A stretch of DNA of 64,000 nucleotides from Thermococcus sp. 4557. Lineage in GTDB: Archaea > Methanobacteriota_B > Thermococci > Thermococcales > Thermococcaceae. The stretch covers positions 992,001 through 1,056,000 of the forward strand of contig NC_015865.1 of NCBI RefSeq assembly GCF_000221185.1, given 5' to 3'. The notes beneath the pieces were generated by a model. The model saw only the letters and a program-made list of their open reading frames with translations. It was not told the origin of the DNA and ran no database searches. Shown in pieces: positions 1 to 64,000 of this stretch. Position 1 is the first letter of the stretch. Each line of letters begins with the position of its first letter. A program made the translations under genes and the position numbers.

Positions 1-1103
1 CCAACCTTCTGAGGATAGGCACCTTCGAAATCCACTTCAGGAAAGTGCCGCCGGCGGTGGCAACAGACTCTATAATCCGCGTCGTTAAGGAGCGCTTTGA
101 TTTCTCCCGCGCCAAGTTCGTCAACGCGCTCATGCACTCGATAGAGAAGTTCGACGTCGAAAGTGCCCTAAAGAGGCTCAAAGAGAGGGACAGGATAGAA
201 TGGCTCTCCGTCCGCTTCTCGCATCCAAGGTGGTACGTCGAGTACGCGGTGGAGCTTTTGGGCTACGATGAGGCGGTGAGGCTTCTCCTCAGCAACAACA
301 GGCCCCAGCGCTACTACGTTCGCGCGAACACGCTCAAGGTCGATGTTGATTCCCTCCGTGATTACCTCGAGGAGAACGGTGTGAGAACTGCCTTAACTCC
401 AGTTCCGGACGTTCTGAAGATACTCGAATACAAAACTCCGGTAACGAGGCTCGACTGGTACAGGGAAGGGAAGTTCGTTATCCAGGATTTGGCTTCAGCT
501 TACGTCGCCCACGTTCTGGCCCCGGAACCGGGCGAGAGGGTTCTGGACTTAGCCGCCGCTCCCGGGTCGAAGACGTTCCACGCGGCGGCGTTGATGGAAA
601 ATAAAGGCGAGATAATCGCGGTTGACTACTCCTACGACAGGCTCATGCGCATGAAGGAGAAGATGAAGCTCCTCGGAATCAAGAACGTCAAACTGGTCCA
701 CGCGGACGGCCAGAGCTTTAAGGACAAAGCCAAGTTCGACAAAATAATTCTCGATGCGCCGTGCTCAAGCTCGGGAACCTACAGGCAGTTCCCGGAGGTC
801 AAGTGGCGCTTCGATGAGAACAAGATCAAGCGCATCGTAAACGTCCAGAGGAACATGCTCCGCAACGCCTACGAGAACCTCCGGAAAGGCGGGGAGATGA
901 CCTACTCGACGTGCTCGATTAGGATCGATGAAGACGAGGAGAACGTCCTCTTCGCAATTGAAAAAGTCGGGCTTGAACTTCTGGACTATCCCTTCGACTG
1001 GGGCGATAGGGGCTTCCTTGAAATCGGCGATAGGGTTTTCAGGGCGTGGACGCACAAACACGACTGCAACGGATTCTTCATTGCAAAGATGAGAAAGGGC
1101 TAA
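1..1103 (+). CDS. RsmB/NOP2-family RNA cytosine-C5 methyltransferase, 5' end outside window
   Basis: Predicted SAM-dependent methyltransferase making 5-methylcytosine in rRNA or tRNA. The frame is open from the first bases (codons start at base 3), so the true start lies upstream; the GTG at 45 is internal to a helical N-terminal region. Family motifs are in order: a PGSKT SAM-binding loop near base 560, DAPCSSSGT (motif IV, catalytic Asp and Cys) near 755, and YSTCS (motif VI, second catalytic Cys) near 905. The gene converges on AMMECR1 with the two stop codons overlapping. A full-length family member of 444 residues lies at 31755-33089. The target RNA cannot be told from the sequence. Confidence 0.9.
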   Translation, partial: NLLRIGTFEIHFRKVPPAVATDSIIRVVKERFDFSRAKFVNALMHSIEKFDVESALKRLKERDRIEWLSVRFSHPRWYVEYAVELLGYDEAVRLLLSNNRPQRYYVRANTLKVDVDSLRDYLEENGVRTALTPVPDVLKILEYKTPVTRLDWYREGKFVIQDLASAYVAHVLAPEPGERVLDLAAAPGSKTFHAAALMENKGEIIAVDYSYDRLMRMKEKMKLLGIKNVKLVHADGQSFKDKAKFDKIILDAPCSSSGTYRQFPEVKWRFDENKIKRIVNVQRNMLRNAYENLRKGGEMTYSTCSIRIDEDEENVLFAIEKVGLELLDYPFDWGDRGFLEIGDRVFRAWTHKHDCNGFFIAKMRKG

Positions 1104-1717
1104 ACCAGCGGCTTCCTCCTCACCGGCCCGCCCGGTTTCTCCTCCTCAAAAATCTCCGCCGTGAACCGGTAAACCTTAGTGTCCTCATCCAGCCAGCAGT
1201 CGGGTGGTAGGCCGGCCTTCCAGCAGGTCTGGGCCAAGAACTCCTCCTCGTCCCAGCCCCACTCTATCGGCACCTGCGGGAGGAGCAGGCCGGAGTAAAT
1301 GCCCTTCTCGATGATCAACCCATCGCGGCCGACCTTTATCTTCCTCGGCCTCTCCTCCGGCGGCCCCTCGATTAGCTCGGGGGGCGTTAGAACGCTCACC
1401 TCGACAACCAGGTCGTCCAGCTCGCCCTCCCTCACCGGCGGAAAGCGCGGGTCGTCAACGGCGGCGTAGATGGCCGCCTTTATCGTGGCCTCAACCAGAG
1501 GATATACAGGAAGGGGAAAGCCTATGCATCCGCGGAGGGCCATCTGGGACGGTGCATGGCGATTGTTGAGGGTCACGAAGACCCCCATCTTCTCCCACAG
1601 CTCCGGAGGTGTGTCCTCTGGAGGCTTTATCGTCCTGCCGTTTCTAACGTACTCCTCTATCGCCCTCCTCGCGAGCCTGACGAGGAACTCCCCCCATTCA
1701 TCCTTAATTTTGTACAT
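1100..1717 (-). CDS. AMMECR1-domain protein
   Basis: A 205-residue protein of the conserved AMMECR1 family, whose biochemical role is still unknown. The signature LRGCIG is present near residue 65, followed by the typical region containing AAVDDPRFPPV. ATG at 1717 is chosen because GGTGAGG precedes it by a few bases; a GTG at 1726 is the alternative. A TATA-like GATAAATAACC at about 1748-1758 on this strand would start transcription close to the gene. It is divergent from the thiamine-binding-type gene. The family call is firm; the function is open. Confidence 0.92.
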   Translation of the reverse strand: MYKIKDEWGEFLVRLARRAIEEYVRNGRTIKPPEDTPPELWEKMGVFVTLNNRHAPSQMALRGCIGFPLPVYPLVEATIKAAIYAAVDDPRFPPVREGELDDLVVEVSVLTPPELIEGPPEERPRKIKVGRDGLIIEKGIYSGLLLPQVPIEWGWDEEEFLAQTCWKAGLPPDCWLDEDTKVYRFTAEIFEEEKPGGPVRRKPLV

Positions 1718-1802
1718 AGCCCTCACCCTTCGCTCCTACGGTGGGAAGGGTTATTTATCTTTCCCGCAAAGCTTAAAAAATTGCCGAAGGAAGTTAAGTC
1801 GG

Positions 1803-2114
1803 GTGTCGAAAGTGGTGATAGTCGAGTTCGTCATCGTTCCCCTCGGCGAGAAGAGCCTGAGCAGGTACGTCGCGGAAGTGGTAAAGCTTTTAGAGAGGAA
1901 GGAAGTTAAATATCAACTGACGCCGATGGCGACGATCATAGAGGTTCCAACGGTGCGGGAAGCGTTCGCAATAATCGAGGAGGCCCACGAACTGATGTTC
2001 AACCTGGGAGCCGAGAGAGTTTCAACGACCGTAAGAATAGACGATCGGCGCGACAAGCACAGGGGCATGGAGGACAAGGTAAAATCGGTGATGGAGAAAG
2101 TGAGGGGTGGTTGA
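1803..2114 (+). CDS. MTH1187/YkoF-type thiamine-binding protein
   Basis: A protein of about 103 residues with the ferredoxin-like fold typical of COG0011 (MTH1187, YkoF-like), a family with thiamine-binding members. The mature-looking N terminus VEFVIVPLGE and the later block LTPMATIIE fit the family. Start is ambiguous among GTG 1803, 1812 and 1815; I take 1803 because a GAAGGAAG element lies about 10 bases before it. The 3' end overlaps the DUF373 gene by 8 bases, suggesting co-transcription. Whether it serves the ABC importer 4 kb downstream is unknown. Confidence 0.8.
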   Translation: MSKVVIVEFVIVPLGEKSLSRYVAEVVKLLERKEVKYQLTPMATIIEVPTVREAFAIIEEAHELMFNLGAERVSTTVRIDDRRDKHRGMEDKVKSVMEKVRGG

Positions 2115-3240
2115 TATTAAAGCACTGATTCTCGCTATAGACCGCGATGACGACTTTGGAGAGAAGGCGGGTGTTGAGGGGCCGGTCATCGGGCGAGACG
2201 CCTGTATCGACGCCGCCCTAAAGCTCAGCCTTGCCGATCCCGAGGACAGCGATGCCAACGTTGTTTACGCCGCCGTCAAGCTCTACGATGAGCTGAGGGA
2301 GAGCGGCGAGTTCGACGATGTGGAGGTTGCCCTCATAACAGGCCACCCGAAGGTGGGCGTTAAGAGCGACATGGAACTGGCCAGACAGCTCGAGCTGGTT
2401 CTTGAGAGGTTCCCCACCGATGGAGTCATAACCGTCACCGACGGCGCCGAGGACGAGCAGATATTCCCGATAATAACCTCAAAGGTGCCGATAATAAGCT
2501 CCCACAGGGTAGTCGTTAAACAGAGCGAGGGCATAGAGACGACGTACTACATCATCTACCGGTATCTGAAGGAGATACTGAGCGACCCCGAGGTTGCCAA
2601 GGTAGTCCTTGGGATTCCGGGTATGATACTCCTGCTGTACGGGATAGCGCGCCTCATCGGCGTCTGGTATCCGGAGAGCGTTAAGATAATCTCCGCCACA
2701 ATAACCGGCACGATACTGCTCTTCATCGGCGGCTACTTCTTCACCAAGGGCTTCCGATTCAACGTCCGTGAGACCATAGCCAAGCAGTTCGTCTTCGTCA
2801 TCTCGGTCATAGCCGGAGTACTGATCATCATAGGCGGTGCGATAAACGCCTACTTCCGGCTTGAGGAGTACGCAAAGGAGATAATAGGCGGCTACCCTGG
2901 AACGCCGCTCCTCGCGATGCTGATCTACATCAACGCCCTCGGTCCCTCCCTGATAATAGGGGTTGGGGTCATGATAACAGGTAAGGTGATACAGTCCTAC
3001 CTCAGGAAGGACTACCACATCTGGTACTACACATCAACGCTGCTCATGATGCCGGCCCTGTGGGTGACGATAGACCTCACCACCCGCTACGCGATGGCCA
3101 TACTAACGCTCTCCGACATAGAGGTCTTCACGAAGCTCCTGTTTGCGCTGGGGGACGTCGCGGTGGCGGTTCTGGTTGGAATCTACATGAGGGGAAAAGT
3201 TAGGGGATGGGAGAGAGTTGAGGCTGGAGCAAGCGCTTGA
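2107..3240 (+). CDS. DUF373 family membrane protein
   Basis: 377 residues. The first 140 or so are soluble and contain the DUF373 hallmark region (LILAIDRDDDFGEKAG) and a TDGAEDE segment; the rest holds five or six hydrophobic helices starting near residue 160. The start is a GTG overlapping the upstream gene by 8 bases; the 3' end overlaps the coiled-coil gene by 23 bases, so the three genes probably form one transcript. DUF373 is common in archaea but uncharacterised. The acidic N-terminal motif could bind metal or nucleotide, which is inference only. Confidence 0.88.
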   Translation: MVDIKALILAIDRDDDFGEKAGVEGPVIGRDACIDAALKLSLADPEDSDANVVYAAVKLYDELRESGEFDDVEVALITGHPKVGVKSDMELARQLELVLERFPTDGVITVTDGAEDEQIFPIITSKVPIISSHRVVVKQSEGIETTYYIIYRYLKEILSDPEVAKVVLGIPGMILLLYGIARLIGVWYPESVKIISATITGTILLFIGGYFFTKGFRFNVRETIAKQFVFVISVIAGVLIIIGGAINAYFRLEEYAKEIIGGYPGTPLLAMLIYINALGPSLIIGVGVMITGKVIQSYLRKDYHIWYYTSTLLMMPALWVTIDLTTRYAMAILTLSDIEVFTKLLFALGDVAVAVLVGIYMRGKVRGWERVEAGASA

Positions 3241-4279
3241 TGAGTACGATAAGAGGAGAAAGAAGGCCGCAAAAGAGGCCGAGAAAATAAGAAAAAAATA
3301 CAACAAACTCCTGGAGAAAAAGCTGCGGGAGGTCCTGAAGAGGATAGACTCCCTTGAGAGGAAGGAGATCCCGAAAAACGTTGACGACAACATCAGGAAA
3401 ATCGTGACCGCGGAGAGGAGGAACTACGTCACTTCCCTCAGGAACGCCCTGGAGAGCATCGGCGATATGGACGACCTGGGAAAGCGCCTTCCCGATTTAG
3501 CCAAGCTCCACGTTGGACACGGGAGGTACCTCATAATCCTCTTCGAGAAGGACGTTTACGCAATAAACCGCCTGTTGAAGGAGCTGAACGAGGACTACGT
3601 GAGGTACTACAACGAGCTGGCGGAGAAGGGGCTGGAGGACCTCAGAATACGGGAGATTATATCGGAGGAAAAAGCCCTACGGAGGAGCATTGAAGACATC
3701 ACGGCCGAGCTCAGTGCGCTCCGGGAGAGGGCCGAAAAGAAGCGAGTGGAGATCGAGGAATCGCGCCGCCTGCACGGGCTGGAAGAGCTGGAGGCGGAGA
3801 TAAAGAACCTCTCGGCCAGAATACGGAGCGAGGAAACGGAAGTACGCTCAAAGGCATCGAAGCTCCAAAAGCCCGTTAAGAGGCTGCGCCTTCACGAAAC
3901 CATCGCCCAGGAATTCGTTGGGGACAGCTCCGTCGCGCTCAGAAAGCCAGAGGAGTTCATATCCCTCGTGAGGAAGATACAGCCCGGCCTGGAGGGGAAG
4001 TACCGAAAGACCGCGGAGTGGCTCATCAACAACCTCGAGGAGAAGGCCAGGAGAATAGAGGAGGAAAGGAAAAAGCTGGTGGAGCTCGAGGAGAGGCGCG
4101 ACGAAGTTCTAACAGGCGCCAGGGACATGGAGAAGGAGCTGTGGGAGCTCCAGAGGCTCATCGAGGAAAGGGAGGCGGAGCTCAAAAAGCTCAGGAGCAA
4201 GCTGGAACACCTCGAGAGGGAGCTGGATGAGGCCATTTCCAGACTCGAGGCGGCCCTGGGCGAATCGATAGAGCGATAG
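3218..4279 (+). CDS. archaeal coiled-coil protein
   Basis: 353 residues, almost entirely charged helical heptad-like sequence rich in Glu, Lys, Arg and Leu, with no signal peptide, no membrane helix and no Walker motif. It is therefore not an SMC or Rad50 ATPase. A short less charged stretch near residues 225-270 could be a small globular insert. The start appears to be TTG at 3218, inside the upstream gene. A structural or scaffolding role is plausible for such proteins; nothing in the sequence gives a specific function. Confidence 0.75.
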   Translation: MRLEQALDEYDKRRKKAAKEAEKIRKKYNKLLEKKLREVLKRIDSLERKEIPKNVDDNIRKIVTAERRNYVTSLRNALESIGDMDDLGKRLPDLAKLHVGHGRYLIILFEKDVYAINRLLKELNEDYVRYYNELAEKGLEDLRIREIISEEKALRRSIEDITAELSALRERAEKKRVEIEESRRLHGLEELEAEIKNLSARIRSEETEVRSKASKLQKPVKRLRLHETIAQEFVGDSSVALRKPEEFISLVRKIQPGLEGKYRKTAEWLINNLEEKARRIEEERKKLVELEERRDEVLTGARDMEKELWELQRLIEEREAELKKLRSKLEHLERELDEAISRLEAALGESIER

Positions 4280-4285
4280 GTTTAT

Positions 4286-4305
4286 GAATTAGGCTTCCCT
4301 AATTC
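4286..4305. promoter_or_regulatory. perfect palindrome GAATTAGG-N4-CCTAATTC, DtxR-like operator
   Basis: An 8-bp perfect inverted repeat with spacer CTTC, containing TTAGG-N4-CCTAA, the core layout of bacterial DtxR/IdeR boxes. It lies directly after the TATA-like AGGTTTATG (4278-4286) and before the start at 4321, where a repressor would block initiation. Similar boxes occur at 14237, 19838 and 59754. Confidence 0.6.
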
Positions 4306-4320
4306 TTTTGGGTGGTGAGC

Positions 4321-5166
4321 ATGTTTAAAGTTGACAGGCTGCGCTTCGGAACGGCCGGGATACCAATCTCAACCCCAAAGCGCTCAACTATTGACGGAAT
4401 AACCCACGTGAGGAACCTCGGCCTCGATGCCATGGAGCTTGAGTTCGTCCGGGGTGTCAACATCAAACCGGAGCTGGCGAAGAAGATAAAATACGTCGCC
4501 AGAAAGCACGACGTTCTCCTAACCGCCCACGCGCCGTACTACATCAACCTAAACGCGGCCGAGAAGGCCAAGGTCGAGGCCAGCAAGAAGAGGATAATCC
4601 AGAGCGCCGAGCGCCTGTACGACGCGGGCGGATGGAGCGTCGTTTTCCACGCCGGTTACTACCTCAAGCAGGACCCGGAGAAGGTCTACGAAAGGATAAA
4701 GGGCGAGATCAAGGATATAGTGAGCAGTCTCCAGGACAGGGGCATAGAGGTGTGGATAAGGCCCGAGTTGACCGGCAAGCCGACCCAGTTCGGAGACCTG
4801 AGGGAGCTGGTGAGGCTGAGCGAAGAGGTTGAGATGGTCCTGCCGACGATAGACTTCGCCCACGCCCATGCAAGGCACGCTGGGAAATGCAATACCGCCG
4901 AGGAGTGGCGCGAGATGCTCTCCCTGATGGAGGACAGGCTCGGCAGGGAAGCCCTGGACAACATGCACATCCACATAAGCGGCATAAACTACACCTCGAA
5001 GGGCGAGAGGAACCACCTGAACCTCCAGGAGAGCGACATGAACTGGGAAGACCTGCTGAGGGTTCTCAAGGAGTTCAGGGTCAAGGGCGTCGTCATAAGC
5101 GAGAGCCCGAACATCGAGGGCGATGCAATTCTGATGAAGAAGAAATACGATGAGATACGGGTTTAA
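4321..5166 (+). CDS. endonuclease IV-like TIM-barrel protein
   Basis: 281 residues of the xylose-isomerase-like TIM-barrel fold shared by AP endonuclease IV. Metal-ligand candidates appear in family order: TAHAPYYINL (about 67-76), VVFHAGYY (about 105-112), RPEL near 145, DFAHAHARH (about 177-185), HIHISG near 220 and SESPN near 264. These support a divalent-metal (zinc) site. The start at ATG 4321 has GGTGGTGAG just upstream. It is usually annotated deoxyribonuclease IV, acting on abasic sites, but archaeal paralogues of this fold may have other substrates. It overlaps the convergent P1 peptidase by 4 bases. Its promoter carries a DtxR-like palindrome, suggesting metal-responsive control. 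Confidence 0.8.
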   Translation: MFKVDRLRFGTAGIPISTPKRSTIDGITHVRNLGLDAMELEFVRGVNIKPELAKKIKYVARKHDVLLTAHAPYYINLNAAEKAKVEASKKRIIQSAERLYDAGGWSVVFHAGYYLKQDPEKVYERIKGEIKDIVSSLQDRGIEVWIRPELTGKPTQFGDLRELVRLSEEVEMVLPTIDFAHAHARHAGKCNTAEEWREMLSLMEDRLGREALDNMHIHISGINYTSKGERNHLNLQESDMNWEDLLRVLKEFRVKGVVISESPNIEGDAILMKKKYDEIRV

Positions 5167-6206
5167 GTCCTCTCAATCCTCCCGTATCTTTCCATGATTT
5201 CGAGGAGCCTATCAACCGGAAGGGCGTATCTCACGTGCCCGTTTCCCTCGACGGTTCTGGCCTGCAGGAGCGCGTTGATTACAGCCTCCTCAGTGGCTTC
5301 GGCGGCTGCCCTAAAGAGCGGGCTCAGAGCGTTGTCGGGAAGGAAGCTGAGCAGATGGGCCTCCTTATCCAGCGGAACGGTCTGGGCGGTGGAGAATGCC
5401 AGAACCACGTCGCCGCTCCCGTGGTAGGCGTAGCCGCCGGTTCTCGAGAGCCCGACCACGGCCCTCTTCCCCAGCCTTCTCAGCTGCCTCGCTGTCAGGG
5501 GCGCGTTCGTGGCAACCACCATTGAGATGCTCCCCCTTCCGGAGGTTCCCCTGCCAGGGTAGTCCTTCAGCTCAAGGCCGACGGGGACGCCGGCTATTGT
5601 GAGGTCTTCCCTCCTGCCGAAGTTCGCCAGGACGAGCGACGCGACCGTGTACTCCTCGCCGCCGATTTCAACGACCCTTGAGGAGGAGCCTATCCCGCCC
5701 TTGAACTCGAAGGCGCTCATTCCGGTTCCAGCGCCGACGGCACCTTCCTCAAAGTCAAGGCTCGCGTTTTTTACGGCCTCGAAGTAGTGTTCCTCCTGAA
5801 CGGCCATCTTTCTGATGTCGTTCAAGTAGGAGTCGTTGCATTCCATGACGACCGGCGAAACGCTCTTCAAATCGGGGTTCAGCTCAATCATGTGCCCTAC
5901 CATCGCGCTCGCAACCGTATAGACGCTCAGCGTGTTGGTCAACGCTACCGGCGTCTCGATGTAGCCCAGCTCATCGACCTGAACGAAGCCTATCGGCTTG
6001 GAGAAGCCGTTCATGACGAAGGTGGCTGAGAAAAGCCTCTCCCTGTAGGGGTTCTTGACGGGAGGAAGCAGAACGGTAACCCCTGTTCTGATGTCGTCTC
6101 CATCGATTATCGTTGAGTGACCGACTTTAACGCCCAAATCCGCTATTGAGTTCCTTTTTCCGTGAGGGTGAAGCCCGATCCTTATTCCCAGCTCGGGAGC
6201 CTTCAT
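5163..6206 (-). CDS. P1 family peptidase (DmpA/L-aminopeptidase type)
   Basis: 347-residue member of the N-terminal-nucleophile P1/S58 family, which matures by autocleavage and removes N-terminal residues from peptides. The predicted cleavage/nucleophile site is the Ser in GRGSISMVVATNAPL near residue 245; the family N-terminal region (NSIADLGVKVGHSTI) and the GAVGAGTG segment are also present. ATG 6206 is chosen because GGTGAT precedes it; longer upstream starts lack a ribosome site. It is divergent from the ABC permease, sharing the TATA at 6260-6268. No signal peptide, so cytoplasmic. Confidence 0.88.
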   Translation of the reverse strand: MKAPELGIRIGLHPHGKRNSIADLGVKVGHSTIIDGDDIRTGVTVLLPPVKNPYRERLFSATFVMNGFSKPIGFVQVDELGYIETPVALTNTLSVYTVASAMVGHMIELNPDLKSVSPVVMECNDSYLNDIRKMAVQEEHYFEAVKNASLDFEEGAVGAGTGMSAFEFKGGIGSSSRVVEIGGEEYTVASLVLANFGRREDLTIAGVPVGLELKDYPGRGTSGRGSISMVVATNAPLTARQLRRLGKRAVVGLSRTGGYAYHGSGDVVLAFSTAQTVPLDKEAHLLSFLPDNALSPLFRAAAEATEEAVINALLQARTVEGNGHVRYALPVDRLLEIMERYGRIERT

Positions 6207-6259
6207 GGTATCACCGGTGATAAATATCATGCTGGACTTAACAACCTTGCCCAATCAAC

Positions 6260-6268
6260 TCTTATAAA
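6260..6268. promoter_or_regulatory. TATA element shared by divergent genes
   Basis: TCTTATAAA/TTTATAAGA at 6260-6268 reads as a TATA box on both strands. On + it is about 26 bases before the ATG at 6291, implying a nearly leaderless permease mRNA (no Shine-Dalgarno is visible). On - it would start a leader of roughly 30 bases before the peptidase at 6206. Confidence 0.55.
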
Positions 6269-6290
6269 CCTCTAAAACCGAGTTGTCACC

Positions 6291-7916
6291 ATGGGGTCAA
6301 GGCTCTCAAAGCTCTTCCTGCTCATCCCTCTGGCCTTCCTCGTGGTCTTCTTCTACGTCCCGTTAGTCAGTATTCTAAAAACCGGCCTCTGGGAGAACGG
6401 CCTCACCCTCAAACACCTCTCCTCCGTTCTGACCAACGACTACCACAGGAGGGTCATCCTCTTCACGATAGGGCAGGCGATAGCCTCAACCCTCCTTACC
6501 CTGGCACTCGGCCTTCCAGGGGCGTACATATTCGCCAAGTACGACTTTCCGGGGAAGGGTACCATAAAGGCGGTTTTAACAGTCCCGTTTGTCATGCCCA
6601 GCGTGATGGTCGCGTTGGGATACATACTCCTCTTCGGAAAGAGCGGCTTCATAACCGGCCTCATCGGCCGCGATCTGGGCATAATCTACTCCTGGAAGGG
6701 CATTCTCCTCGCACACGCCTTCTACAACTTTCCGATAGTTATACGCATGGTCTCGTCGCTGTGGCAGCGCGTGAACCCCCACTACGAGGAGGCCGCGATG
6801 GCACTCGGGGCCAAAGGATGGACGCTCTTCAGGAAGGTTACCCTGTCGATGATCTCCCCGGCGATTTTTGCCTCGGCGATGCTCACCTTCGTGTTCTGCT
6901 TCCTGAGCTTCTCGATTCCCATCATAATCGGCGGCTACCAGTACGCCACGATAGAGGTGGACATCTTCACCTCGATAATGGTGCTCCTCGACTTCAAGAC
7001 CGGCTCGGCTCTGGCCATAATCCAGATAATCCTCAGCATGGGCTTCATGTACCTCTACCTGAGGGCGCTCGATGCCTACGCCAAGCGCGAGGAGCAGCGC
7101 GTGTTTAGAAAGCCTCGCCCCTTCACGAGGCGCGACTGGCTGAGCCTCAAGGGACTGCTCGTTGGAATATACTCCCTAATCGTCTTTCTCTTCATAGTCT
7201 CCCCGCTCCTGGCTGTCCTCTACGACTCACTGCGCTTCAACGATGCCTGGAGCCTCGAATGGTACCGGAGAATATTCTCAACGGAGTACAATCCGATGTT
7301 CGGGGCGACAACGCTTGACGCGGTAAGGAACTCACTCACCTTCGGTCTTGCGACGATATTCCTGTCTGTTCTCGTCGCCCTCCCGATAGCCTACGCCCTC
7401 CACCGCTGGAACTTCAGGGGAAAGAGGCTCTTCGACGTCCTGGTGATGCTCCCGCTGGCTAGCTCCGCCATAACCCTCGGTCTGGGATACATAAGGGTCT
7501 TCCACTCGACCCCGCTCTACTTCACCGTCTGGATAATCATAGCCGCCCACACCGTCATAGCCTATCCCTTCGTGCTCCGCGCAGTTTCAACGTCCCTGAA
7601 GAAGATACGGCCGAACCTCTGGGAGGCGGCGCTGAGCCTGGGCGCCAAGGAGTGGAAGGCCTTCCTGAGGGTGGAGCTTCCGCTGGCTTTGGGCGGAGTC
7701 ATCGTCGGCGCGATATTCGCCTTCGCAATAAGCATAGCCGAGCTGGGAGCGACCTACATGCTGGCCAAACCCGAGTACACCACGATGACCGTGGCCATAT
7801 ACAAGTTCCTCGGGGCGAGGCAGTTCGGCTCGGCCTCGGCCCTGGCCGTTCTTCTTATGGCGGTCTCAACTCTCAGCTTCCTGATAATCGAGAGGGTAGG
7901 TGAGGAGGTATGGTGA
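6291..7916 (+). CDS. ABC importer permease, two fused transmembrane domains (iron(III)/thiamine type)
   Basis: 541 residues with about 12 membrane helices arranged as two binding-protein-dependent transport domains. Each half carries an EAA loop that docks the ATPase: [12 protein letters not shown] near residue 165 and [11 protein letters not shown] near 445. This fused arrangement is typical of FbpB/SfuB iron(III) and ThiP thiamine permeases. The stop overlaps the ATPase start by 7 bases. No substrate-binding protein gene is adjacent, so the substrate stays undecided. The ATG has no ribosome site and lies about 26 bases from a TATA box, so translation is probably leaderless. Confidence 0.88.
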
Positions 7917-8914
7917 GGGTAGAATTCAAGGGAGTTCTCAAGGAGTGGGAGGATTTTCGGCTTGAGATAAGCGAGCTCGACGTCAAGGACGGCGAGTTTC
8001 TCACGCTCCTCGGGCCGAGCGGCTGTGGAAAGACCACAACGCTCAGAATGATAGCGGGCTTTGAAAAGCCGGAGAGGGGAGAGATACTCTTCGACGGAAG
8101 GCGGGTGAACGATTTACCTCCCTACGAGCGCGGGATAGGCATAGTCTTCCAGGACTACGCGCTGTTTCCCCACATGACGGTCTTCAAGAACATCGCCTTC
8201 GGCCTTGAGATGAAGGGGCTTCCAAGGGGGGAGATAGAGAGGAAGGTAAAGTGGGCGCTTGAGCTGGTCGGTCTGGAGGGCCTCGAAAACCGCTATCCGG
8301 AGCAGCTGAGCGGCGGTCAGCAGCAGCGCGTTGCCCTCGCGAGGGCCTTGGTCGTTGAGCCAGAGGTTCTGCTCCTGGACGAGCCCCTCAGCAACCTCGA
8401 CGCCAAGATAAGGGAGCGCCTCAGGGGAGAGATAAAGAGAATCCAGCGCGAGCTCGGAATAACGACGATATACGTCACCCACGACCAGGAGGAGGCGATG
8501 GCGGTAAGCGACAGGATAGCCGTCATGAATGTCGGCCACGTTGAGCAGGTTGGAAAACCGCTGGAGCTCTACTACCGCCCAAAGACCGAGTTCGTGGCGC
8601 GCTTTTTAGGTTTGAGCAACATACTGGAGCTTAAAGCCGAGAACGGGAGGGCCTGCCTCGGAGGGCTGTGCTTCGAAGTCGGAAGGGATGGGAAAGTGAG
8701 GGTATTCTTCCGGCCAGAGAGCGTCTACGTAAAACCCGGCGATACCGCTGAAATCATCGACTACGAACTCCTGCCCGGCAGGATAAGGCTGAGGCTCGGG
8801 ATTGAAGGGGAGGTAATCCTCGCGGAGCGCTTCCTCGACGAGCTGCCCTTCGGAGTTGAGGCTATGCCGGAGAGGGTAGATGTCGAGGTGAGGAGCTTCT
8901 CGGTGCTGGGGTGA
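7910..8914 (+). CDS. ABC importer ATPase subunit (iron(III)/thiamine/polyamine family)
   Basis: 334 residues. Walker [10 protein letters not shown] at residues 35-43, signature [15 protein letters not shown] near 133, Walker B LLLDEP near 157, and the H-loop in VTHDQEEAM near 190. The C-terminal 90 residues form a TOBE-like domain, as in FbpC, PotA and ThiQ. ATG 7910 sits behind a strong GAGGAGGT. It energises the permease encoded immediately upstream. The missing binding protein must be encoded elsewhere. Confidence 0.93.
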
Positions 8915-8924
8915 AAGACGCCGT

Positions 8925-8931
8925 GGTTTTT
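8925..8931 (+). terminator. T-tract after the ABC operon
   Basis: A run of six to seven T about 10 bases after the ATPase stop codon, of the oligo-T type that ends transcription in archaea. The rest of the gap to 9080 holds only the promoter of the next gene. Confidence 0.45.
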
Positions 8932-9079
8932 TCAAGGTGCCAAGGTACATTGACAACACTATGAGAAGTCCAATTGCGTATAACTTGGTTTTGGCTGGAG
9001 TTTCACTTCGGGTGATAGAAAGGGTTAAATAATCCAACGGCATATTTTGTAATGCAATCTCCCATCGGAGGTGCAAGTC

Positions 9080-10357
9080 GTGAAATGGAAACCCCCATTA
9101 GCGTTACTCTTGGGAATCCTCCTATTGGGGGGAATCGTGACGGCGGCCCCGGTTGACAAGCCGGGGGCAGTGCCCTTAGCCACAGTCAAGGCACTCGCAA
9201 TTAGGGAACTGCACAAGTTCCCGGAATTCAACGGGGCATTCCCAACCAACCCAACACCCCTCTACTTCCCTGACGGTAGATTGGCAGCTTACGAATTCAG
9301 AATGGTCAAGAACGGTAAGACTATAGGCTACATAATAGTGTCAGCCAACAGGAACCTACCCCCGGCAATCCTAGAGGCAGGCTTTGGCGAGAAGACCCCA
9401 AGCGACCTAATGAAAGAACTCGCCACGAGAAAAGGAGTAAAAACCTACCGCCTCGCATACTTCAGCGGACTGAACTACGGCATCTTAGCTGGAGACAAGG
9501 TTATGGACATGAAGGGCAAGGAATACAGAAAACCAAGCAGATACACTTTGGCTTTGGAAAACAAAGCAGAGGACAATCAGAAGCAGTGGGTAACTGTTGA
9601 AACGTTAACCTCAACTGACAAAATCGACTACATTGCACCACTGGCAACAATAACTTCTCAAAAGATAATCTACGGCGTCCCAGCATGGACATCAACTGAT
9701 CTGGGGACAAAGTCCAACATTCCCCAACCTCGCGATGCTGACCCGTGGGAGTACATAGGACCCGCCGAAGATCCATGGAAGAATTGGGACGGTTGTGCAC
9801 CGATAGCAGCATCAATGATAGTTGGATACTATGAGATCCAATACCGAAGTGATTGGTATAGAGAAGCAATAATAGATATTCTCCACCTTACAATGAAAAC
9901 AAGTGATGACATCGAGGCAAGAACTGCTACCTCAAATATAGGACCAGGAATTGAGAACTTCTATTGGGAGGCCAAAGAAGTATTACCAGATCCTCCTAAG
10001 TATCTCTACACTACTACAACGTACAACGACCTGAATGAAAACAGTGTATTTTCAATAATAAAAAACGAAGTTGATATGGGAAGACCAGGGATTCTGAGTG
10101 CATATCACTTTAATTTCGTGAATGAGCTGCCAGTTAACGACTTTCATTCAGTAACTTTCGTTGGATATCGTGAGTACAGTGATGACACCCGTTATATTTA
10201 CGTTCATACTACATGGGCACCGTGGCTTAATGGCAGACCAACTTCCGACTGGGTGATCGTTGACAGCCTACCGGGAGCAACAATAGTTACTGTCAAACCA
10301 AATTCCTGTCCATCAGGAATATGCCCAACTTCACTGGAGGAGGTACCCCGAAAATGA
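9080..10357 (+). CDS. secreted C39-like papain-fold cysteine peptidase
   Basis: 425 residues with a signal peptide (hydrophobic residues 6-22 ending near TAAPV). The N-terminal half (to about 200) contains a segment reading GYIIVSANRNLPPAILEAG, reminiscent of the inhibitory prodomains of secreted papain-like enzymes. The catalytic region follows: Cys239 in WDGCAPIAASM, His356 in DFHSVTFVGY and a downstream VHTTWAPW. It is thus a probable extracellular peptidase, perhaps self-processed. GTG 9080 is preferred over GTG 9071 because GGAGGTG ends 7 bases before it. From about 9480 the gene becomes clearly AT-richer than its neighbours. Its stop overlaps the next gene (ATGA). Confidence 0.82.
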   Translation: MKWKPPLALLLGILLLGGIVTAAPVDKPGAVPLATVKALAIRELHKFPEFNGAFPTNPTPLYFPDGRLAAYEFRMVKNGKTIGYIIVSANRNLPPAILEAGFGEKTPSDLMKELATRKGVKTYRLAYFSGLNYGILAGDKVMDMKGKEYRKPSRYTLALENKAEDNQKQWVTVETLTSTDKIDYIAPLATITSQKIIYGVPAWTSTDLGTKSNIPQPRDADPWEYIGPAEDPWKNWDGCAPIAASMIVGYYEIQYRSDWYREAIIDILHLTMKTSDDIEARTATSNIGPGIENFYWEAKEVLPDPPKYLYTTTTYNDLNENSVFSIIKNEVDMGRPGILSAYHFNFVNELPVNDFHSVTFVGYREYSDDTRYIYVHTTWAPWLNGRPTSDWVIVDSLPGATIVTVKPNSCPSGICPTSLEEVPRK

Positions 10358-11313
10358 ATAAGACTCTTTATATTATTTCAGTGCTTTTTGTTATTTTTAT
10401 TCTGACTATTACTTACACAGATCACGAAGCGAGTAACAATAACGTCTCCAGTCATGGTAGTCTGCCAAGCCAAATTAATGTTTCCCAAAGTCAAGTCCAT
10501 CAGAGTGAGGAGCACTACCTGATGGAAAATCAATGCAAAAATGATGTGAGTACTATCCCAAGATTAAACTCTTTTGGGAGCATTGTTATATCAGAGAGAC
10601 TTCCCAATAATTCAGCTGTAAGATTTAATGAAAACATAATAATAATTCCAAAGACAGACCTAAATAAATCCATAACAACAGGAAAGATGTACCTTCAAAA
10701 CTGGACTCATGAAATTGGGATAACCGTTCCATGTTACATTCAAGGAGGAGAAGCTACCCTAGATAACAACTCTACAAGTAAGGGTTTTCACGATTTGGGC
10801 CTATGCATATCAACCTCTTCCCAGATCGACCTTACAAACGAGAGATGCATATTTCTAAAAACTGTAAACTATGAATCAGAACTGCCACCAGGAAGGGTGC
10901 ATATGGCAACATATGCCATTCCACTGGCTAATACTAGTTGGGACAAATGGGATCATGTTTATTGCAGTAAAGTAATCGACTATCTAAGTGTCTGTGGCCA
11001 TCCAGAGCTGTGGGTGAAGAACTTTACGAGCCCCTGTTACTGCAACAGCCACACAATTATCAAAAAGGTTTTGGACGAAATAGACGAGGCAGGTTTTAGC
11101 ACGATGATATCTAGTGAAAAGAGTACCTCCAACGAAATATTTTCACAAATAGAGATATACATATATCGCAAAGGCGACGAATACCTCTACGTGGAATTCG
11201 CCAAAGTCAAGGGCATGGATTTGGTTAGAGTTCTTATGATAATGGGCGACGAAGAAATCGTGAAAGCCTATGCGGAAGCCTTCAGCGCTAGAACGCCAAC
11301 CTCCCAGAATTGA
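10354..11313 (+). CDS. membrane-anchored extracellular protein, paralogue of the next gene
   Basis: 319 residues, unknown function. An N-terminal membrane anchor (residues 4-20) is followed by an Asn/Ser-rich exported domain with many cysteines (for example near residues 60, 135, 155, 170, 215, 230-245) and potential N-glycosylation sites. The last 50 residues (GDEYLYVEFAKVKGMDLVRV onward) closely match the end of the next protein. ATG 10354 follows GGAGGAGGT and overlaps the peptidase stop. AT-rich codon use marks it as compositionally foreign or fast-evolving. Co-transcription suggests it is a partner or substrate of the peptidase. Confidence 0.75.
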   Translation: MNKTLYIISVLFVIFILTITYTDHEASNNNVSSHGSLPSQINVSQSQVHQSEEHYLMENQCKNDVSTIPRLNSFGSIVISERLPNNSAVRFNENIIIIPKTDLNKSITTGKMYLQNWTHEIGITVPCYIQGGEATLDNNSTSKGFHDLGLCISTSSQIDLTNERCIFLKTVNYESELPPGRVHMATYAIPLANTSWDKWDHVYCSKVIDYLSVCGHPELWVKNFTSPCYCNSHTIIKKVLDEIDEAGFSTMISSEKSTSNEIFSQIEIYIYRKGDEYLYVEFAKVKGMDLVRVLMIMGDEEIVKAYAEAFSARTPTSQN

Positions 11314-11354
11314 GCTGGCCATAGTCAACCCATCTACAGAGGGTGAAGGCCACT

Positions 11355-12278
11355 ATGGAAGGTTCCAAAAAACCCAAGCTTCATTTTTTCATTTTTCTGC
11401 TGATAGCTCTAGTGGTGGTCGCGGCACTAAGTATTCCTCACTTCAGGGAAAAAGGAACACCCATATACAACAACCAAACGCTAAATCCCCAGGAATGTAG
11501 CCAGGAATGCAGGCTTACTATCCATTCAAAGCAGCCAAAAAATGCCCTAATCGGCGGGTGGATAGACAACAGAATTACTGAGGTGACCAACGGTTCTGAG
11601 ATCACACTGAAGGACTGGTTCGTCGTTTACCCCCACATGAACCTCACCTCCCCACCGGAGGGCTGGAACGCCTACCTCATCTACTGGCCGGAGAAGTTCA
11701 ACCTGACAGTGCCCTGCTCCATGGGCGGCTTTACAATGGCCCTGGTAGGAAGGGAGAGCGGGCAATCCTTCTACCAGGCGGTTTTAAGGAACGAAACACC
11801 CCCGAAACACGCGAGGGACTGTTGGGGAGAGGGAAACGGGCGGTGGCTGGAACTGCCGCCGGGAAAGGCCTACTTTGCGGTTCAGTACATTCCAACGGCC
11901 AACGCAACTTGGAAATTTACCGTCCTGACGCCGACCAAGACCTGGACGGACTTCAGGGACTACCACATCTTCTTCGAGACTCCGGTGGAGCTTAAAGCCA
12001 CCTGCACTTGCCCTATAGAAACGCTGGCCGAGAGGTTTGAGGCTTCCATTAAAGCCCAGGGCTTCGAGGAGAGCGAGCTCTGGACCACACCCAGGGAAAA
12101 CGACTGCTTCAAGCCGCTCAGCGTCAAGCTATACCGCAGGGGCGACGAATACCTCTACGTGGAGTTCGCCCAGGTGAAGGGTCTGGACCTAATCAGGGTT
12201 CTCATGGTACTCGCTGAGGAAAAGGAAGTCGTGAAGGCCTACGCGGAAGGCTTCACCGCGGTGGGCGGTGGGGGTTGA
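11355..12278 (+). CDS. membrane-anchored extracellular protein, paralogue of the preceding gene
   Basis: 307 residues. A basic N terminus and a membrane anchor (about residues 12-30) precede an exported domain with cysteines near 50, 54, 120, 155 and a CTC pair near 222. The C-terminal block GDEYLYVEFAQVKGLDLIRV is shared with the preceding gene, including more than 20 identical consecutive bases. Unlike that gene, most of this one has the GC-rich codon use of the chromosome. ATG 11355 is used because GGTGAAGG lies 5 bases upstream. Function unknown. Confidence 0.75.
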   Translation: MEGSKKPKLHFFIFLLIALVVVAALSIPHFREKGTPIYNNQTLNPQECSQECRLTIHSKQPKNALIGGWIDNRITEVTNGSEITLKDWFVVYPHMNLTSPPEGWNAYLIYWPEKFNLTVPCSMGGFTMALVGRESGQSFYQAVLRNETPPKHARDCWGEGNGRWLELPPGKAYFAVQYIPTANATWKFTVLTPTKTWTDFRDYHIFFETPVELKATCTCPIETLAERFEASIKAQGFEESELWTTPRENDCFKPLSVKLYRRGDEYLYVEFAQVKGLDLIRVLMVLAEEKEVVKAYAEGFTAVGGGG

Positions 12279-12345
12279 GGCTCCGCCCACCCAACATACA
12301 TCTCCCCATCCCCGCCACGTTTTTTAACATTTCTACGTCAAAAAA

Positions 12346-12356
12346 TCTTTAAAAAA
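12346..12356 (+). promoter_or_regulatory. TATA box of the purine permease gene
   Basis: TCTTTAAAAAA about 30 bases upstream of a predicted start site near 12377; the coding start at 12401 has GGGGTGA before it. A run of six T at 12320-12325 just upstream may terminate the preceding transcript. Confidence 0.45.
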
Positions 12357-12400
12357 CCAAGTTATTAGGCAGAAATAAGTCAAACCAAGGGGTGAAGCTC

Positions 12401-13738
12401 ATGGGATGGTTCGAGAACTACTTCGAGTTTGATAGGCACGGCACGGATATGAAGACCGAGATCCTGGCGGGCGTTACCACCTTCATGACGATGGCGTACA
12501 TCCTCTTCGTAAACCCATCCATACTCAGCGATGCCATGGGTAAAGAGGCCTTCAACTCCCTCGTGGCGGTTACCGCTCTGGCCGCTGGCTTCGCGACCAT
12601 TCTGATGGGCCTCTACGCCAAGAAGCCCTTCGCCCTCGCGCCGGGAATGGGGCTGAACGCCTACTTCGCATACAGCGTCGTTCTGGGAATGGGCTACGAC
12701 TGGCGCGTTGCCCTCGCTGCGGTCTTCATTGAAGGTCTCATCTTCATAGTCCTCAGCGTCACCAAGGTCAGGAGCGCGATAATCCACGCGATACCGCTCA
12801 GTCAGAAGTACGCGGTCGGTGCCGGAATAGGCCTCTTCCTGACGTTCATCGGCCTCAACGACGTCGGCCTCCTCACGGCGGTCGTGAACGACTCGGGAGT
12901 GCTTCAGCTCACCGGACTCAACGCCTCCGCCCTGACCAGCGGCGAAATACTGCTGTTCTTCTTCGGGCTCTTCCTCGCGATGGTTCTCATCGCGCTCCGC
13001 GTTAAGGGCTCGCTCCTGATATCCATCATAACCACCAGCGTCATCGGCTGGATTACCGGCGTCGCCCCCTGGCCCGAGCACCTGTTCTCAACCCCGGACC
13101 TCAGCTACACGTTCATGCAGATGGACCTCCAGGGACTCCTCAACGTGGGGGCGCTGGGGGTTGTCTTCGCGTTCTTCATGGTGGACTTCTTCGACACGCT
13201 GGGAACGGTTACGGGCCTGAGTGCCAAGGCGGGCTTCCTCACGGAGGACGGAAAGGTTCCAGACGCCGAGAAGGTTCTTCTCACCGATGCGATAGGTACG
13301 ACCGTCGGAGCCGTCCTCGGAACCTCAACGGTCACGACCTACATCGAGAGCGCGGCCGGAATAGAGGAGGGCGGAAGGACTGGAATGACGGCACTCGTCA
13401 CCGGGCTGCTCTTCCTCGGAATAGGTCTCTTCATAGCGCCGCTGGCGGGGGCCATACCTGCCTTCGCAACGGCACCGGCCCTTGTCATCGTCGGTTACTA
13501 CATGCTCAGCGCCATCAGGGAGGTGAACTTCGCGGACCACACAGAGGCCATCCCGGCCTTCCTCGTTCTCATAACCATACCCTACACCTACTCGATAGCC
13601 GACGGAATAGGCATCGGCTTCATCAGCTACACGATACTCAAGCTCTTCAGCGGCAGAAGGGAAGAAATACACCCGCTGATGTACGCCCTCTCGATAATCT
13701 TCCTGGCCTACTTCGCCTACCTGGGCGGGGCCTTCTGA
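12401..13738 (+). CDS. NCS2-family purine permease (PbuG/AzgA type)
   Basis: 445 residues, about 12-13 membrane helices. The N-terminal block (TTFMTMAYILFVNP, residues 27-40), the MGLNAYFAY region near 85 and the TVTTYIESAAGIEEGGRTG segment near 312 are typical of the AzgA-like branch that imports adenine, guanine or hypoxanthine by proton symport. ATG 12401 with GGGGTGA upstream is preferred over GTG 12392. It converges on the DtxR-family gene, with a 47-base gap containing pyrimidine tracts. Confidence 0.92.
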   Translation: MGWFENYFEFDRHGTDMKTEILAGVTTFMTMAYILFVNPSILSDAMGKEAFNSLVAVTALAAGFATILMGLYAKKPFALAPGMGLNAYFAYSVVLGMGYDWRVALAAVFIEGLIFIVLSVTKVRSAIIHAIPLSQKYAVGAGIGLFLTFIGLNDVGLLTAVVNDSGVLQLTGLNASALTSGEILLFFFGLFLAMVLIALRVKGSLLISIITTSVIGWITGVAPWPEHLFSTPDLSYTFMQMDLQGLLNVGALGVVFAFFMVDFFDTLGTVTGLSAKAGFLTEDGKVPDAEKVLLTDAIGTTVGAVLGTSTVTTYIESAAGIEEGGRTGMTALVTGLLFLGIGLFIAPLAGAIPAFATAPALVIVGYYMLSAIREVNFADHTEAIPAFLVLITIPYTYSIADGIGIGFISYTILKLFSGRREEIHPLMYALSIIFLAYFAYLGGAF

Positions 13739-13785
13739 TTCACTTTTCTCTTTCTTTCCCGGAGAATAGCAAAAGTTTGAGAGAA

Positions 13786-14223
13786 TCACTTGGATTCGGT
13801 GTTCTCGGCCAGCTTCTCCTTGAGGAACTGCTTGAGAACGTAGGGGCACTGCTCCTGAATGAACTGGGCGAACTCCCTTATCCTCTGCACGGTTACCTCG
13901 CTGACGTAGTGCTCGAACTGGCAGGCGTCGTGCTCGGCTATCTCAGGCGGGATGCCCAGGATGTCAATGAAGAACTGCGTGAGGAGCAGGTGCTTTGAGT
14001 AGGTTGCCTCGGCTATCTCCCTGCCGGCGTCGGTCAGCAGAATCCTGTCGTACTTCTCGTACTCCACCAGTCCCTTCTCCGAGAGCTTCTTCAGGGCATC
14101 GACGACGCTGGGCGGCTTGACGCGCATCATCTTGGCTATGTCCTTGACGCGGATGATGCCCTTGTTCTTGTAAAGTATGTACATGGTCTCGAGGTATTCC
14201 TCTTCCCTCTTGCTTACCTCCAA
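13786..14223 (-). CDS. DtxR/MntR-family metal-dependent transcriptional regulator
   Basis: 145 residues. Winged helix at about 8-65, then the metal-binding and dimerisation domain. Residues matching bacterial DtxR metal ligands are visible: His78, His98, Cys101, Glu104 and His105 (in AEHDACQFEHYVS). An SH3-like third domain is absent, as in short archaeal members. It should repress iron or manganese uptake and related genes when metal is sufficient. The start is taken as TTG 14223, which has GGTGAGG before it; GTG 14232 is possible. A near-match to the TTAGG-N4-CCTAA box lies in its own promoter, suggesting autoregulation. Confidence 0.88.
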   Translation of the reverse strand: MEVSKREEEYLETMYILYKNKGIIRVKDIAKMMRVKPPSVVDALKKLSEKGLVEYEKYDRILLTDAGREIAEATYSKHLLLTQFFIDILGIPPEIAEHDACQFEHYVSEVTVQRIREFAQFIQEQCPYVLKQFLKEKLAENTESK

Positions 14224-14236
14224 CGACCTCACCTGA

Positions 14237-14250
14237 TTAGGCTACCCAAA
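14237..14250. promoter_or_regulatory. DtxR-like box in the promoter of the DtxR-family gene
   Basis: TTAGG-CTAC-CCAAA on + (TTTGG-GTAG-CCTAA on -), one base off the symmetric TTAGG-N4-CCTAA. It lies between a TATA-like ACTTAAACA (about 14254-14262 on -) and the start codon, where a bound repressor would block its own gene. Confidence 0.5.
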
Positions 14251-14277
14251 AATGTTTAAGTAGTTTTCGCACCACGG

Positions 14278-14584
14278 GAAACTTTGCCTGCGCAAAGTTT
14301 CATCAAAGTTCGTGATTCTTTTGTGGATTGATATTTAGAAGGGGTCTTCACTTAAATTGGCAGTTGATTTGGATTCATTCCACAAAGGCAACCTTCAATA
14401 GGTTCGGCTTTTTTAGCGCTCCGGAGGAGCGCGGGTTGAAGTTGAACCCGCTAAAAAGGCCCTTTTGATTGTTGAATCCAACGTACAATCCAACCACTAA
14501 AACAAAAACCCACTAAAAATCTGACTACTCAAAAGGAATTACAACCTTTTGATCAAACTTTTGCCCTGCAAAAGTTTGTATTAC
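14278..14584. repeat. hairpin-rich noncoding segment before tRNA-Lys
   Basis: No gene seen. It holds three perfect inverted repeats with tiny loops: arms GAAACTTTGC/GCAAAGTTTC (14278-14301), GCGCTCC/GGAGCGC (14416-14432) nested inside TTTTTAGC/GCTAAAAA (14410-14455), and CAAACTTTTGC/GCAAAAGTTTG with a 3-base spacer (14554-14578). The first is followed by CATCAAAGTTCGTG, a tail repeated at 14731 and 49220. Confidence 0.8.
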
Positions 14585-14662
14585 TGGCGGGCCGGACGGG
14601 ATTCGAACCCGCGGCCACGGGGTTAAAAGCCCCGCGCTCTAACCAGGCTGAGCTACCGGCCC
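14585..14662 (-). tRNA. tRNA-Lys (anticodon TTT)
   Basis: Complete cloverleaf on the - strand: acceptor GGGCCGG/CCGGCCC, D-arm with AGCTCAG, anticodon stem CGGGG/CCCCG with loop CTTTTAA, T-arm GCGGG-TTCGAAT-CCCGT, discriminator G. The 3' CCA is encoded (14585-14587). A TATA box (CTTATAAAAT on -, about 14690-14699) lies about 30 bases upstream. Confidence 0.97.
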
Positions 14663-15190
14663 ATGTCCGATGGGATAACTGTGGAGAGATTTTATAAGCT
14701 TTGCCCTGAAACTTTGCCTGCGCAAAGTTTCATCAAAGCTCGTGATAAGTGAATGAGAACCCCCACCTAAAAAGAACACTTTTAGAAAAGCACCATCTTC
14801 CGTCCCAACATGCGAAGGAAGCTTTTGGAAAAAGCTTCACCAAAAATCTTTGCTCTGCAAAGTTTGACCGAAAGTTCGTGGTTCCCCTTAAATCGCCAGT
14901 TTGGAGGGGCTTCCGTTGAAAACGCTGGGCTAAATCTTGAATTCCATCTTTGTTAGTTTGCGTTTTAACAAGAGTTCAATTTTAACCGACGCCCAAAGGG
15001 CGTCAAAGGGGAGGAACTCCTTGAGAGAGGGCAATAATGAGGGAATTCAAATCCAAAACCGCTCGTAAAAAGGAATCCCCCTGTATTTTGGCATCTCAAC
15101 GAAGAACCACCAACCTTGATCAAACTCTGCGGGACTATCGTCCCTTGCGTCGAGCAAAGCTCGACGTCGCGCAGGCGAAGTTTGTTAGAA
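14663..15190. repeat. hairpin-rich noncoding segment between tRNA-Lys and tRNA-Asp
   Basis: About 530 bases, no convincing gene. Inverted repeats: GAAACTTTGC/GCAAAGTTTC (14708-14731, with the CATCAAAGCTCGTG tail), GAAGCTTTT/AAAAGCTTC (14818-14838), CTTTGC/GCAAAG (about 14849-14863), GACGCCC/GGGCGTC (14988-15004) and CGTCGAGC/GCTCGACG (15149-15167). Spacers are mostly 3-4 bases. Two of these families recur next to tRNA-Pro at 49.2-49.5 kb. The tRNA-Lys promoter is at 14690-14699. Confidence 0.8.
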
Positions 15191-15268
15191 TGGCGCCCGG
15201 GTCGGGATTTGAACCCGAGTCACGGGAGTGACAGTCCCGTATGATGGGCCTGGCTACACCACCCGGGC
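15191..15268 (-). tRNA. tRNA-Asp (anticodon GTC)
   Basis: Cloverleaf on the - strand: acceptor GCCCGGG/CCCGGGC, anticodon stem CGGGA/TCCCG with loop CTGTCAC, T-arm CTCGGG-TTCAAAT-CCCGA, discriminator G, CCA encoded at 15191-15193. It starts 8 bases after the 5S rRNA gene and is probably processed from the same transcript. Confidence 0.97.
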
Positions 15269-15276
15269 GTTTGAGT

Positions 15277-15398
15277 GGCCGGCGGCGTCCCCGGTTTCCC
15301 GCCCCCTCTCGGAGGGCAGTACACCCGGGATCGCTGGCGGGCTTAACTTCCGGGGTCGAAACGAGACCGGGTGTGACCCCGCCGCTATGACCGCCGTA
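15277..15398 (-). rRNA. 5S ribosomal RNA
   Basis: About 122 nt. The conserved archaeal 5S landmarks read on the - strand: helix I CGGCGG (15391-15396) pairing with CCGCCG (15280-15285), the ACACCCGGTCTCGTTTCGA loop and CCGGAAGTTAAGCCCGCCAG. The ends are set by helix I and could be off by two bases. It is unlinked to 16S/23S in this window and is followed by tRNA-Asp, as known for Thermococcales. Confidence 0.95.
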
Positions 15399-15417
15399 CC
15401 GGTACAGACCTCCCGTG

Positions 15418-15428
15418 ATGAGTTTATA
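15418..15428 (-). promoter_or_regulatory. TATA box of the 5S rRNA/tRNA-Asp unit
   Basis: TTTATAAACTC-type TATA element on the - strand centred about 26 bases upstream of the 5S 5' end. The rest of the gap to ScpB carries that gene's promoter (GGTTATAG near 15455) and ribosome site. Confidence 0.6.
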
Positions 15429-15496
15429 AACTTTACGGTCAATTGGGGAAAAGGTTATAGTCCTCGCGGGCGAGGTTTTAGGGAGAGGTGATAATA

Positions 15497-16153
15497 ATGG
15501 GACTGCTCGAAGACAAGGCACTCGTGGAAGCGGCCCTCTTCGTTTCTGGAAGGCCCCTTAGCGTCAAGGAGCTCTCAAGGGCGCTCGGCATAAGGTCACT
15601 CGACTACCTGGAGAAGCTCATCGAACTTATAGCCGCGGAGTACACCGAGAGAAAGAGCGCCATAGAGGTCGTCAGGGTTCTGGGGGACAAGTACGTCATG
15701 CAGGTGAAGCAGGAGTACAGCCAGCGCGTCGTCCATCTGATGCCCAGGCCGGACCTCCGGACTGGAGAGCTCAAAACCCTCGCGCTCATAGCCTACCTCC
15801 AGCCGATAGAGCAGAGCAAGGTGGTGAAGCTCAGGGGAAGTCAGGCCTACGAGCACATAAGGAAGCTCCTCGAGATGGGCCTCATCTACGCCGAGCCTTA
15901 CGAGAGGACGAAGCTCCTCGGAACAACGCCGAAGTTCGCCGAGCTCTACGGCTTCCCGGAGAACGACCCCAACATAATCAAGGAGGCCTTTGGAAAGGTT
16001 GTTCACGCAGAGTACAGCGACCTCATAGCGAAGCTCGATGGACGGAGCAATGAAGAGCCAGATGAACCCGGAGAGTCCGAAGAGAAACCCGGTGAAACCA
16101 CAGGGGCCGAAGAATCCGGCGGCATCGAAACGATTCCTGAGGCCGAGGAGTGA
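15497..16153 (+). CDS. scpB: segregation and condensation protein ScpB
   Basis: 218 residues. ScpB forms two winged-helix domains and binds the kleisin ScpA of the SMC condensin-like complex. The N-terminal block (VEAALFVSGRPLSVKELSRAL, residues 10-29) and the later LIAYLQPIEQSKV/RGSQAYEHI region are family hallmarks. The last 40 residues are a Glu/Pro/Gly-rich disordered tail. ATG 15497 follows GAGAGGTGATA. No ScpA or SMC gene is nearby. It precedes the RPA operon, so chromosome maintenance genes are grouped here. Confidence 0.92.
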   Translation: MGLLEDKALVEAALFVSGRPLSVKELSRALGIRSLDYLEKLIELIAAEYTERKSAIEVVRVLGDKYVMQVKQEYSQRVVHLMPRPDLRTGELKTLALIAYLQPIEQSKVVKLRGSQAYEHIRKLLEMGLIYAEPYERTKLLGTTPKFAELYGFPENDPNIIKEAFGKVVHAEYSDLIAKLDGRSNEEPDEPGESEEKPGETTGAEESGGIETIPEAEE

Positions 16154-16246
16154 TTCTTTGGCCCCCAATCCCACCCCATTTCTGTCCTCGAAAGGGAAGC
16201 AGGGCCTGTTTCTTGAAAAATCGCCATAGGAAGAGGTTTGGAGAAA

Positions 16247-16258
16247 GGTTTAAATACC
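16247..16258 (+). promoter_or_regulatory. TATA box of the RPA operon
   Basis: GGTTTAAATACC, a strong Thermococcales-style TATA element about 26 bases before the likely start site and 38 bases before the coding start at 16290. Confidence 0.6.
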
Positions 16259-16289
16259 CGAACCCACAATTACCATTAAGGTGAGTGTT

Positions 16290-17363
16290 ATGGGAGTACT
16301 GACCAAGGAGCAGATTATCGAGATGATCGAAGGGCAAAAGGGCCTTTCGAGGGATGAAATCGAGGAAAAAATAGCCCAGATCGCGGTCCGCGAGGGCATC
16401 TCGGAGCACGCCGCCGCTGTCATGCTGGCCGAGGAACTCGGGGTCAACCTTGAGGGAAGGGAGGAGCTCCTCCACATAGCCGACCTCGTGCCCGGAATGA
16501 CCGGCGTTAACGTCGTTGCGAGGGTAATGAGGAAGTACCCGCCGAGGGAGTACAAGAAGAGGGACGGCTCAACCGGCCACGTGGCCAACCTCATAATCTA
16601 CGACTCAACAGGTAAGACGCGGCTCGTTCTCTGGGACGGCCTCGTCGCCAAGTACTACAACGAGCTCAACCCCGGTGATGTCATCAAAATCATCGACCCC
16701 AGCGTGAGAGAGGGCAGGAACGGTATAGAGCTCCACGCCAACTTCAGGACGAGGATAATTCCGAACCCGGAGGATCCGAGGGCCGGGGAGATACCCCCGC
16801 TCGAGGAGGTCAGGAGCTACAACTACCAGAGGAGGAAGATAGGGGACCTCATGGGAGGGGAGAAGTTCGTCGAGGTTCGCGGAACCGTGGCGAGGCTCTA
16901 CCGCGTGACGGTCTACGACGCCTGCCCGCAGTGCAGGAGGAAGGTGGACTACGACCCGACCACCGAGTCGTGGATATGCCCCGAGCACGGCGAGGTGAAG
17001 CCCACGAAGATAACCATAGTGGACTTCGGCCTCGACGACTCGACCGGCTACATAAGGACGACCCTATTCGGAGACGATGCCGCGGAGCTTATCGGCAGGG
17101 ACCCCGAAGAGATAGCCGAGAAGCTCAGGGAGCTCGTTGAGAGCGGTTTGACCCTCAGGGAGGCCGGAAGGAAGCTCGCGGAGGATGAGTATTACTACCT
17201 GCTGGGCAGGGAGATAGTCGTCAGGGGCAACGTCGTGGACGACAAGTTCCTGGGACTCATACTGAAGGCCTTCGGCTGGGACGAGGTCGATCCGAGGCGC
17301 GAGATAGCCAGGGTGAGGGCCGAGCTGAAGAAGGCCATAATGGAGCTTGAGGGTGGTGAGTGA
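16290..17363 (+). CDS. replication protein A, large subunit (RPA41)
   Basis: 357 residues. Single-stranded DNA-binding protein of replication, repair and recombination; with RPA14 and RPA32 it forms the heterotrimer known in Pyrococcus. The N-terminal 60 residues are helical, then OB folds starting near HIADLVPGMTGV (about 67) and near 190. A zinc-binding motif lies at about 212-238: CPQC, then CPEH. ATG 16290 is preferred over GTG 16281. It is followed after one base by RPA14. Confidence 0.95.
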   Translation: MGVLTKEQIIEMIEGQKGLSRDEIEEKIAQIAVREGISEHAAAVMLAEELGVNLEGREELLHIADLVPGMTGVNVVARVMRKYPPREYKKRDGSTGHVANLIIYDSTGKTRLVLWDGLVAKYYNELNPGDVIKIIDPSVREGRNGIELHANFRTRIIPNPEDPRAGEIPPLEEVRSYNYQRRKIGDLMGGEKFVEVRGTVARLYRVTVYDACPQCRRKVDYDPTTESWICPEHGEVKPTKITIVDFGLDDSTGYIRTTLFGDDAAELIGRDPEEIAEKLRELVESGLTLREAGRKLAEDEYYYLLGREIVVRGNVVDDKFLGLILKAFGWDEVDPRREIARVRAELKKAIMELEGGE

Positions 17364-17364
17364 A

Positions 17365-17742
17365 ATGGAGGAAGTCAGGTTCAGGCGCAGAAAGCCCGCC
17401 GTCGAGAGGCGAATAAGCGAGATACGCGACGACGATACGAGGATTTCACTCATCGGCAAGGCATTCAAGGTCGATAAGATGGACTACACCTTCTGGCTCG
17501 ACGACGGAACCGGCGTCATACTCATAGAGAGCGAGGAGAACGTCCTCCCATCTGAGGGGCAGGTGGTCAGGGTCATAGGACGCGTGATAAGGAACGAGGA
17601 GGAGACCCACATCTACGGCGAGGTCGTGCAGGACTTCAGCGGCGCAGACCTGGACGCCCTTGAGGAGATAAGGGAGCTCGAAAGGAAGGTTCTGCCCAGG
17701 GTGGAGGGCATCGTGGAGTTCTTCGGGGGTGAGGAGATATGA
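17365..17742 (+). CDS. replication protein A, 14 kDa subunit (RPA14)
   Basis: 125 residues, one OB fold. Middle gene of the RPA operon; its product is the small subunit of the heterotrimer. The stretch FWLDDGTGVILIES is typical of OB strands in RPA subunits. ATG 17365 follows GGGTGGTGAG. The ATGA overlap with RPA32 implies translational coupling. Confidence 0.93.
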   Translation: MEEVRFRRRKPAVERRISEIRDDDTRISLIGKAFKVDKMDYTFWLDDGTGVILIESEENVLPSEGQVVRVIGRVIRNEEETHIYGEVVQDFSGADLDALEEIRELERKVLPRVEGIVEFFGGEEI

Positions 17743-18548
17743 AGAAGCGCCTGCCAGCGAGCAGGGTCTACATCAGGGACATCATCGACGGCTACTACGT
17801 CAGGAGTGAGGGTGACTTCGAGCCGAACTATCTGATAACCAAGGACGCCAGAAAGGTTTACCGCGTCAAGGTCGTCGCCACGGTCGTCCGCGAGCCTGTG
17901 ATAAGCGAGGACGAGACCTACGGCAAGCTCCAGATCGACGACGGGACCGGAACGATATGGGTTCTCGGCTTCCGCGACGACACACGCTTTGTGAGGCTCG
18001 TGAAGAAGGGCGACCTCGTGCAGATAATCGGAAAGGTCGGGGAGTGGCGCGAGGACAAGCAGATACTCGTCGAGGGGATAACCAAGGTCGAGCCCAACAT
18101 GTGGATACTCCACCGCTTCGAGACCCTCAAAGAGAAGGTCGAGCACGCAAAGAAGGCCAGGATTGCCTTTGAGATATACGACAAGTACGGCATCACCGCG
18201 AAGGCAAAGGTCATCGCCAAGAACAGGGGCGTGAGCGAGGAGATGCTGATAACGATAGACGAGCTCTACACCATGATGCTCGAGCAGAGGAGCACGGAGG
18301 AAGCCCTGCTTGAAGAGGAGGAAATCATCGAAGCCGAGGAGGCCAAAGAGGAGAACCCCGAGCTCGAGAAAGCCAAGAAGGCAGTCCTCGACCTGCTCCA
18401 GGAGAAGGGCAAGGCGCTCTCCCACAAGTTCATCGTCAAGAAGCTCTCCTCCGACTTCGATGAGGAGCTCATCGAGGACGCAATCACCCAGCTCCTCGCG
18501 GATGGGGAGATATACGAGCCGGAGATAGGCTACTACGAACCCCTCTGA
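17739..18548 (+). CDS. replication protein A, 32 kDa subunit (RPA32)
   Basis: 269 residues. OB fold at about 40-125 (LQIDDGTGTIWVLGF inside), an acidic linker around 188-210 and a C-terminal winged-helix domain (about 210-269), the layout of RPA32. It overlaps RPA14 by four bases. A run of eight T follows the stop codon. Confidence 0.94.
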   Translation: MKKRLPASRVYIRDIIDGYYVRSEGDFEPNYLITKDARKVYRVKVVATVVREPVISEDETYGKLQIDDGTGTIWVLGFRDDTRFVRLVKKGDLVQIIGKVGEWREDKQILVEGITKVEPNMWILHRFETLKEKVEHAKKARIAFEIYDKYGITAKAKVIAKNRGVSEEMLITIDELYTMMLEQRSTEEALLEEEEIIEAEEAKEENPELEKAKKAVLDLLQEKGKALSHKFIVKKLSSDFDEELIEDAITQLLADGEIYEPEIGYYEPL

Positions 18549-18554
18549 CCTTCC

Positions 18555-18562
18555 TTTTTTTT
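18555..18562 (+). terminator. T8 tract ending the RPA operon
   Basis: Eight consecutive T six bases after the RPA32 stop codon, in a short convergent gap; consistent with archaeal oligo-T termination. Confidence 0.6.
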
Positions 18563-18595
18563 AATCGGGCACTGGAAACAGAAAAGCAGGGGAGC

Positions 18596-18976
18596 TCAGT
18601 ACTGCTCCCTCATCGTTCTTATGACCGGGTCGTGGATGAGCGTCGAGGTTATGCTGTCCACCATCCGGAAGAACTCGTCGCGGCCCTTCTCGAGGGGCAT
18701 GTTCTCCAGCCGTATCAGCTCGCAGCCGCTTCCGAGGATCCACTTGCCGAGGAGTATCTTTTCCCTGTCCCCCTTTCTGAGGTCAAGCCTGGCGAGGCCG
18801 TAGGGTATGTCCGCGGTCCACCAGTTGGCCCTGAACGTAACGCTCCAGCCGGCGTTCTCCACGGCCTCAACGAGTTTTTCAAGGGTTACACCGGGCCCAT
18901 AGGGTGTTTTGAAAGTAACGACGGTCCAGAGCCCGTCCCCATCAAGCGCACGCGCAAGTTCATCCTTAAACTCCAT
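18596..18976 (-). CDS. conserved hypothetical protein
   Basis: 126 residues, soluble, unrecognised. An alpha/beta pattern with a tryptophan-rich middle (WSVTFRANWW, residues 46-55) and a C-terminal helix. ATG 18976 is preceded by GGTGAGG; GTG 18985 is the alternative. It lies 31 bases downstream of the DGGGP synthase gene on the same strand and is probably co-transcribed. No catalytic motif is apparent. Confidence 0.65.
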   Translation of the reverse strand: MEFKDELARALDGDGLWTVVTFKTPYGPGVTLEKLVEAVENAGWSVTFRANWWTADIPYGLARLDLRKGDREKILLGKWILGSGCELIRLENMPLEKGRDEFFRMVDSITSTLIHDPVIRTMREQY

Positions 18977-19007
18977 GAACCTCACCTCCGGTTCTCGTTT
19001 CTCAGCT

Positions 19008-19838
19008 TCAAACCAGCGCCGCGATCATGAAAGCCATCACGGCCAGGAATATGCTCACCTTAAGCAGCTTCTGGGAGCTGTGAGCCGCTTCTCTCTCCTG
19101 GGAGCGGAGTATGCGGTACGCCGCGTAGAGGATTATAACGTCAACCGGCACCATCGCGTAGTAGCCGAGACCGACCCCCGCCGTTATCGGGAGGAAGGAC
19201 GCCACCACCGTCAGCACCGCGAAGGTAGCAGCGAGGTAGGCCGCGTTCCTCTTCCCCCACACGATGGGCAGGGTCCTGGCGCCCTTCGCAAGGTCACCTT
19301 CAACGTCCTCTATATCCTTTATAACTTCACGCGCCACGTTGACCAGGAAGGCACACACCGCCAGGTAGCCTGCCAGGCCGAGGTGCTCGACGGAGACCGC
19401 ACCGTAGAGCGGAGTCGCACCGGTCAGGCCAGCGACGACGAGGTTGCCGACGAAGGGCAGAGGCTTGAGCTTCCAGGCGTAGAGGAACATGGTAGCGTAC
19501 GCTATAATGGCCAGCAGGAAGGCGTAAACGTTTATCATGTACGCCAGCACCAGCCCCACCGCGAAGAGCAGCAGGGAGTAGTAGAGCGCCGTTCTCCTGT
19601 CCATGGCACCCCTGGGGAGCGGTCTGTCAGGACGGTTTATTTTATCTATCTCGTAGTCGAAGTAGTCGTTTATCGTGTTGCCCCCGGCGCACCCCAGGGT
19701 GACCACCAGGAAGACGAGGGCCGTCGTCAGGGCGTCGGGGAGGTGGCCCACCGCCACGATCGACCCGAGGACACCCACCACCCCGGCCAGGGCGCAGTTG
19801 TGGGGCCGGGTTATCTCGATGAAGGCCTTGAATTCCAT
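19008..19838 (-). CDS. digeranylgeranylglyceryl phosphate synthase (UbiA superfamily)
   Basis: 276 residues, eight or nine membrane helices. It adds the second geranylgeranyl chain to glycerol-1-phosphate, the committed step of archaeal diether lipids. The first Asp-rich motif NDYFDYEIDKINRPDRP (about 58-74) and the second DIEDVEGD (about 180-187) bind Mg-diphosphate. ATG 19838 has GGTGAG upstream. The promoter has an unusual cluster of ATTAGG/CCTAAT half-sites. Confidence 0.92.
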   Translation of the reverse strand: MEFKAFIEITRPHNCALAGVVGVLGSIVAVGHLPDALTTALVFLVVTLGCAGGNTINDYFDYEIDKINRPDRPLPRGAMDRRTALYYSLLLFAVGLVLAYMINVYAFLLAIIAYATMFLYAWKLKPLPFVGNLVVAGLTGATPLYGAVSVEHLGLAGYLAVCAFLVNVAREVIKDIEDVEGDLAKGARTLPIVWGKRNAAYLAATFAVLTVVASFLPITAGVGLGYYAMVPVDVIILYAAYRILRSQEREAAHSSQKLLKVSIFLAVMAFMIAALV

Positions 19839-19861
19839 TAGGCTCACCTAATTCGATTAGG
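19837..19861. promoter_or_regulatory. triple ATTAGG/CCTAAT half-site array
   Basis: ATTAGG-CTCA-CCTAAT (19837-19852) is a perfect inverted repeat, and its right arm pairs again as CCTAAT-TCG-ATTAGG (19847-19861). The array covers the ribosome site and start of the lipid synthase and begins just after a TTTTAAG TATA-like element (about 19867-19873 on -). Half-site layout matches DtxR boxes. Confidence 0.55.
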
Positions 19862-19882
19862 TTGTTGACTTAAAAATCTTTG

Positions 19883-20950
19883 CTACAGCTCCTCCCGCCT
19901 GAGGAGACCGAGTTCCTCACCATTTTCAAGCACCTGTATACGGCCAAAGCGCAGTTCCGCAGCATTCTCAACCTCTTCCTCGGAGAGGGGGGTGAGGACC
20001 TGAGCCTTCATTCCGCTGAAGTTTATCCACTTCAGTATGCCAACGCCCATGCACAGACCTTGCCCGTCTATGAAACCCACAAGGAGGTTGCTCAGCCTCT
20101 CAAAATCAACGGCGTGGAGGGCCGGACGGCCGTACTGCCTCGAAAAGCCCTCTGCATCGACCTTGACGACGGTGTAGTGCTCCCCCTTCCACCCAGCCAC
20201 CACGAGCCACTTGAAGAGCGTGGAGAGCAGTTCGCGCTCCTCCTCCGTCAGGGGCCTGCCGCGGAAGAGCTCCGTGCCCCCCGGAATCACCTTCGTCAAA
20301 TCCACTTCAACAGTCCGGGAGTTCGAAAAGTACGCCCTCCACTTCTCCCGCCTGACTTCCCTGCGTTCCCGGCGCGAGTGTTCCCTAGCGGCGGGGCTGA
20401 CCTGGAGCGTGACGACCTCACCGTACGGGGCGAGGACCTTTCGCAGGTATTCCATCTCCCCCTCCCGCTCGAGCAGAACGATGAGGTCCGGCCTAACGAG
20501 TTCGGCTTTGAGGCGCTTCAGCTCAACCCCCGTCCCCGTGACGAAGCCGGTGGTGTCTATAAGAACGATGTCAGCCTTTTCGGCGGCGATGTCCGTGAGC
20601 CTCTTAACCCCCACCGCCATCTCACCGACGTACTGGCCAGGGGTGGTCGTCCCTATGAAGTAGTGGGCGTGTCCCCTGAGTTCGCTTGGGCTGGAGAAAG
20701 GCCCGTCCACGAAGGCGAGGCTGACCGTCGCGGGCGGGAGGATTCCCTTCTGGCCAACGTCGCTGTCCACAATCGCGACCCGAAGACCCCTCTCAGCCAG
20801 GCCGTTGGCCAGGAACGTGAGGAGCGTCGTCTTGCCGCTGTCGGTCCCCCCGACGAGCATAACCCGAAGGGGCCGGTCTCTGGAGGACAGTTCATCTAAA
20901 AGGACGAAACGATCCTCAGGGACATCCGTGGTGTATCCCGCCTTGTTCAT
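19883..20950 (-). CDS. Clp1-like polynucleotide 5'-hydroxyl kinase
   Basis: 355 residues. Homologue type of the Pyrococcus Clp1 family RNA/DNA kinase that phosphorylates 5'-OH ends. Walker A GGTDSGKTT at 34-42, a Walker B/switch region DSDVGQKG near 63, and the lid-like RRERREVRREK segment near 215. The start ATG 20950 gives the typical N terminus; a longer in-frame extension upstream looks noncoding. There is no ribosome site, and a TTTTTAAT element about 25 bases upstream suggests a leaderless mRNA. It is divergent from the Lrp-type regulator. Confidence 0.85.
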   Translation of the reverse strand: MNKAGYTTDVPEDRFVLLDELSSRDRPLRVMLVGGTDSGKTTLLTFLANGLAERGLRVAIVDSDVGQKGILPPATVSLAFVDGPFSSPSELRGHAHYFIGTTTPGQYVGEMAVGVKRLTDIAAEKADIVLIDTTGFVTGTGVELKRLKAELVRPDLIVLLEREGEMEYLRKVLAPYGEVVTLQVSPAAREHSRRERREVRREKWRAYFSNSRTVEVDLTKVIPGGTELFRGRPLTEEERELLSTLFKWLVVAGWKGEHYTVVKVDAEGFSRQYGRPALHAVDFERLSNLLVGFIDGQGLCMGVGILKWINFSGMKAQVLTPLSEEEVENAAELRFGRIQVLENGEELGLLRREEL

Positions 20951-21204
20951 GGGAGCAGGTTGGAAAGAGAAATTAAAAAGATAACTGCGGCACATCCAGA
21001 AACGACCCGGAATCCCGAAGGGAGCCAGCAACCCGGCGGGGATAGGAAGCCCAAGAGAGGAAGGTCGGAACATGTACAATGAAAAGACTTATAAGACTAT
21101 GTTATATGCCACAGAATATAGGCCAACAAAAATTTGACATTGGCCCGGAAAATCGTTGATTTAATAAACATGTAAATAAGAATCATGCAAAAGGAGGTTT
21201 AAAA

Positions 21205-21669
21205 ATGGAGGAGAAGGCAACCCTTACCCCGAGGCAGATCAAACTGCTCAGGAAGTTCTACGAGGAGGGCAAGACCATAGAGGTTCACACCGTTGAGAAG
21301 ACCCAGGACGAGCTTGCGGACGAGCTCGGGATAACCAGGCAGGCTCTCAGCAACCACCTCAAGGTTCTCAAGGAGCTGGGTTACATAAGAACCGGAAGGG
21401 GCTTCATAGACCTGACCGACAGGGCCCTCGACCTTCTCGGCGAGAAGAAGGGCGATGTGTTTGTGTTCGTGAGAATAGAGCCCACGAAGAGAAGGCAGGT
21501 TTACGAGGCAATAAAGAGACTCAAAATAAAGAAGATATACCGCGTCACCGGCGACATAGACCTCATCGTTGAGGCGGACAAGACCCGCCTCGACGAGATA
21601 CTCGAGGAGATATCCTCACTCGACGGCGTCAAGGAGACCATCACCCACATCGTTCTCGAAGTCCTCTGA
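21205..21669 (+). CDS. Lrp/AsnC-like transcriptional regulator
   Basis: 154 residues. An N-terminal HTH (QDELADELGITRQALSNHLKVLKELGYI, residues 34-61) and a C-terminal RAM-like ligand domain (about 82-154, with RVTGDIDLIVEADK). Such proteins sense amino acids or act as global archaeal regulators. AAAGGAGG precedes the ATG. The 125-base AT-rich upstream region with TTATAAG/TTATATG elements is a likely autoregulatory site. Its 3' end overlaps the convergent EngB gene by 54 bases. Confidence 0.85.
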   Translation: MEEKATLTPRQIKLLRKFYEEGKTIEVHTVEKTQDELADELGITRQALSNHLKVLKELGYIRTGRGFIDLTDRALDLLGEKKGDVFVFVRIEPTKRRQVYEAIKRLKIKKIYRVTGDIDLIVEADKTRLDEILEEISSLDGVKETITHIVLEVL

Positions 21670-22245
21670 CTCCGTTTCCGCGGAGGGCTTTTTCCTGCCC
21701 TCCCCAAGCTTCTTCTCCATGAGCTTCCTCAGCTCCAGCAGGTTCTTTCCGAATTTGGCGGATATCGGTATGAACGTCTCTGGCACCTCGCTGTAGGGAA
21801 CGCCGAACTTCTCCGCCAGGAAGTTTATGGTTTTCTGAAGGTTCTTTATCTTGTCCATCTTGTTGACTGCGACTATCACAGGGATTCCCAGCTCCCTGAG
21901 GAAGGCGTAGAACTCCACGTCGATAGGTATCTCACCCCGTTTCTCCCAGCGCTCTATTATCTCCGGGGCGGCTTTGCCATCAACCACCAGAACCGCCAGC
22001 TCGATGTCGTCGGCGTTGTCCTCGATGAAGTGAACTATCTCGTCCTTGATCCTCTCCTGCTTCGCCTTTGGAACACCGCTCATGAAGCCGAAGCCCGGCA
22101 TGTCCACAACCAGCTTCCCGCGCCAGTTTATCTCCACTGGCTTCCTCGTAACCCCTGGCCTCTTACCCCTCTTGACCCACTTGCCGGTCAGGCGGAAGAT
22201 GAGCGTGCTCTTGCCAACGTTCGAACGTCCCACGAATATTATCAT
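21616..22245 (-). CDS. engB: EngB-type GTP-binding protein
   Basis: 209 residues. TRAFAC GTPase of the YihA/EngB family, linked to large-subunit ribosome assembly. G1 GRSNVGKST (residues 6-14), G3 DMPGFG near 48, G4 NKMD near 136 and G5 SAKFG near 174. ATG 22245 follows GGTGAGAGG. The last 20 or so residues (Ser/Glu/Asp-rich) are encoded opposite the end of the Lrp-like gene, an unusual 54-base coding overlap. Confidence 0.9.
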   Translation of the reverse strand: MIIFVGRSNVGKSTLIFRLTGKWVKRGKRPGVTRKPVEINWRGKLVVDMPGFGFMSGVPKAKQERIKDEIVHFIEDNADDIELAVLVVDGKAAPEIIERWEKRGEIPIDVEFYAFLRELGIPVIVAVNKMDKIKNLQKTINFLAEKFGVPYSEVPETFIPISAKFGKNLLELRKLMEKKLGEGRKKPSAETESEDFENDVGDGLLDAVE

Positions 22246-22338
22246 CCCTCTCACCGTAAGCGATGAAGCTTTTTCGCCTTATAAGCCTTGGCGGAAAAGT
22301 TAAGTAGGCGAAGGGATAAGTCCCAACGGTGGTGTTTT

Positions 22339-22995
22339 ATGGTAGAGGGCGGCGAAACCAAGGCCAACCAGCTCATCAACAAATTCGTCATATCCCTGAC
22401 GGATGGGAAGATACTGGGCTTTGTGACCGATATAAACGTCGAGGTTGAGGGCGACCAGTTCTACTTCATCCTCAAGATGAAGGAAGTGGAGAACCTCGGA
22501 AAGGGCCAGAGCATGTTCTCCAGCGAGAGGAAGCTCAAGATAAGGCCGGACGATATAGTCAACGTTGGTCCCGACGTCATAATCCTTGGAAACGGTAAAG
22601 TCCCGCCCCTCAGGGAGATAGAGAGGCTCAACCAGATAGCCGAGGAGTACAACACCCTGGTGAGGGAGCTTGAAGCCAAGGAGAAACTCATAGAGAAGCT
22701 CAAGGGGGAGAACTACGACCAGACCAAGCAGCTGGACGAGCTCCAGCGCGAGCTCAGGAAGCTGCAGATAATGAAGGAGGACTTCGAGCACCTCAAGGAG
22801 CAGCTGGTAAGGCAGGAGGGGCAGCTCGAGATGGCCAAGGAATACATACGGCTCCTGGAGGGCCTCAGGCACGACATAGACAAGATAAAAGAGGACGTTG
22901 ACAGGCTCCTTCAGACCCAGCTGGAGGAAGTCGTTAGGGGAATAATCAACGAAGAACTGAACGCAAGGGGATTAAAGAAGACGAGCTTTATTTAA
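22339..22995 (+). CDS. PRC-barrel-like domain with coiled coil
   Basis: 218 residues. The first 90 look like a PRC-barrel or similar small beta domain (FVISLTDGKILGFVTDI, then LKIRPDDIVNVGPDVIIL), followed by a long coiled coil (about 95-205). No membrane helix. ATG 22339 follows GGTGGTG. Its stop overlaps the Sec61-beta stop from the other strand. Function unknown; archaeal PRC-barrel proteins have been linked to RNA metabolism and cell division. Confidence 0.75.
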   Translation: MVEGGETKANQLINKFVISLTDGKILGFVTDINVEVEGDQFYFILKMKEVENLGKGQSMFSSERKLKIRPDDIVNVGPDVIILGNGKVPPLREIERLNQIAEEYNTLVRELEAKEKLIEKLKGENYDQTKQLDELQRELRKLQIMKEDFEHLKEQLVRQEGQLEMAKEYIRLLEGLRHDIDKIKEDVDRLLQTQLEEVVRGIINEELNARGLKKTSFI

Positions 22996-23162
22996 CCGAA
23001 GAGCTGCGGGCCAAAGGCGTGCAGGAGTATCTCCAGGGCCACGAGTATGAGCGTCACCGCAATGACGCCCCTCGGGCTTATCTTTATCGCCCTGGTGTCC
23101 TCGTCGAAGAACCTCATGAGACCGGCACCGGTCGGGGGAAGTGTGGTCTTCTCCTTTGCCAT
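22992..23162 (-). CDS. secG: preprotein translocase subunit Sec61-beta
   Basis: 56 residues. Small subunit of the SecYEG/Sec61 channel. Cytosolic N terminus MAKEKTTLPPTGAGLMRFFD, then GIKISP-like basic segment IKISPRGVI and one membrane helix (about 34-50). ATG 23162 has GAGGTGAGAG upstream, and a TATA (TTATATATT on -) lies near 23195-23205. It is too short to be picked up by a 60-residue cutoff. Confidence 0.9.
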   Translation of the reverse strand: MAKEKTTLPPTGAGLMRFFDEDTRAIKISPRGVIAVTLILVALEILLHAFGPQLFG

Positions 23163-23263
23163 TTTCTCTCACCTCTTAAAGGAGGTAGGGTTCGCCAATA
23201 TATAAAAAAGTTGTGATCGGTAGCATCAGGAGTCCCGCCCGAAGCCTGAGCGTAATTTACAAA

Positions 23264-23280
23264 CATCAAGATTTTTGATG
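23264..23280. promoter_or_regulatory. inverted repeat CATCAA-N5-TTGATG upstream of TATA
   Basis: A perfect 6-bp inverted repeat ending 7 bases before the TATA element at 23288. This upstream position suits an activator site or a regulator of the leader-bearing gene. Confidence 0.4.
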
Positions 23281-23287
23281 ACAATGT

Positions 23288-23296
23288 TTATATAAC
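23288..23296 (+). promoter_or_regulatory. TATA box driving the long leader
   Basis: TTATATAAC, predicting transcription from about 23315, some 120 bases before the coding start at 23438. Confidence 0.55.
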
Positions 23297-23315
23297 ATAA
23301 GAACGAGCATCCAAA

Positions 23316-23437
23316 CAGCAGGTTCTGTCTGGGTGAATCCCAACCGGAGCGCCCGGAAGCCAGCGACCCTTTTCACCCGGCGGTGCTCCCTCTGACACTA
23401 ACGCATGAAACTTTATTGGTATATAGGAGGTGTTCGC
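23316..23437 (+). ncRNA. structured 5' leader, riboswitch candidate
   Basis: About 120 nt between a good TATA box and the coding start, long for this group. It folds as a small hairpin GGG-TGAAT-CCC (23331-23341), an 8-bp stem GGAGCGCC/GGTGCTCC (23346-23353 with 23382-23389, one G-U pair) extended inward by CGG/CCG, and a possible closing TGTC/GACA. The ribosome site GGAGGTG (23427-23433) is downstream of the fold. I cannot place it in a known riboswitch class. Confidence 0.45.
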
Positions 23438-23752
23438 ATGCCGATGTACCTCGTCACCCACCGCTATTCGGATGAAGAGAGCATCAAAGCAACCAGGGAA
23501 GCTGCCGATTTCTTCAAACGGCTACCCCTCACGGGCGATGTCGAGTTCCTCGCATCGTATAATTTCGCCGGCGGAAGCTACACGATGTGGCGGGCCAAGG
23601 ACAGAAAAACCCTCGAAGAGTACATGAAAACAATAGATGCCCCAACATTCCATAAGAACATGGAGATCACCGAAATAGTCCAGAGCTATCCCCCAACGGT
23701 CGAGTACACCATCAGGCTCTGGGAGATGCTGTACCACATGAGCGGCGGCTGA
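23438..23752 (+). CDS. small alpha/beta protein, DUF4242-like
   Basis: 104 residues, soluble. The beta-alpha-beta pattern (MYLVTHRYSDEES, then VEFLASYNFAGGSYTMWRA) resembles ferredoxin-like dimeric alpha/beta-barrel proteins such as DUF4242, one member of which binds nickel in Streptomyces; the resemblance is weak. ATG 23438 has GGAGGTG 5 bases upstream. The long structured leader suggests regulated translation or transcription. Function unknown. Confidence 0.7.
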   Translation: MPMYLVTHRYSDEESIKATREAADFFKRLPLTGDVEFLASYNFAGGSYTMWRAKDRKTLEEYMKTIDAPTFHKNMEITEIVQSYPPTVEYTIRLWEMLYHMSGG

Positions 23753-23860
23753 CCTCCCATTTTATTTTTAGAGGAAACTTTTTAAACACCAAACCACAGC
23801 GCTCACTGGATAAGGGGTTTACCCAATGAATCCCGCTAATGACATAGGAGGTGGGAGGAA

Positions 23861-24238
23861 ATGGCGACCTTTAAGCTCGTTATATCCAACCCAAAGAATG
23901 GCATAGCCAGGCAGGTTGAGATAAGCGGCGAAGAGGCCGAGAGGCTCATAGGAAAGAAGATTGGAGAGGAGATTCCGGCGAGCGAGCTCGGACTCAACCT
24001 CACCGAGATATTCGGCGAGGAGATTCCGGGCGATGCCAAGCTCAGGATAACCGGCGGAACCGACAAGGACGGCTTCGCCATGAGGCCCGACGTCCACGGC
24101 CCGAGGAGGGTCAAGATCCTCGTCTCCAGGGGCCCCGGCTTCAGGCCCAAGGAGAGGGGCGAGAGGAGGAAGAAGACCGTCAGGGGCAACACCATCAGCC
24201 CCGAGATCGTCCAGATCAACATGAAGCTCGTCTTCTGA
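23861..24238 (+). CDS. rps6e: 30S ribosomal protein S6e
   Basis: 125 residues, the archaeal length (no C-terminal kinase-target tail). The N-terminal [20 protein letters not shown] and the later [17 protein letters not shown] are family-typical. GGAGG precedes the ATG. It precedes aIF2-gamma, a conserved Thermococcales neighbourhood. Confidence 0.96.
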
Positions 24239-24345
24239 GCTTCCTCCTTTTCCCCAAATTACCGCTTTTCTATTCGGCTCAACTTCTCCCCATGGAGGTA
24301 ACCTTAATAAATGTCCCCGCGGTCTAATCTTAGGGGTGTGAGAAG

Positions 24346-25578
24346 ATGGCAAAGAAGAAGGAGTTTAGACAGGCTGAAGTTAACATCGGAATGGTTGGTC
24401 ACGTTGATCACGGTAAAACGACCCTCACCAGGGCCCTGACCGGTATCTGGACCGACACCCACAGCGAGGAGCTGAGAAGGGGAATCACCATCAAGATAGG
24501 TTTCGCAGACGCGGAGATAAGGAAGTGCCCGAACTGCGGGAGGTATTCGAGCTCACCGGTGTGCCCGTACTGCGGCCACGAGACCGAGTTCGAGAGGAGG
24601 GTTTCTTTCATAGACGCCCCCGGCCACGAGGCCCTGATGACCACCATGCTCGCCGGTGCTTCCCTTATGGACGGCGCGGTTCTCGTCATAGCGGCCAACG
24701 AGGGGATAATGCCCCAGACCAGGGAGCACCTCATGGCCCTCCAGATAGTCGGGAACCAGAACATAGTGATAGCGCTCAACAAGATCGAGCTGGTCGACAG
24801 AGAGAAGGTCATTGAAAGGTACCACGAGATAAAGGAGTTCGTCAAAGGTACCGTCGCCGAGAACGCCCCGATAATCCCGATTTCGGCCCTCCACGGCGCG
24901 AATGTTGACGTTCTCCTCGCGGCGATAGAGGAGTTCATACCAACCCCGAAGCACGACCTCGAGAAGCCGCCCAAGATGCTTGTCCTCAGGAGCTTCGACG
25001 TCAACAAGCCTGGAACCAAGCCAGAGAAGCTCGTCGGCGGCGTCATCGGCGGTTCGATAATCCAGGGCAAGCTCAAGGTCGGCGACGAGATAGAGATTCG
25101 CCCCGGCGTCCCCTACGAGGACCACGGCAGGATAAAGTACGAGCCGATAACCACCGAGATAACCTCCCTCCAGGCGGGCGGAAAGTTCGTGGACGAGGCA
25201 TATCCGGGAGGACTCGTCGGCGTTGGAACCAAGCTCGACCCGTACCTCACCAAGGGCGACCTGATGGCCGGAAACGTCGTCGGAAAGCCAGGCCAGCTGC
25301 CGCCGGTCTGGGACGACCTAAGGCTCGAGGTTCACCTCCTTGAGCGCGTCGTGGGAACCGAGGAGGAGCTCAGGGTCGAGCCGATAAAGAGGCGCGAGGT
25401 TCTCCTCCTCAACGTCGGAACGGCCAGAACGATGGGTCTCGTTACAGGCCTCGGAAAGAACGAGGTCGAGCTCAAGCTCCAGATACCCATCTGCGCCGAG
25501 GTCGGCGATAGGGTCGCCATCAGCAGACAGGTTGGCTCAAGGTGGCGCCTCATAGGCTACGGCTTCATAAGGGAGTGA
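24346..25578 (+). CDS. eif2g: translation initiation factor aIF2 subunit gamma
   Basis: 410 residues. GTPase subunit of aIF2 that delivers initiator Met-tRNA to the ribosome. G1 GHVDHGKTT at 18-26, switch DAPGHE near 92, NKIELVD near 145. A zinc knuckle with CPNC and CPYC lies at about 59-77. Domains II and III (beta barrels) fill residues 205-410. Its promoter contains CTAATCTTAG near 24325, 20 bases before the start. Confidence 0.97.
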
Positions 25579-25613
25579 GCTCTCTTCTTTTCCATTAACT
25601 TTCGGTGAGGCAG

Positions 25614-26030
25614 ATGCCTGAAAGACGGGAATGGCTGGTGATTCCGGACACGAATTTTCTCCTGGTTCCGGGACAGTTCGGCGTGGACATAATCGGCGAG
25701 CTGAACAGGGTTCTCGACGTGAGGTTCAAAATAGCCGTCCCCAACGTCGTCCTCCAGGAGCTGGAGGTCATAGAGAGGAAGTCCAGAGGGAAGGATTTGC
25801 TCGCCATCAGGATGGCCAAAAAGCTCGCGGAGAGGTTTGAGGTCGTTGAGATGGGCCGCTTCGGTGAGAGGCCCATAGACGACCAGATCTTCGACTTCGC
25901 CGTGAAGAACGAGAGGGTGATAGTCGGCACCAACGACAAGGGGCTGAAGAGACGCCTCCGCGAGAGGGGAATCCCGGTCGTCTACCTCCGCTCGAAGAAG
26001 ATACTCGAGCTCGAGGGAATGCTGGAGTGA
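25614..26030 (+). CDS. PIN-domain protein (FCF1-like, COG1412)
   Basis: 138 residues. PIN nuclease fold with the acidic residues in place: Asp in VIPDTNF (about 13), Glu in LQELEVIE (about 48), Asp in PIDDQIFDFA (about 88) and Asp in TNDKGLK (about 107). The family is linked to rRNA processing in archaea and eukaryotes (Fcf1/Utp24). No antitoxin gene is next to it, which argues against a VapC toxin. ATG 25614 follows GGTGAGG. Co-directional with aIF2-gamma, 35 bases after it. Confidence 0.85.
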   Translation: MPERREWLVIPDTNFLLVPGQFGVDIIGELNRVLDVRFKIAVPNVVLQELEVIERKSRGKDLLAIRMAKKLAERFEVVEMGRFGERPIDDQIFDFAVKNERVIVGTNDKGLKRRLRERGIPVVYLRSKKILELEGMLE

Positions 26031-26073
26031 AAACCTTAAAACACCCTCTTCTCCACGTCCTTGGGTGGAAAAG

Positions 26074-26844
26074 ATGTACACGGAGGAAGAACTGCTGGGC
26101 GAGATTAGGGAACTCCTCGGCGACGAGGAGCTCTACGAACTCTACGAGAGGGCGTTCAGGGAGTACCACTACTACTTCGAGACGACCAACTACATCGTTC
26201 TGAACGTCTACGGCTTCAACGACCACGGGCCAATTCACGTTCTGCTCACGACCAGGCGCGCGCTGGAGCTTCTGAACATCATCGGGAAGTTCGGAATCCA
26301 GACGACGGCCGAGAAGCTCGGCAAGCCCTTCCGCTGGAGCAAGTTCATAGTGGCATTTGGAGCGCTGTTCCACGATACCGGGAACATGATACACAGGATA
26401 AACCACTACCAGTTCAGCGTTCTCCTGGCGGAGCCGATAATAGAGAAGCTCGTGAGGGAGTTCGGAACCGACGACCCGCTCCTCCTCAAGGCGCTCACCT
26501 TGAACGCCATCTACACCCACGATGAAGCCGTTCCGTGCACCACCATAGAGGGCTCGCTCGTTACGATAGCGGACGGCTGCGACATGGAGGCCGGAAGGAG
26601 CAGGCTCGTCCACAAGAGGGACAAGGTCGATATTCACGCAGTTTCAGCCCTGGCCATAGAGAGGGTGGAGATAAGGGAAGGGGACGAGGAGCAGCCGATA
26701 CTCATCGAGATATGGATGAAGCACCCCGCCGGAATCTTCCAGGTGGACGAGATACTGACGAAGAAGGTCAAAAGCTCCCTCCTGAGCGGAAAGGTCAGGC
26801 TCAGGATACACACCGGCACCGAGGTAATGGAGAAGGTTATTTAA
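26074..26844 (+). CDS. HD-domain phosphohydrolase
   Basis: 256 residues. Metal-ligand pattern of the HD superfamily: His in NDHGPIH (about 53-57), HD in FHDTGN (about 101-105), His in IYTHDEAV near 152 and Asp in IADGCDM (about 170). The C-terminal 70 residues form a separate beta-rich region. Probable nucleotide or phosphoester hydrolase with unknown substrate. ATG 26074 is preceded by GGGTGG. Confidence 0.8.
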   Translation: MYTEEELLGEIRELLGDEELYELYERAFREYHYYFETTNYIVLNVYGFNDHGPIHVLLTTRRALELLNIIGKFGIQTTAEKLGKPFRWSKFIVAFGALFHDTGNMIHRINHYQFSVLLAEPIIEKLVREFGTDDPLLLKALTLNAIYTHDEAVPCTTIEGSLVTIADGCDMEAGRSRLVHKRDKVDIHAVSALAIERVEIREGDEEQPILIEIWMKHPAGIFQVDEILTKKVKSSLLSGKVRLRIHTGTEVMEKVI

Positions 26845-26865
26845 CCCTCCACCGTTTCTTTATCC

Positions 26866-27513
26866 ATGCTCATCGATGCGTACCGCGACCTGAAGTACCT
26901 CCTCAACAGGGGCTACCGGAAGAAGTACGCCCTCGAGTTCGTGGCCAACCACTACAGGCTGACAAAGGGTGAGCGCTACCTCCTGGCCAGGTGCGCCTTC
27001 TCGGACGAATGGATAGACGAGGTAAGGAGAAAGCTCCTAAGACCGGAAGAGCTCGGGGGCAGGGTTCTCGGGATAGACGGCTTCAACGTCCTGATAACAC
27101 TCGAATCGCTCCTCGAAGGGCGAGCCATACTCTGCGAGGATGGGCTCGTGAGGGATTTGAAGTACCAGGGTAGATACAGGCTCAACGAAGGCACGGAGCG
27201 GCTCATTGGCGACCTCGCCCGCGCCCTCGCGGGGCTCGGCGTTGAAAAGGCCGTGTTCTTCTACGGCTCGGCGGTTCCAAAGAGCGGGGAGGTGAAGGGG
27301 CTGACGGAGAAGGCCCTCCTTCGGGAGGGGGTCAACTCCGAGGTGAGGCTCGTCAAAAGCCCCGACTTCGAGCTCAAGGCCTTCGAAACCGTCGCAACCG
27401 CCGACATCGGAATCATATCAAAGGTCCCCCACGTCTTCGACCTGGCCGCGTACGTGGGAAGGCTCGCCGGGTGGGAGGCGGGCGATCTCTTTGAACTCCT
27501 GGAAAAAACGTAA
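26866..27513 (+). CDS. DUF434 family protein
   Basis: 215 residues. The N terminus (LKYLLNRGYRKKYALEFVANHY) and the central IDGFNVLITLES match the DUF434 family (COG2454), a Toprim/NYN-like archaeal group of unknown function. Conserved Asp in GIDGFN and ATADIGI could form an acidic active site. It lies 21 bases after the HD gene and may be in one transcript with aIF2-gamma, PIN and HD genes. Confidence 0.78.
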   Translation: MLIDAYRDLKYLLNRGYRKKYALEFVANHYRLTKGERYLLARCAFSDEWIDEVRRKLLRPEELGGRVLGIDGFNVLITLESLLEGRAILCEDGLVRDLKYQGRYRLNEGTERLIGDLARALAGLGVEKAVFFYGSAVPKSGEVKGLTEKALLREGVNSEVRLVKSPDFELKAFETVATADIGIISKVPHVFDLAAYVGRLAGWEAGDLFELLEKT

Positions 27514-27661
27514 CCAGGGAGATATTGACATTCAGACGGCCCTTTTAGAGCTACAAAGCCGTTTGAAGCCTTGGAAAATTTTTAATACATTCGTATACAA
27601 GGTAGGTGTATATTTCGCAGTACCCGCTTTTCTTTCTTGGCGGGTGATGGAGGAGGTTTGC

Positions 27662-28783
27662 ATGAGGAAAACCAAAGCGATCCTGCTGGCGCTTCTGATA
27701 GCAGGCATGGTCCTCGCCAGCGGCTGTACCGGCGGAGGGACCGCCACGGGCTCCCCTTCCCCCACGACGTCAAGCCAGCCGTCGACGAGTGAGCCCGAAA
27801 TCACTACAACACAGGAACCATCAACCTGGGACATGAAAATAGTCTGGAGCGCTGACACCACGGGAATACCCTTCATGGACATGAGCCCGGACGGAAGCCT
27901 CTCGGCGGCCATAGACTGGAACCGCGGTCTTCTGTACCTGGTCAGGCCGGACGGGAGCAACACGACCCTGAACCTCAGGAGGGATGAGGGGGAAATACAA
28001 CCGGTGGTTTCGAGCGTCGCCGTGGTTGGAGACCAGGCCTGGGTCCTGGCGTCGTACGAAGGGTTCGCGGGGATAAGAATCTTTTCCTGGAACGGTCTTG
28101 CCGGCGAGGAGAGACACGGCGGACCGGGAGCCGTTGCCGACTACATGCTCCGCTCACCGAGCGGAAACCACGTTTGCTACCTGGTGACGGTGTCCCCCAC
28201 GGAGCAGGAGCTCCACTGCGACGGGGCAAAAATCACGCTCACCCCCGACGATTACGACCTCAAGTCCGTCTCGGACTCCGGGCTCGTCGTTCTGTCGGAA
28301 AAGGACCGTGCGTTCGTCTTCAAGGACGGGGGAAGAATCCTGACGTTCAACACGAGCAGGATACTCGCCTACCGCGATAAACTGCTGGTGAGCGAGAACG
28401 GAAAGCTGAAGGTTTTCTCCGAGGACGGAAAGTTACTGGCCGAGGGGAGCTACCCATTCGACCAGACGATACTGCTCAAGTGGACTCTGATTCCCACTGG
28501 AAGATACCTGCTCTGGCACGAGCCCTTTGGGGACACCCACGTCCTCACGTGGAACCTCACGGAGATTGGAACCCTGCCGGGCTTTCCCTACTTCGCAAAC
28601 GAGAACTTCGCCGTTACCTCGAAGGACGACGTAATCCACTGCTACTCTCTGAAGGACCTCCAAGAGGTCTTCAGCGTGGATGTCCCCGGCGATTCGCTCG
28701 GGTACATAAAGCTGAGCGACGACGGAAAAGTCATGCTTGTCTCGGGGGAGACGGGAGGTTTTTGGCTCTATGCCAAAAGTTAA
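27662..28783 (+). CDS. lipoprotein with beta-propeller-like domain
   Basis: 373 residues. Lipobox LASGC near residue 22, then a Thr/Ser/Pro linker to about 55, then a repetitive beta domain (DMSPDGSLSAAI, SPSGNHVCYL, LSDDGKVMLVSG) resembling WD40/TolB-type blades. It is probably anchored to the cell surface. ATG 27662 follows GGAGGAGG. The promoter is ATTTTTAATAC near 27580, and a CCCGC/GCGGG pair flanks the leader just before the ribosome site. Ligand or partner unknown. Confidence 0.78.
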   Translation: MRKTKAILLALLIAGMVLASGCTGGGTATGSPSPTTSSQPSTSEPEITTTQEPSTWDMKIVWSADTTGIPFMDMSPDGSLSAAIDWNRGLLYLVRPDGSNTTLNLRRDEGEIQPVVSSVAVVGDQAWVLASYEGFAGIRIFSWNGLAGEERHGGPGAVADYMLRSPSGNHVCYLVTVSPTEQELHCDGAKITLTPDDYDLKSVSDSGLVVLSEKDRAFVFKDGGRILTFNTSRILAYRDKLLVSENGKLKVFSEDGKLLAEGSYPFDQTILLKWTLIPTGRYLLWHEPFGDTHVLTWNLTEIGTLPGFPYFANENFAVTSKDDVIHCYSLKDLQEVFSVDVPGDSLGYIKLSDDGKVMLVSGETGGFWLYAKS

Positions 28784-28845
28784 CACCCAAAATTTAAATA
28801 GTCCAAACTTGTATTTATTATAAGAAAGGAAGGAGTTGAGTAGAT

Positions 28846-29952
28846 ATGAAGAAATTTAGGACTGTTCTTGCAGTTTTCCTGGCACTTTTGGTTTTTGTCA
28901 GCGTTAGTGGATGCCTCGGAGGCGGCGGGGAGGAGAGCCCCACGACGTCAGAGTCCCCCACCGACACGGGAGGCCACACCACCAGCGCGGGAACCGGCGG
29001 GGGAGGATACAGCACGACGGAGAGCCCGGGAGAAAGCACCGCACCGGGAACCACAACCGAAACCGGCACATCGGAGTACGCATCATGGATGAACCCGTGG
29101 GACGCGTACAGCCCGATCCAGATAGATGGCGAGCAGTACCTCATAACCTCCATAAAGTACAAGCTCAGGATAAGGACCGAGGAGGGCGGCCCGATTTACG
29201 AGTACGAGATTGAGAAGAGCAGGGGACCGACGAAGATACACGTTTACGGCAACAAGATAGACATGGAGACCGGAGAGCAGGAGAAGGCGGACCTGGGAGA
29301 GTTCGAGGTTTACGAGTACTACGGAAAGATCACCCCGATAAACGCCGAGGACATGAACAGCACCTTTGAGTACCGCCTCTGGGTGACCGAAAGGACTTCC
29401 GACACGGACACATTCTTCCTGTTCCCGTCACTGGACTTCCTGACACTCTACGCATCACTCTACTCCGGCTCGGGCAACACCGTCGGGGTATGGATGAAGT
29501 ACGGGGACCAGGTTTTTGAGTTCTACAACCCCGCGGGTGTCGGTGAGATGAGCGTGGCCCCCTATCAGGAGGGGGACATAGACATGCTCTCGAACATCGC
29601 CGACATAGAGTCCATCTACATGAGCTGGTACGGGTTCTACAACTTCGGCTTCTGGACCGCCCTCGAGGACGAGAACATCTACCAGGAAACAACGGGCAGC
29701 TGGGGAGTGATGGGCTACCAGTACAACTACGAGGTGAAGCCTGACGGAACGATGACCCTTGGAGGCAAAGATTTCAAGGTGTCGCGGGTATCGTGGACAT
29801 ACACCCTCGGGAGCATTACGGGCCAGGGCGAGGCTGTTCTCGCGGCCAACCTTCCGGTGCCGATAGAGGCCAAGGGAGTCTTCATCGAGCAGGGCGGAGC
29901 CAACGTCTTCACCCACGTCAAGATCGAGGACATCGGATTCGAGAAGGTCTGA
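28846..29952 (+). CDS. lipoprotein of unknown function
   Basis: 368 residues. Lipobox VSGC near residue 23, then a Gly/Ser/Thr-rich spacer (25-80) typical of surface proteins, then an all-beta-looking domain. Several WY/FY-rich segments lie around 245-285 (MSWYGFYNFGFW). GGAAGGAG precedes the ATG, with a TATTTATTATAAG promoter. It neighbours another lipoprotein on the same strand but has its own promoter. No enzyme motif seen. Confidence 0.75.
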   Translation: MKKFRTVLAVFLALLVFVSVSGCLGGGGEESPTTSESPTDTGGHTTSAGTGGGGYSTTESPGESTAPGTTTETGTSEYASWMNPWDAYSPIQIDGEQYLITSIKYKLRIRTEEGGPIYEYEIEKSRGPTKIHVYGNKIDMETGEQEKADLGEFEVYEYYGKITPINAEDMNSTFEYRLWVTERTSDTDTFFLFPSLDFLTLYASLYSGSGNTVGVWMKYGDQVFEFYNPAGVGEMSVAPYQEGDIDMLSNIADIESIYMSWYGFYNFGFWTALEDENIYQETTGSWGVMGYQYNYEVKPDGTMTLGGKDFKVSRVSWTYTLGSITGQGEAVLAANLPVPIEAKGVFIEQGGANVFTHVKIEDIGFEKV

Positions 29953-30013
29953 GCCCTCTGACCCTTTCACTTTTCAGGCAAACTTTAAATCTTTCAAGGG
30001 GTATTTTTCTATC

Positions 30014-30655
30014 ATGTTTGGTGAGCACGAGCTCAAGACCCAGTTCATCAAAATCATGGACAAAAAAATCCATCTCGTTGAGGCGTCGGAGGACAAGGTC
30101 CTCTACCGGCGGGATGAAACGAGGGTTCTGATAAAGAGGGGAAAGGGAAAGTTCCTCATCCTCCCGGCCCCCGCGGAAGGCTACGGTGTGAAGTTTCTGT
30201 TCATAAGGCTCTCCGAGAGGATCGCCATTCCCCCCAAGGAACGACTGGCGGGATACCTCTCCGCCCCGATTGATATCTCTGTGAGGAGCGGCGACCTCGA
30301 GATAGACCGCTTCACCGTGGGGCGGGAAAAATACACCCTCTACGGCGAGAAGACGGTGGGGGTCATAGCGAGATACCACGAGAGCGATTTCTATGAAAAG
30401 CCCCCCGATTCCCCAGGGGTAGTGAAGCTCGTCATCAGCAACCCAACAGAAAGCTGGAAGATGGTGGAGAGGATAGTGTTCCCCATAAGGAACAGCGTGA
30501 TGTTCTACAAGGAGAACAGGGCGTACTACCCCCTCATAATCCTGCTGACGAAGGAGATATACGAGGTCAACAACACGGGGAATCCGCCGGACGGGACGCT
30601 GAAGCCAACCCACAAAGCCGAACCGCTCCCCAACTTCAGAATGAGGTGGTCGTGA
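30014..30655 (+). CDS. DUF432 family protein
   Basis: 213 residues, soluble, mostly beta. The block PIDISVRSGDLEIDRF and VGREKYTLYGE fit DUF432, an archaeal family that often precedes an MscS channel gene, as here. The 3' end overlaps the MscS ATG by one base. A CTTTAAATC TATA near 29983 places the transcript start a few bases before the ATG, so the mRNA is nearly leaderless. A regulatory or accessory role for the channel is inferred from the linkage only. Confidence 0.82.
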   Translation: MFGEHELKTQFIKIMDKKIHLVEASEDKVLYRRDETRVLIKRGKGKFLILPAPAEGYGVKFLFIRLSERIAIPPKERLAGYLSAPIDISVRSGDLEIDRFTVGREKYTLYGEKTVGVIARYHESDFYEKPPDSPGVVKLVISNPTESWKMVERIVFPIRNSVMFYKENRAYYPLIILLTKEIYEVNNTGNPPDGTLKPTHKAEPLPNFRMRWS

Positions 30656-31758
30656 TGGCAGCTAACAACACCACAACGGCTCCATCGACCTCACCGGCAC
30701 CGATTCAGATAGACCTCAGCCTGCTGACCCTCGTGGAGGCGGCCCTGATAATATTCGGCATGATAGTCCTCGGAAGGGTTGCCAGGAAGGTAATCATCAG
30801 AAAATCAAAGGAAACGAGCCTGACATGGATAATCAACGAGGACACCGCGGATATAGTCTTCAGGATGTTCGTGCTTGGGGGCATCATCTGGGCCCTGTAC
30901 CTGCTCGGCATAATGAGCTATGGGCTGGGACCGACCACCGTGGGCAACATAGCCTTCGCGATGGGCTTCTTTTACTTCTCGTACCTGATAGCAAAGAAGT
31001 CCAAGGACTACATGATAATGAGCTCGGGGAAGAAGGCCAGACCCGAGACTATAGTCAAGGCGAAGGTCTTCTACTACGTCTTCATAACCATCGCCTTTTT
31101 CATGGCCCTGAGCTTCGCGGGAGTGAGTACGGAGCTTAGCGCCCTGCTGGCTGCGGCCGGAATAACTGGTATCGTCCTCGGTTTTTCGGCCCAGACCGTC
31201 GTCTCGAACTTCATCTCAGGCGTTTTCATGTACTTCGACAAGCCCCTGCTGATAGGCGACCAGGTCAAGATAGGCGAGCTGGAGGGCGTCGTGGAGGACA
31301 TAAGAATCCTCTCCACCAGGATACGTGCGTGGGACGGTACTCTCATAAGGATACCGAACGAGAAGCTCTTCAACAGCAACATAGTGAACTTCATGCGCTA
31401 CCCCGTCAGGCGCGTGGATGTTAACATCAGCATCGCGTACGCCGCCGACGCTGAGAGGGCCGTCGAGATAATAAAAAAAGTCCTCGACGACATCCCCCTC
31501 GTCCTCGTCGAGCCGGAACCGCTCGTGTACGTCACCGATCTCGGCGAAAGCTCGGTGAACATAGCCATAAAGGCCTGGGCACCCAGCGAGAGGTGGTTCG
31601 ACGTCAGGACGAGGATAATCCATGACGTCAAGAGGGCCCTCGACGAGGCGGGAATAGAGATACCGTTCCCGCAGAGGGTGAACTGGTTCGCCAACGAACT
31701 GAAGGTCAGAATCGAGGAGCCGCCCAGGAAATCCGAGGAGAACGTGGAAGGGGCCTAA
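30655..31758 (+). CDS. MscS-family mechanosensitive ion channel
   Basis: 367 residues. Five hydrophobic segments: near 25-45, 70-90, 95-115, 140-160 and the pore helix near 170-195 (ITGIVLGFSAQTVVSNFISG). The cytoplasmic beta and alpha/beta domains follow (DKPLLIGDQVKI, IRIPNEKLFNSNIVNFMR). It releases osmolytes under hypo-osmotic stress. ATG 30655 is preceded by GAGGTGGT and coupled to DUF432. Confidence 0.92.
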   Translation: MAANNTTTAPSTSPAPIQIDLSLLTLVEAALIIFGMIVLGRVARKVIIRKSKETSLTWIINEDTADIVFRMFVLGGIIWALYLLGIMSYGLGPTTVGNIAFAMGFFYFSYLIAKKSKDYMIMSSGKKARPETIVKAKVFYYVFITIAFFMALSFAGVSTELSALLAAAGITGIVLGFSAQTVVSNFISGVFMYFDKPLLIGDQVKIGELEGVVEDIRILSTRIRAWDGTLIRIPNEKLFNSNIVNFMRYPVRRVDVNISIAYAADAERAVEIIKKVLDDIPLVLVEPEPLVYVTDLGESSVNIAIKAWAPSERWFDVRTRIIHDVKRALDEAGIEIPFPQRVNWFANELKVRIEEPPRKSEENVEGA

Positions 31759-33089
31759 TCCCCCTTCTTTTCTATCAGGGCGTAGAAGAAGCCTATCGTC
31801 CCGTGCCTGTGGGGCCACGCCCTCATGGTTCCTGGCAGAAAGCCTTCGTCATAGGGGCCGTCCAGGGGCACCAGCTGGGCATCCTCGTGCCTTCCCAGGA
31901 ACCACTCGACCACGCCCTCGTTCTCTTCGGGAAGCATGGAGCAGGTGGAGTAAAGCATCCTCCCCTCGGGCTTCAGAAGTCTCCATGCACTTTCTATGAG
32001 CTCCCTCTGAAGGGCCACAACCTTCGGGATGTTCTTCTCGCGAAGACGCCATCGGAGCTCGGGGTTCTTCGCTATCGTCCCGTCGCTGGTGCAGGGGGCA
32101 TCGAGCATCACCCTGTCGGCGATTCCCTCCCCCAGCATGTCAGGGGCCTTTCTGCCGTCCGCCCTGAGGGTCTCCGCAATCTCAACGCCCGTACGCTTGA
32201 GGACCTCGCGCATGCGTTTTATCCTAGCGCCATCCACATCGAAGGCGTAGATTTTGCCCTCGTTTTTCATCAGTTCCGCCATGTGGGCGGTTTTGCCTCC
32301 GGGGGCGGCGGCGAGATCCACGACCGTTTCCCCCGGCTCCGGGGCCAAAACCAGGGCGGCAACCGCTGCCGCCTCCTCCTGGGCAATCGCCCAGCCCTTG
32401 TTGAAGAGCCATTCGGGGTTGAACGGGTCGAGGATACGGATGACGGTAGGCACTCTCTCGCTTCTCTCGAACCTAACGTTCTTTCTCGCAAGGTAGCCCT
32501 CAACGTCCCCGACGGTGGCCTTCAGCAGGTTGACGCGGATGCTCGTCGGCAGGGTCTCGTTGAGTGCCTTAAGGAGAGTCTCCGCCTCGTCACCGAGGAG
32601 CCCCCCCATGCGCCGTATGAACCACTCGGGAAAGAGGTAGTCCCACTTCAGACGCTTCTCCTCACTGTCGATGACGGGCATGTACTCGAGGATCCTCGGC
32701 AGGATGTCGTAGTAGTAATAGCCGGTGTAGGGATGGGTTCTCTTCGACAGAAACTGGGCGAGGCCCTTCAGATGTTGCCGCGTCCTTTCACCGGGGTCCC
32801 TGAAGACCGCCACCTCAACGGCCACCCTCATGGTTGCCCTCAGCCAGGGATCGAGGATAAGGGGCGAAACGCCGACGAGCTCCTCGATTATCTCGTCTAT
32901 CAGACCGAGCCTGCGCTGGATGGAGTAGAATATGCCCGTCAGCTTCGAATTCTCCCAGCCGTCGATCCTGTACTTTGCGAAGGCCTTTCTCTTGGCGCTC
33001 TGGCTCGGCTTGATCTCCTCCCCGAGCTTCACGGCCTCTATGAGTGCATACAGCTGCCTGTCGCTTAGTTTTAATTTGGCCACCTTCAT
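31755..33089 (-). CDS. RsmB/NOP2-family rRNA m5C methyltransferase with NusB-like domain
   Basis: 444 residues. A helical NusB-like domain (about 1-150), then the Rossmann methyltransferase: PGGKT near 260, DAPCTSDGT near 325 with the motif IV Cys, and YSTCSM near 385 with the motif VI Cys. ATG 33089 follows GGTGGAGG. It converges on MscS with a four-base overlap. A paralogue occupies the left window edge. The exact cytosine target is unknown. Confidence 0.92.
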   Translation of the reverse strand: MKVAKLKLSDRQLYALIEAVKLGEEIKPSQSAKRKAFAKYRIDGWENSKLTGIFYSIQRRLGLIDEIIEELVGVSPLILDPWLRATMRVAVEVAVFRDPGERTRQHLKGLAQFLSKRTHPYTGYYYYDILPRILEYMPVIDSEEKRLKWDYLFPEWFIRRMGGLLGDEAETLLKALNETLPTSIRVNLLKATVGDVEGYLARKNVRFERSERVPTVIRILDPFNPEWLFNKGWAIAQEEAAAVAALVLAPEPGETVVDLAAAPGGKTAHMAELMKNEGKIYAFDVDGARIKRMREVLKRTGVEIAETLRADGRKAPDMLGEGIADRVMLDAPCTSDGTIAKNPELRWRLREKNIPKVVALQRELIESAWRLLKPEGRMLYSTCSMLPEENEGVVEWFLGRHEDAQLVPLDGPYDEGFLPGTMRAWPHRHGTIGFFYALIEKKGD

Positions 33090-33149
33090 CCTCCACCGTC
33101 ATCTAGGGAGACCGGCATATATCGCTTTCGCCCAAAAAGTGGGAGAGAA

Positions 33150-34100
33150 TTACACGGACCTGCTGGGCCTGAGGACCTCTATGAGCTCGGGTTCGATGCC
33201 GCCGTTCTCCTCCCACATACGAAGAAGGAGGTCGGTTTTCCCGATAATGAACAGGAGAAAAAGGGCCTCCTCGCCGCGTCCATCGCTCAGGAGCGACCTG
33301 ACCGCATCCAGGGCCTCCTCATGTCTGGAACTGTAGTACGAGAACAGCGCGTTTTCCAGGTTCTTCCTGACCTCCCCTGCCCTCGTGCGCAGGAAGAGGT
33401 TTTCTTCCCCGGTCTCAACTGCCCGGAGCAGGGAAGTGAAGCGGACGAGCCGTCTCATCATCTCAGGTGTCGCGTGGAACTCCAGAACCTCCTCGAGGAG
33501 GTCAATTCCAAGCTCAATCATCAGGGCGTTACCGCTTGAGATCAGCGACGCCATACTGGCCGCCAGGAACTCCCAGTAGCCCGCAACCATGCCCATGTTG
33601 AGGAGAACGCGGAGGCCCAGGAGCCGGGTCCACAGGGAGTCCGAGAACACGAGGGAGCGAACCTTTGAGAGCCCGTCTTTTCCGAGGGGCGGCACCTGCA
33701 CCCTCTCAAAAAGGTCGAGTATTGAAAGACATGTTAGGGTGTCTCCCCCCTCCATCACCTGAGCCGCGGCGTCCAGAAGCACAAGGAACCGCTCCTCGTC
33801 GAGGGGAGTGTTCTCAAGGAGGGGCGTGAGAACCTCCAGCGCCCTGTAAACGACCCTGGGATCCTCGTCGGTAAGCCTGCCGGCAAGGGACATGAAACCC
33901 TGGCTCAGTACGAGCGTCCTAACCCCCATATCAGAGTCCCCGAGGAGCTTTCCAATGGCCACAAGGGCTCGAAGGCGGACGGTGCTGTCCTCGTCCTCCA
34001 GCAATTCGAGAAGGGACATGAGTACATGATCGTCATCGTTTGCGATATTGATTACATCCATCGCCTGCCAGGATGTGAGTATCTCCTTAATTTGATCCAT
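33150..34100 (-). CDS. HEAT-repeat-like helical protein
   Basis: 316 residues, nearly all helices. Repeats like LLEDEDSTVRLRALVAIGKLL (38-58) and LTDEDPRVVYRALEVL (74-89) are HEAT/ARM-type units. No signal peptide, membrane helix or catalytic motif. ATG 34100 follows GGGTGGGTG. A scaffold for protein-protein contacts is likely for such a fold; partner unknown. Confidence 0.72.
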   Translation of the reverse strand: MDQIKEILTSWQAMDVINIANDDDHVLMSLLELLEDEDSTVRLRALVAIGKLLGDSDMGVRTLVLSQGFMSLAGRLTDEDPRVVYRALEVLTPLLENTPLDEERFLVLLDAAAQVMEGGDTLTCLSILDLFERVQVPPLGKDGLSKVRSLVFSDSLWTRLLGLRVLLNMGMVAGYWEFLAASMASLISSGNALMIELGIDLLEEVLEFHATPEMMRRLVRFTSLLRAVETGEENLFLRTRAGEVRKNLENALFSYYSSRHEEALDAVRSLLSDGRGEEALFLLFIIGKTDLLLRMWEENGGIEPELIEVLRPSRSV

Positions 34101-34160
34101 ACACCCACCCCCTATTCTACCCACAATAAATTGAACGTCATCCAATATATCGTTTTCGCT

Positions 34161-34772
34161 TTATGTTCTCTCAAGTCTATAAATGTCCACCAGGACCCTT
34201 TCCAGTCTCTTCCTGTGGAAGAAGAACTGGGCAGGAATTTCAAAGGGGAGCGTTACTCTGTGCGTTATCGAAAAACCGGAGTCACTCACAAAGGCTTCGA
34301 TGAAACGCCTCACCTCAGGTTTGGCCAGGTGTATGGAATAAACGACATCGCTCACTTCAAAAGCCTTGAGCAGAAAAGGCCTGTCCGCGTGGGGGTTCTG
34401 GCTGCCGAAGGGGGGGTTCATCACAACCGTGTCCACCTTCCTCCCAAAACGGGAGACCTCCGAGTGAATGAACTCGATGCACTCCTCCATACCGAGGGAG
34501 CGGGCGTTTTCTCTCGCAATCTCAAGCGCGGTTTCATCCACCTCAACGGCGTAAACCCCCGCGGCACCGAGGAGGCAGGCACCGATGGAGAGAACACCGG
34601 TTCCCGCACCCAGGTCCCCCACGACCCTTCCCTCAATGTCCCCCAGCGAGTGGGCTAACCAGAGGAGCTCTGCGGCGACGTTCCCCGGAGTCCTGTATTG
34701 CTCGAGCTCGGGTTTGGGATTTCTGAAACCCTCAAGGCGGGAGAGGGCGATGGCGAGGTGCTTCTTCTTCAC
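34161..34772 (-). CDS. METTL5-like RNA N6-adenine methyltransferase
   Basis: 203 residues. SAM-binding DLGAGTGVLSIGA (about 52-64), acidic YAVEVDE near 75 and the catalytic NPPFG near 117, the pattern of the METTL5/COG2263 group that methylates an adenine of small-subunit rRNA in eukaryotes. GTG 34772 is chosen for its GGTGG six bases upstream; TTG 34778 is possible. It overlaps nothing but begins two bases from the Dph2 stop, so both are in one operon. Confidence 0.87.
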   Translation of the reverse strand: MKKKHLAIALSRLEGFRNPKPELEQYRTPGNVAAELLWLAHSLGDIEGRVVGDLGAGTGVLSIGACLLGAAGVYAVEVDETALEIARENARSLGMEECIEFIHSEVSRFGRKVDTVVMNPPFGSQNPHADRPFLLKAFEVSDVVYSIHLAKPEVRRFIEAFVSDSGFSITHRVTLPFEIPAQFFFHRKRLERVLVDIYRLERT

Positions 34773-34774
34773 TT

Positions 34775-35803
34775 TCAACCACCGTGGAGCGCGATGCCGA
34801 TCGGCTCATCTTCCTTTCTCTCCACCCCGAGTATCTCGTCGAAGGCGTAGTCCTCGCGCAGGCCCAGGAGTATCTCGACCTCCGGCGGCGTCAGCACCGG
34901 CTTCCTCCAGTTCTCGTAGTCGTCTATCGGGACGCGCGGGCAGGCGACCACGACGTACGCATCGAAGTCGAAGCCTTCCAAAGCCGGGTAGTTGATGTGG
35001 TTCATGGCCATGAGCCTCGCGTATTTCCCGTGCTCGCGGAGGAGCTTTACCACGCGCTTCGCCTCGGCCAGGCGGAGCTGTCCCTTCTTGGTGCTCGTTA
35101 TCACGCCAAAACGCTCCGCATCCATGGCCTTTGCTATCTGTGCCCAGCGTCTCCTGATGAGCCTTTCGGCCTCGTTATCCATCCAGATGGCATCACCGGA
35201 GTATGGGTTTACCGCGAGGGTTGGCTTCCTCGTCGCCAGCGCGGCCCCCAGGGGGTGGAAGTAGCCGGCCCCTATGAAGAGAACCCCCTCGGCATCCGCC
35301 TTCGCCGCGGCAAAGTTGCAGCCGAGAATCTGGCCCGGCCAGCTGACGCGGGAGTCCCCTTTTCCAACAATAACCTCAAAGCCATGATTTTCCAGAAACG
35401 CCCTCGCCCGCTCAAGCTGGTGAATGTGCTGGGCGGTCGTGACGAGGGCTATCCTCTTCCCCAGCTTCCGTACCTCGTCAAGGTTCTTCTCGAGTGAGGG
35501 AACCACATCAACGTTCGCGAAGGCAGGAACGAATATCGTGGGAACCTCCAGGTGGAGGCGCATGTAGCTGTGACCGAGGTGTATCAGCGCGTCGCAGCCG
35601 AGAAGCTTTGCCTCTCTGTCGGCGGGGTCGCAGGCGCCGTAGTTGATGTCGCCGCTTATTATGGCCTCCATCCCGTTCTCCTCAAGAAAATCCGCCAGCG
35701 CCTGGGCCTCGCGCTTCAGGCCCTCCGGCGTCTGAATGAGCACCCTTTCCGCGCCGAGCTCTCGCAGCCTCTCCAGTATCTCTCGCATCGAAACCTCATG
35801 CAT
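34775..35803 (-). CDS. dph2: diphthamide biosynthesis protein Dph2 (radical SAM-like)
   Basis: 342 residues. It transfers the 3-amino-3-carboxypropyl group of SAM to the target histidine of aEF2, using a 4Fe-4S cluster held by three cysteines. These are seen in INYGACDP (about 60), QILGCNFA (about 165) and VVACPRVP (about 289). ATG 35803 gives the family N terminus (MHEVSMREIL). The promoter GATTTAAAGG is at about 35833-35842. First gene of an operon with the METTL5-like enzyme. Confidence 0.94.
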   Translation of the reverse strand: MHEVSMREILERLRELGAERVLIQTPEGLKREAQALADFLEENGMEAIISGDINYGACDPADREAKLLGCDALIHLGHSYMRLHLEVPTIFVPAFANVDVVPSLEKNLDEVRKLGKRIALVTTAQHIHQLERARAFLENHGFEVIVGKGDSRVSWPGQILGCNFAAAKADAEGVLFIGAGYFHPLGAALATRKPTLAVNPYSGDAIWMDNEAERLIRRRWAQIAKAMDAERFGVITSTKKGQLRLAEAKRVVKLLREHGKYARLMAMNHINYPALEGFDFDAYVVVACPRVPIDDYENWRKPVLTPPEVEILLGLREDYAFDEILGVERKEDEPIGIALHGG

Positions 35804-35973
35804 CTTACCCACCGACGACGGTTGGGGGGAACCCTTTAAATCACCATCGATTCGCAGAAGTGTACAGCACCTTAGTGAACTTAAAAATACATTATCAACC
35901 ATAAACGTGCAACCGAAACCCTTATTAAACATTGCTGCACTAGATTTTCTGCAATGCATTGGAGGTGTTCCAG

Positions 35974-36555
35974 ATGAAGAAAGTTGCTGCAATCCTGGGA
36001 CTTCTCTTCCTGACCGCAATGCTGAACCCCGTTGCCGCCTCCGGCAGCAAGGGCGACGCCAACTACTGGCACCCCTATCCGTGGAACGTCGCCCCCGGCG
36101 ACATCGTCATCGGACACAACCCCAACAGCGATAAGTTCATACCGGGCTATTGGACACACACGGGAATGATAGCCTACTACGACAGCTATTACGGGGAATG
36201 GGTCGTTATAGAGGCCTGGGAATCTGGGATAAGGATGGTTCTTCTCTCCGACTTCCTCCGCAGGTACGACACTGTGGCTGTTCTGCGTGTTGCCACGAGC
36301 GATTACGTCAGGCAGAACGCCGTGTACTTCGCATACTACCAGCTCGGGAAGCCCTACGACTGGGGCTGGTGGACGAAGCAGGTTTACGGTGATTCCTACT
36401 ACTGCTCGGAGCTCGTGTGGGCGGCATACATCGCCGCGGGCGGCCCGGACATCGACGCCAACCCCGGCTGGAGCTGGACCTACGCCAACGGGGTCGCCCC
36501 GCAGGAAGTTTACGACGACGGAGACACCTACGTAATCTACTACCACTCGGCCTGA
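35974..36555 (+). CDS. secreted permuted papain-fold (NlpC/P60, YiiX-like) protein 1
   Basis: 193 residues with a signal peptide (cleavage near NPVAAS). Circularly permuted papain-like order: His62 in YWTHTGM comes before Cys144 in YYCSELVW, with Glu80 in VIEAW between them. The family hydrolyses amide or ester bonds in cell-wall or lipid-like substrates; archaea lack murein, so the substrate is open. ATG 35974 has GGAGGTG upstream. A tandem paralogue follows at 36723. Confidence 0.83.
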   Translation: MKKVAAILGLLFLTAMLNPVAASGSKGDANYWHPYPWNVAPGDIVIGHNPNSDKFIPGYWTHTGMIAYYDSYYGEWVVIEAWESGIRMVLLSDFLRRYDTVAVLRVATSDYVRQNAVYFAYYQLGKPYDWGWWTKQVYGDSYYCSELVWAAYIAAGGPDIDANPGWSWTYANGVAPQEVYDDGDTYVIYYHSA

Positions 36556-36722
36556 CCACCCCATTTTCTTTTTGCTGACCAGAAAGGAATATTTCATCAA
36601 CGTATTCTGCCAGAAGGTAGCACAAAACTATGGACATCAAGTCCAATGTAAACAACGAAGGAGAATAAAACTTATTAACCTGCCGGCCTATTTTTGTTCC
36701 GCCCAACACTGGGGGTGATGAA

Positions 36723-37337
36723 ATGAGGAAGCTTGGAATAATAGCAGTGGTCTTCCTCCTTCTCGGCGCCACCGTTCCGGGTGCCAGCGCCGGCGACCTC
36801 CTGAACTACATCTGGGACACAAGCACCTACCAGCACCCGTACCCGACCGACGTCCAGCCGGGTGACCTCGTCTACGGCCACAGCCCGGACCTTTTCAACG
36901 CCATAATCCCCGGCTACTGGATACACGTTGCCATCGTCGCCTGGTACAACGAGAGCATCAACGACTGGATGGTTATAGAGGCCAAGATAGGCAAGGGCAT
37001 CATCATCAGCCCGCTCAGCGAGTTCCTCAGCAGGTACGACGTGGTTGCCCTCCAGAGGGTCAGGGTCGACGACGCCACCAAGCAGAGGGCCATTCAGTTC
37101 GCCTACCAGCAGCTCGGAAAGCCCTACAACTACAACTACATCGGCAAGCCGAAGGTCTACGACGACGAGTACTACTGCTCCCAGCTCATCTGGGCGGCCT
37201 ACCTCGTCGCCAGCAACTTCCAGGTGAACCTTGACGCGAACGACGGTGCCTGGAGCTGGACCTACTTCTACTCAGTCGCCCCGCAGGAAGTTTACGACGA
37301 CCCAATGACCTACACCATCTACAAGCACGAGGCCTGA
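36723..37337 (+). CDS. secreted permuted papain-fold (NlpC/P60, YiiX-like) protein 2
   Basis: 204 residues, paralogue of the preceding gene (shared HPYP, PGDIV/PGDLV, PGYW, LGKPY, YYCS and VAPQEVYDD blocks). Signal peptide to about residue 23, His68 in GYWIHVA, Glu86 in VIEAK, Cys152 in YYCSQLIW. It has its own promoter (AACTTATTAACC near 36668) and GGGGTGATG ribosome site, so the pair may be differently expressed. Extracellular. Confidence 0.83.
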   Translation: MRKLGIIAVVFLLLGATVPGASAGDLLNYIWDTSTYQHPYPTDVQPGDLVYGHSPDLFNAIIPGYWIHVAIVAWYNESINDWMVIEAKIGKGIIISPLSEFLSRYDVVALQRVRVDDATKQRAIQFAYQQLGKPYNYNYIGKPKVYDDEYYCSQLIWAAYLVASNFQVNLDANDGAWSWTYFYSVAPQEVYDDPMTYTIYKHEA

Positions 37338-37436
37338 GTCCTATTCTCCTTTCTTTCCATTCCCCCATCCAACAAAAGCCTTTTATACTTCCTAACCCAA
37401 TAATACCTCGAAGTTCGATGCATCGGGGTGATAAGT

Positions 37437-37775
37437 ATGGACGACATCATCATAACGACCACTGAAAGCCTGCCCGGCTACCGCGTGGTCGAGGTGAAGG
37501 GCCTCGCGAGGGGCGGCATAGTCAGGGCCACCCACGTTGGCAGGGACATAATGGCCTTCTTCAAGAACCTCAAGGGCGGAGAGGTTCAGGAGTACACACA
37601 GATGCTTGCGGAGGCCAGAGAGGAGGCCCTGAGGAGGATGAAGCTCCACGCCGAGGACATGGGTGCCAACGCGGTCGTGGGTGTTCGCTTTATGACCTCC
37701 GCGGTGGCCTCAGGTATGGCCGAGATATACGCCTACGGCACGGCGGTGGTCGTTGAGAAGATTGAGGAGGAGTGA
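37437..37775 (+). CDS. YbjQ/UPF0145 family protein
   Basis: 112 residues. Typical features: N-terminal beta strand IITTTESLPGYRVVEV, REEALRRMKLHAEDMGANAVVGVRF in the middle and YGTAVVV at the end. The family forms pentamers and has been annotated as heavy-metal binding on thin grounds. GGGGTGATA precedes ATG 37437. It is followed two bases later by the YhfC-type gene. Confidence 0.9.
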   Translation: MDDIIITTTESLPGYRVVEVKGLARGGIVRATHVGRDIMAFFKNLKGGEVQEYTQMLAEAREEALRRMKLHAEDMGANAVVGVRFMTSAVASGMAEIYAYGTAVVVEKIEEE

Positions 37776-37777
37776 GC

Positions 37778-38482
37778 ATGTATCTCCTCCCGTTCCCCAT
37801 ACTCGGCGGGCTGCTGGCGTGGGCGACGGTTTATTTTCTGGGCTTCGAGAAGCAGAGGTGGGGAGAGTTCGTCCTCGGTTTAGCGGCGTTTTTCATTGCG
37901 ATAGTTATCCAGAACCCCGTCCAGCAGCTCCCTCTCCTTGGAATCGGGATAAAGTCCAACGCCGACGTTATAGCAAGGGGAACCGCATTCACCATAGGTG
38001 TTTCTATATGGCTCGGTCTCATCGCTGGAGTCGTCCAAGAAGGGGCAAAGTACCTCCTGGTGAAGGGGAAGAGTCTGAACACCGGCCTGTTCATGGGTCT
38101 GGGCTTTGGAATAACAGAGGTCTTCATTATAGCAGGGGCCGCTCTGGCGGGGGCCCTGGCCACGGGGGAGCCCCTAGACGTTCCCACGGGCGCGGCGCTG
38201 CTCTCAATGGTGGAGCGCTACTTCGTCGTCCTCTTCCACGTGGGGACCGGAATATACCTCGCGTACGCATACAGGGAGGGCTACGGGAAAACGGGCCTTC
38301 TGGCGATGATAGGAATCCACACGGTCATCGATTCCCTGGCGGCGTATTATCAGCTCACGAAAAGCGAACCTATCATGTACGCGGTGGAGGTTATAAGCGC
38401 CCTCACCGCACTGGGACTGCTGTACTACACGATTCCAAAGGCGAAGCTCGAGCTACCCAAGGAAGAGGAAGCCCTGTGGTGA
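37778..38482 (+). CDS. YhfC-type intramembrane glutamic protease-like protein
   Basis: 234 residues, about seven membrane helices. Conserved polar residues sit in membrane segments: Glu in VVQEGAKYLL (about 92), Glu in FGITEVFII (about 115), His in VLFHVGTG (about 156) and His in GIHTVIDS (about 180). This Glu/His pattern resembles the YhfC branch of CPBP/Rce1-like glutamic intramembrane proteases. ATG 37778 is preferred over GTG 37772. It precedes PadR and SdpI-like genes, so a role in signalling or peptide immunity is conceivable. Confidence 0.75.
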   Translation: MYLLPFPILGGLLAWATVYFLGFEKQRWGEFVLGLAAFFIAIVIQNPVQQLPLLGIGIKSNADVIARGTAFTIGVSIWLGLIAGVVQEGAKYLLVKGKSLNTGLFMGLGFGITEVFIIAGAALAGALATGEPLDVPTGAALLSMVERYFVVLFHVGTGIYLAYAYREGYGKTGLLAMIGIHTVIDSLAAYYQLTKSEPIMYAVEVISALTALGLLYYTIPKAKLELPKEEEALW

Positions 38483-38493
38483 GCGACGTGCTG

Positions 38494-38850
38494 ATGGACA
38501 GGAAGGAGAATGCCCTCAAGAAGCTGAGAAAGGACCTTCGCTCAGGACTCTACTCCTACCTAGTTCTCCTGCTCCTGGAGAGGGAAGGGGAGCTCCACGG
38601 CTACGCGATACGGAAAAGGCTTGAGGAGCTGAGCGACGGCAGAATCGTGCCGAGCGAAGGGGCACTCTACGACATCCTCAAGAGCCTGAAAAAGAGCGGC
38701 CTGGTTCAGGACACCTGGGCGGAAGTCGGCGGGAGACCGAGGAAGTACTACTCCCTCACGAAGCTGGGCAGGGATGTTTTAGGCGAGCTGAAGAGGGAGA
38801 TAGGGGCGATAACGGAGACCCTGGAGAGGATTGAAGATGGTGATGGCTGA
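38494..38850 (+). CDS. PadR-family transcriptional regulator
   Basis: 118 residues. Winged helix with the PadR hallmark LLLEREGELHGYAIRKRLEE (about 23-42) and PSEGALYDILKSLKKSGLV, followed by a GGRPRKYYSLT wing and a C-terminal dimerisation helix. ATG 38494 is chosen; GTG 38479 and 38488 are also in frame. It overlaps the DUF1648 gene by 14 bases, so it probably controls this operon. Confidence 0.9.
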   Translation: MDRKENALKKLRKDLRSGLYSYLVLLLLEREGELHGYAIRKRLEELSDGRIVPSEGALYDILKSLKKSGLVQDTWAEVGGRPRKYYSLTKLGRDVLGELKREIGAITETLERIEDGDG

Positions 38851-39337
38851 AAAGGAGTCCTCTTTCGATTCCTACCGGATGAAAGATGGGCTGAGATTTT
38901 ACTTACTCCTGCAGCTCGCCTTTCTCGGAGCATACCTATTGCTGGCCGCAATCTTGTGGAACAAACTTCCAGAGACCATCGCCGTGCACTTCAAATCCTC
39001 CGGAACGCCGGACATTTTCTCGGACAAGCTGTGGGGTGTGGTGGAGCTTCCTGCTCTTGTGTGGCTTCTGTTCTTCGTCCTGACGCTGCTGGCCAAAAAC
39101 TCTGAATTCTCCATTCGGATGCGCATCTACCCCGGAAAAATAAAAGCCTGGGCCGGGCTTATGACCCTGATGAGTGCAGGGATCATCATTGTCGTGTCCA
39201 CCTCGGTGCTCTATAATGCAGGATTTACTTCCGGAGAGGCAGTCGGCTACGCTGGGCTTCTCCTTATAACTATGGTTCTCGTAGGGATTTACCGCCTGAT
39301 TATGGGTGGCACGGATGGAGGGCTACGGGCTCCTTAG
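38837..39337 (+). CDS. DUF1648-domain membrane protein
   Basis: 166 residues, four membrane helices. The LPETIAVHFKSSGTPDIFSDK block (about 43-63) is the DUF1648 signature, usually the N-terminal part of SdpI-type proteins. Here DUF1648 and the SdpI-like part are two overlapping genes. ATG 38837 follows GGAGAGGA. In Bacillus, SdpI is both immunity protein and signal transducer for the Sdp toxin; that role here is inference. Confidence 0.8.
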   Translation: MVMAEKESSFDSYRMKDGLRFYLLLQLAFLGAYLLLAAILWNKLPETIAVHFKSSGTPDIFSDKLWGVVELPALVWLLFFVLTLLAKNSEFSIRMRIYPGKIKAWAGLMTLMSAGIIIVVSTSVLYNAGFTSGEAVGYAGLLLITMVLVGIYRLIMGGTDGGLRAP

Positions 39338-40055
39338 AATCATCTGGGCGGCATTCATCGGCCTCGGCATGATCACCGCGGGGATTCTCACGTTCACCTC
39401 AAAGGGTGAGCCCGGAATAGGGTTCAGGATAGGCCACACCTACCTCTCGGAGCGGGCGAGGAGAAAAGCGAACCGCGTTTCAGGAATCGGGACGATTTTG
39501 ACCGGGGTTTTCCTTATAATCCTCTCCCCGTTTCTGAGCTTCGCATGGCTGGCTGTCTTCCTGCTCCTCGGCCTCGGAACAACAATGCTCTTCGCCTATT
39601 TAACTGCGAAGCGCGAGTACGAGCTTGAGGAGCTCTCAACGGAGGCGCCGGAGAAACCCGGAAGAATAATAGAACCGCCGAATCTGAAGGTATACATTGG
39701 TCTCCAGGCGGCATTTCTGGGGGTTTTTGTACTTTTCTCTGCAAGGGGAAGTGTTTCAAAGGAAACCACGCTGGTCATCGGCGGGGCGCTTCTCCTGTTC
39801 CTCGCGCTCACCGTTCTGTTTTCCCGACCCCTCGTCTTTCAGCTTGCTCCCGGCTTCTCCGGAATCATGGCTAGGAAGTTCGCAAGGGCGCTGACCCTCG
39901 TCTCAGGTCTGATAACGGCAGAGATCACCCTAGCGGCACTTGGATACGAGCCCGGCCCCCTTGGCGTCGTCTTGCTTCTTACAACCTCACTCGGAGTTAT
40001 CTTCTACGCCGCCTTCATCGCCCTTACGGGGGCCTATGAGGAAGGTTACTATTAG
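39315..40055 (+). CDS. SdpI-like membrane protein
   Basis: 246 residues, about seven membrane helices. The segment GIGFRIGHTYLSERARRKANRVSG (35-58 region) resembles the SdpI motif with the R-T/H-x-S-x-x-x-W/A-x-x-x-N/H pattern. Overlaps DUF1648 by 23 bases; ATG 39315 follows GGGTGG. Converges on the HTH gene with a four-base overlap. Membrane, function inferred only from the SdpI likeness. Confidence 0.7.
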   Translation: MEGYGLLRIIWAAFIGLGMITAGILTFTSKGEPGIGFRIGHTYLSERARRKANRVSGIGTILTGVFLIILSPFLSFAWLAVFLLLGLGTTMLFAYLTAKREYELEELSTEAPEKPGRIIEPPNLKVYIGLQAAFLGVFVLFSARGSVSKETTLVIGGALLLFLALTVLFSRPLVFQLAPGFSGIMARKFARALTLVSGLITAEITLAALGYEPGPLGVVLLLTTSLGVIFYAAFIALTGAYEEGYY

Positions 40056-40444
40056 CTTTCAAGGGCCTTTATCAGCTCTTCTCGATCAGGTTCCCTGGTT
40101 ATTCCCATCTCAACGGCGTGCTCAAGCACGTACTCCGGCAGATCCTCCCCGAAGAATGCCCTTATCCCCTTCCCCGGGAAGTAGAACGCATAAACCCTGA
40201 CGTTTTTATCGAGGCACCTTCCCCTCGCGACCATGAAGCCCTTCTCGGCGTTAACCCTGACGATATCCCACGAAAAAACTTCAGCGAGGCCAAAGAAAGC
40301 CTCGAAGAGCTTCACCCTGGCATCTTTCAGAGCCTTGTTTACCGCCTGGCGGGAGATTCCGAGGGCCTCGGCTATCTCAACTTCACGCATTCCCTTGGCC
40401 CTCATCAGCCATACCTTTTCCATGCCATCAGGAAGCCTGAACAC
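40052..40444 (-). CDS. HTH DNA-binding protein
   Basis: 130 residues. HTH of the sigma-region-4/Fis-like type at about 12-40 (MREVEIAEALGISRQAVNKALKDA), then an alpha/beta region of unknown fold. GTG 40444 is chosen since GGGGGGAG lies seven bases before it; TTG 40462 would add six residues. It overlaps the upstream membrane-protein gene by 17 bases, so they form one operon, possibly autoregulated through the palindrome at 41140. Confidence 0.78.
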   Translation of the reverse strand: MFRLPDGMEKVWLMRAKGMREVEIAEALGISRQAVNKALKDARVKLFEAFFGLAEVFSWDIVRVNAEKGFMVARGRCLDKNVRVYAFYFPGKGIRAFFGEDLPEYVLEHAVEMGITREPDREELIKALES

Positions 40445-41105
40445 CGGAACTACTCCCCCCAAGCGCTTTCAGGAAAACTTCCATGGTGGTCTGATCATCG
40501 AAGGCTATCAGACACTTTCCTCGCGAGGTTCCCAAAACGACATAATCCTTCACATAGTGGTTGAGATACGTGAAAACCAGTGCAATCTCAACTGCAACAA
40601 CCATGGCAAAGTCAACGGCAGCGGGCACTGCCAACCACAGGAGAAAGCCAAGAATCATAGGCAGAACCAAAAGCGCCATACCAATGGATTCGTTCTCAAA
40701 GGGCAGAAGAAGGAGTAGGAGATACACAAAAGAAACCAAAAATAGGACAGTATAACCTGTGTAATCTCTGCTTGGATGGGTCAGCACAACAAGGATGGAA
40801 AAGCATGCCGTCGAGAACACAAGTAGGAAAAACATGGGGAACTCCCCGGCAAGCGAAGTGGCCCTCAGCCTGCGGATTACCTTGACCTCATCTATCTCAT
40901 CCAAGTGGATTTCTCGGCTCATTCGTCCGAAGAGATACCTAAGCCTGAGAACTCCATCTTCAATCTCAGCAGACGTCCCCCAGGACATTGCGAGGAACAA
41001 CCAACCTGCAATGACAACCCAAGGAGTTTCAAAAACTAAGGGTGCGACTACAAAGAACACGAATCCCAAGGCCAGCAAAAGCAACTGTGGCCCCGACGTG
41101 TTCAT
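40428..41105 (-). CDS. membrane protein with PH-like domain
   Basis: 225 residues. Two membrane helices at about 8-40, a short beta domain (about 45-80, EIEDGVLRLRYLFGR, HLDEIDEVKVI) of the bacterial PH type, two or three more helices (90-160) and a cytoplasmic tail. ATG 41105 has GAGGAG about 10 bases upstream. First gene of the operon with the HTH protein. Might sense membrane state and signal to the HTH partner, which is inference. Confidence 0.65.
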   Translation of the reverse strand: MNTSGPQLLLLALGFVFFVVAPLVFETPWVVIAGWLFLAMSWGTSAEIEDGVLRLRYLFGRMSREIHLDEIDEVKVIRRLRATSLAGEFPMFFLLVFSTACFSILVVLTHPSRDYTGYTVLFLVSFVYLLLLLLPFENESIGMALLVLPMILGFLLWLAVPAAVDFAMVVAVEIALVFTYLNHYVKDYVVLGTSRGKCLIAFDDQTTMEVFLKALGGSSSGVQAS

Positions 41106-41139
41106 CGGGGTTGCTCCTCTCAACCTCACACTTACCACC

Positions 41140-41163
41140 TTGTCAACCTATGTAAGTTGACAA
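41140..41163. promoter_or_regulatory. 24-bp palindrome TTGTCAAC-N8-GTTGACAA
   Basis: Perfect 8-bp arms with an 8-base spacer between divergent genes. It directly adjoins a TATA (AAATATTTAAG at about 41164-41174) usable on both strands, so binding would block the membrane-protein/HTH operon and affect the methyltransferase gene. Confidence 0.65.
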
Positions 41164-41223
41164 AATATTTAAGCCTTTCGATGCATTTAAATAATTTCAC
41201 ACATTCTTTACCGTGGTGATGCC

Positions 41224-42018
41224 ATGTCCCTTGAAGGGCTCTACCGTTACGCCAGGGCATATATGGAGCCGGGCAATGAGGGGGCGAGAAAAAGGTTCGG
41301 GGAACTGGTGGAGTTCTTTGAAAAGCTGGAGCTTCCCCGAGGGGGAAGGGTTCTCGACCTGTGCGCCGGCACCGGCATAGCAGGGGCGGCCGCCGCCAAG
41401 GCCACCGGAGCAAGCAGGTTAACCGTCCTGGATGTCCGGGCCGAGGACCTCGAAAGGGTTCACGAGTGGCTCGAGTTGGCGGGTGCGAGCACAGCACCCA
41501 CCAAGGTCCGGGGAGATGTGAGGAACGTGCCCGACCTCGTGGAGGAGCACGATGTGGCAGTGCTCTTTGGCAACACCATGATACACTTCGATCCCTTCGA
41601 CGCGGTGAGGATATTCGCCGGCGTCGCCCTAACACTGAGCGGGGACGGGGTCTTCATGGTCGAGGACACCGACAGGGTTTACAGGATACTGTACAGCATC
41701 GGCTACAAGGAATTCTTCGTCGAGAGCAAGGGAGAAAACCACACCCTCGCCTCCGTCCACGAGGGATATGACGTCAGAAGGGGGACGTTCAAAAGGGCCT
41801 ACTACCTCCTGCCGGGGTTTGAGAAAGTGGGGGAGTTCGACTTCCATCACTGGGACCTGGCGACCCAGCTGGCGATCGGGCGGATATTCTTCGGAGAGGC
41901 CAGACTGATACGGCCGGGGGAGCACGGATTCACGCGCGTGGGAGACGTCCTCTACTTCAAACGCCCAAGAAAGGACATCGCTGCGCTCGTCCTCGACGAC
42001 TTCAGCGGTCCGCTCTGA
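41224..42018 (+). CDS. class I SAM-dependent methyltransferase
   Basis: 264 residues. SAM-binding motif VLDLCAGTGIAG (about 43-54), acidic VLDVRAED near 70, and a VLFGNTMIHFD segment near 118 in the motif IV position. The C-terminal third is a substrate domain rich in aromatic and His residues (EFDFHHWDL). Substrate not recognisable. ATG 41224 follows GGTGATG. Overlaps the small membrane protein of the other strand by 17 bases. Confidence 0.8.
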   Translation: MSLEGLYRYARAYMEPGNEGARKRFGELVEFFEKLELPRGGRVLDLCAGTGIAGAAAAKATGASRLTVLDVRAEDLERVHEWLELAGASTAPTKVRGDVRNVPDLVEEHDVAVLFGNTMIHFDPFDAVRIFAGVALTLSGDGVFMVEDTDRVYRILYSIGYKEFFVESKGENHTLASVHEGYDVRRGTFKRAYYLLPGFEKVGEFDFHHWDLATQLAIGRIFFGEARLIRPGEHGFTRVGDVLYFKRPRKDIAALVLDDFSGPL

Positions 42019-42391
42019 AAGCTATCTCTATTTCCTGTCCCGTGTTTCCATTCTTTACGACGAGGTACTGGGGCCCCTCCGACGTTATGAGGTCCAGGTT
42101 AACCTCCGTCACGTTTTCCCAGCGGAGGATGACGCTGCCAGCGGTGACGTTCTCAAAGTAGCCCGATTCGGAGGTGACGATGTAGACGGAGAACGGGTGC
42201 TCCGCCCTCACGTGCCCCGTCACGTGGGAGCCAGCCGGGAGCAGCTCTGCCTGAAGGGCACCCGCTTCGAAGTATCCCCTTTGATAAGAGGAGTCAGGCA
42301 GGAACACCGCGGCATTGGCGGCCAGTCCAACCCCCAGTGCCACCAGGAGGAGAACCCCCACAAGGATGTATCCCCTGATTTTCGTCACCAT
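42002..42391 (-). CDS. small secreted or membrane-anchored protein
   Basis: 129 residues. A membrane anchor at about 7-27 and a beta-rich exported domain, no cysteines in the domain. The TATA-like TTTTAAGAATA near 42405-42417 would start transcription at about 42390, so it is probably leaderless from ATG 42391 (ATG 42397 is the alternative). Function unknown; antisense overlap of 17 bases with the methyltransferase. Confidence 0.65.
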   Translation of the reverse strand: MVTKIRGYILVGVLLLVALGVGLAANAAVFLPDSSYQRGYFEAGALQAELLPAGSHVTGHVRAEHPFSVYIVTSESGYFENVTAGSVILRWENVTEVNLDLITSEGPQYLVVKNGNTGQEIEIAFRADR

Positions 42392-42621
42392 ACACATTAT
42401 ACGCTTTTATTCTTAAAACCCTTTCGAAACCGGCCCCCAAATGGAAAGCAGAGCCCCCACTGAGCCCCGTTGATGTAAAATCTCCAACATACACCGCTCC
42501 ACCACTGGAAAATCCGGAACCCGATAACGGGGATATTGGCCACTTTCCAAAAAATGGGTTTTTGTGATCAGAACAGTACTGTGATGCAGCATATAAACAC
42601 AAAGAGAAAGGGGAGACCCAA

Positions 42622-43416
42622 TCACAGGGCGTAGTGCTCGGGGCGCCTGTCCCTGAAGACGTCGTTCATCTCGTTGAGCCTCTTGTTCCTCGCCATCCCG
42701 AGGTCTATCTCGACAACGGCCACCTCCTCCTCATCCTCGCTCCCCATCGCCAGCACTTCAGCCTTCGGCGATGCTATCGTGCTCTTACCGATGAACCTCA
42801 GTCCAAACTCTTCGCCGACCCTGTTGGCGGTTATCGTGTAGACACGGTTCTCCAAGGCCCGTATGGGCATCGCCCTGGGGGCGTAGGGCATCACCAGGTT
42901 GCTGGGGTGGGCTATGATGTCGGCCCCTTTGAGGGCGAGCGTTCTCGCGGACTCCGGGAAGAACCAGTCGAAGCATATCATGACGCCGACCTTTGCTATC
43001 CCGATGTTGAAAACATGAAAGCCCAAGTCCCCAGGTTCGAAGAAGAGCTTCTCGCGGTAGAAGAGGTGAACCTTGCGGTATTTGCCTATGTATCCGCTGC
43101 CTATCGGACCTGTAACGACCGCGGAATTGTACAGCTTTCCGTTCTCGTCCTTCTCCGCGGTCCCCGCGACTATGAAGACACCGAGCTCTCTGGAGAGCTC
43201 CATGAGAAACTGGGTCGTGGGTCCGTCGGGTATCTGACCCGCGACTTCAAGGACTTCCGCCTTGCTTCTGAAGTTGTAGCCGGTGTCAAAGAGCTCCGGA
43301 AGGACGATGAGTTCCGCGCCTTCATCGGCGGCGGCACGTATCAGCTCCCCGGCTTTGGAGTAGTTCGCCTCAGGTTCAAGAAAAACGGGTTCCATCTGAA
43401 CGTAAGCCACCTTCAT
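42622..43416 (-). CDS. carbon-nitrogen hydrolase (nitrilase superfamily)
   Basis: 264 residues. Catalytic triad visible: Glu41 in VLPELF, Lys115 in YRKVHLF, Cys148 in MICFDWFFPE. Close in layout to the hyperthermophilic nitrilase described from Pyrococcus abyssi, which hydrolyses small aliphatic nitriles. ATG 43416 has GGTGATGG upstream. The 225-base gap between it and the next gene on this strand holds a TATA-like TTTATATG (42593-42600 on -) and the palindrome ACAGTACTGT at 42573-42582. Confidence 0.9.
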   Translation of the reverse strand: MKVAYVQMEPVFLEPEANYSKAGELIRAAADEGAELIVLPELFDTGYNFRSKAEVLEVAGQIPDGPTTQFLMELSRELGVFIVAGTAEKDENGKLYNSAVVTGPIGSGYIGKYRKVHLFYREKLFFEPGDLGFHVFNIGIAKVGVMICFDWFFPESARTLALKGADIIAHPSNLVMPYAPRAMPIRALENRVYTITANRVGEEFGLRFIGKSTIASPKAEVLAMGSEDEEEVAVVEIDLGMARNKRLNEMNDVFRDRRPEHYAL

Positions 43417-43637
43417 GCCATCACCGTTCGGTGTTGGGCTGAAGAGTTGATAAGGTTAGCGGACGGATTTCCCGGAAGCATACCACATTGATAGGGTATC
43501 AAACGCTCCAAACAGCGTTAAAATAGGATTGCGATACCAGGGACAACGCATACACAGCAACATCCGGTTTAAACTTCCCAATTACCACAACAAGGACATG
43601 AACATGCGAAAAATTTAAGAACCTGGAACCCGCTCTC

Positions 43638-43712
43638 CCGTGCCGTTTTCCCCGCTTGCGGGTGTCCATGAAGCTTTTTAGCCGTACGAAAAGTACCGGC
43701 CCTTCCCCACGG
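43638..43712 (+). ncRNA. candidate small structured RNA
   Basis: About 75 nt starting 22-26 bases after a TATA element. CCGTG (43638-43642) can close with CACGG (43708-43712). Inside are CCCG/CGGG (about 43651-43662) and GCC-GTAC/GTAC-GGC with a bulged C and a GAAAA loop (43681-43700). No box C/D or H/ACA signature, so class unknown. It may instead be an upstream leader of L41e. Confidence 0.3.
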
Positions 43713-43742
43713 AAAAGCTTAAAAAGGAACCTCCGGAGCTAA

Positions 43743-43763
43743 CCCCTGAGAGAAACTCAGGGG
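43743..43763 (+). promoter_or_regulatory. perfect inverted repeat over the L41e ribosome site
   Basis: Arms CCCCTGAG (43743-43750) and CTCAGGGG (43756-43763), 5-base loop. The GGGG of the right arm is the start of the ribosome site GGGGTGATG before ATG 43772. In RNA it would mask that site; the predicted start site near 43748 makes a DNA operator equally possible. Confidence 0.5.
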
Positions 43764-43771
43764 TGATGATC

Positions 43772-43885
43772 ATGAAGAGGCGCCCAAGGAAGTGGAAGAA
43801 GAAGGGAAGAATGAGGTGGAAGTGGATCAAGAAGAGGGTCAGGAGACTCAAGAGGCAGCGCAGGAAGGAGCGCGGACTCATCTGA
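43772..43885 (+). CDS. rpl41e: 50S ribosomal protein L41e
   Basis: 37 residues, extremely basic single helix ([18 protein letters not shown] at the start, ending in RKERGLI). It forms an inter-subunit bridge in archaeal/eukaryotic ribosomes. GGGGTGATG precedes the ATG. The high Arg/Lys content and exact family length make the call secure although it is very short. Confidence 0.93.
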
Positions 43886-43920
43886 TGCTCCTCCTTTTCT
43901 CCACCGTTTTCGGTGGTCCC

Positions 43921-44571
43921 ATGAATTCTTTTAAGGACTTTGAGAGCCTCTCACTGGAGATTGAGACCTCCCGCGGGAGGACGCTTCTTATTGCGGACCC
44001 ACATATAGGTTTCGAGCTGTCTCGCGGGCTGAGGGTAAGGACGCGCTTTGAGGAGCACCTGGCGGAGTTCATCGCCGGAACGGACCCGGACCTTCTCATC
44101 ATCCTCGGCGACCTGAAGGAGCCGATAGGCCTTAGTTTCACAATGAAACGCCTCCTTATGGGCTTTTTCTCGAGCCTCGGGGGAATTCCAACGGTCGTAA
44201 CGAAGGGAAACCATGACGGGAGGATAGAGGAGGTCGCCGGGAAGTTCCCCCACGTCGAGGTGACCGACCACCTGCTGGTGGACGACAGACTCTTCCTCCA
44301 CGGCCACACAGGACTGCCCGGGGTGGAGTTCGAGGAGGCGTACCTCGGCCACATTCATCCCGCGTACACCTTCAAAAGGGGCGGCGTTTCAAGGAAGGTG
44401 AAGGTCTTCGTCCGCTCCGGAAGGTTCCTCATACTGCCAACGATAAACCCCTTCATAGAGGGCTTCAACGTGGCGGACGGAATAAGGATGGTGCCGTTTC
44501 TGAAAGGGGCTGACTCGGTGGAGCTGTTCCTCCCGGAGGGAATTTACCTGGGCAGGGTAAACCTCCGATGA
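43921..44571 (+). CDS. metallophosphoesterase (COG1407 ICC-like)
   Basis: 216 residues. Calcineurin-like metal motifs in order: DPHIG near 26, GDLKE near 60, GNHDG near 98, HGHTG near 125 and GHIHP near 140. Substrate unknown. ATG 43921 has GGTGGT just upstream; an in-frame ATG at 43883 overlapping the L41e stop would add 13 residues but lacks a good ribosome site. Lies 35 bases after L41e and may share its transcript. Confidence 0.85.
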   Translation: MNSFKDFESLSLEIETSRGRTLLIADPHIGFELSRGLRVRTRFEEHLAEFIAGTDPDLLIILGDLKEPIGLSFTMKRLLMGFFSSLGGIPTVVTKGNHDGRIEEVAGKFPHVEVTDHLLVDDRLFLHGHTGLPGVEFEEAYLGHIHPAYTFKRGGVSRKVKVFVRSGRFLILPTINPFIEGFNVADGIRMVPFLKGADSVELFLPEGIYLGRVNLR

Positions 44572-44655
44572 TGCTCCAACACCGCGGGCAAAGTTTATAA
44601 CCCGTATGAAAATAATCCTTCATAGGTGGGAAAATGGACGTATCAGGTGAGCGGG

Positions 44656-45000
44656 ATGAGTGATGTCTACGAAAAGCTTGAGGCGCTGCTTCGTTCCCTT
44701 GGGGTCAAGAAGACTGAGCTGAGGATTTACAGGCTTCTGCTCGACAAAAAGGAGCCGATGAGGATAACCGAGATACAGAGGGAGCTCGGGATAAGCGAAC
44801 GCTCGGTCAGGGAGCACGTGCTCAGCCTCTACAGGAAGGGCATTCTGCGGAGAACCCTCATCGAGCAGGGCTGGCTCGGCTACACGTACAGCGCCGTTTC
44901 CCCGAGCGAAGTTCTCGAAAACATCAAGCAGAGCCTCATAAAGAGAATAAACGAACTGGAGCAGGAGCTGAAAAGCGGCTCCAAATCCAGCAGGAACTAA
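44656..45000 (+). CDS. TrmB-like HTH regulator
   Basis: 114 residues. A TrmB-type winged helix (LGVKKTELRIYRLLLDKKEPMRI.., recognition helix ISERSVREHV at about 46-55) and a short coiled C terminus, without the sugar-binding domain of full TrmB. ATG 44656 follows GGTGAGCGG; GTG 44626 is less likely. TATA GTTTATAACC near 44592. Target unknown; it overlaps the M28 peptidase gene end by four bases. Confidence 0.8.
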   Translation: MSDVYEKLEALLRSLGVKKTELRIYRLLLDKKEPMRITEIQRELGISERSVREHVLSLYRKGILRRTLIEQGWLGYTYSAVSPSEVLENIKQSLIKRINELEQELKSGSKSSRN

Positions 45001-46685
45001 GCCAGCTCCACGATCCCCGCTGCCTCCAGGATTCCCACGAGCTTCTCCAGCTTTTCTTCATCGATTTCCCCGTACTCTTCCCTGAGCGCCTCAAAGGCCC
45101 GCTCTCTGGGAAGGAGTTCCGCGAGCATAAGCAGCTCATGGAGATGCACCAGAACCCGCCGGTCCCGGGTCAGCGACCTGAACTCCTCGGCGAGCCTTTC
45201 GTCTGCCTCCCTTATGAGGTGCTCCGACAGTAAGCCCCGGACCTTCCACGTCAGCCAGGGCTCCGGCTCAAACCGGTGGCCGCTCTCAATGCCCAGGAAC
45301 CGCGAGTCCCTGGCGAGGCCCGTCATCACAAGGCGCTCAACCTCGTCCGTTTTCCTCTCCCTCGACAGCTCACCCAGGTATTTCATCGCGTATCCCCGGG
45401 CAAAGCGCTGGAGCTCCTCCCCATCGCCCTTCGCAAGGGCCAGGGCGGTCGCGAGGACGGCCCTTCCAATGACCTCAACGCTCTCCCCGCTGACCTTGTC
45501 GATGGTGTCGCCGCTGGAGTGGTAGAAGCGGTCGGGCCATGTTATGGGCATCGTCCCAGGGATTCCGAAGAAGTTGAAGATATCGTGGTCGCTGCCCATT
45601 TCGTACGGGAAGCTCTTCACCCGGAGCCTGGGCAGTGGGCTCCCGGAGAAGCTTTTTCCGGCCTCGTTCGCCAGGTCGAGGTAGTACTCGAGGATTCCCG
45701 AGACCACCGAGAAGCGGGAGATGGGGGTTCTAACCAGCATTATCGTCGAGCCGGCCCGGTCAGGACTGCCAGCCACCATGTCGAGGTTTATGGCCGCGTA
45801 GTACTTCCCCAAGTCTGCGTGGCGCTCGATGAAGGCCTGCGTCCCATAGTATTCGGGAACCCAGAGAAACGCGAAGCCAAAGCGGAACGAATCGTCGTGG
45901 AGGCGGGACAGAACGCGCGCCAGTTCCATCAGCATCGCGCTGCCGCTCGCGTTGTCGTTAGCTCCAGGCTTCGGGTGGCAGATGTGGGCGGTGAACAGAA
46001 GGAACGGCGGCCTCCCGATCTCAGCGTAGAGGATCGGAAGAACCTGGCGCTCGTTTATCACCGTCTCAACCTCAATCCTCGCACTCACGCTCTCCCCGGA
46101 GTTCAGCTTTCCAATGATTTTCCTGGCCAGTGTCTCTGGGACGGCCACCGCGGGAATCCTGGCCCATTCAAGGTCGTCCTTTGTGAGGAAGAGCCCTATG
46201 TAGGGCACCTCCTCCCCGGTACCCTCGCGGTAGGCCATGAAGCCGACCGCCCCCATCTCGTTGGCCCTGCGGTATGCCTCCCTCCACTCGCGTCCCACCA
46301 GGACTATCCTGCCCCGTGCTTTTTCCCAGTCATCCTCCCGGACAACGTGGACGACCTCCCCCTCGGCACTGCCGCTTGGGGAATGTGCCATGACCACAAG
46401 GGGAGTGCCCGCCGTGGTCAGGGTCGTTCCGAGAACCTCAACGGCACCCCTAACGACGTCCCAGGCTATCGGCGACTTGAGCGTCAGGTACCTGCTCTCG
46501 CCGTCGTAGGTCTCCTCGTAGAGGTCAGCACCGATCCCCCAGATGCGGAGCTCCTCCAGTATGAAGCGGACCGCCTCGGGAAGCTCCCTCGAGCCCTGTA
46601 TGCGGTGGAACTGGCTTATCTCAGCGATGTAGTGCAGCACGTTGTTAGGATCAAAAACCTCGGCTTCCTTCAGGAAACGTCTCAT
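44997..46685 (-). CDS. M28-type zinc aminopeptidase with PA domain
   Basis: 562 residues, no signal peptide. A PA-like insert (about 85-205), then the co-catalytic zinc peptidase: His in TAHICHPKPGANDN near 230-241 with the bridging Asp, Glu in VPEYYG near 268, the MGSDHD segment near 360 and a final His in FYHSSGDTID near 385. A C-terminal helical domain (about 410-562) is additional. It probably trims peptides or a specific protein end. It is the last gene of an operon behind the KaiC-like ATPase, overlapping the middle gene by four bases. Confidence 0.85.
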   Translation of the reverse strand: MRRFLKEAEVFDPNNVLHYIAEISQFHRIQGSRELPEAVRFILEELRIWGIGADLYEETYDGESRYLTLKSPIAWDVVRGAVEVLGTTLTTAGTPLVVMAHSPSGSAEGEVVHVVREDDWEKARGRIVLVGREWREAYRRANEMGAVGFMAYREGTGEEVPYIGLFLTKDDLEWARIPAVAVPETLARKIIGKLNSGESVSARIEVETVINERQVLPILYAEIGRPPFLLFTAHICHPKPGANDNASGSAMLMELARVLSRLHDDSFRFGFAFLWVPEYYGTQAFIERHADLGKYYAAINLDMVAGSPDRAGSTIMLVRTPISRFSVVSGILEYYLDLANEAGKSFSGSPLPRLRVKSFPYEMGSDHDIFNFFGIPGTMPITWPDRFYHSSGDTIDKVSGESVEVIGRAVLATALALAKGDGEELQRFARGYAMKYLGELSRERKTDEVERLVMTGLARDSRFLGIESGHRFEPEPWLTWKVRGLLSEHLIREADERLAEEFRSLTRDRRVLVHLHELLMLAELLPRERAFEALREEYGEIDEEKLEKLVGILEAAGIVELA

Positions 46686-47098
46686 TCCCCATCACCCAGA
46701 TGGAGCATCCTGGGAGGCCTCATGAGCCTCAGGCTGTCAAGGAGGTCGGGGGGCATGAGAAGTCCAAAGGTTTCAACGAACCTTGCGAATTCAACCTCCA
46801 CGGTGGACCCCTCCTCCATAATTTCCCCTGGCGATACCTCCCCCTGTGCGAAGCTATCCCGATCATCTGTCACAAGAAGGCCCCGTCTAATGTCCTCCTC
46901 GCGCTTCTTGGCGCCGGCAGTTCTCCCCCGGAGGTAGGCATCCCTAACGGCCTCGTAGGCACCGAGATCACCGGCTGCCTTATAGAGCTCGTCCCGCCGC
47001 TTCCTCACCCATTCGGCCCATTCGCTGTGCCCTTTGTAGCCGACGAAGTAGCCGAACTCATAGGCCCTCTTGACGAGCCGCCGGATCTCATCTTCCAT
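46682..47098 (-). CDS. hypothetical protein between KaiC-like and M28 genes
   Basis: 138 residues, helical and charged. Repeated GYFVGYKG/EWVRKRRDEL and YLRGRTAGAKKREED pieces suggest a helical bundle; the C terminus ends MRPPRMLHLGDGE. No known domain. ATG 47098 with GAGGTG upstream; overlap ATGA with the peptidase gene. Context implies a linker or adaptor between the ATPase and the peptidase, which is inference. Confidence 0.7.
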   Translation of the reverse strand: MEDEIRRLVKRAYEFGYFVGYKGHSEWAEWVRKRRDELYKAAGDLGAYEAVRDAYLRGRTAGAKKREEDIRRGLLVTDDRDSFAQGEVSPGEIMEEGSTVEVEFARFVETFGLLMPPDLLDSLRLMRPPRMLHLGDGE

Positions 47099-47108
47099 CG
47101 CAGACACC

Positions 47109-47822
47109 TCAGAACGGGGCCTCCGGGTAAACCACAAGCCCCTCCTCCGTGAACCGTATCTTCTTGAGGTTGCTGTCGTGGGGAACGCCGTGCATCTTGA
47201 GAACCTGGATCGCGCGAACCATCTGATAGTTCCTCATGAAGTGGTGCATTACAATGACGCCATCGGCCAGGTAGTACTCGTCAGTGTAAGCCTCCGAACT
47301 GAGCATCTCGGAGATTATCACACAGGTGACCCCCATGTCGTGGAGCTTTCTGATGAACCTTCCAACGGCCATCCTTTTATTCTCCGGATCGACCACTGCG
47401 TACTCCAGGGAGGTAAATGAATCGATAACAACGCGGCTGGCGTTCTCCGCTTTGATTATGTGGAGGAGCATCTCAAGGATCTCGTTCCAGGAAAATCTCC
47501 TGCCCGCCCCGAATATCGCCTCGCCCATGTCGTGGAGCACTATCCTCTTTGCCTGCACGTGGGCCAGAAGACCGAAGTTGTAGCGGAGCATGTCCTGCGT
47601 GACTATTCTGGGGTGCTGGACTATTGAGATGTACACCCCCTTCTCATCGTTTCTTGCACCCTCGACCAGAAACTGAACCCCAAGGGTCGTCTTACCGCTT
47701 CCAGGGGGGCCAACGACGAGATAAACCCTGCCCGGAACAAAGCCTCCACCGATAAGATTGTCAAGCCCCGCGACACCGGTGGATGTCCTGTCGAGGCTCT
47801 TGAGGAACTCCCCAACGTACAT
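47109..47822 (-). CDS. KaiC-like RecA-superfamily ATPase
   Basis: 237 residues, a single RecA/KaiC domain. Walker A GPPGSGKTT (about 38-46), Walker B VVIDSFTSLEYA near 133. The N terminus RTSTGVAGLDNLIGGGFVPGR is diagnostic of KaiC/GvpD-type archaeal ATPases. Such proteins often take part in signalling or regulation. GGAGGG precedes ATG 47822; TATA CTTTAAATAC at 47853-47862 (-). First gene of a three-gene operon. Confidence 0.88.
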   Translation of the reverse strand: MYVGEFLKSLDRTSTGVAGLDNLIGGGFVPGRVYLVVGPPGSGKTTLGVQFLVEGARNDEKGVYISIVQHPRIVTQDMLRYNFGLLAHVQAKRIVLHDMGEAIFGAGRRFSWNEILEMLLHIIKAENASRVVIDSFTSLEYAVVDPENKRMAVGRFIRKLHDMGVTCVIISEMLSSEAYTDEYYLADGVIVMHHFMRNYQMVRAIQVLKMHGVPHDSNLKKIRFTEEGLVVYPEAPF

Positions 47823-47979
47823 AGCTTTCCCTCCCGTATTCCACCACCATTGTATTTAAAGTTAAGCGGACTGATGGGGCAGATGTGCCCCGGATACATA
47901 TAACAGCATGTCAATAAATTACTTTCGCATCATCCAGAAATTCAAATAAACAGAAGGGGATGCTCCAAATCCCACCGGC

Positions 47980-49038
47980 TCATCCCCACGTGACGTGCCT
48001 GTTAACGAGGAAGCGGACGATGAAGGAAACCATTATACCGATGAGGTTCGCGACGAGGTAGTTCATGCCCAGATAGACAAGACCCGCGTAGATGACCCAC
48101 TGGACGAGCGCGCCCGTGATGGCGGCGACGTGGAAGGTGGCGAGCCTCCTCCAGAGGGGCTTTCTCTTGAGGTCCCTGAAAGTCCAGAGGTCGTTCCAGG
48201 TGAAGTTGTTGAGTATCGCCAGCTCGGTCGCCGGGATGTTGGCGAGTATCTTGTCCCAGCCGAGGAAGTTCACAAAGGCCCACAGAAAGCCCTCGTTCAC
48301 CACGACACCCGAGAGGCCGACGAGGGTGAACTTGATGAGCCTGTCAAGCTCGCCCTCCCAGCGCATGAGCCTGTAAACGTGCTTCAGGTAGTTCACCATT
48401 GTTTTAGTTCCCAGTTTGCTCTCGCCGGCGTGCCTCAGGCCGAAGGTGAAGGGAACTTCCCGGACTTCCCCGTATCTGCCCTTTATGAGAATCTCCATGA
48501 GTATTTTGAAACCTATCGGGTTGAGCTCGACTCCCTCAAGAACCTCCTTCCGGAGGGCAAAAAAGCCGCTCACCGGGTCCTTGACGTTCCTTATCTTTGG
48601 AAGCGCCAGGCGGCCTATCATTATCGCGCCCTTTGATATGAGCTTCCTGTACCAGTACCAGTTCTTAACGCCGCCGCCGGGAACGTACCTGCTCGCTATG
48701 GCAACGTCGGCACCCTGCTCAATGGCGTTCAAGAGTTCCGGAATAACCTCCGGTGGATGCTGCAGGTCCGCATCCATAACGACGAAGACGTCGCCGGCGG
48801 CTTCTTTGAAACCCCTAATGACCGCAGAGGAGAGTCCCTTTTCCTCCGTCCTGCGGATAACTTTCACAGGGTACTTTGCCGCCAGGCTCCTGGCGAACTC
48901 CCAGGTCCCATCGGGGGAATCGTCGTCAACGACGATGATCTCGTAGTCATAACCCTCTAGAGCCCCGTCTATCCGCTCAAAGAGCTCCTCCAGGTTGTCC
49001 CTCTCATTGTACGTCGGGATGATTACAGAGACCTTCAC
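47980..49038 (-). CDS. dolichol-phosphate mannosyltransferase (DPM1-like, with GtrA-type membrane domain)
   Basis: 352 residues, the same size and layout as the structurally known Pyrococcus furiosus enzyme. GT-A domain (1-230) with VVDDDSPDGTWE near 36 and the metal-binding DADLQHPP near 89; four membrane helices in the C-terminal GtrA-like part (about 235-350). It makes dolichyl-phosphate mannose for protein glycosylation. The start is GTG 49038 behind GGAGGGAAGG. Divergent from tRNA-Pro, sharing a symmetric TATA box. Confidence 0.93.
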   Translation of the reverse strand: MKVSVIIPTYNERDNLEELFERIDGALEGYDYEIIVVDDDSPDGTWEFARSLAAKYPVKVIRRTEEKGLSSAVIRGFKEAAGDVFVVMDADLQHPPEVIPELLNAIEQGADVAIASRYVPGGGVKNWYWYRKLISKGAIMIGRLALPKIRNVKDPVSGFFALRKEVLEGVELNPIGFKILMEILIKGRYGEVREVPFTFGLRHAGESKLGTKTMVNYLKHVYRLMRWEGELDRLIKFTLVGLSGVVVNEGFLWAFVNFLGWDKILANIPATELAILNNFTWNDLWTFRDLKRKPLWRRLATFHVAAITGALVQWVIYAGLVYLGMNYLVANLIGIMVSFIVRFLVNRHVTWG

Positions 49039-49074
49039 TGTCCTTCCCTCCAGTGCACCTGAATAAATCCGTAA

Positions 49075-49085
49075 ACTTTATAAGT
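49075..49085. promoter_or_regulatory. symmetric TATA box serving tRNA-Pro and the DPM1 gene
   Basis: ACTTTATAAGT is palindromic except for its centre. It is about 30 bases before tRNA-Pro on + and, on -, about 26 bases before a start site that would give the DPM1 gene a 15-base leader. Confidence 0.6.
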
Positions 49086-49113
49086 CTTTCAAAGTCCCTT
49101 AACAGCGGGCAGT

Positions 49114-49191
49114 GGGGCCGTGGGGTAGCTTGGCCTATCCTTCCGGCTTCGGGAGCCGGGGACCCGAGTTCGAATCTCGGCGGCCCCACCA
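49114..49191 (+). tRNA. tRNA-Pro (anticodon CGG)
   Basis: Acceptor GGGGCCG/CGGCCCC, anticodon stem CCGGC/GCCGG with loop TTCGGGA, T-arm CCGAG-TTCGAAT-CTCGG, discriminator A, CCA encoded at 49189-49191. Followed by hairpin-rich noncoding DNA. Confidence 0.97.
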
Positions 49192-49515
49192 GAAAACAAA
49201 CTTTTGCCAAGCAAAAGTTTATCAAAGCTCGTAGCTCCTTCTTGAAATGCGAGTTTTGGTGGGTTTTCTGCTTGAAATCAATTATTTTAAGTGAGAACCC
49301 TTTAGGAACTCATTGTAAAGGGATTAACTCTAAAAAGACGCCCTTCGGGCGTCGGAGGAAAGTAAACCCCCTAATAATCTCGGATTTTGTTCATTGTTCT
49401 CATTAAAAACAGGGTTCCCAAGAAGAAAACCAAGACTTTTCCAAACGCGACAATGCAGAGAGCTACAAACTTTTGGTCAAGCTTTTCCCAAAAGCTTGCT
49501 TCGCGAAGTTTGGCG
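49192..49515. repeat. hairpin-rich noncoding segment after tRNA-Pro
   Basis: 324 bases without a gene. Inverted repeats AAACTTTTGC/GCAAAAGTTT (49198-49220) with the ATCAAAGCTCGT tail, GACGCCC/GGGCGTC (49337-49353) and CAAGCTTTT/AAAAGCTTG (49478-49498). Arms and 3-base spacers match repeats at 14.28-15.0 kb. Confidence 0.8.
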
Positions 49516-49773
49516 CTACTTTTCATCGTTCCAGTCCTCAATGACATGGGTCCCTCTTGTCTTATCGGCGAAATTCCAGAACTTCGGAACGACCATCAAC
49601 GCAACGCCCACAGCCAGCACCAGCACCGCTACAACCGCCGCCGCGACGCCGTCACTGCTGAAGGCCCAGAAGGTCATCACGAAGGGGGCGAGCATTATTC
49701 CAAGTATTGCGGCGCCAAAAACCAGCCCCAGAATCCTGTAGCCGTATATCTCCATGAAGAGGGTGAAGTCCAT
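49516..49773 (-). CDS. small membrane protein
   Basis: 85 residues, two membrane helices (about 10-35 and 40-62) and a polar C terminus. ATG 49773 follows GGGTGA; TATA CTTATAATTT near 49811-49820 (-). No known domain. Lies between two tRNA genes. Confidence 0.65.
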   Translation of the reverse strand: MDFTLFMEIYGYRILGLVFGAAILGIMLAPFVMTFWAFSSDGVAAAVVAVLVLAVGVALMVVPKFWNFADKTRGTHVIEDWNDEK

Positions 49774-49847
49774 CGGTTTCACCCGTTACCATCTAGGCGG
49801 ATGAAAATTATAAGCCCTGCGAACGGGACCGGTGGAAGGATAAAATT

Positions 49848-49857
49848 TATAAATCCA
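49848..49857 (+). promoter_or_regulatory. TATA box of tRNA-Gln
   Basis: ATTTATAAAT about 28 bases upstream of the tRNA 5' end. Confidence 0.6.
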
Positions 49858-49880
49858 TCCCGGAACCTATCAACGGGTAC

Positions 49881-49956
49881 AGCCCCGTGGTGTAGCGGCC
49901 AAGCATAGGGGACTCTGGATCCCTTGACCGGGGTTCGAATCCCCGCGGGGCTACCA
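49881..49956 (+). tRNA. tRNA-Gln (anticodon CTG)
   Basis: Acceptor AGCCCCG/CGGGGCT, anticodon stem GGGGA/TCCCT with loop CTCTGGA, T-arm CCGGGG-TTCGAAT-CCCCG, discriminator A, CCA encoded at 49954-49956. No duplicated 3' end was seen nearby, so no sign of an integration site. Confidence 0.96.
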
Positions 49957-50361
49957 TTCAACTGGGCTCCAGACATTCGAACCCCACCTTCCTTCCACTT
50001 CTGAGTTCTATTCTCGAACTTCAAATTACACCACAGATCGTACCATGTGCCGTTGCCGAGCACCATGTTCCATCTTGTGACCGGTGCGGTTCTGTGGAAA
50101 TACGATTGAAAGCACCTATGCATCATTGGAAATATCCCTGAACATTGGATAATATCCAAGATGTTTTGAAGAAACGACAGCTAAAAACAAAAGGAAAGAA
50201 TACCTGCGGGGGTTTCAACAAATTATATAGCTCATTTCAGCTGAATACGGCACCAAACTGCCGAAAATTCAAAAATCGGACTTTTTAGGAACCCTTAAAT
50301 AGTATGCCGCGGACTTTTAAAGTGATGTTACACACGGATTGCCTAACATGGAGGTGAGGGC
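49957..50361. other. 405-base AT-rich regulatory region upstream of the fibre cluster
   Basis: No gene. Contains the palindrome TTGGATA-A-TATCCAA (50145-50159), a related TTGGAAATATCC 17 bases earlier, and two TATA elements (CCCTTAAATAG at about 50290-50300; CTTTTAAAGT at about 50314-50323). The second predicts a 15-base leader for the regulator at 50362. Confidence 0.6.
50145..50159. promoter_or_regulatory. 15-bp palindrome TTGGATA-A-TATCCAA
   Basis: Perfect 7-bp arms, preceded at about 50126 by an imperfect copy (TTGGAAATATCC). It is some 200 bases upstream of the regulator gene at 50362 and is a plausible binding site for one of the two winged-helix proteins. Confidence 0.4.
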
Positions 50362-50577
50362 ATGAGCAGCACCATCAGCTTGGAAAGTGAAATCACGAAC
50401 CTTCTCAGGGTACACGGCTCGTTGAGCGTGGCATTTCTGACGAGGTTCCTCAACGAGAAGGGGCTCGACTGCACGAGACAGAAGGTGGAGAGAACCCTGA
50501 GGAAGATGATCCAGCAGAAGAAGGTTGAGGCGTTCTACACCAACGGGAATAAGCGCAAACATTATCGCTTGCGGTGA
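50362..50577 (+). CDS. winged-helix DNA-binding protein
   Basis: 71 residues. A compact wHTH: helix LTRFLNEKGLDCTRQKVERTLRKM (about 27-50), wing VEAFYTNGNKRKHYRL. No ligand domain. GGAGGTGAGGG precedes the ATG. It is followed four bases later by the membrane-bound regulator; both sit at the head of the fibre cluster. Confidence 0.8.
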   Translation: MSSTISLESEITNLLRVHGSLSVAFLTRFLNEKGLDCTRQKVERTLRKMIQQKKVEAFYTNGNKRKHYRLR

Positions 50578-50581
50578 TAGT

Positions 50582-51016
50582 ATGGGTGCAACGACTGCAA
50601 TACTTGGCAACGATAGAAGGATGCTCATGATAGAGTTCCTCCAGAAGAGCGATGGAAGAGCGGAGCTCAGGGACCTCGTCGAGTACATCGCGGAGAAGGA
50701 GGGTGACACCGACCGGAAACACAGGAAAAGCGTGTACGTCAGCCTGATGCAGACGCACATTCCCAAGCTTGAGAGGGAGGGCGTCGTAACCTTCAATCAC
50801 GGCGTCGTCACGCTCCTGAAAATTCCGGAAGATGTTACCGTGTACATGGAAGTAGTGAAGAAACACGACATCAGCTGGAGCGCCTTCTACATGGGCACCT
50901 CGCTGATATTCATAGCGGCCGGTTGGTATCTAGGGAACCTGCCCCTGTTTCTCGCGGCCATCGTGTATCTGGCCATCAGCATAGTGCATCACAGAAAGAT
51001 AAGCAGGTTGATCTAG
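50582..51016 (+). CDS. membrane-anchored HTH protein
   Basis: 144 residues. N-terminal winged helix (about 10-85, with ELRDLVEYIAEKEGD and SVYVSLMQTHIPKLEREGVV) and two C-terminal membrane helices (about 98-135, hairpin). The layout resembles archaeal DUF7344-type membrane regulators. ATG 50582 follows GGTGATAG. Likely controls the downstream secreted-protein operon in response to an envelope cue; that is inference from position. Confidence 0.75.
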   Translation: MGATTAILGNDRRMLMIEFLQKSDGRAELRDLVEYIAEKEGDTDRKHRKSVYVSLMQTHIPKLEREGVVTFNHGVVTLLKIPEDVTVYMEVVKKHDISWSAFYMGTSLIFIAAGWYLGNLPLFLAAIVYLAISIVHHRKISRLI

Positions 51017-51042
51017 CCCACTGAGGCCCTAATTGGGCTTTT

Positions 51043-51086
51043 CTAATCAGATTAGGTGGTTCTGCTTCGGGTAATGGGGCATTACC
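51043..51086. promoter_or_regulatory. two palindromes upstream of the fibre-operon promoter
   Basis: CTAAT-CAG-ATTAG (51043-51055) and GGTAAT-GGGGC-ATTACC (51070-51086), both perfect, 20-65 bases before the TATA-like TTACTATATAGC (about 51107-51118). Their upstream position suits activator binding. Confidence 0.45.
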
Positions 51087-51106
51087 ATGCAGTAACCCGG
51101 AATTTA

Positions 51107-51118
51107 CTATATAGCAGA
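51107..51118 (+). promoter_or_regulatory. TATA box of the fibre operon
   Basis: ACTATATAGC-type element predicting a start near 51138 and a leader of about 70 bases that can fold (CTCGG/CCGAG, about 51146-51174) before the ribosome site GGGAGG at 51195. Confidence 0.5.
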
Positions 51119-51208
51119 AGCGTCCTAATAAGGTACAAGTGTCTCGGTGACGTGCCGCCAAGTGACGGTGCCGAGGGATGCCAATTTGATATTTGGGAGG
51201 AAAACACC

Positions 51209-51841
51209 ATGAAGAAAATTTTGGCCCTCGGTATGCTGGGGCTGATGATCGCGGCGGCCTTTGCTTTGGGCACGAGCGCGACCTTCAGGGACTACCGCGT
51301 CACGAGGAGCTCGCACATTGCCGTCGTTCCCGACGACGATGAGCTCATCGATCTGACGCCGGTCCAGCCCTACGCGTACATAAACGATGGGGGACAACTT
51401 GTTATTGACTTCTCAGCGAACAACCCGAACTGGCCCGGACACGACAACCCGGACTGGGGGGAGTACCAGGGTGAGCTCGAGGGTTACACAGGCAAGGGAA
51501 TTGGCCTGAGCCCGCAGAGCAGGTACAACTTCGACCACGTTTTCAACGTGAGCAACCACCTCTGGGAGAACAAGGTTATAGTAGTCGAGGTCATATCCTC
51601 GGATCCCGGCAAGGTATCATTCTACGACCCTACTGAGAACATGTACGTAACCAACGGCAACGCTATTCCGTACAACTCGGACACAGCAGCTGGAGACGTC
51701 TGCTTCTACCTTGAGCCCGGAGAGGCCCTTGGTGTGGGTATGGAACTGGCGGCTGACAACAGCCTGGGCGGCTACGACGTGACCATAACAGTGAAGGCCT
51801 GGCCCGCTGACAACGCACCCATTAACTGCGGAGGGAGCTGA
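51209..51841 (+). CDS. DUF1102/TasA-like secreted fibre-type protein 1
   Basis: 210 residues. Signal peptide (1-23, ...GTSA) followed by the pattern TFRDYRVTRSSHIAVVPDD, PYAYINDGGQLVID, and SPQSRYNFDHVFNVSN shared with the next two proteins. This short N-terminal strand after cleavage, beta-rich body and processing by a linked SipW-type peptidase resemble TasA/camelysin and archaeal bundling-pilus subunits. A Cys lies four residues from the C terminus. ATG 51209 follows GGGAGG. First gene of its operon, so probably the most abundant product. Confidence 0.8.
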   Translation: MKKILALGMLGLMIAAAFALGTSATFRDYRVTRSSHIAVVPDDDELIDLTPVQPYAYINDGGQLVIDFSANNPNWPGHDNPDWGEYQGELEGYTGKGIGLSPQSRYNFDHVFNVSNHLWENKVIVVEVISSDPGKVSFYDPTENMYVTNGNAIPYNSDTAAGDVCFYLEPGEALGVGMELAADNSLGGYDVTITVKAWPADNAPINCGGS

Positions 51842-51846
51842 TCAAA

Positions 51847-52383
51847 ATGAAAAAGATAATCGGACTATTCGTCCTTATAGCAGGACTACTGATAGCGGTC
51901 ACCGCCAGCAGCGCAAACTTCGCTTACTTTGAGGCCGACAGGAACATTCACATTCAGGTCGTCCCCGACGACAATGAGCTCATTGACCTCAGGCCAATCC
52001 AGCCCTACGCGTACATCAACGACAACGGAATGCTCGTCATAGACCTCAGCCACAACAACGGAAACTGGGAAGAGGGATTCGGCGAGGGCGTCAGCCCGAA
52101 CAGCACCTACGTGTTCGAGGAAGTCTTCGGCGTGAGCAACGACCTCTGGGAGCAGACCCCGATATGTATGGAGATCACCTACACCGGTGGCGACGAGGTC
52201 ACTTTCTTTGAGGGCGACTACGTGCCCGGCCAGACCGTTGGCAGCAACCACCTGTTTGTTACCATAATGCCCGGCGACGTTGTTAAGATCGGTATGATCA
52301 TCAACACCACCGGAATCAGCGCACCCAACTCACTGGACGGCCAGATCCACTTCGATGCCACAGCCGGTGAGTGCCAGAGCTGA
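51847..52383 (+). CDS. DUF1102/TasA-like secreted fibre-type protein 2
   Basis: 178 residues, paralogue of the preceding protein (VVPDDNELIDL, PYAYINDNGMLVID, SPNSTYVFEEVFGVSN). Signal peptide 1-23 ending SSA. One Cys in a central strand (PICMEI) and one at the end (GECQS). Five bases separate it from gene 1. A hairpin and T-tract follow its stop. Confidence 0.82.
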   Translation: MKKIIGLFVLIAGLLIAVTASSANFAYFEADRNIHIQVVPDDNELIDLRPIQPYAYINDNGMLVIDLSHNNGNWEEGFGEGVSPNSTYVFEEVFGVSNDLWEQTPICMEITYTGGDEVTFFEGDYVPGQTVGSNHLFVTIMPGDVVKIGMIINTTGISAPNSLDGQIHFDATAGECQS

Positions 52384-52407
52384 TTAGGCTGGTAGAACTT
52401 TCATTGT

Positions 52408-52428
52408 GGAGCGTTTGCTCCTCTTTTT
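52408..52428 (+). terminator. hairpin plus T5 within the fibre operon
   Basis: GGAGC-GTTT-GCTCC followed by TCTTTTT, 25 bases after the stop of fibre gene 2 and before fibre gene 3. It looks like a partial terminator that would lower expression of the downstream peptidase genes. Confidence 0.55.
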
Positions 52429-52451
52429 AGATTCTTCGAGGGGGAAGAGAG

Positions 52452-52961
52452 ATGGGGACAAAGACAGAAGTCATTGCAGGCATTGGAATCATGATAATTC
52501 TGCTCATAGGAGTTGGAGGACTCCATTCCTCCGGCCCGATCACGGTAGTTTATGCGACCCCCGATGGGGAAGAGTTCTCTTTGGATTCCCCCTCCCCCCC
52601 GTATTCATACCTGGATAACGGTGTTCTTGTAATCGATATATCACCGGACAGCCCGTTCTATCCTGGAGAAGGGGACGGACTGAGCGTTAACAGTACTTAC
52701 GTTTTTGATGGGGTTTTCATGATAGAGAACAACCAGAGCGAGACAGGTTACGATACAATATGCGTGAGGATAAGCTCGGACTCCCCGAACCTGGGGTTCT
52801 TTGAGGGAGCCTTTGGCGGAAGCTGGGCGGACGTCATCGAGGTCACCCTCGGGGCGGACGAGAGTGCGGAGATAGGTATGAGGGTGAACACCACCGGGCT
52901 TGGGCTCGGGGATTACATGAGTGAAATAACCATAGAGGCCTGGGGAGGAAGCTGCGGATGA
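52452..52961 (+). CDS. DUF1102/TasA-like secreted protein 3
   Basis: 169 residues, more divergent paralogue: hydrophobic N terminus (about 7-24), YSYLDNGVLVIDIS, SVNSTYVFDGVFMIEN, and a terminal Cys (GSCG). The N-terminal strand VVYATPDGEEFSL replaces the VVPDD motif. Possibly a minor, tip or anchoring subunit. ATG 52452 after GGGGGAAGAGAG. Overlaps the peptidase gene by four bases. Confidence 0.78.
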   Translation: MGTKTEVIAGIGIMIILLIGVGGLHSSGPITVVYATPDGEEFSLDSPSPPYSYLDNGVLVIDISPDSPFYPGEGDGLSVNSTYVFDGVFMIENNQSETGYDTICVRISSDSPNLGFFEGAFGGSWADVIEVTLGADESAEIGMRVNTTGLGLGDYMSEITIEAWGGSCG

Positions 52962-54022
52962 ATACCCTCGTGGAGTACGCGGTCCTCGCGGTTCTCGGAG
53001 TGCTGGTCATAGGTTCTCTCGCAGGAGCCCTTCTTGACAGGCCAGTTTTCATGTCCTACGCTTACTCGGGGAGCATGACGCCCACCATAGACAAGGGCGA
53101 CCTGTTCTTCATCAACCCCCTGGCGAGAAACCCCGACGTCGGTGACGTCATAGTGTTCAAGGTGGGAAGCACGTGGACCGTCCACAGGGTGGTCGCGATA
53201 ACCGAAGAAGGGTATATAACGAGGGGCGATAACAACGTGGCCAGCGACCAGCAGAGCCACAACATACCCCCGATAAAGAAAGATCAGATCGGGGGGACTG
53301 TAATAGCTCCAGGCGGTCACGTGATAACCGTGCCGAAGGTCGGCAACTACCTCGAGAGCGGCCTCTCGGACAGGGGCAAGATACTCGTGGGAGCCCTTCT
53401 GATAGTCGTCGGGATACTTGCCTTCGGGGGCGGTGAGGCGGCAAGAACGGGAAGGAGAAAGAGGTTCTTTACCGTGAAGTTCAGGACGCTCTTCATGCTC
53501 GCCTCAGTGTTCCTGCTGCTGATGGTTGCCATATCCATCTTCGTCTCATGGGAGGTCATACCGATAGAGTACTCGGTAACGTCCGCAGGAGGGGCAAGGG
53601 AGGGCTGGTATCAGCCAGGGGAAGAGTTCCAGACCGAGGTTACGGTGAAGAACAACAACCTGTACCCGATGAGGTACTACGTCTCCGCCCCGGAGCCCGT
53701 CACCAAAATCTCGAGTGAGGAGTTCGGCCTGCCGCGGGGAGGCGAGGAGGACTTCACGGTCACCATAGTGGCACCAAAGAAAACGACCGTGTACTCCACC
53801 AAGGTCAGGGTGAACGCGTATCCACCCCTGCTCCCGGGCTCCGTGATGGACGCCCTCTACGAGGTGCACCCGATGGTACCCCTGCTGGCGATCCTTGCAG
53901 TCATTTCGGCTTTCCTCGGAGCGATGTACGTACTCTCGGGGATAGGGAACGAAGACATTGTTAGAATCAGAAAAAGGAGGCATTCCAAACACAGGGGAAT
54001 ACCGGAGGTGTTTAAGGTATGA
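52958..54022 (+). CDS. SipW-like signal peptidase I with extra extracellular domain
   Basis: 354 residues. The peptidase unit (1-145) has an N-terminal anchor and the archaeal/ER-type catalytic residues: Ser39 in YSGSM, His76 in VHRVV, Asp91 in RGDNN. Then come a membrane helix (about 140-160), another (175-200), an Ig-like extracellular domain (about 205-300) and a last helix (about 307-330). SipW in Bacillus matures TasA; the linkage to three TasA-like genes suggests the same job. ATGA overlaps join it to both neighbours. Confidence 0.87.
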   Translation: MNTLVEYAVLAVLGVLVIGSLAGALLDRPVFMSYAYSGSMTPTIDKGDLFFINPLARNPDVGDVIVFKVGSTWTVHRVVAITEEGYITRGDNNVASDQQSHNIPPIKKDQIGGTVIAPGGHVITVPKVGNYLESGLSDRGKILVGALLIVVGILAFGGGEAARTGRRKRFFTVKFRTLFMLASVFLLLMVAISIFVSWEVIPIEYSVTSAGGAREGWYQPGEEFQTEVTVKNNNLYPMRYYVSAPEPVTKISSEEFGLPRGGEEDFTVTIVAPKKTTVYSTKVRVNAYPPLLPGSVMDALYEVHPMVPLLAILAVISAFLGAMYVLSGIGNEDIVRIRKRRHSKHRGIPEVFKV

Positions 54023-55395
54023 GAGGGATCATTGCAGTACTAATAACAATCGCACTAGCGTCACTGGTTATCGTCAGCTCAAGCGGGACTTTCGTAAGCT
54101 TCGGCGCCACCAGGGAGGTAAAAGTCCAGGTGGTACCGCACGAACAGGAGTACCTCGGCTTCGACTGCGAAGACGGGTACGCTGCGGTCATTGAGGTCAA
54201 TACCAATTCAGAGCTTGACTTCGACGCACTGACCGTTAGAAACTACCTCAACGACATGAAGGACGTCACTATCACGCTCCATCCCGACTACTCGGGACTT
54301 CCAGCGGAGGTCACGATGTTCATAGAGACGGAGGACGGTGCGGCGAGAACCCTTGCGTCCGAGGAGGAATACACTTTCTTCGGAAACGTAACCGTGGGGA
54401 ACGCGGAACCGGGGGAGTATATAATCCCGGTCGATATGTACGCAACATGGAACGGCGGGGACGCATCGATATCCACCTGCCCCATAAAGCTGATCATCAA
54501 GGGCGGACCCACCATAGAGAAGGAGCTCCTGAGCGGACCGCTTGAGCTTCCAACGCACACGTACGCGGAGTGGACGTTCAGAATCACCGTGACGAACCCC
54601 GGAGAGGAGCAGACGCTTACGATAAAGGACGTGATCCCGGGAGAGTTCGAGATAGAGTCCATAGACCCGAGCGCCGGAACCTACACTGTAACACAGACCG
54701 GGGCGGCGCACCACATCACCTGGGAGGTTCACCTCGGGGCCGGTGAGAGCGCCCACATGAACGTGACGGTATACACCAAACTCAACCCTGCCGGCAAGCA
54801 GGAGTTCACTTCCTGCGGGGACTACATCCTGAACGAGGGAGCCGAGCTGGTGGAATACGGCATCACCAGCGAGAGCATAACCGTCCACGCGACCTGCGAA
54901 GGGGGCGGAGACTGCGACCTGTGCATAATGAACCGCTGGATCAGCGGGGTTAGACACCTCCCCAGAAACACCCCGGCCGACTACCACACCAGGATCATAG
55001 TAAAGAACCGGGGAGACGAGAGAGACCTGGTCGTGACCCAGTATGTCGGCTCCCAATTCACCTTGGTAAACAACATCCCGACGAAGGGTACAGTTTCGAC
55101 GGAGGTTCTGCCTAACGGGAAAACGCGCGTTACCTGGACACTCCACCTGGCCCACAACGAGGTCGCCAGACTCAACCTCTATGAACACACGGACGGAATC
55201 TACACCCACTCACACAGGTACGTTATGCTGGTCAGCACCCCATGCGTTGCAGGATGTGAATGTCATGGCTGCGCCAAGTACGTTTACGTCTACGCGTGCG
55301 GCTGCCACGCCGGCAGAGACGCTCCGGAGGCACCGGACGTCTACGAAGACACTGAAATCGAATCTGACTGTTGCACGGAGGCATGTGAAGGATGA
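54019..55395 (+). CDS. large secreted Cys-rich protein with TasA-like N terminus
   Basis: 458 residues. Signal peptide, then TFVSFGATREVKVQVVPHEQEYL, echoing the fibre proteins' start, and several Ig-like or DUF11-like beta domains (about 150-270 and 300-390). The C-terminal third has 12 of the 15 cysteines, including CEGGGDCDLC and a CVAGCECHGC cluster, suggesting disulfide bonding or metal binding. It may cap, cross-link or anchor the fibre. Overlaps both flanking genes by four bases. Confidence 0.75.
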   Translation: MRGIIAVLITIALASLVIVSSSGTFVSFGATREVKVQVVPHEQEYLGFDCEDGYAAVIEVNTNSELDFDALTVRNYLNDMKDVTITLHPDYSGLPAEVTMFIETEDGAARTLASEEEYTFFGNVTVGNAEPGEYIIPVDMYATWNGGDASISTCPIKLIIKGGPTIEKELLSGPLELPTHTYAEWTFRITVTNPGEEQTLTIKDVIPGEFEIESIDPSAGTYTVTQTGAAHHITWEVHLGAGESAHMNVTVYTKLNPAGKQEFTSCGDYILNEGAELVEYGITSESITVHATCEGGGDCDLCIMNRWISGVRHLPRNTPADYHTRIIVKNRGDERDLVVTQYVGSQFTLVNNIPTKGTVSTEVLPNGKTRVTWTLHLAHNEVARLNLYEHTDGIYTHSHRYVMLVSTPCVAGCECHGCAKYVYVYACGCHAGRDAPEAPDVYEDTEIESDCCTEACEG

Positions 55396-56414
55396 ATAAA
55401 GAAGGCATTACAAAATTTATCAGAAGGAAGGAAGTGCTGGGGATATTCCTGGTGCTCTTCATAGTTTTCGGGTTTTATTCCGTGAAGCTCATGAGCGCAA
55501 GCCCGTACATGGTCACCACGCATAAGATAGGAACGTATCGGGAAGAGGGAACGCTGAAACACGAGGCATACCTCGAACCCAATGATCTCTACGGGTACAG
55601 ATTGACAATGGACAACTACCCGATACCGCTGGTCGATCGGTTCCTGCTGACGTACAACTACAGGTCACAGCCGCCCCTGAGCGAGGGGTCGTACCACATC
55701 GTCGTGAAGGCCGAGTACTACGTGAACAAAGGCAACGAGGAGATAATCCTCTGGGAGGAACCGCTCTTTGACGAGAGGGGAAACCTGACGGACGGCGGAT
55801 TCAGCGCGGAGTACGTTCTGGACATGAAGGGCTTCGAGAACACGAGCAAAAGGATCTCCAACGAACTGGGTGTGAAGAGGCTGAAGAACAGGATAACCAT
55901 TGAGACCACAGTGACGGGCACCGGAAGCGTCGGCGGCAGGGAGATAAGGGAGAACTTCGACCACACCGTCGAACTCGTTAGGGACTCAACGGCAGAGCTT
56001 TACTACTTCACGGACACCAGCAAGGCGGAGAAGAGAGCGCTCACCGAGACGGTAAGGACGGAGAAGGATGCAAGCGTTCTTGGCATAACAAGCGACCTTG
56101 GAACGGCCCAAACCGTCACCACGGTGCTGGCACTGCTGATGCTGATACCCCTGCTCGGCTACGTTTACACATCAAGGGCCCCCAAGGACGAGCTGTCGAA
56201 GATAAGGCCCTACGTGGTCAAAGGAGCTCCGGGCCCAGTTGAGAAGGTCGTTGAGCTCAAGACCCCCAAAGACCTGGAGACGACCTTTGAGCTCATAGAC
56301 AAGCCAATCCTGCACTACATAGAGGGAGACGAGGAAGTCTACGCAATAATCGACGATGGGGTATCATACGAGTACAGGAAGCCCCTGCCAGGGGAAGGGA
56401 AGGAGGCCAACTGA
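55392..56414 (+). CDS. DUF5305-type membrane protein
   Basis: 340 residues. An N-terminal membrane helix (about 15-33), an extracellular beta-rich domain (35-230) of the DUF5305 type (YRLTMDNYPIPLVDRFLLTYNY region), a second helix (about 240-260) and a cytoplasmic tail (260-340). It is common next to archaeal SipW-like peptidases. Likely assembly partner or membrane anchor. The last gene of the operon; a T6 tract follows at 56435-56440. Confidence 0.78.
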   Translation: MNKEGITKFIRRKEVLGIFLVLFIVFGFYSVKLMSASPYMVTTHKIGTYREEGTLKHEAYLEPNDLYGYRLTMDNYPIPLVDRFLLTYNYRSQPPLSEGSYHIVVKAEYYVNKGNEEIILWEEPLFDERGNLTDGGFSAEYVLDMKGFENTSKRISNELGVKRLKNRITIETTVTGTGSVGGREIRENFDHTVELVRDSTAELYYFTDTSKAEKRALTETVRTEKDASVLGITSDLGTAQTVTTVLALLMLIPLLGYVYTSRAPKDELSKIRPYVVKGAPGPVEKVVELKTPKDLETTFELIDKPILHYIEGDEEVYAIIDDGVSYEYRKPLPGEGKEAN

Positions 56415-56434
56415 GGCCTTTCCCTTTCTCCCGC

Positions 56435-56440
56435 TTTTTT
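56435..56440 (+). terminator. T6 tract ending the fibre operon
   Basis: Six T after a pyrimidine-rich stretch, 20 bases past the DUF5305 stop. Confidence 0.45.
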
Positions 56441-56523
56441 CCGATTTCCTTTAACCAAAACTTTAAAAGCCCTATTCGAAAGCCTAAGCTAGAGGTTCTT
56501 AAAGAGGTAAGAGGTGGTTAGAG

Positions 56524-57060
56524 ATGAACCCGTTCCACGAGCTTGAGCCCGGACCGGAGGTTCCAGAGGTCGTTTACGCTCTCATAGAGATTCCGAAGGG
56601 AAGCAGGAACAAGTACGAGCTCGACAAGAAGACCGGCCTTATAAAGCTCGACAGAGTGCTCTACAGCCCGTTCTTCTACCCGGTGGACTACGGAATAATC
56701 CCGCAGACCTGGTACGACGACGGCGACCCCTTCGACATCATGGTCATCATGCGCGAGCCGGTTTACCCGCTCACCCTCATAGAGGCGAGACCGATAGGCA
56801 TCATGAAGATGGAGGACAGCGGCGACAAGGACTGGAAGGTCCTCGCCGTCCCCGTTGAGGACCCGTACTTCGACGACTGGAAGGACATAGACGACGTCCC
56901 TAAGGCCTTCCTCGACGAGGTTGCCCACTTCTTCCAGCGCTACAAGGAGCTCCAGGGCAAGGTCACCCAGATAGAGGGCTGGGGCAACGCCGAGGAGGCC
57001 AAGAAAGAAATCCTCCGCGCCATCGAGCTCTACAAGGAGAAGTTCGGCAAGAAGGAGTGA
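56524..57060 (+). CDS. ppa: inorganic pyrophosphatase (family I)
   Basis: 178 residues. Soluble family I enzyme that hydrolyses pyrophosphate. Signature region with the metal-binding Asp residues: [11 protein letters not shown] near 62-72, with [11 protein letters not shown] near 22 and KDWKVLAVP near 101. GAGGTGG precedes the ATG. Single gene with its own promoter (AACTTTAAAAG at about 56458). Confidence 0.97.
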
Positions 57061-57097
57061 TTTCTTTTCCCTCTTATTCCCGCAAGGAGGTTAAGGC

Positions 57098-57658
57098 ATG
57101 TACAAGCTCCTCAAGATTAAGGACGTCGTTAGGATTCCGCCCAGGATGTTCACGATGGAGCCCAAGGAGGCCGCAAAGCTCGTCCTCCGCGAGACCTACG
57201 AGGGCATCTACGACCGCGACGAGGGAGTCGTCCTCGCGATCCTCGACGTCGATGAGATAGGACAGGGCGTCATCGTTCCGGGAGACGGGGCCACTTACCA
57301 CGAGGTCGTCTTCAACGTCCTCGTCTGGAAGCCGGAGATGCACGAGGTCGTTGAGGGCGAGGTCATAGACGTCGCCCCGTACGGTGCCTTCATCAGGATA
57401 GGCCCGATGGACGGTCTCGTTCACATCAGTCAGCTCATGGACGACTACGTCGTCTTCGACGAGAAGAACAAGCAGTTCATCGGCAAGGAGACCAACAGGA
57501 TCCTCAAGCTCGGCGACGAGGCGAGGGCGAGGATAATAGCGGTAAGCGTCAAGAGCCGCGTCATCAGGGAGAACAAGATAGGCCTCACCATGCGCCAGCC
57601 GGGCCTCGGAAAGAGGGACTGGGTTGAGAAGGAAAAGCGCAGGGAGGCTGAGGAGTAA
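57098..57658 (+). CDS. rpo7: RNA polymerase subunit Rpo7 (RpoE')
   Basis: 186 residues. Stalk subunit with an N-terminal RNP-like half (1-80) and a C-terminal S1/OB domain (VVEGEVIDVAPYGAFIRIGPMDGLVHISQL). It is needed for open-complex formation with Rpo4. ATG 57098 follows AAGGAGG. Followed directly by Spt4 (stop and start overlap by one base). Confidence 0.97.
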   Translation: MYKLLKIKDVVRIPPRMFTMEPKEAAKLVLRETYEGIYDRDEGVVLAILDVDEIGQGVIVPGDGATYHEVVFNVLVWKPEMHEVVEGEVIDVAPYGAFIRIGPMDGLVHISQLMDDYVVFDEKNKQFIGKETNRILKLGDEARARIIAVSVKSRVIRENKIGLTMRQPGLGKRDWVEKEKRREAEE

Positions 57659-57846
57659 TGGCGAAGGAGCGCGCCTGCAGGCACTGCCACTACATAACGA
57701 CCGAGGACCGCTGCCCGGTCTGCGGCAGCAGGGACCTCAGCGATGAGTGGTTCGACCTCGTCATAATCACCGAGCCCGAGAAGTCGAGGATAGCGCAGAA
57801 GCTGGGAGTCGAGGTCCCAGGAAAGTACGCCATAAGGGTTAGATGA
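57658..57846 (+). CDS. spt4: transcription elongation factor Spt4 (RpoE'')
   Basis: 62 residues. Zinc-binding partner of Spt5: CRHC near 7-10 and CPVC near 19-22. The C-terminal [14 protein letters not shown] is family-typical. Coupled to Rpo7 and the kinase gene by 1- and 4-base overlaps. Confidence 0.97.
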   Translation: MAKERACRHCHYITTEDRCPVCGSRDLSDEWFDLVIITEPEKSRIAQKLGVEVPGKYAIRVR

Positions 57847-58376
57847 TGAGGTTCGTACTCACCCCAGAGCTCAGAAGGGAACTCAAAGACCCCCTCGGGG
57901 AGCTCATCCGGGGGGAGCTTCCCGAGCCGTACATCAGGCTCAAGGGTGAGCTTGAGCGGGCCGGGCACGTCGTCACTGTAGGCGACGTCGTCACGGAGAA
58001 CGTCCTCAAGCTCGGGATAAGGCCGAGCATAGCCATATACGACCACAGAACCAAAAGACACGAGTACAATCCGGATATCGAGACGGGTTCGGTCGTGATG
58101 ACCGTCCAGAACCCCCCCGGAACCATAACGAAAGCTTTATTAAACGCAATCAGAAAGGGCTTTGGACTGGCCGCGAGGGGCAGGCGTGTTTACATAAAGG
58201 TGTACGGAGAGGAGGACCTGGCGGCGATTCCCGCCGTGCTCTACGCCCCCGAGGGCACTCTCGTGCTCTACGGCCAGCCGGACGAGGGAGTAGTGCTTAT
58301 AAAGGTAACACCCGAATGCAAGCTCAAGTGTGGAAAGCTCATGTCGAAGATGGAGGTGATTCACGATGGAGATTAA
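57843..58376 (+). CDS. GTP-dependent dephospho-CoA kinase (DUF359)
   Basis: 177 residues. The last step of CoA synthesis in Thermococcales, shown for the T. kodakarensis homologue, located in the same rpo7-spt4 neighbourhood. Conserved GDVVTENVL (about 50), [11 protein letters not shown] near 67 and the acidic/basic VQNPPGTIT near 94. Overlaps spt4 by four and S24e by 11 bases. Confidence 0.92.
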
Positions 58377-58662
58377 GGTTACCGAGATAAGGGAGAACAA
58401 GCTCCTCGGAAGGAAGGAGATATACTTCGATGTCATCCACGAGGGAGAGGCCACCCCGAGCAGGGCCGACGTCAAGGGCAAGCTCGTTGCCATGCTCGAC
58501 CTCAACCCGGAGACCGTGGTTCTCCAGTACATAAGGAGCTACTTCGGTAGCCGCGTCAGCAGGGGCTACGCCAAGGCCTACGAGAGCAGGGAGAGGATGC
58601 TCTACATCGAGCCGGAATACATCCTCGTTAGGGACGGCCTGATTCAGAAGGAGGAGGAGTGA
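58366..58662 (+). CDS. rps24e: 30S ribosomal protein S24e
   Basis: 98 residues. Typical start ([19 protein letters not shown]) and the [16 protein letters not shown] block. It begins within the end of the kinase gene, indicating a single operon. Confidence 0.96.
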
Positions 58663-58672
58663 GGTGGTTTAG

Positions 58673-58846
58673 ATGGCTAAGGGCAAGAAGACCAGCCAGA
58701 AGTGGAAGCTCTACGAGGTTCAGGGCGGAAAGGTCAAGAGGAAGGGCAAGTTCTGCCCGCGCTGCGGTCCGGGCGTCTTCATGGCCGAGCACAAGGACCG
58801 CTGGAGCTGCGGCCGCTGCGGCTACACCGAGTGGAAGAGGAAGTGA
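58673..58846 (+). CDS. rps27ae: 30S ribosomal protein S27ae
   Basis: 57 residues. A zinc ribbon with CPRCG (about 28-32) and CGRCG (about 46-50) and a basic N terminus ([16 protein letters not shown]). GAGGTGG precedes the ATG, 10 bases after S24e. Too short for a 60-residue cutoff but unmistakable. Confidence 0.95.
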
Positions 58847-58917
58847 TTCCTCTCCTTTCTCAGGCTTTTCTACATCCCTTAAGGTTAACCTCAAAAGGAC
58901 GTTGCGGTAGATGTACC

Positions 58918-59508
58918 ATGCCAACATACTACGGCATCGAGCTCAAGCTCCACCCCCAGGTCTACGAGCCGGCCGAGGACACGTTCCTTCTGGCGGAGAA
59001 CCTCGCGGTTAGGAAAGGAGATACCGCCCTCGACGTTGGAACGGGCACGGGACTTATAGCCCTCCTGATGGCAAGAAAAGCCCGCTCCGTCCTGGGAGTT
59101 GACATCAATCCGCTGGCCGTTGAGCTGGCGGGGGAGAACGCCCTTTTGAACGGCATCAAAAACGTCGAGTTTCGCGTGAGCGACCTGTTTGAGAGAGTCG
59201 AGGGGAAGTTCGACGTGATAACCTTCAACGCCCCCTACCTGCCCGGCGAGCCGGAGGAGCCGATAGACCTGGCGCTGGTTGGCGGCGAGAGGGGGAGGGA
59301 GGTTCTCGACAGGTTCATCCAGGAAGTTCCGAGATACCTCAAACCCGGCGGAACCGTCCAGATAGTCCAGAGCTCGATAACAGGGGTGGAAGAAACGCTG
59401 AGAAGGCTGGAAAAAGCCGGACTGAGGGGAAAAATAGCCGCTAGGGTGCACGTCTTTTTTGAGGACATAGTGCTGATAAACGCCACTACGCAAGGCGGTG
59501 ACGTTTGA
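58918..59508 (+). CDS. HemK/Mtq2-like N5-glutamine methyltransferase
   Basis: 196 residues. Family start YEPAEDTFLLAENL (about 16-29), SAM motif DVGTGTGLIALLMA (about 40-53), GVDINPLAV near 61 and the catalytic loop, read here as NAPYLPG (about 103-109) instead of the usual NPPY. Eukaryotic and archaeal relatives methylate release factor aRF1 or other proteins with Trm112. There is no ribosome site before ATG 58918, so it may be leaderless. The Pro-to-Ala change in the loop is notable. Confidence 0.85.
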   Translation: MPTYYGIELKLHPQVYEPAEDTFLLAENLAVRKGDTALDVGTGTGLIALLMARKARSVLGVDINPLAVELAGENALLNGIKNVEFRVSDLFERVEGKFDVITFNAPYLPGEPEEPIDLALVGGERGREVLDRFIQEVPRYLKPGGTVQIVQSSITGVEETLRRLEKAGLRGKIAARVHVFFEDIVLINATTQGGDV

Positions 59509-59623
59509 TCTCAAAGAGGAGCTTCACCTTTGGCCTCTCAGGGAAGCCCACGTCCTCCTCGAAGAAGTCTATTTCAATCTCCCTTGCCTTAATCTCCTGG
59601 CGCGGTTTTATGTTTCCGAACAT
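59486..59623 (-). CDS. 45-residue leaderless small protein (proposed)
   Basis: Unlisted small ORF of charged composition: start MFGNIKPRQEIKAREIEIDF, end LLFEIKRHRLA. Evidence: ATG 59623 sits exactly about 26 bases from the centre of a TATA-like ACTTTAAAAG (59644-59653 on -), as expected for a leaderless mRNA, and the codons show the GC3 bias of neighbours. Its 3' end overlaps the HemK-like gene by 23 bases. No function suggested. Confidence 0.55.
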   Translation of the reverse strand: MFGNIKPRQEIKAREIEIDFFEEDVGFPERPKVKLLFEIKRHRLA

Positions 59624-59753
59624 GGAGGTAGAATCAACGGGCAGCTTTTAAAGTTTTCGCACATTGCCGAAGTATTTTTCGACAATAAAATATCCCGCAC
59701 CCGACCCATCACCTTTTTAAAAGGCTCGTTCAAAGCCAACCCAGAGAGAGGAA

Positions 59754-59767
59754 TTAGGTGAGGCTAA
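59754..59767. promoter_or_regulatory. TTAGG-TGAG-GCTAA box at the taw1 start
   Basis: One base off the symmetric TTAGG-N4-CCTAA and close to bacterial DtxR/IdeR boxes. It also contains the ribosome site GGTGAGG and ends at the first base of the ATG, so the resemblance could be coincidental. The TATA is TTTTTAAAAG near 59713-59723. Confidence 0.4.
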
Positions 59768-60768
59768 TGGCATTAACGTTCAAGTCCAACCCGAACATGC
59801 CGGAGGAGATTGCGAGTCTCTTCAGGAAGCAGCACTACGCGCTCGTGGGCAGGCACAGCTCGGTCAAGCTCTGCCACTGGCTCAAGGAGAGCATAAAGCA
59901 CGACCGCTTCTGCTACAAGCAGAAGTTCTACAACATACACTCCCACCGCTGCCTGCAGATGACGCCTGTTACGGCGTGGTGCACCCACAACTGCATATTC
60001 TGCTGGCGCCCGATGGAGGGCTTCCTCGGCACGGAGCTCCCGGAGCCGTGGGACGACCCGGCCTTCATCGTCGAGGAGAGCATAAAGGCCCAGCGCAAGC
60101 TCCTCGTCGGCTACAAGGGCATGCCCGGCATAAACATGAAGAAGTTCGAGGAGGCGTGGAACCCGAAGCACGCGGCGATAAGCCTCTCCGGCGAGCCGAT
60201 GCTGTACCCCTACATGGGCGACCTCGTCGAGGAGTTCCACAAGCGCGGTTTCACGACCTTCATCGTCACCAACGGAACCGTTCCGGAGAGGCTCGAGGAG
60301 ATGATAAAGGAGGACAAGCTGCCGAGCCAGCTCTACGTCTCGCTGACGGCTCCCGACGTCGAGACCTACAACAGGGTTAACGTCCCCATGATCCCCGACG
60401 GCTGGGACAGGATAAAGCAGACGCTCGAGCTTATGAAGGACGCCGAGACGAGGACGGTGATAAGGCTGACCCTCGTCAAGGGCGAGAACATGCACAACCC
60501 AGAGGGCTACGCGAAGCTGATAAAGCTCGCCAACCCGATGTTCGTCGAGGCGAAAGCGTACATGTTCGTCGGCTATTCGCGCAACAGGCTCACCATCAAC
60601 AACATGCCGCGGCACGAGGAGATAAGGGCCTTCGCCGAGGAGCTGGTGAAGCACCTGCCCGGCTATCACATCGAGGACGAGTACGAGCCGAGCAGGGTCG
60701 TGCTAATAATGCGCGACGACGTCGATTCCCACGGAACCGGAATCGGCGGCAGATTCATAAAGCACTGA
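59767..60768 (+). CDS. taw1: 4-demethylwyosine synthase Taw1 (TYW1, radical SAM)
   Basis: 333 residues. It builds the tricyclic base of tRNA-Phe wybutosine derivatives from m1G37 and pyruvate. Radical SAM cluster Cys72-x3-Cys76-x2-Cys79 (WCTHNCIFCW) and a second 4Fe-4S cluster on Cys36, Cys49 and Cys62. Archaeal form without the flavodoxin domain. ATG 59767 follows GGTGAGG. Possible metal-responsive operator at the start. Confidence 0.95.
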   Translation: MALTFKSNPNMPEEIASLFRKQHYALVGRHSSVKLCHWLKESIKHDRFCYKQKFYNIHSHRCLQMTPVTAWCTHNCIFCWRPMEGFLGTELPEPWDDPAFIVEESIKAQRKLLVGYKGMPGINMKKFEEAWNPKHAAISLSGEPMLYPYMGDLVEEFHKRGFTTFIVTNGTVPERLEEMIKEDKLPSQLYVSLTAPDVETYNRVNVPMIPDGWDRIKQTLELMKDAETRTVIRLTLVKGENMHNPEGYAKLIKLANPMFVEAKAYMFVGYSRNRLTINNMPRHEEIRAFAEELVKHLPGYHIEDEYEPSRVVLIMRDDVDSHGTGIGGRFIKH

Positions 60769-60779
60769 CCGTCCTTTCC

Positions 60780-60784
60780 TTTTT
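60780..60784 (+). terminator. pyrimidine/T tract after taw1
   Basis: CCTTTCCTTTTT-type tract ending in five T, 12 bases after the stop codon. Confidence 0.4.
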
Positions 60785-60852
60785 ATTCCGCCAGGATATG
60801 GAAAAAGTTTATTTATTCTCGGCGCTTAGAATCTGCTTAGGGGTGTAAGGTG

Positions 60853-63078
60853 ATGAAGAAAGTTCTGGCCGCGATAATGATTGTTCTCATGCTGATTCCA
60901 GCCGTTGGCGCCGGAAAGATAGACGGCTCCGTGACGTTTCTCAGCGGGGCTTCCCAGAGCACGAAAGAAACGAGGGAAGTGAGCCTGGCACTGATGGCCC
61001 TCGTAAGCGCCCGTGACGACGTCAACTGGGACATAACCCCGGACATCGACGCACTCGTCGACGAGCTTCTCGACAACCAGAACCAGGACGGTGGCTGGGG
61101 CCACTACTTCAACGAACCCAGCAACGTTCTCGACACCGCCTATGCCGTGATAGCACTCACCAGGGCATACCCCCTGATGGACGTCTGGAAGGCACGGGAC
61201 GTCGAGAGGGCAATTGATTCCGGAATCGACTACCTCCTCTCCGCCAAAGAAGAGAACGGCTGGGGATACATACCCGGAACCCCGGTCTCGTGCTATCCAA
61301 CTGTCGTGGCCCTCTGGGCCCTCGGCGAAAACGGCTACACCTACAACAGCAGAACCGTCAGGGACGCCGTGAGGTACCTTGAGAGCATCAACGCCTCCTC
61401 CTGCGAGATTTCAAATTACGAATTCCTGGCCCTCAGGGTCGTGGCCTACCACAGCACCGGCTACCCCCTCGGAAGCGATGTGGCGGACCAACTCAAGGAC
61501 ATCCTCCTCAAGGAGAGAATGGAAGTCAAGGAGCGCGCCATGCTCACCTACGCCCTCGTTCTGGTCTCGCCCCTTGACCTCGATGTCGCAAGGGCGCTCA
61601 AAATGCTCGAAAAAGAGGGCAGGTCCTCGGACGATATATTCTACTGGATGAACACCCCGAGCCTCATGTCCCAGACGGAGATCATAGCCTCAACCGCTTT
61701 CGCCCTGATGGCGCTGTCTCACCCCCTGAAGGTCACAATCCCCGGCGAGGTCACCAACCCGTACACCATGCCCTGCAGGGAGCTCAAGTACATGCAGAAC
61801 CTCGACGGGGGCTGGGGGCTCGTTCTCAATGAACCGAGCAACGAGAAGGCCACCTACTACGCCCTCCTCGGACTGGAGAAGTGCTATCCCACCAACGAGA
61901 GCATCAGTAAAGCCCTCGAGTGGGCCAGAAACGCCTTCGAGAGGGACGCCCTCTGGGTTCAGAAGAACGGGAGAATGTCTGTCGGCTATTACTACGCACT
62001 CGAGACCCTGCTCCGCTACAACCTGCTGAGCGAGGAGGAAAAGGCCAGTGCCGTTGAACTGATAAGAAACGCCCAGCTTGACTACGGCCTCTGGGGCAAC
62101 ACCGTCCTCGGTCCGCAGCCCTACGAAACGGCCCTCGCGGTCAAGGCCCTCCTCGACCTCGGCGTCCCCGCGAACGACCCCCTCATCCAGGCCGCCAAGG
62201 AGTGGCTTCTCAGCATAAGCAACGGCGGCTGGGGAACCCACGTCACGACCCCGCACTTCTCGTACATGCTCAAACCGGACGTGCTGACCACCATAACGGT
62301 CCTCGAAGCCCTAGAGAACGTGGCCACCCCCGAAGAGCTTGAACCCCACCTCCAGTGGCTCATGGACCAGAGAATAAACGGCGGCTGGGCCTATTGGAAG
62401 GCCTACTACGTCTGGCAGGAGAACAGGGAGTACCCAGGAACCCCGAGCGTTGAGCTTACCGTGCGCGCCACCGACATGCTCCTCAGATACGGCCACAACT
62501 ACACCTCCAAGACCCTTGACTTCGTTATGAACGCCAGGGACAGCGGGCTGATAAGGAACAAGCCCATCGAGACCGCGAACGCTGTGCTCTATCTCTGCCG
62601 CTTCCAGTACATACCCCCAGTCAGCCTCAACGATGTGAGGGCAGAGCTCGACAGTGACATCTTTGAGGTCATCGCGCCCGGCATGGACAACGAGAGCGTG
62701 GCGGAGATAGTGAACCGCCTGAGCGACACGTTCAGCGGCGGCTTCATCGCGGCTAACGGCACCGGAATCGGCGAGGGAAGCTACATCGTTCTCTCGAACT
62801 TCAGTGGCTACAGTATAAGGGTCTACAACCCCTACCTGCCCTTCCACATAGACGGCGATAACGTTACCGTCGGCAACGTCACCGTTCCGCTGAACAAGTC
62901 AGTTGTCCTCATACCCGGCAAGACACCGGAAGGGGTGGTGCTCTTCGTATTCTACGAGCCGGAGAACGAGGGGATAGCGAAGGACGTCTTCACCACGGGC
63001 TTCATCAAGTACATCGGCGGAAGCGCAATGGTGCTCGTCGTCGAGAACGGAAGGATAAAAGTAATAGCGGTGGGGTGA
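60853..63078 (+). CDS. secreted alpha/alpha-toroid (prenyltransferase/squalene-oxidase repeat) protein
   Basis: 741 residues with a signal peptide (1-20). About a dozen helical repeats with QW-like motifs (NQDGGWGHY near 78, LDGGWGLV near 317, NGGWGTHV near 457, NGGWAYW near 512), an alpha/alpha toroid as in squalene cyclases. The catalytic DXDD of cyclases was not seen, and an exported location argues against a terpenoid cyclase. The last 130 residues are a beta domain with potential N-glycosylation sites. ATG 60853 chosen over GTG 60850. Function unknown, perhaps a binding or complement-like surface protein. Confidence 0.78.
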   Translation: MKKVLAAIMIVLMLIPAVGAGKIDGSVTFLSGASQSTKETREVSLALMALVSARDDVNWDITPDIDALVDELLDNQNQDGGWGHYFNEPSNVLDTAYAVIALTRAYPLMDVWKARDVERAIDSGIDYLLSAKEENGWGYIPGTPVSCYPTVVALWALGENGYTYNSRTVRDAVRYLESINASSCEISNYEFLALRVVAYHSTGYPLGSDVADQLKDILLKERMEVKERAMLTYALVLVSPLDLDVARALKMLEKEGRSSDDIFYWMNTPSLMSQTEIIASTAFALMALSHPLKVTIPGEVTNPYTMPCRELKYMQNLDGGWGLVLNEPSNEKATYYALLGLEKCYPTNESISKALEWARNAFERDALWVQKNGRMSVGYYYALETLLRYNLLSEEEKASAVELIRNAQLDYGLWGNTVLGPQPYETALAVKALLDLGVPANDPLIQAAKEWLLSISNGGWGTHVTTPHFSYMLKPDVLTTITVLEALENVATPEELEPHLQWLMDQRINGGWAYWKAYYVWQENREYPGTPSVELTVRATDMLLRYGHNYTSKTLDFVMNARDSGLIRNKPIETANAVLYLCRFQYIPPVSLNDVRAELDSDIFEVIAPGMDNESVAEIVNRLSDTFSGGFIAANGTGIGEGSYIVLSNFSGYSIRVYNPYLPFHIDGDNVTVGNVTVPLNKSVVLIPGKTPEGVVLFVFYEPENEGIAKDVFTTGFIKYIGGSAMVLVVENGRIKVIAVG

Positions 63079-63085
63079 TAGAGAA

Positions 63086-64000
63086 GTGAGGGCTCTAATC
63101 ATCGGGGTCGGTCAGTGCGGAACTAAAATCGCCGACCTCTTTTCTCTTGTTGATTTTGAAACCCTTGCGATAAACACTTCCCGTGGGGACCTTGAATACC
63201 TCAAGCACGTTCCCCACGAGCGCAGGATACTCATCGGTGAGGGCATAACCGGGGGAAAGGGCGTCAACGCCAACCCCATACTCGGCAGAGAAGCCATGAA
63301 GCGCGACCTGCCCGTTGTGATGCGCAAGATAGGGTCAATAATAGGCTACGAGGACGTGGACATATTCTTCCTCACCTTCGGATTCGGCGGCGGAACCGGG
63401 GCCGGGGGGACGCCCATCCTCGCGGAGGCCCTGAAGGAGGAGTATCCCGACTCCCTCGTCGTCGCAATAGGGGCCCTTCCCCTCAGGGAGGAGGGCATCA
63501 GGCCAACAATCAACGCCGCCATAACCATAGACAAGCTCTCGAAGATAGCCGACTCCATAATCGCCATAGACAACAACAAGCTCCGCGGGAGCGGCGACGA
63601 CATAACCCACGCCTACGAGCGGATAAACTATACAATAGTCGAGCGCATAGCTTCCCTCCTGGCGCTCGTCGATGTTCCCGGCGAGCAGACCCTCGACGCG
63701 AGCGACCTGAAGTTCGTCCTCAAGGCGTTCGGCAGCTTCGCCACAGTGGGGTACGCAAAGGCCGAAGCGGGCAGGGTCAAGAGCCTCTCGCGCCTCATTA
63801 TAAAATCGTTCGAAAACGAGGGACTGTACCTCGACGCCAACATAGAGTCCGCGCTCTACGGCCTCGTGGCGGTCCACGGGCCCCCGGAGGTCCTGAAGGC
63901 AGGGGATATCTTTGAAGCGCTCGACTATCTCACCAACAAAATAAAGGGAAAGCAGATATTCCGCGGCTTCTACCCCGACCCGCGCGAGAGGGAGGTCGAG
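63086..64000 (+). CDS. tubulin-superfamily GTPase (CetZ/FtsZ3-like), 3' end outside window
   Basis: 305 residues in window, open to the last base. Nucleotide loop GVGQCGTK (7-14), tubulin signature FGFGGGTGAGG (99-109), then IGALPLREEGIRPTINAA near 133. It lacks the N-terminal extension of FtsZ1/2, closer to the CetZ/FtsZ3 branch linked to cell shape in haloarchaea. GTG 63086 follows GGGGTGATAG, eight bases after the toroid gene, so the two may be co-transcribed. Confidence 0.87.
   Translation, partial: MRALIIGVGQCGTKIADLFSLVDFETLAINTSRGDLEYLKHVPHERRILIGEGITGGKGVNANPILGREAMKRDLPVVMRKIGSIIGYEDVDIFFLTFGFGGGTGAGGTPILAEALKEEYPDSLVVAIGALPLREEGIRPTINAAITIDKLSKIADSIIAIDNNKLRGSGDDITHAYERINYTIVERIASLLALVDVPGEQTLDASDLKFVLKAFGSFATVGYAKAEAGRVKSLSRLIIKSFENEGLYLDANIESALYGLVAVHGPPEVLKAGDIFEALDYLTNKIKGKQIFRGFYPDPREREVE

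Follow-up and report, generated by a model that had tools for sequence, protein, structure and literature searches.

Promoter and predicted leader

Does the stretch between a promoter and a small gene of Thermococcus sp. 4557 encode a regulatory RNA and, if so, of what kind? The locus lies in a window of 64,000 nucleotides, positions 992001-1056000 of a 2,011,320-base single-contig genome, whose gene content includes Sec61beta, ribosomal protein S6e and an aIF2 gamma-like protein. Specifically, a gene for a 104-amino acid protein (23438-23752, + strand, ATG start) and the leader that precedes it are flanked by the genes for Sec61beta (opposite strand, 22992-23162) and S6e (23861). Positions are those of the window, and the features of the leader described below are on the + strand.

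A sequence-only reading of this DNA had proposed a TATA element at 23288 and a leader of about 120 nt in a group whose leaders are normally short. Read directly, the predicted promoter contains the TATA box TTTATATA at 23287-23294, and a TATA-like box is found 150-170 nt 5' of the start codon in all 26 of the 26 homologous leaders. In T. onnurineus, ~27 nt separate the centre of the TATA box from the start site downstream (PMC5316973). Applying this rule, transcription is predicted to start near A23317 (an A after C, within about ± 4 nt), which corresponds to a leader of ~121 nt before the start codon at 23438. The median 5' UTR of T. onnurineus is 12 nt (PMC5316973). At ~121 nt, a length that depends on a predicted start site, the leader would be unusually long. 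No reading frame is conserved across the leader, whether as a leader peptide or as an N-terminal extension of the protein.

The CATCAA/TTGATG repeat that had been noted upstream of the TATA box is present (23264-23269/23275-23280) and is kept in the closest relatives only. Just 5' of the TATA box, the inverted repeats vary among relatives and include TTGTTAT/ATAACAA and TTTTGCTAAAT/ATTTAGCAAAA (L018 and L022 among the loci). These differing repeats may be distinct operators of a transcription factor.

Crossing helices in the leader

Two helices cross in the leader as an H-type pseudoknot consisting of a 9-bp P1 and an 8-bp P2, both defined by pairing and by double changes over 28 sequences and their tree. 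The leader alignment further revealed two conserved unpaired motifs that flank the helices. The first, GTTCTGT (23322-23328), is YYCNR-like in relatives and lies directly 5' of P1. It is followed by the 5' strand of P1, CTGGGTGAA (23329-23337), by an 8-nt loop, L1 (23338-23345; 7-15 nt in relatives), by the 5' strand of P2, GGAGCGCC (23346-23353), which has the Shine-Dalgarno (SD) region as a possible alternative partner, and by an 18-nt loop, L2 (23354-23371; 13-23 nt in relatives). The 3' strands of P1, TTCACCCGG (23372-23380), and of P2, GGTGCTCC (23382-23389), are separated by 1 nt in the window and by 1-3 nt in relatives. The second unpaired motif, TCTGACA (23391-23397), is TCTRRCA-like in relatives. 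A helix P0 joining the two flanking motifs (TGTC/GACA in the window) was rejected as it is broken in relatives.

A MAFFT alignment over all lineages puts the 3' strand of P1 in the wrong place. The helices were therefore placed by hand and tested using strand swaps and the tree. With registers chosen by hand for pairing, which inflates the counts, and with sequences that are related to one another, pairing in P1 over the 28 sequences was 90.1% as compared to 66.0% when whole 3' strands were swapped (0/1000), and P1 contained 75 double-change cells as compared to 29.5 by chance (0/1000); for P2, pairing was 91.5%, double changes occurred in five of the eight pairs, and the double-change cells numbered 12 as compared to 5.1 by chance in strand swaps (1/1000). 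On the protein tree, double changes that replaced one standard pair with another occurred 10 times in P1 and seven times in P2.

The comparison of lineages yielded a similar picture. The letters of P1 are wholly different in other genera and the pairing is kept, as in AGAAGGGGA/TCCTCTTCT and AGGAAGAGA/TCTCTTCCT. When 5' strands of P1 from the window lineage were combined with 3' strands from another lineage, the mean pairing score was 10.1 versus 19-21 within lineages. A model built without the window lineage placed its top match correctly in most leaders of that lineage and also recovered both paralogous copies of the RNA described below. Within the window's lineage alone, covariation is weak because the helices are too uniform there. 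Not every pair is kept: in four relatives, for example, the third pair of P2 is A.C. Covarying pairs across orthologous leaders, suggested at the outset as a check, were found in the form of compensatory changes in both helices. Two crossing helices that each carry such changes are the hallmark of an H-type pseudoknot, and by this comparison the leader almost certainly contains a pseudoknotted RNA.

The secondary structure that had been drawn from the single sequence was partly sustained. Its 8-bp stem, 23346-23353 with 23382-23389, is exact and covarying, and constitutes P2, half of the pseudoknot. Its nested hairpins did not hold up: neither the GGG-TGAAT-CCC hairpin nor the inner CGG/CCG extension is conserved, most of their bases belong to the crossing helix P1, and P1 itself (23329-23337/23372-23380) was missed. 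Folding of the leader as a single sequence gave no signal (z = 0.06) because a pseudoknot is outside the folding model. The predicted structure is visible through comparison only.

Distribution and linkage to the gene

The 104-aa protein occurs in 25 of 94 genomes of Thermococcaceae (26 copies, four of six genera), and the leader DNA was matched in 13 of the 94. All 26 gene copies share the same order of elements: TATA-like box, pyrimidine motif, crossing helices, TCTRRCA-like motif, a spacer of ~30 nt, SD and gene. From pseudoknot to start codon, the distance varies little (42-51 nt). Searched with two covariance models, genomes without the gene gave no clear copy of the RNA. Similarly, the models found no clear copy anywhere in genus g3, which we take to be Pyrococcus. 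Across 115 genomes of the phylum, a profile search located the protein in this family alone, and no relatives outside the family were found there; the genome collection gave Thermococcus-like records only, and viral contigs gave none. Weak extra matches to the models in G080, G087, G063, G061, G009 and G078 were rejected as coding-like or as having neither promoter nor pseudoknot. Separately, L108 (G080:C1:21500-27000) contains a replication factor C small-subunit-like gene, apparently with an intein carrying a homing endonuclease.

The leader and the gene stay together across several distinct genomic contexts. The neighbouring genes differ between lineages, so the context provides no hint of a ligand. 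In the other-context copies L117 and L125, a tRNA gene is found close upstream of the leader on the opposite strand; these tRNA genes may mark how the leader-gene unit moved.

Among 15 close relatives, sequence identity was 79% in the RNA core, 71% in the gene's first 300 nt, 60% in the spacer to the SD and 49% in the pre-promoter stretch, and in 88 of 105 pairs the core surpassed the coding region in conservation. In L023 (G023:C1:656054), the leader is 87% identical to that of the window and the protein 62%; the coding part of G023 seems to have been replaced in place behind a retained leader. Moreover, the gene is broken by a stop codon or frameshift in L026, L037 and L039, and the leader in front of it still looks intact. 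With a fold that is better preserved than the gene, the pseudoknot leader is a good candidate for a novel RNA switch in archaea.

An extra copy of the leader was found in each of two related genomes, L106 (G079:C4:47517-47806) and L107 (G084:C1:262845-263090), with E values of 3e-6 and 3e-5 in the covariance model search. Each copy has a separate TATA box, and its P1 and P2 helices are good. The gene behind them, in a locus between mfnA-like and thiD-like genes, encodes an unrelated 49-aa membrane peptide; it is frameshifted in L107 and intact in the other genome. Where a riboswitch serves different genes that answer one signal, the same RNA would be expected before each of them; here the RNA precedes one second gene type, in two related genomes and broken in one of them. 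Elsewhere, relatives of the 49-aa peptide are not preceded by such a leader, which suggests that the two copies were probably acquired. By these comparisons, the pseudoknot leader looks like a portable unit. Small proteins with a single membrane span (~60-80 aa) are scattered across Thermococcaceae (L129-L142), and in G079 and G075 a member of this single-membrane-span family lies ~10 kb from the 104-aa gene.

Possible alternative pairing of the Shine-Dalgarno region

The SD of the 104-aa gene reads GGAGGTG and is followed by TTC (23426-23435). Within this region, GGAGGTGTTC, the segment GGTGTTC (23429-23435) is a near copy of the 3' strand of P2, so the 5' strand of P2 is able to pair with either. 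Specifically, GGTGTTC can form 7 bp with 23347-23353. In the window, this pairing is better than at 93 of the 99 listed GGAGGTG sites of the same genome. In all 15 of the 15 members of the window lineage, the alternative ranks 0-7 of 99 and so beats 92 or more of the other listed GGAGGTG sites of the window's genome, and the energies of P2 and of the P2:SD pairing are close in several genomes of this lineage. A T follows GGTG in 26 of 26 homologs as compared to 23 of 99 other listed GGAGGTG sites.

In genus g4, SD mimicry ranks 30-59 of 99, no better than background. In addition, the two paralogous copies have different SD sequences (GGAGGAGTT and GGAGGCATGG), and the P2:SD alternative is absent from them. 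On this basis, the exchange, a candidate expression platform that would link the fold to expression, is possibly specific to one lineage.

The mimicry of a P2 strand by the SD in the window lineage suggests a translational on/off switch. As a mechanism, we give SD exchange slightly less than even weight. The leader RNA would form the 5' end of the mRNA for the SCO4226-like protein, with transcription driven by a TATA promoter of its own, and would act as a riboswitch-like sensor, most likely controlling translation. With the pseudoknot formed and stabilised by a ligand, the 5' strand of P2 would be locked, the SD would be free and translation would be on. With the pseudoknot not formed, the 5' strand of P2 would pair with the SD and translation would be lowered. 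In this scheme, we infer the transcription start, the regulation, its on/off direction and the ligand.

The encoded protein

The 104-aa protein appears to be a remote relative of the SCO4226-like (PF14026) dimeric alpha/beta-barrel proteins. PF14026 matched weakly in seven of 20 family members (best E 3.8e-4), and another member, the one with a listed score, stayed below the gathering cut-off at 12.3 versus 28.5 bits. The protein of the window itself matched nothing in Pfam, which, together with the scored member below the cut-off, distinguishes it from the SCO4226 family. In fold and motif order, it is similar to SCO4226 of Streptomyces, a nickel-binding ferredoxin-like protein. The AlphaFold model has a pLDDT of 84.5, and its resemblance to a dimeric alpha/beta-barrel is weak. 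The proposal that the leader precedes a small ferredoxin-fold-like gene was borne out in the model in this sense, as a remote likeness to the SCO4226 family. The affinity of SCO4226 for nickel is low (PMC4186839). By analogy, metals would be among the first ligand candidates for the leader, which is at most a hint.

Interpretation of the leader

The comparison of leaders establishes, at the level of sequence, the pseudoknot and its placement, and shows that it is inherited together with the gene and that a further copy sits at a different gene. A riboswitch calls for conserved, covarying structure in a 5' leader between promoter and gene, and such structure was found here, in a leader whose position is predicted. 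The initial suggestion of a structured leader and riboswitch candidate is well supported at sequence level by the covarying helices, the fixed position between promoter and gene, the strict gene linkage and the extra copy before another gene; its hint of cobalamin is rejected. The leader RNA is very probably cis-regulatory. We consider it moderately probable, from the comparative data, that it is an orphan RNA of Thermococcaceae, riboswitch-like and cis-regulatory, that contains an H-type pseudoknot and controls translation. A small molecule or ion as its ligand is evenly balanced in our estimation. More tentatively, the leader may represent a new riboswitch class of one hyperthermophilic archaeal family, in which a small molecule or ion is sensed by a pseudoknot aptamer that, in at least one lineage, switches translation by P2-SD exchange.

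The linkage to the gene could also reflect a pseudoknot bound by a protein that represses or releases translation; this could be the 104-aa product, regulating its own gene, or a different RNA-binding protein. The RNA always accompanies the 104-aa gene, and the ferredoxin-like/dimeric alpha-beta-barrel fold suggested by the model belongs to a class that includes RNA binders. However, the 104-aa sequence is acidic, and the proteins remotely related to it bind ligands or metals (PMC4186839). One copy type, moreover, precedes the unrelated membrane peptide, and leaders are intact where the gene is broken, though this decay may be recent. Overall, we consider binding of a protein unlikely.

The position of the pseudoknot at the extreme 5' end and its regular distance from the start codon would also suit a constitutive structure, such as a stability cap, a ribosome standby site or a temperature-sensitive fold, that has no specific ligand. 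Such a structure appears quite unlikely: the unpaired YYC (5') and TCTRRCA (3') motifs are conserved beyond the needs of a plug, and the element accompanies a single gene family rather than being found before many genes.

Finally, this promoter might serve an independent small RNA, with the gene located downstream by accident. Stable leader-derived RNAs of this kind, sRk28 and sRkB, occur in Thermococcales (PMC3124441, PMC4247193). In several contexts, the leader nevertheless keeps strictly to the start of this one gene at nearly constant spacing, every copy is followed by a spacer and an SD, and no conserved U-tract lies 3' of the structure. An independent small RNA is thus improbable.

Relation to known RNAs

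At the gathering threshold of Rfam release 15, the window and the homologous loci matched only tRNA and 5S rRNA. Comparison of a 341-nt stretch with Rfam up to E = 10 returned one meaningless match (10.2 bits versus a cut-off of 53.5). The search against RF00174, the cobalamin riboswitch, which the sequence-only reading had suggested, gave no match at the gathering threshold or up to E = 10. A diverged cobalamin riboswitch, proposed from the fragments GGTGAATCC and GAAGCCAG, resembles the leader by a few letters in the window and its close relatives and can be set aside with near certainty: RF00174 is unmatched at every threshold tried, the core is missing, as that reading had itself recognised and which already refuted the idea, no covariance model matched, and the fragments lie in L1/L2 and P1, are not conserved outside one subgroup and are missing from other genera that retain the pseudoknot.

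The riboswitch-like pseudoknot leader RNA appears to be a previously undescribed element that matches no Rfam family. No published description of it was found in the literature searched, which left out most subscription journals. To our knowledge, very few structured leader RNAs have been described in archaea. At the time of the T. kodakarensis transcriptome paper, there was no direct experimental support for in vivo riboswitch regulation in archaea (PMC4247193). A compact, covarying pseudoknot with a defined gene partner, present in relatives of a genetically tractable species, would make the question of archaeal riboswitches testable. The leader could also help to reveal the role of the family-specific SCO4226-like protein.

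Like the candidate riboswitch RNAs crcB RNA and sRk28/sRkB, the element is a leader-encoded structured RNA in Thermococcales (PMC3124441, PMC4247193). Those RNAs precede other genes (TK0513, PAB1992 and PAB0571) and are set apart from it by genes and distribution. The element also resembles H-type pseudoknot riboswitches such as preQ1-I, SAM-II and fluoride/crcB in being a compact 5' leader with crossing helices and few conserved unpaired bases before one small gene. It differs from these in having no Rfam match and longer helices (9 and 8 bp). Compared to H-type riboswitches, it has a long loop between the 5' strand of P2 and the 3' strand of P1, and 1-3 nt between the two 3' strands. Moreover, its SD is located ~37 nt downstream of the pseudoknot rather than within it.
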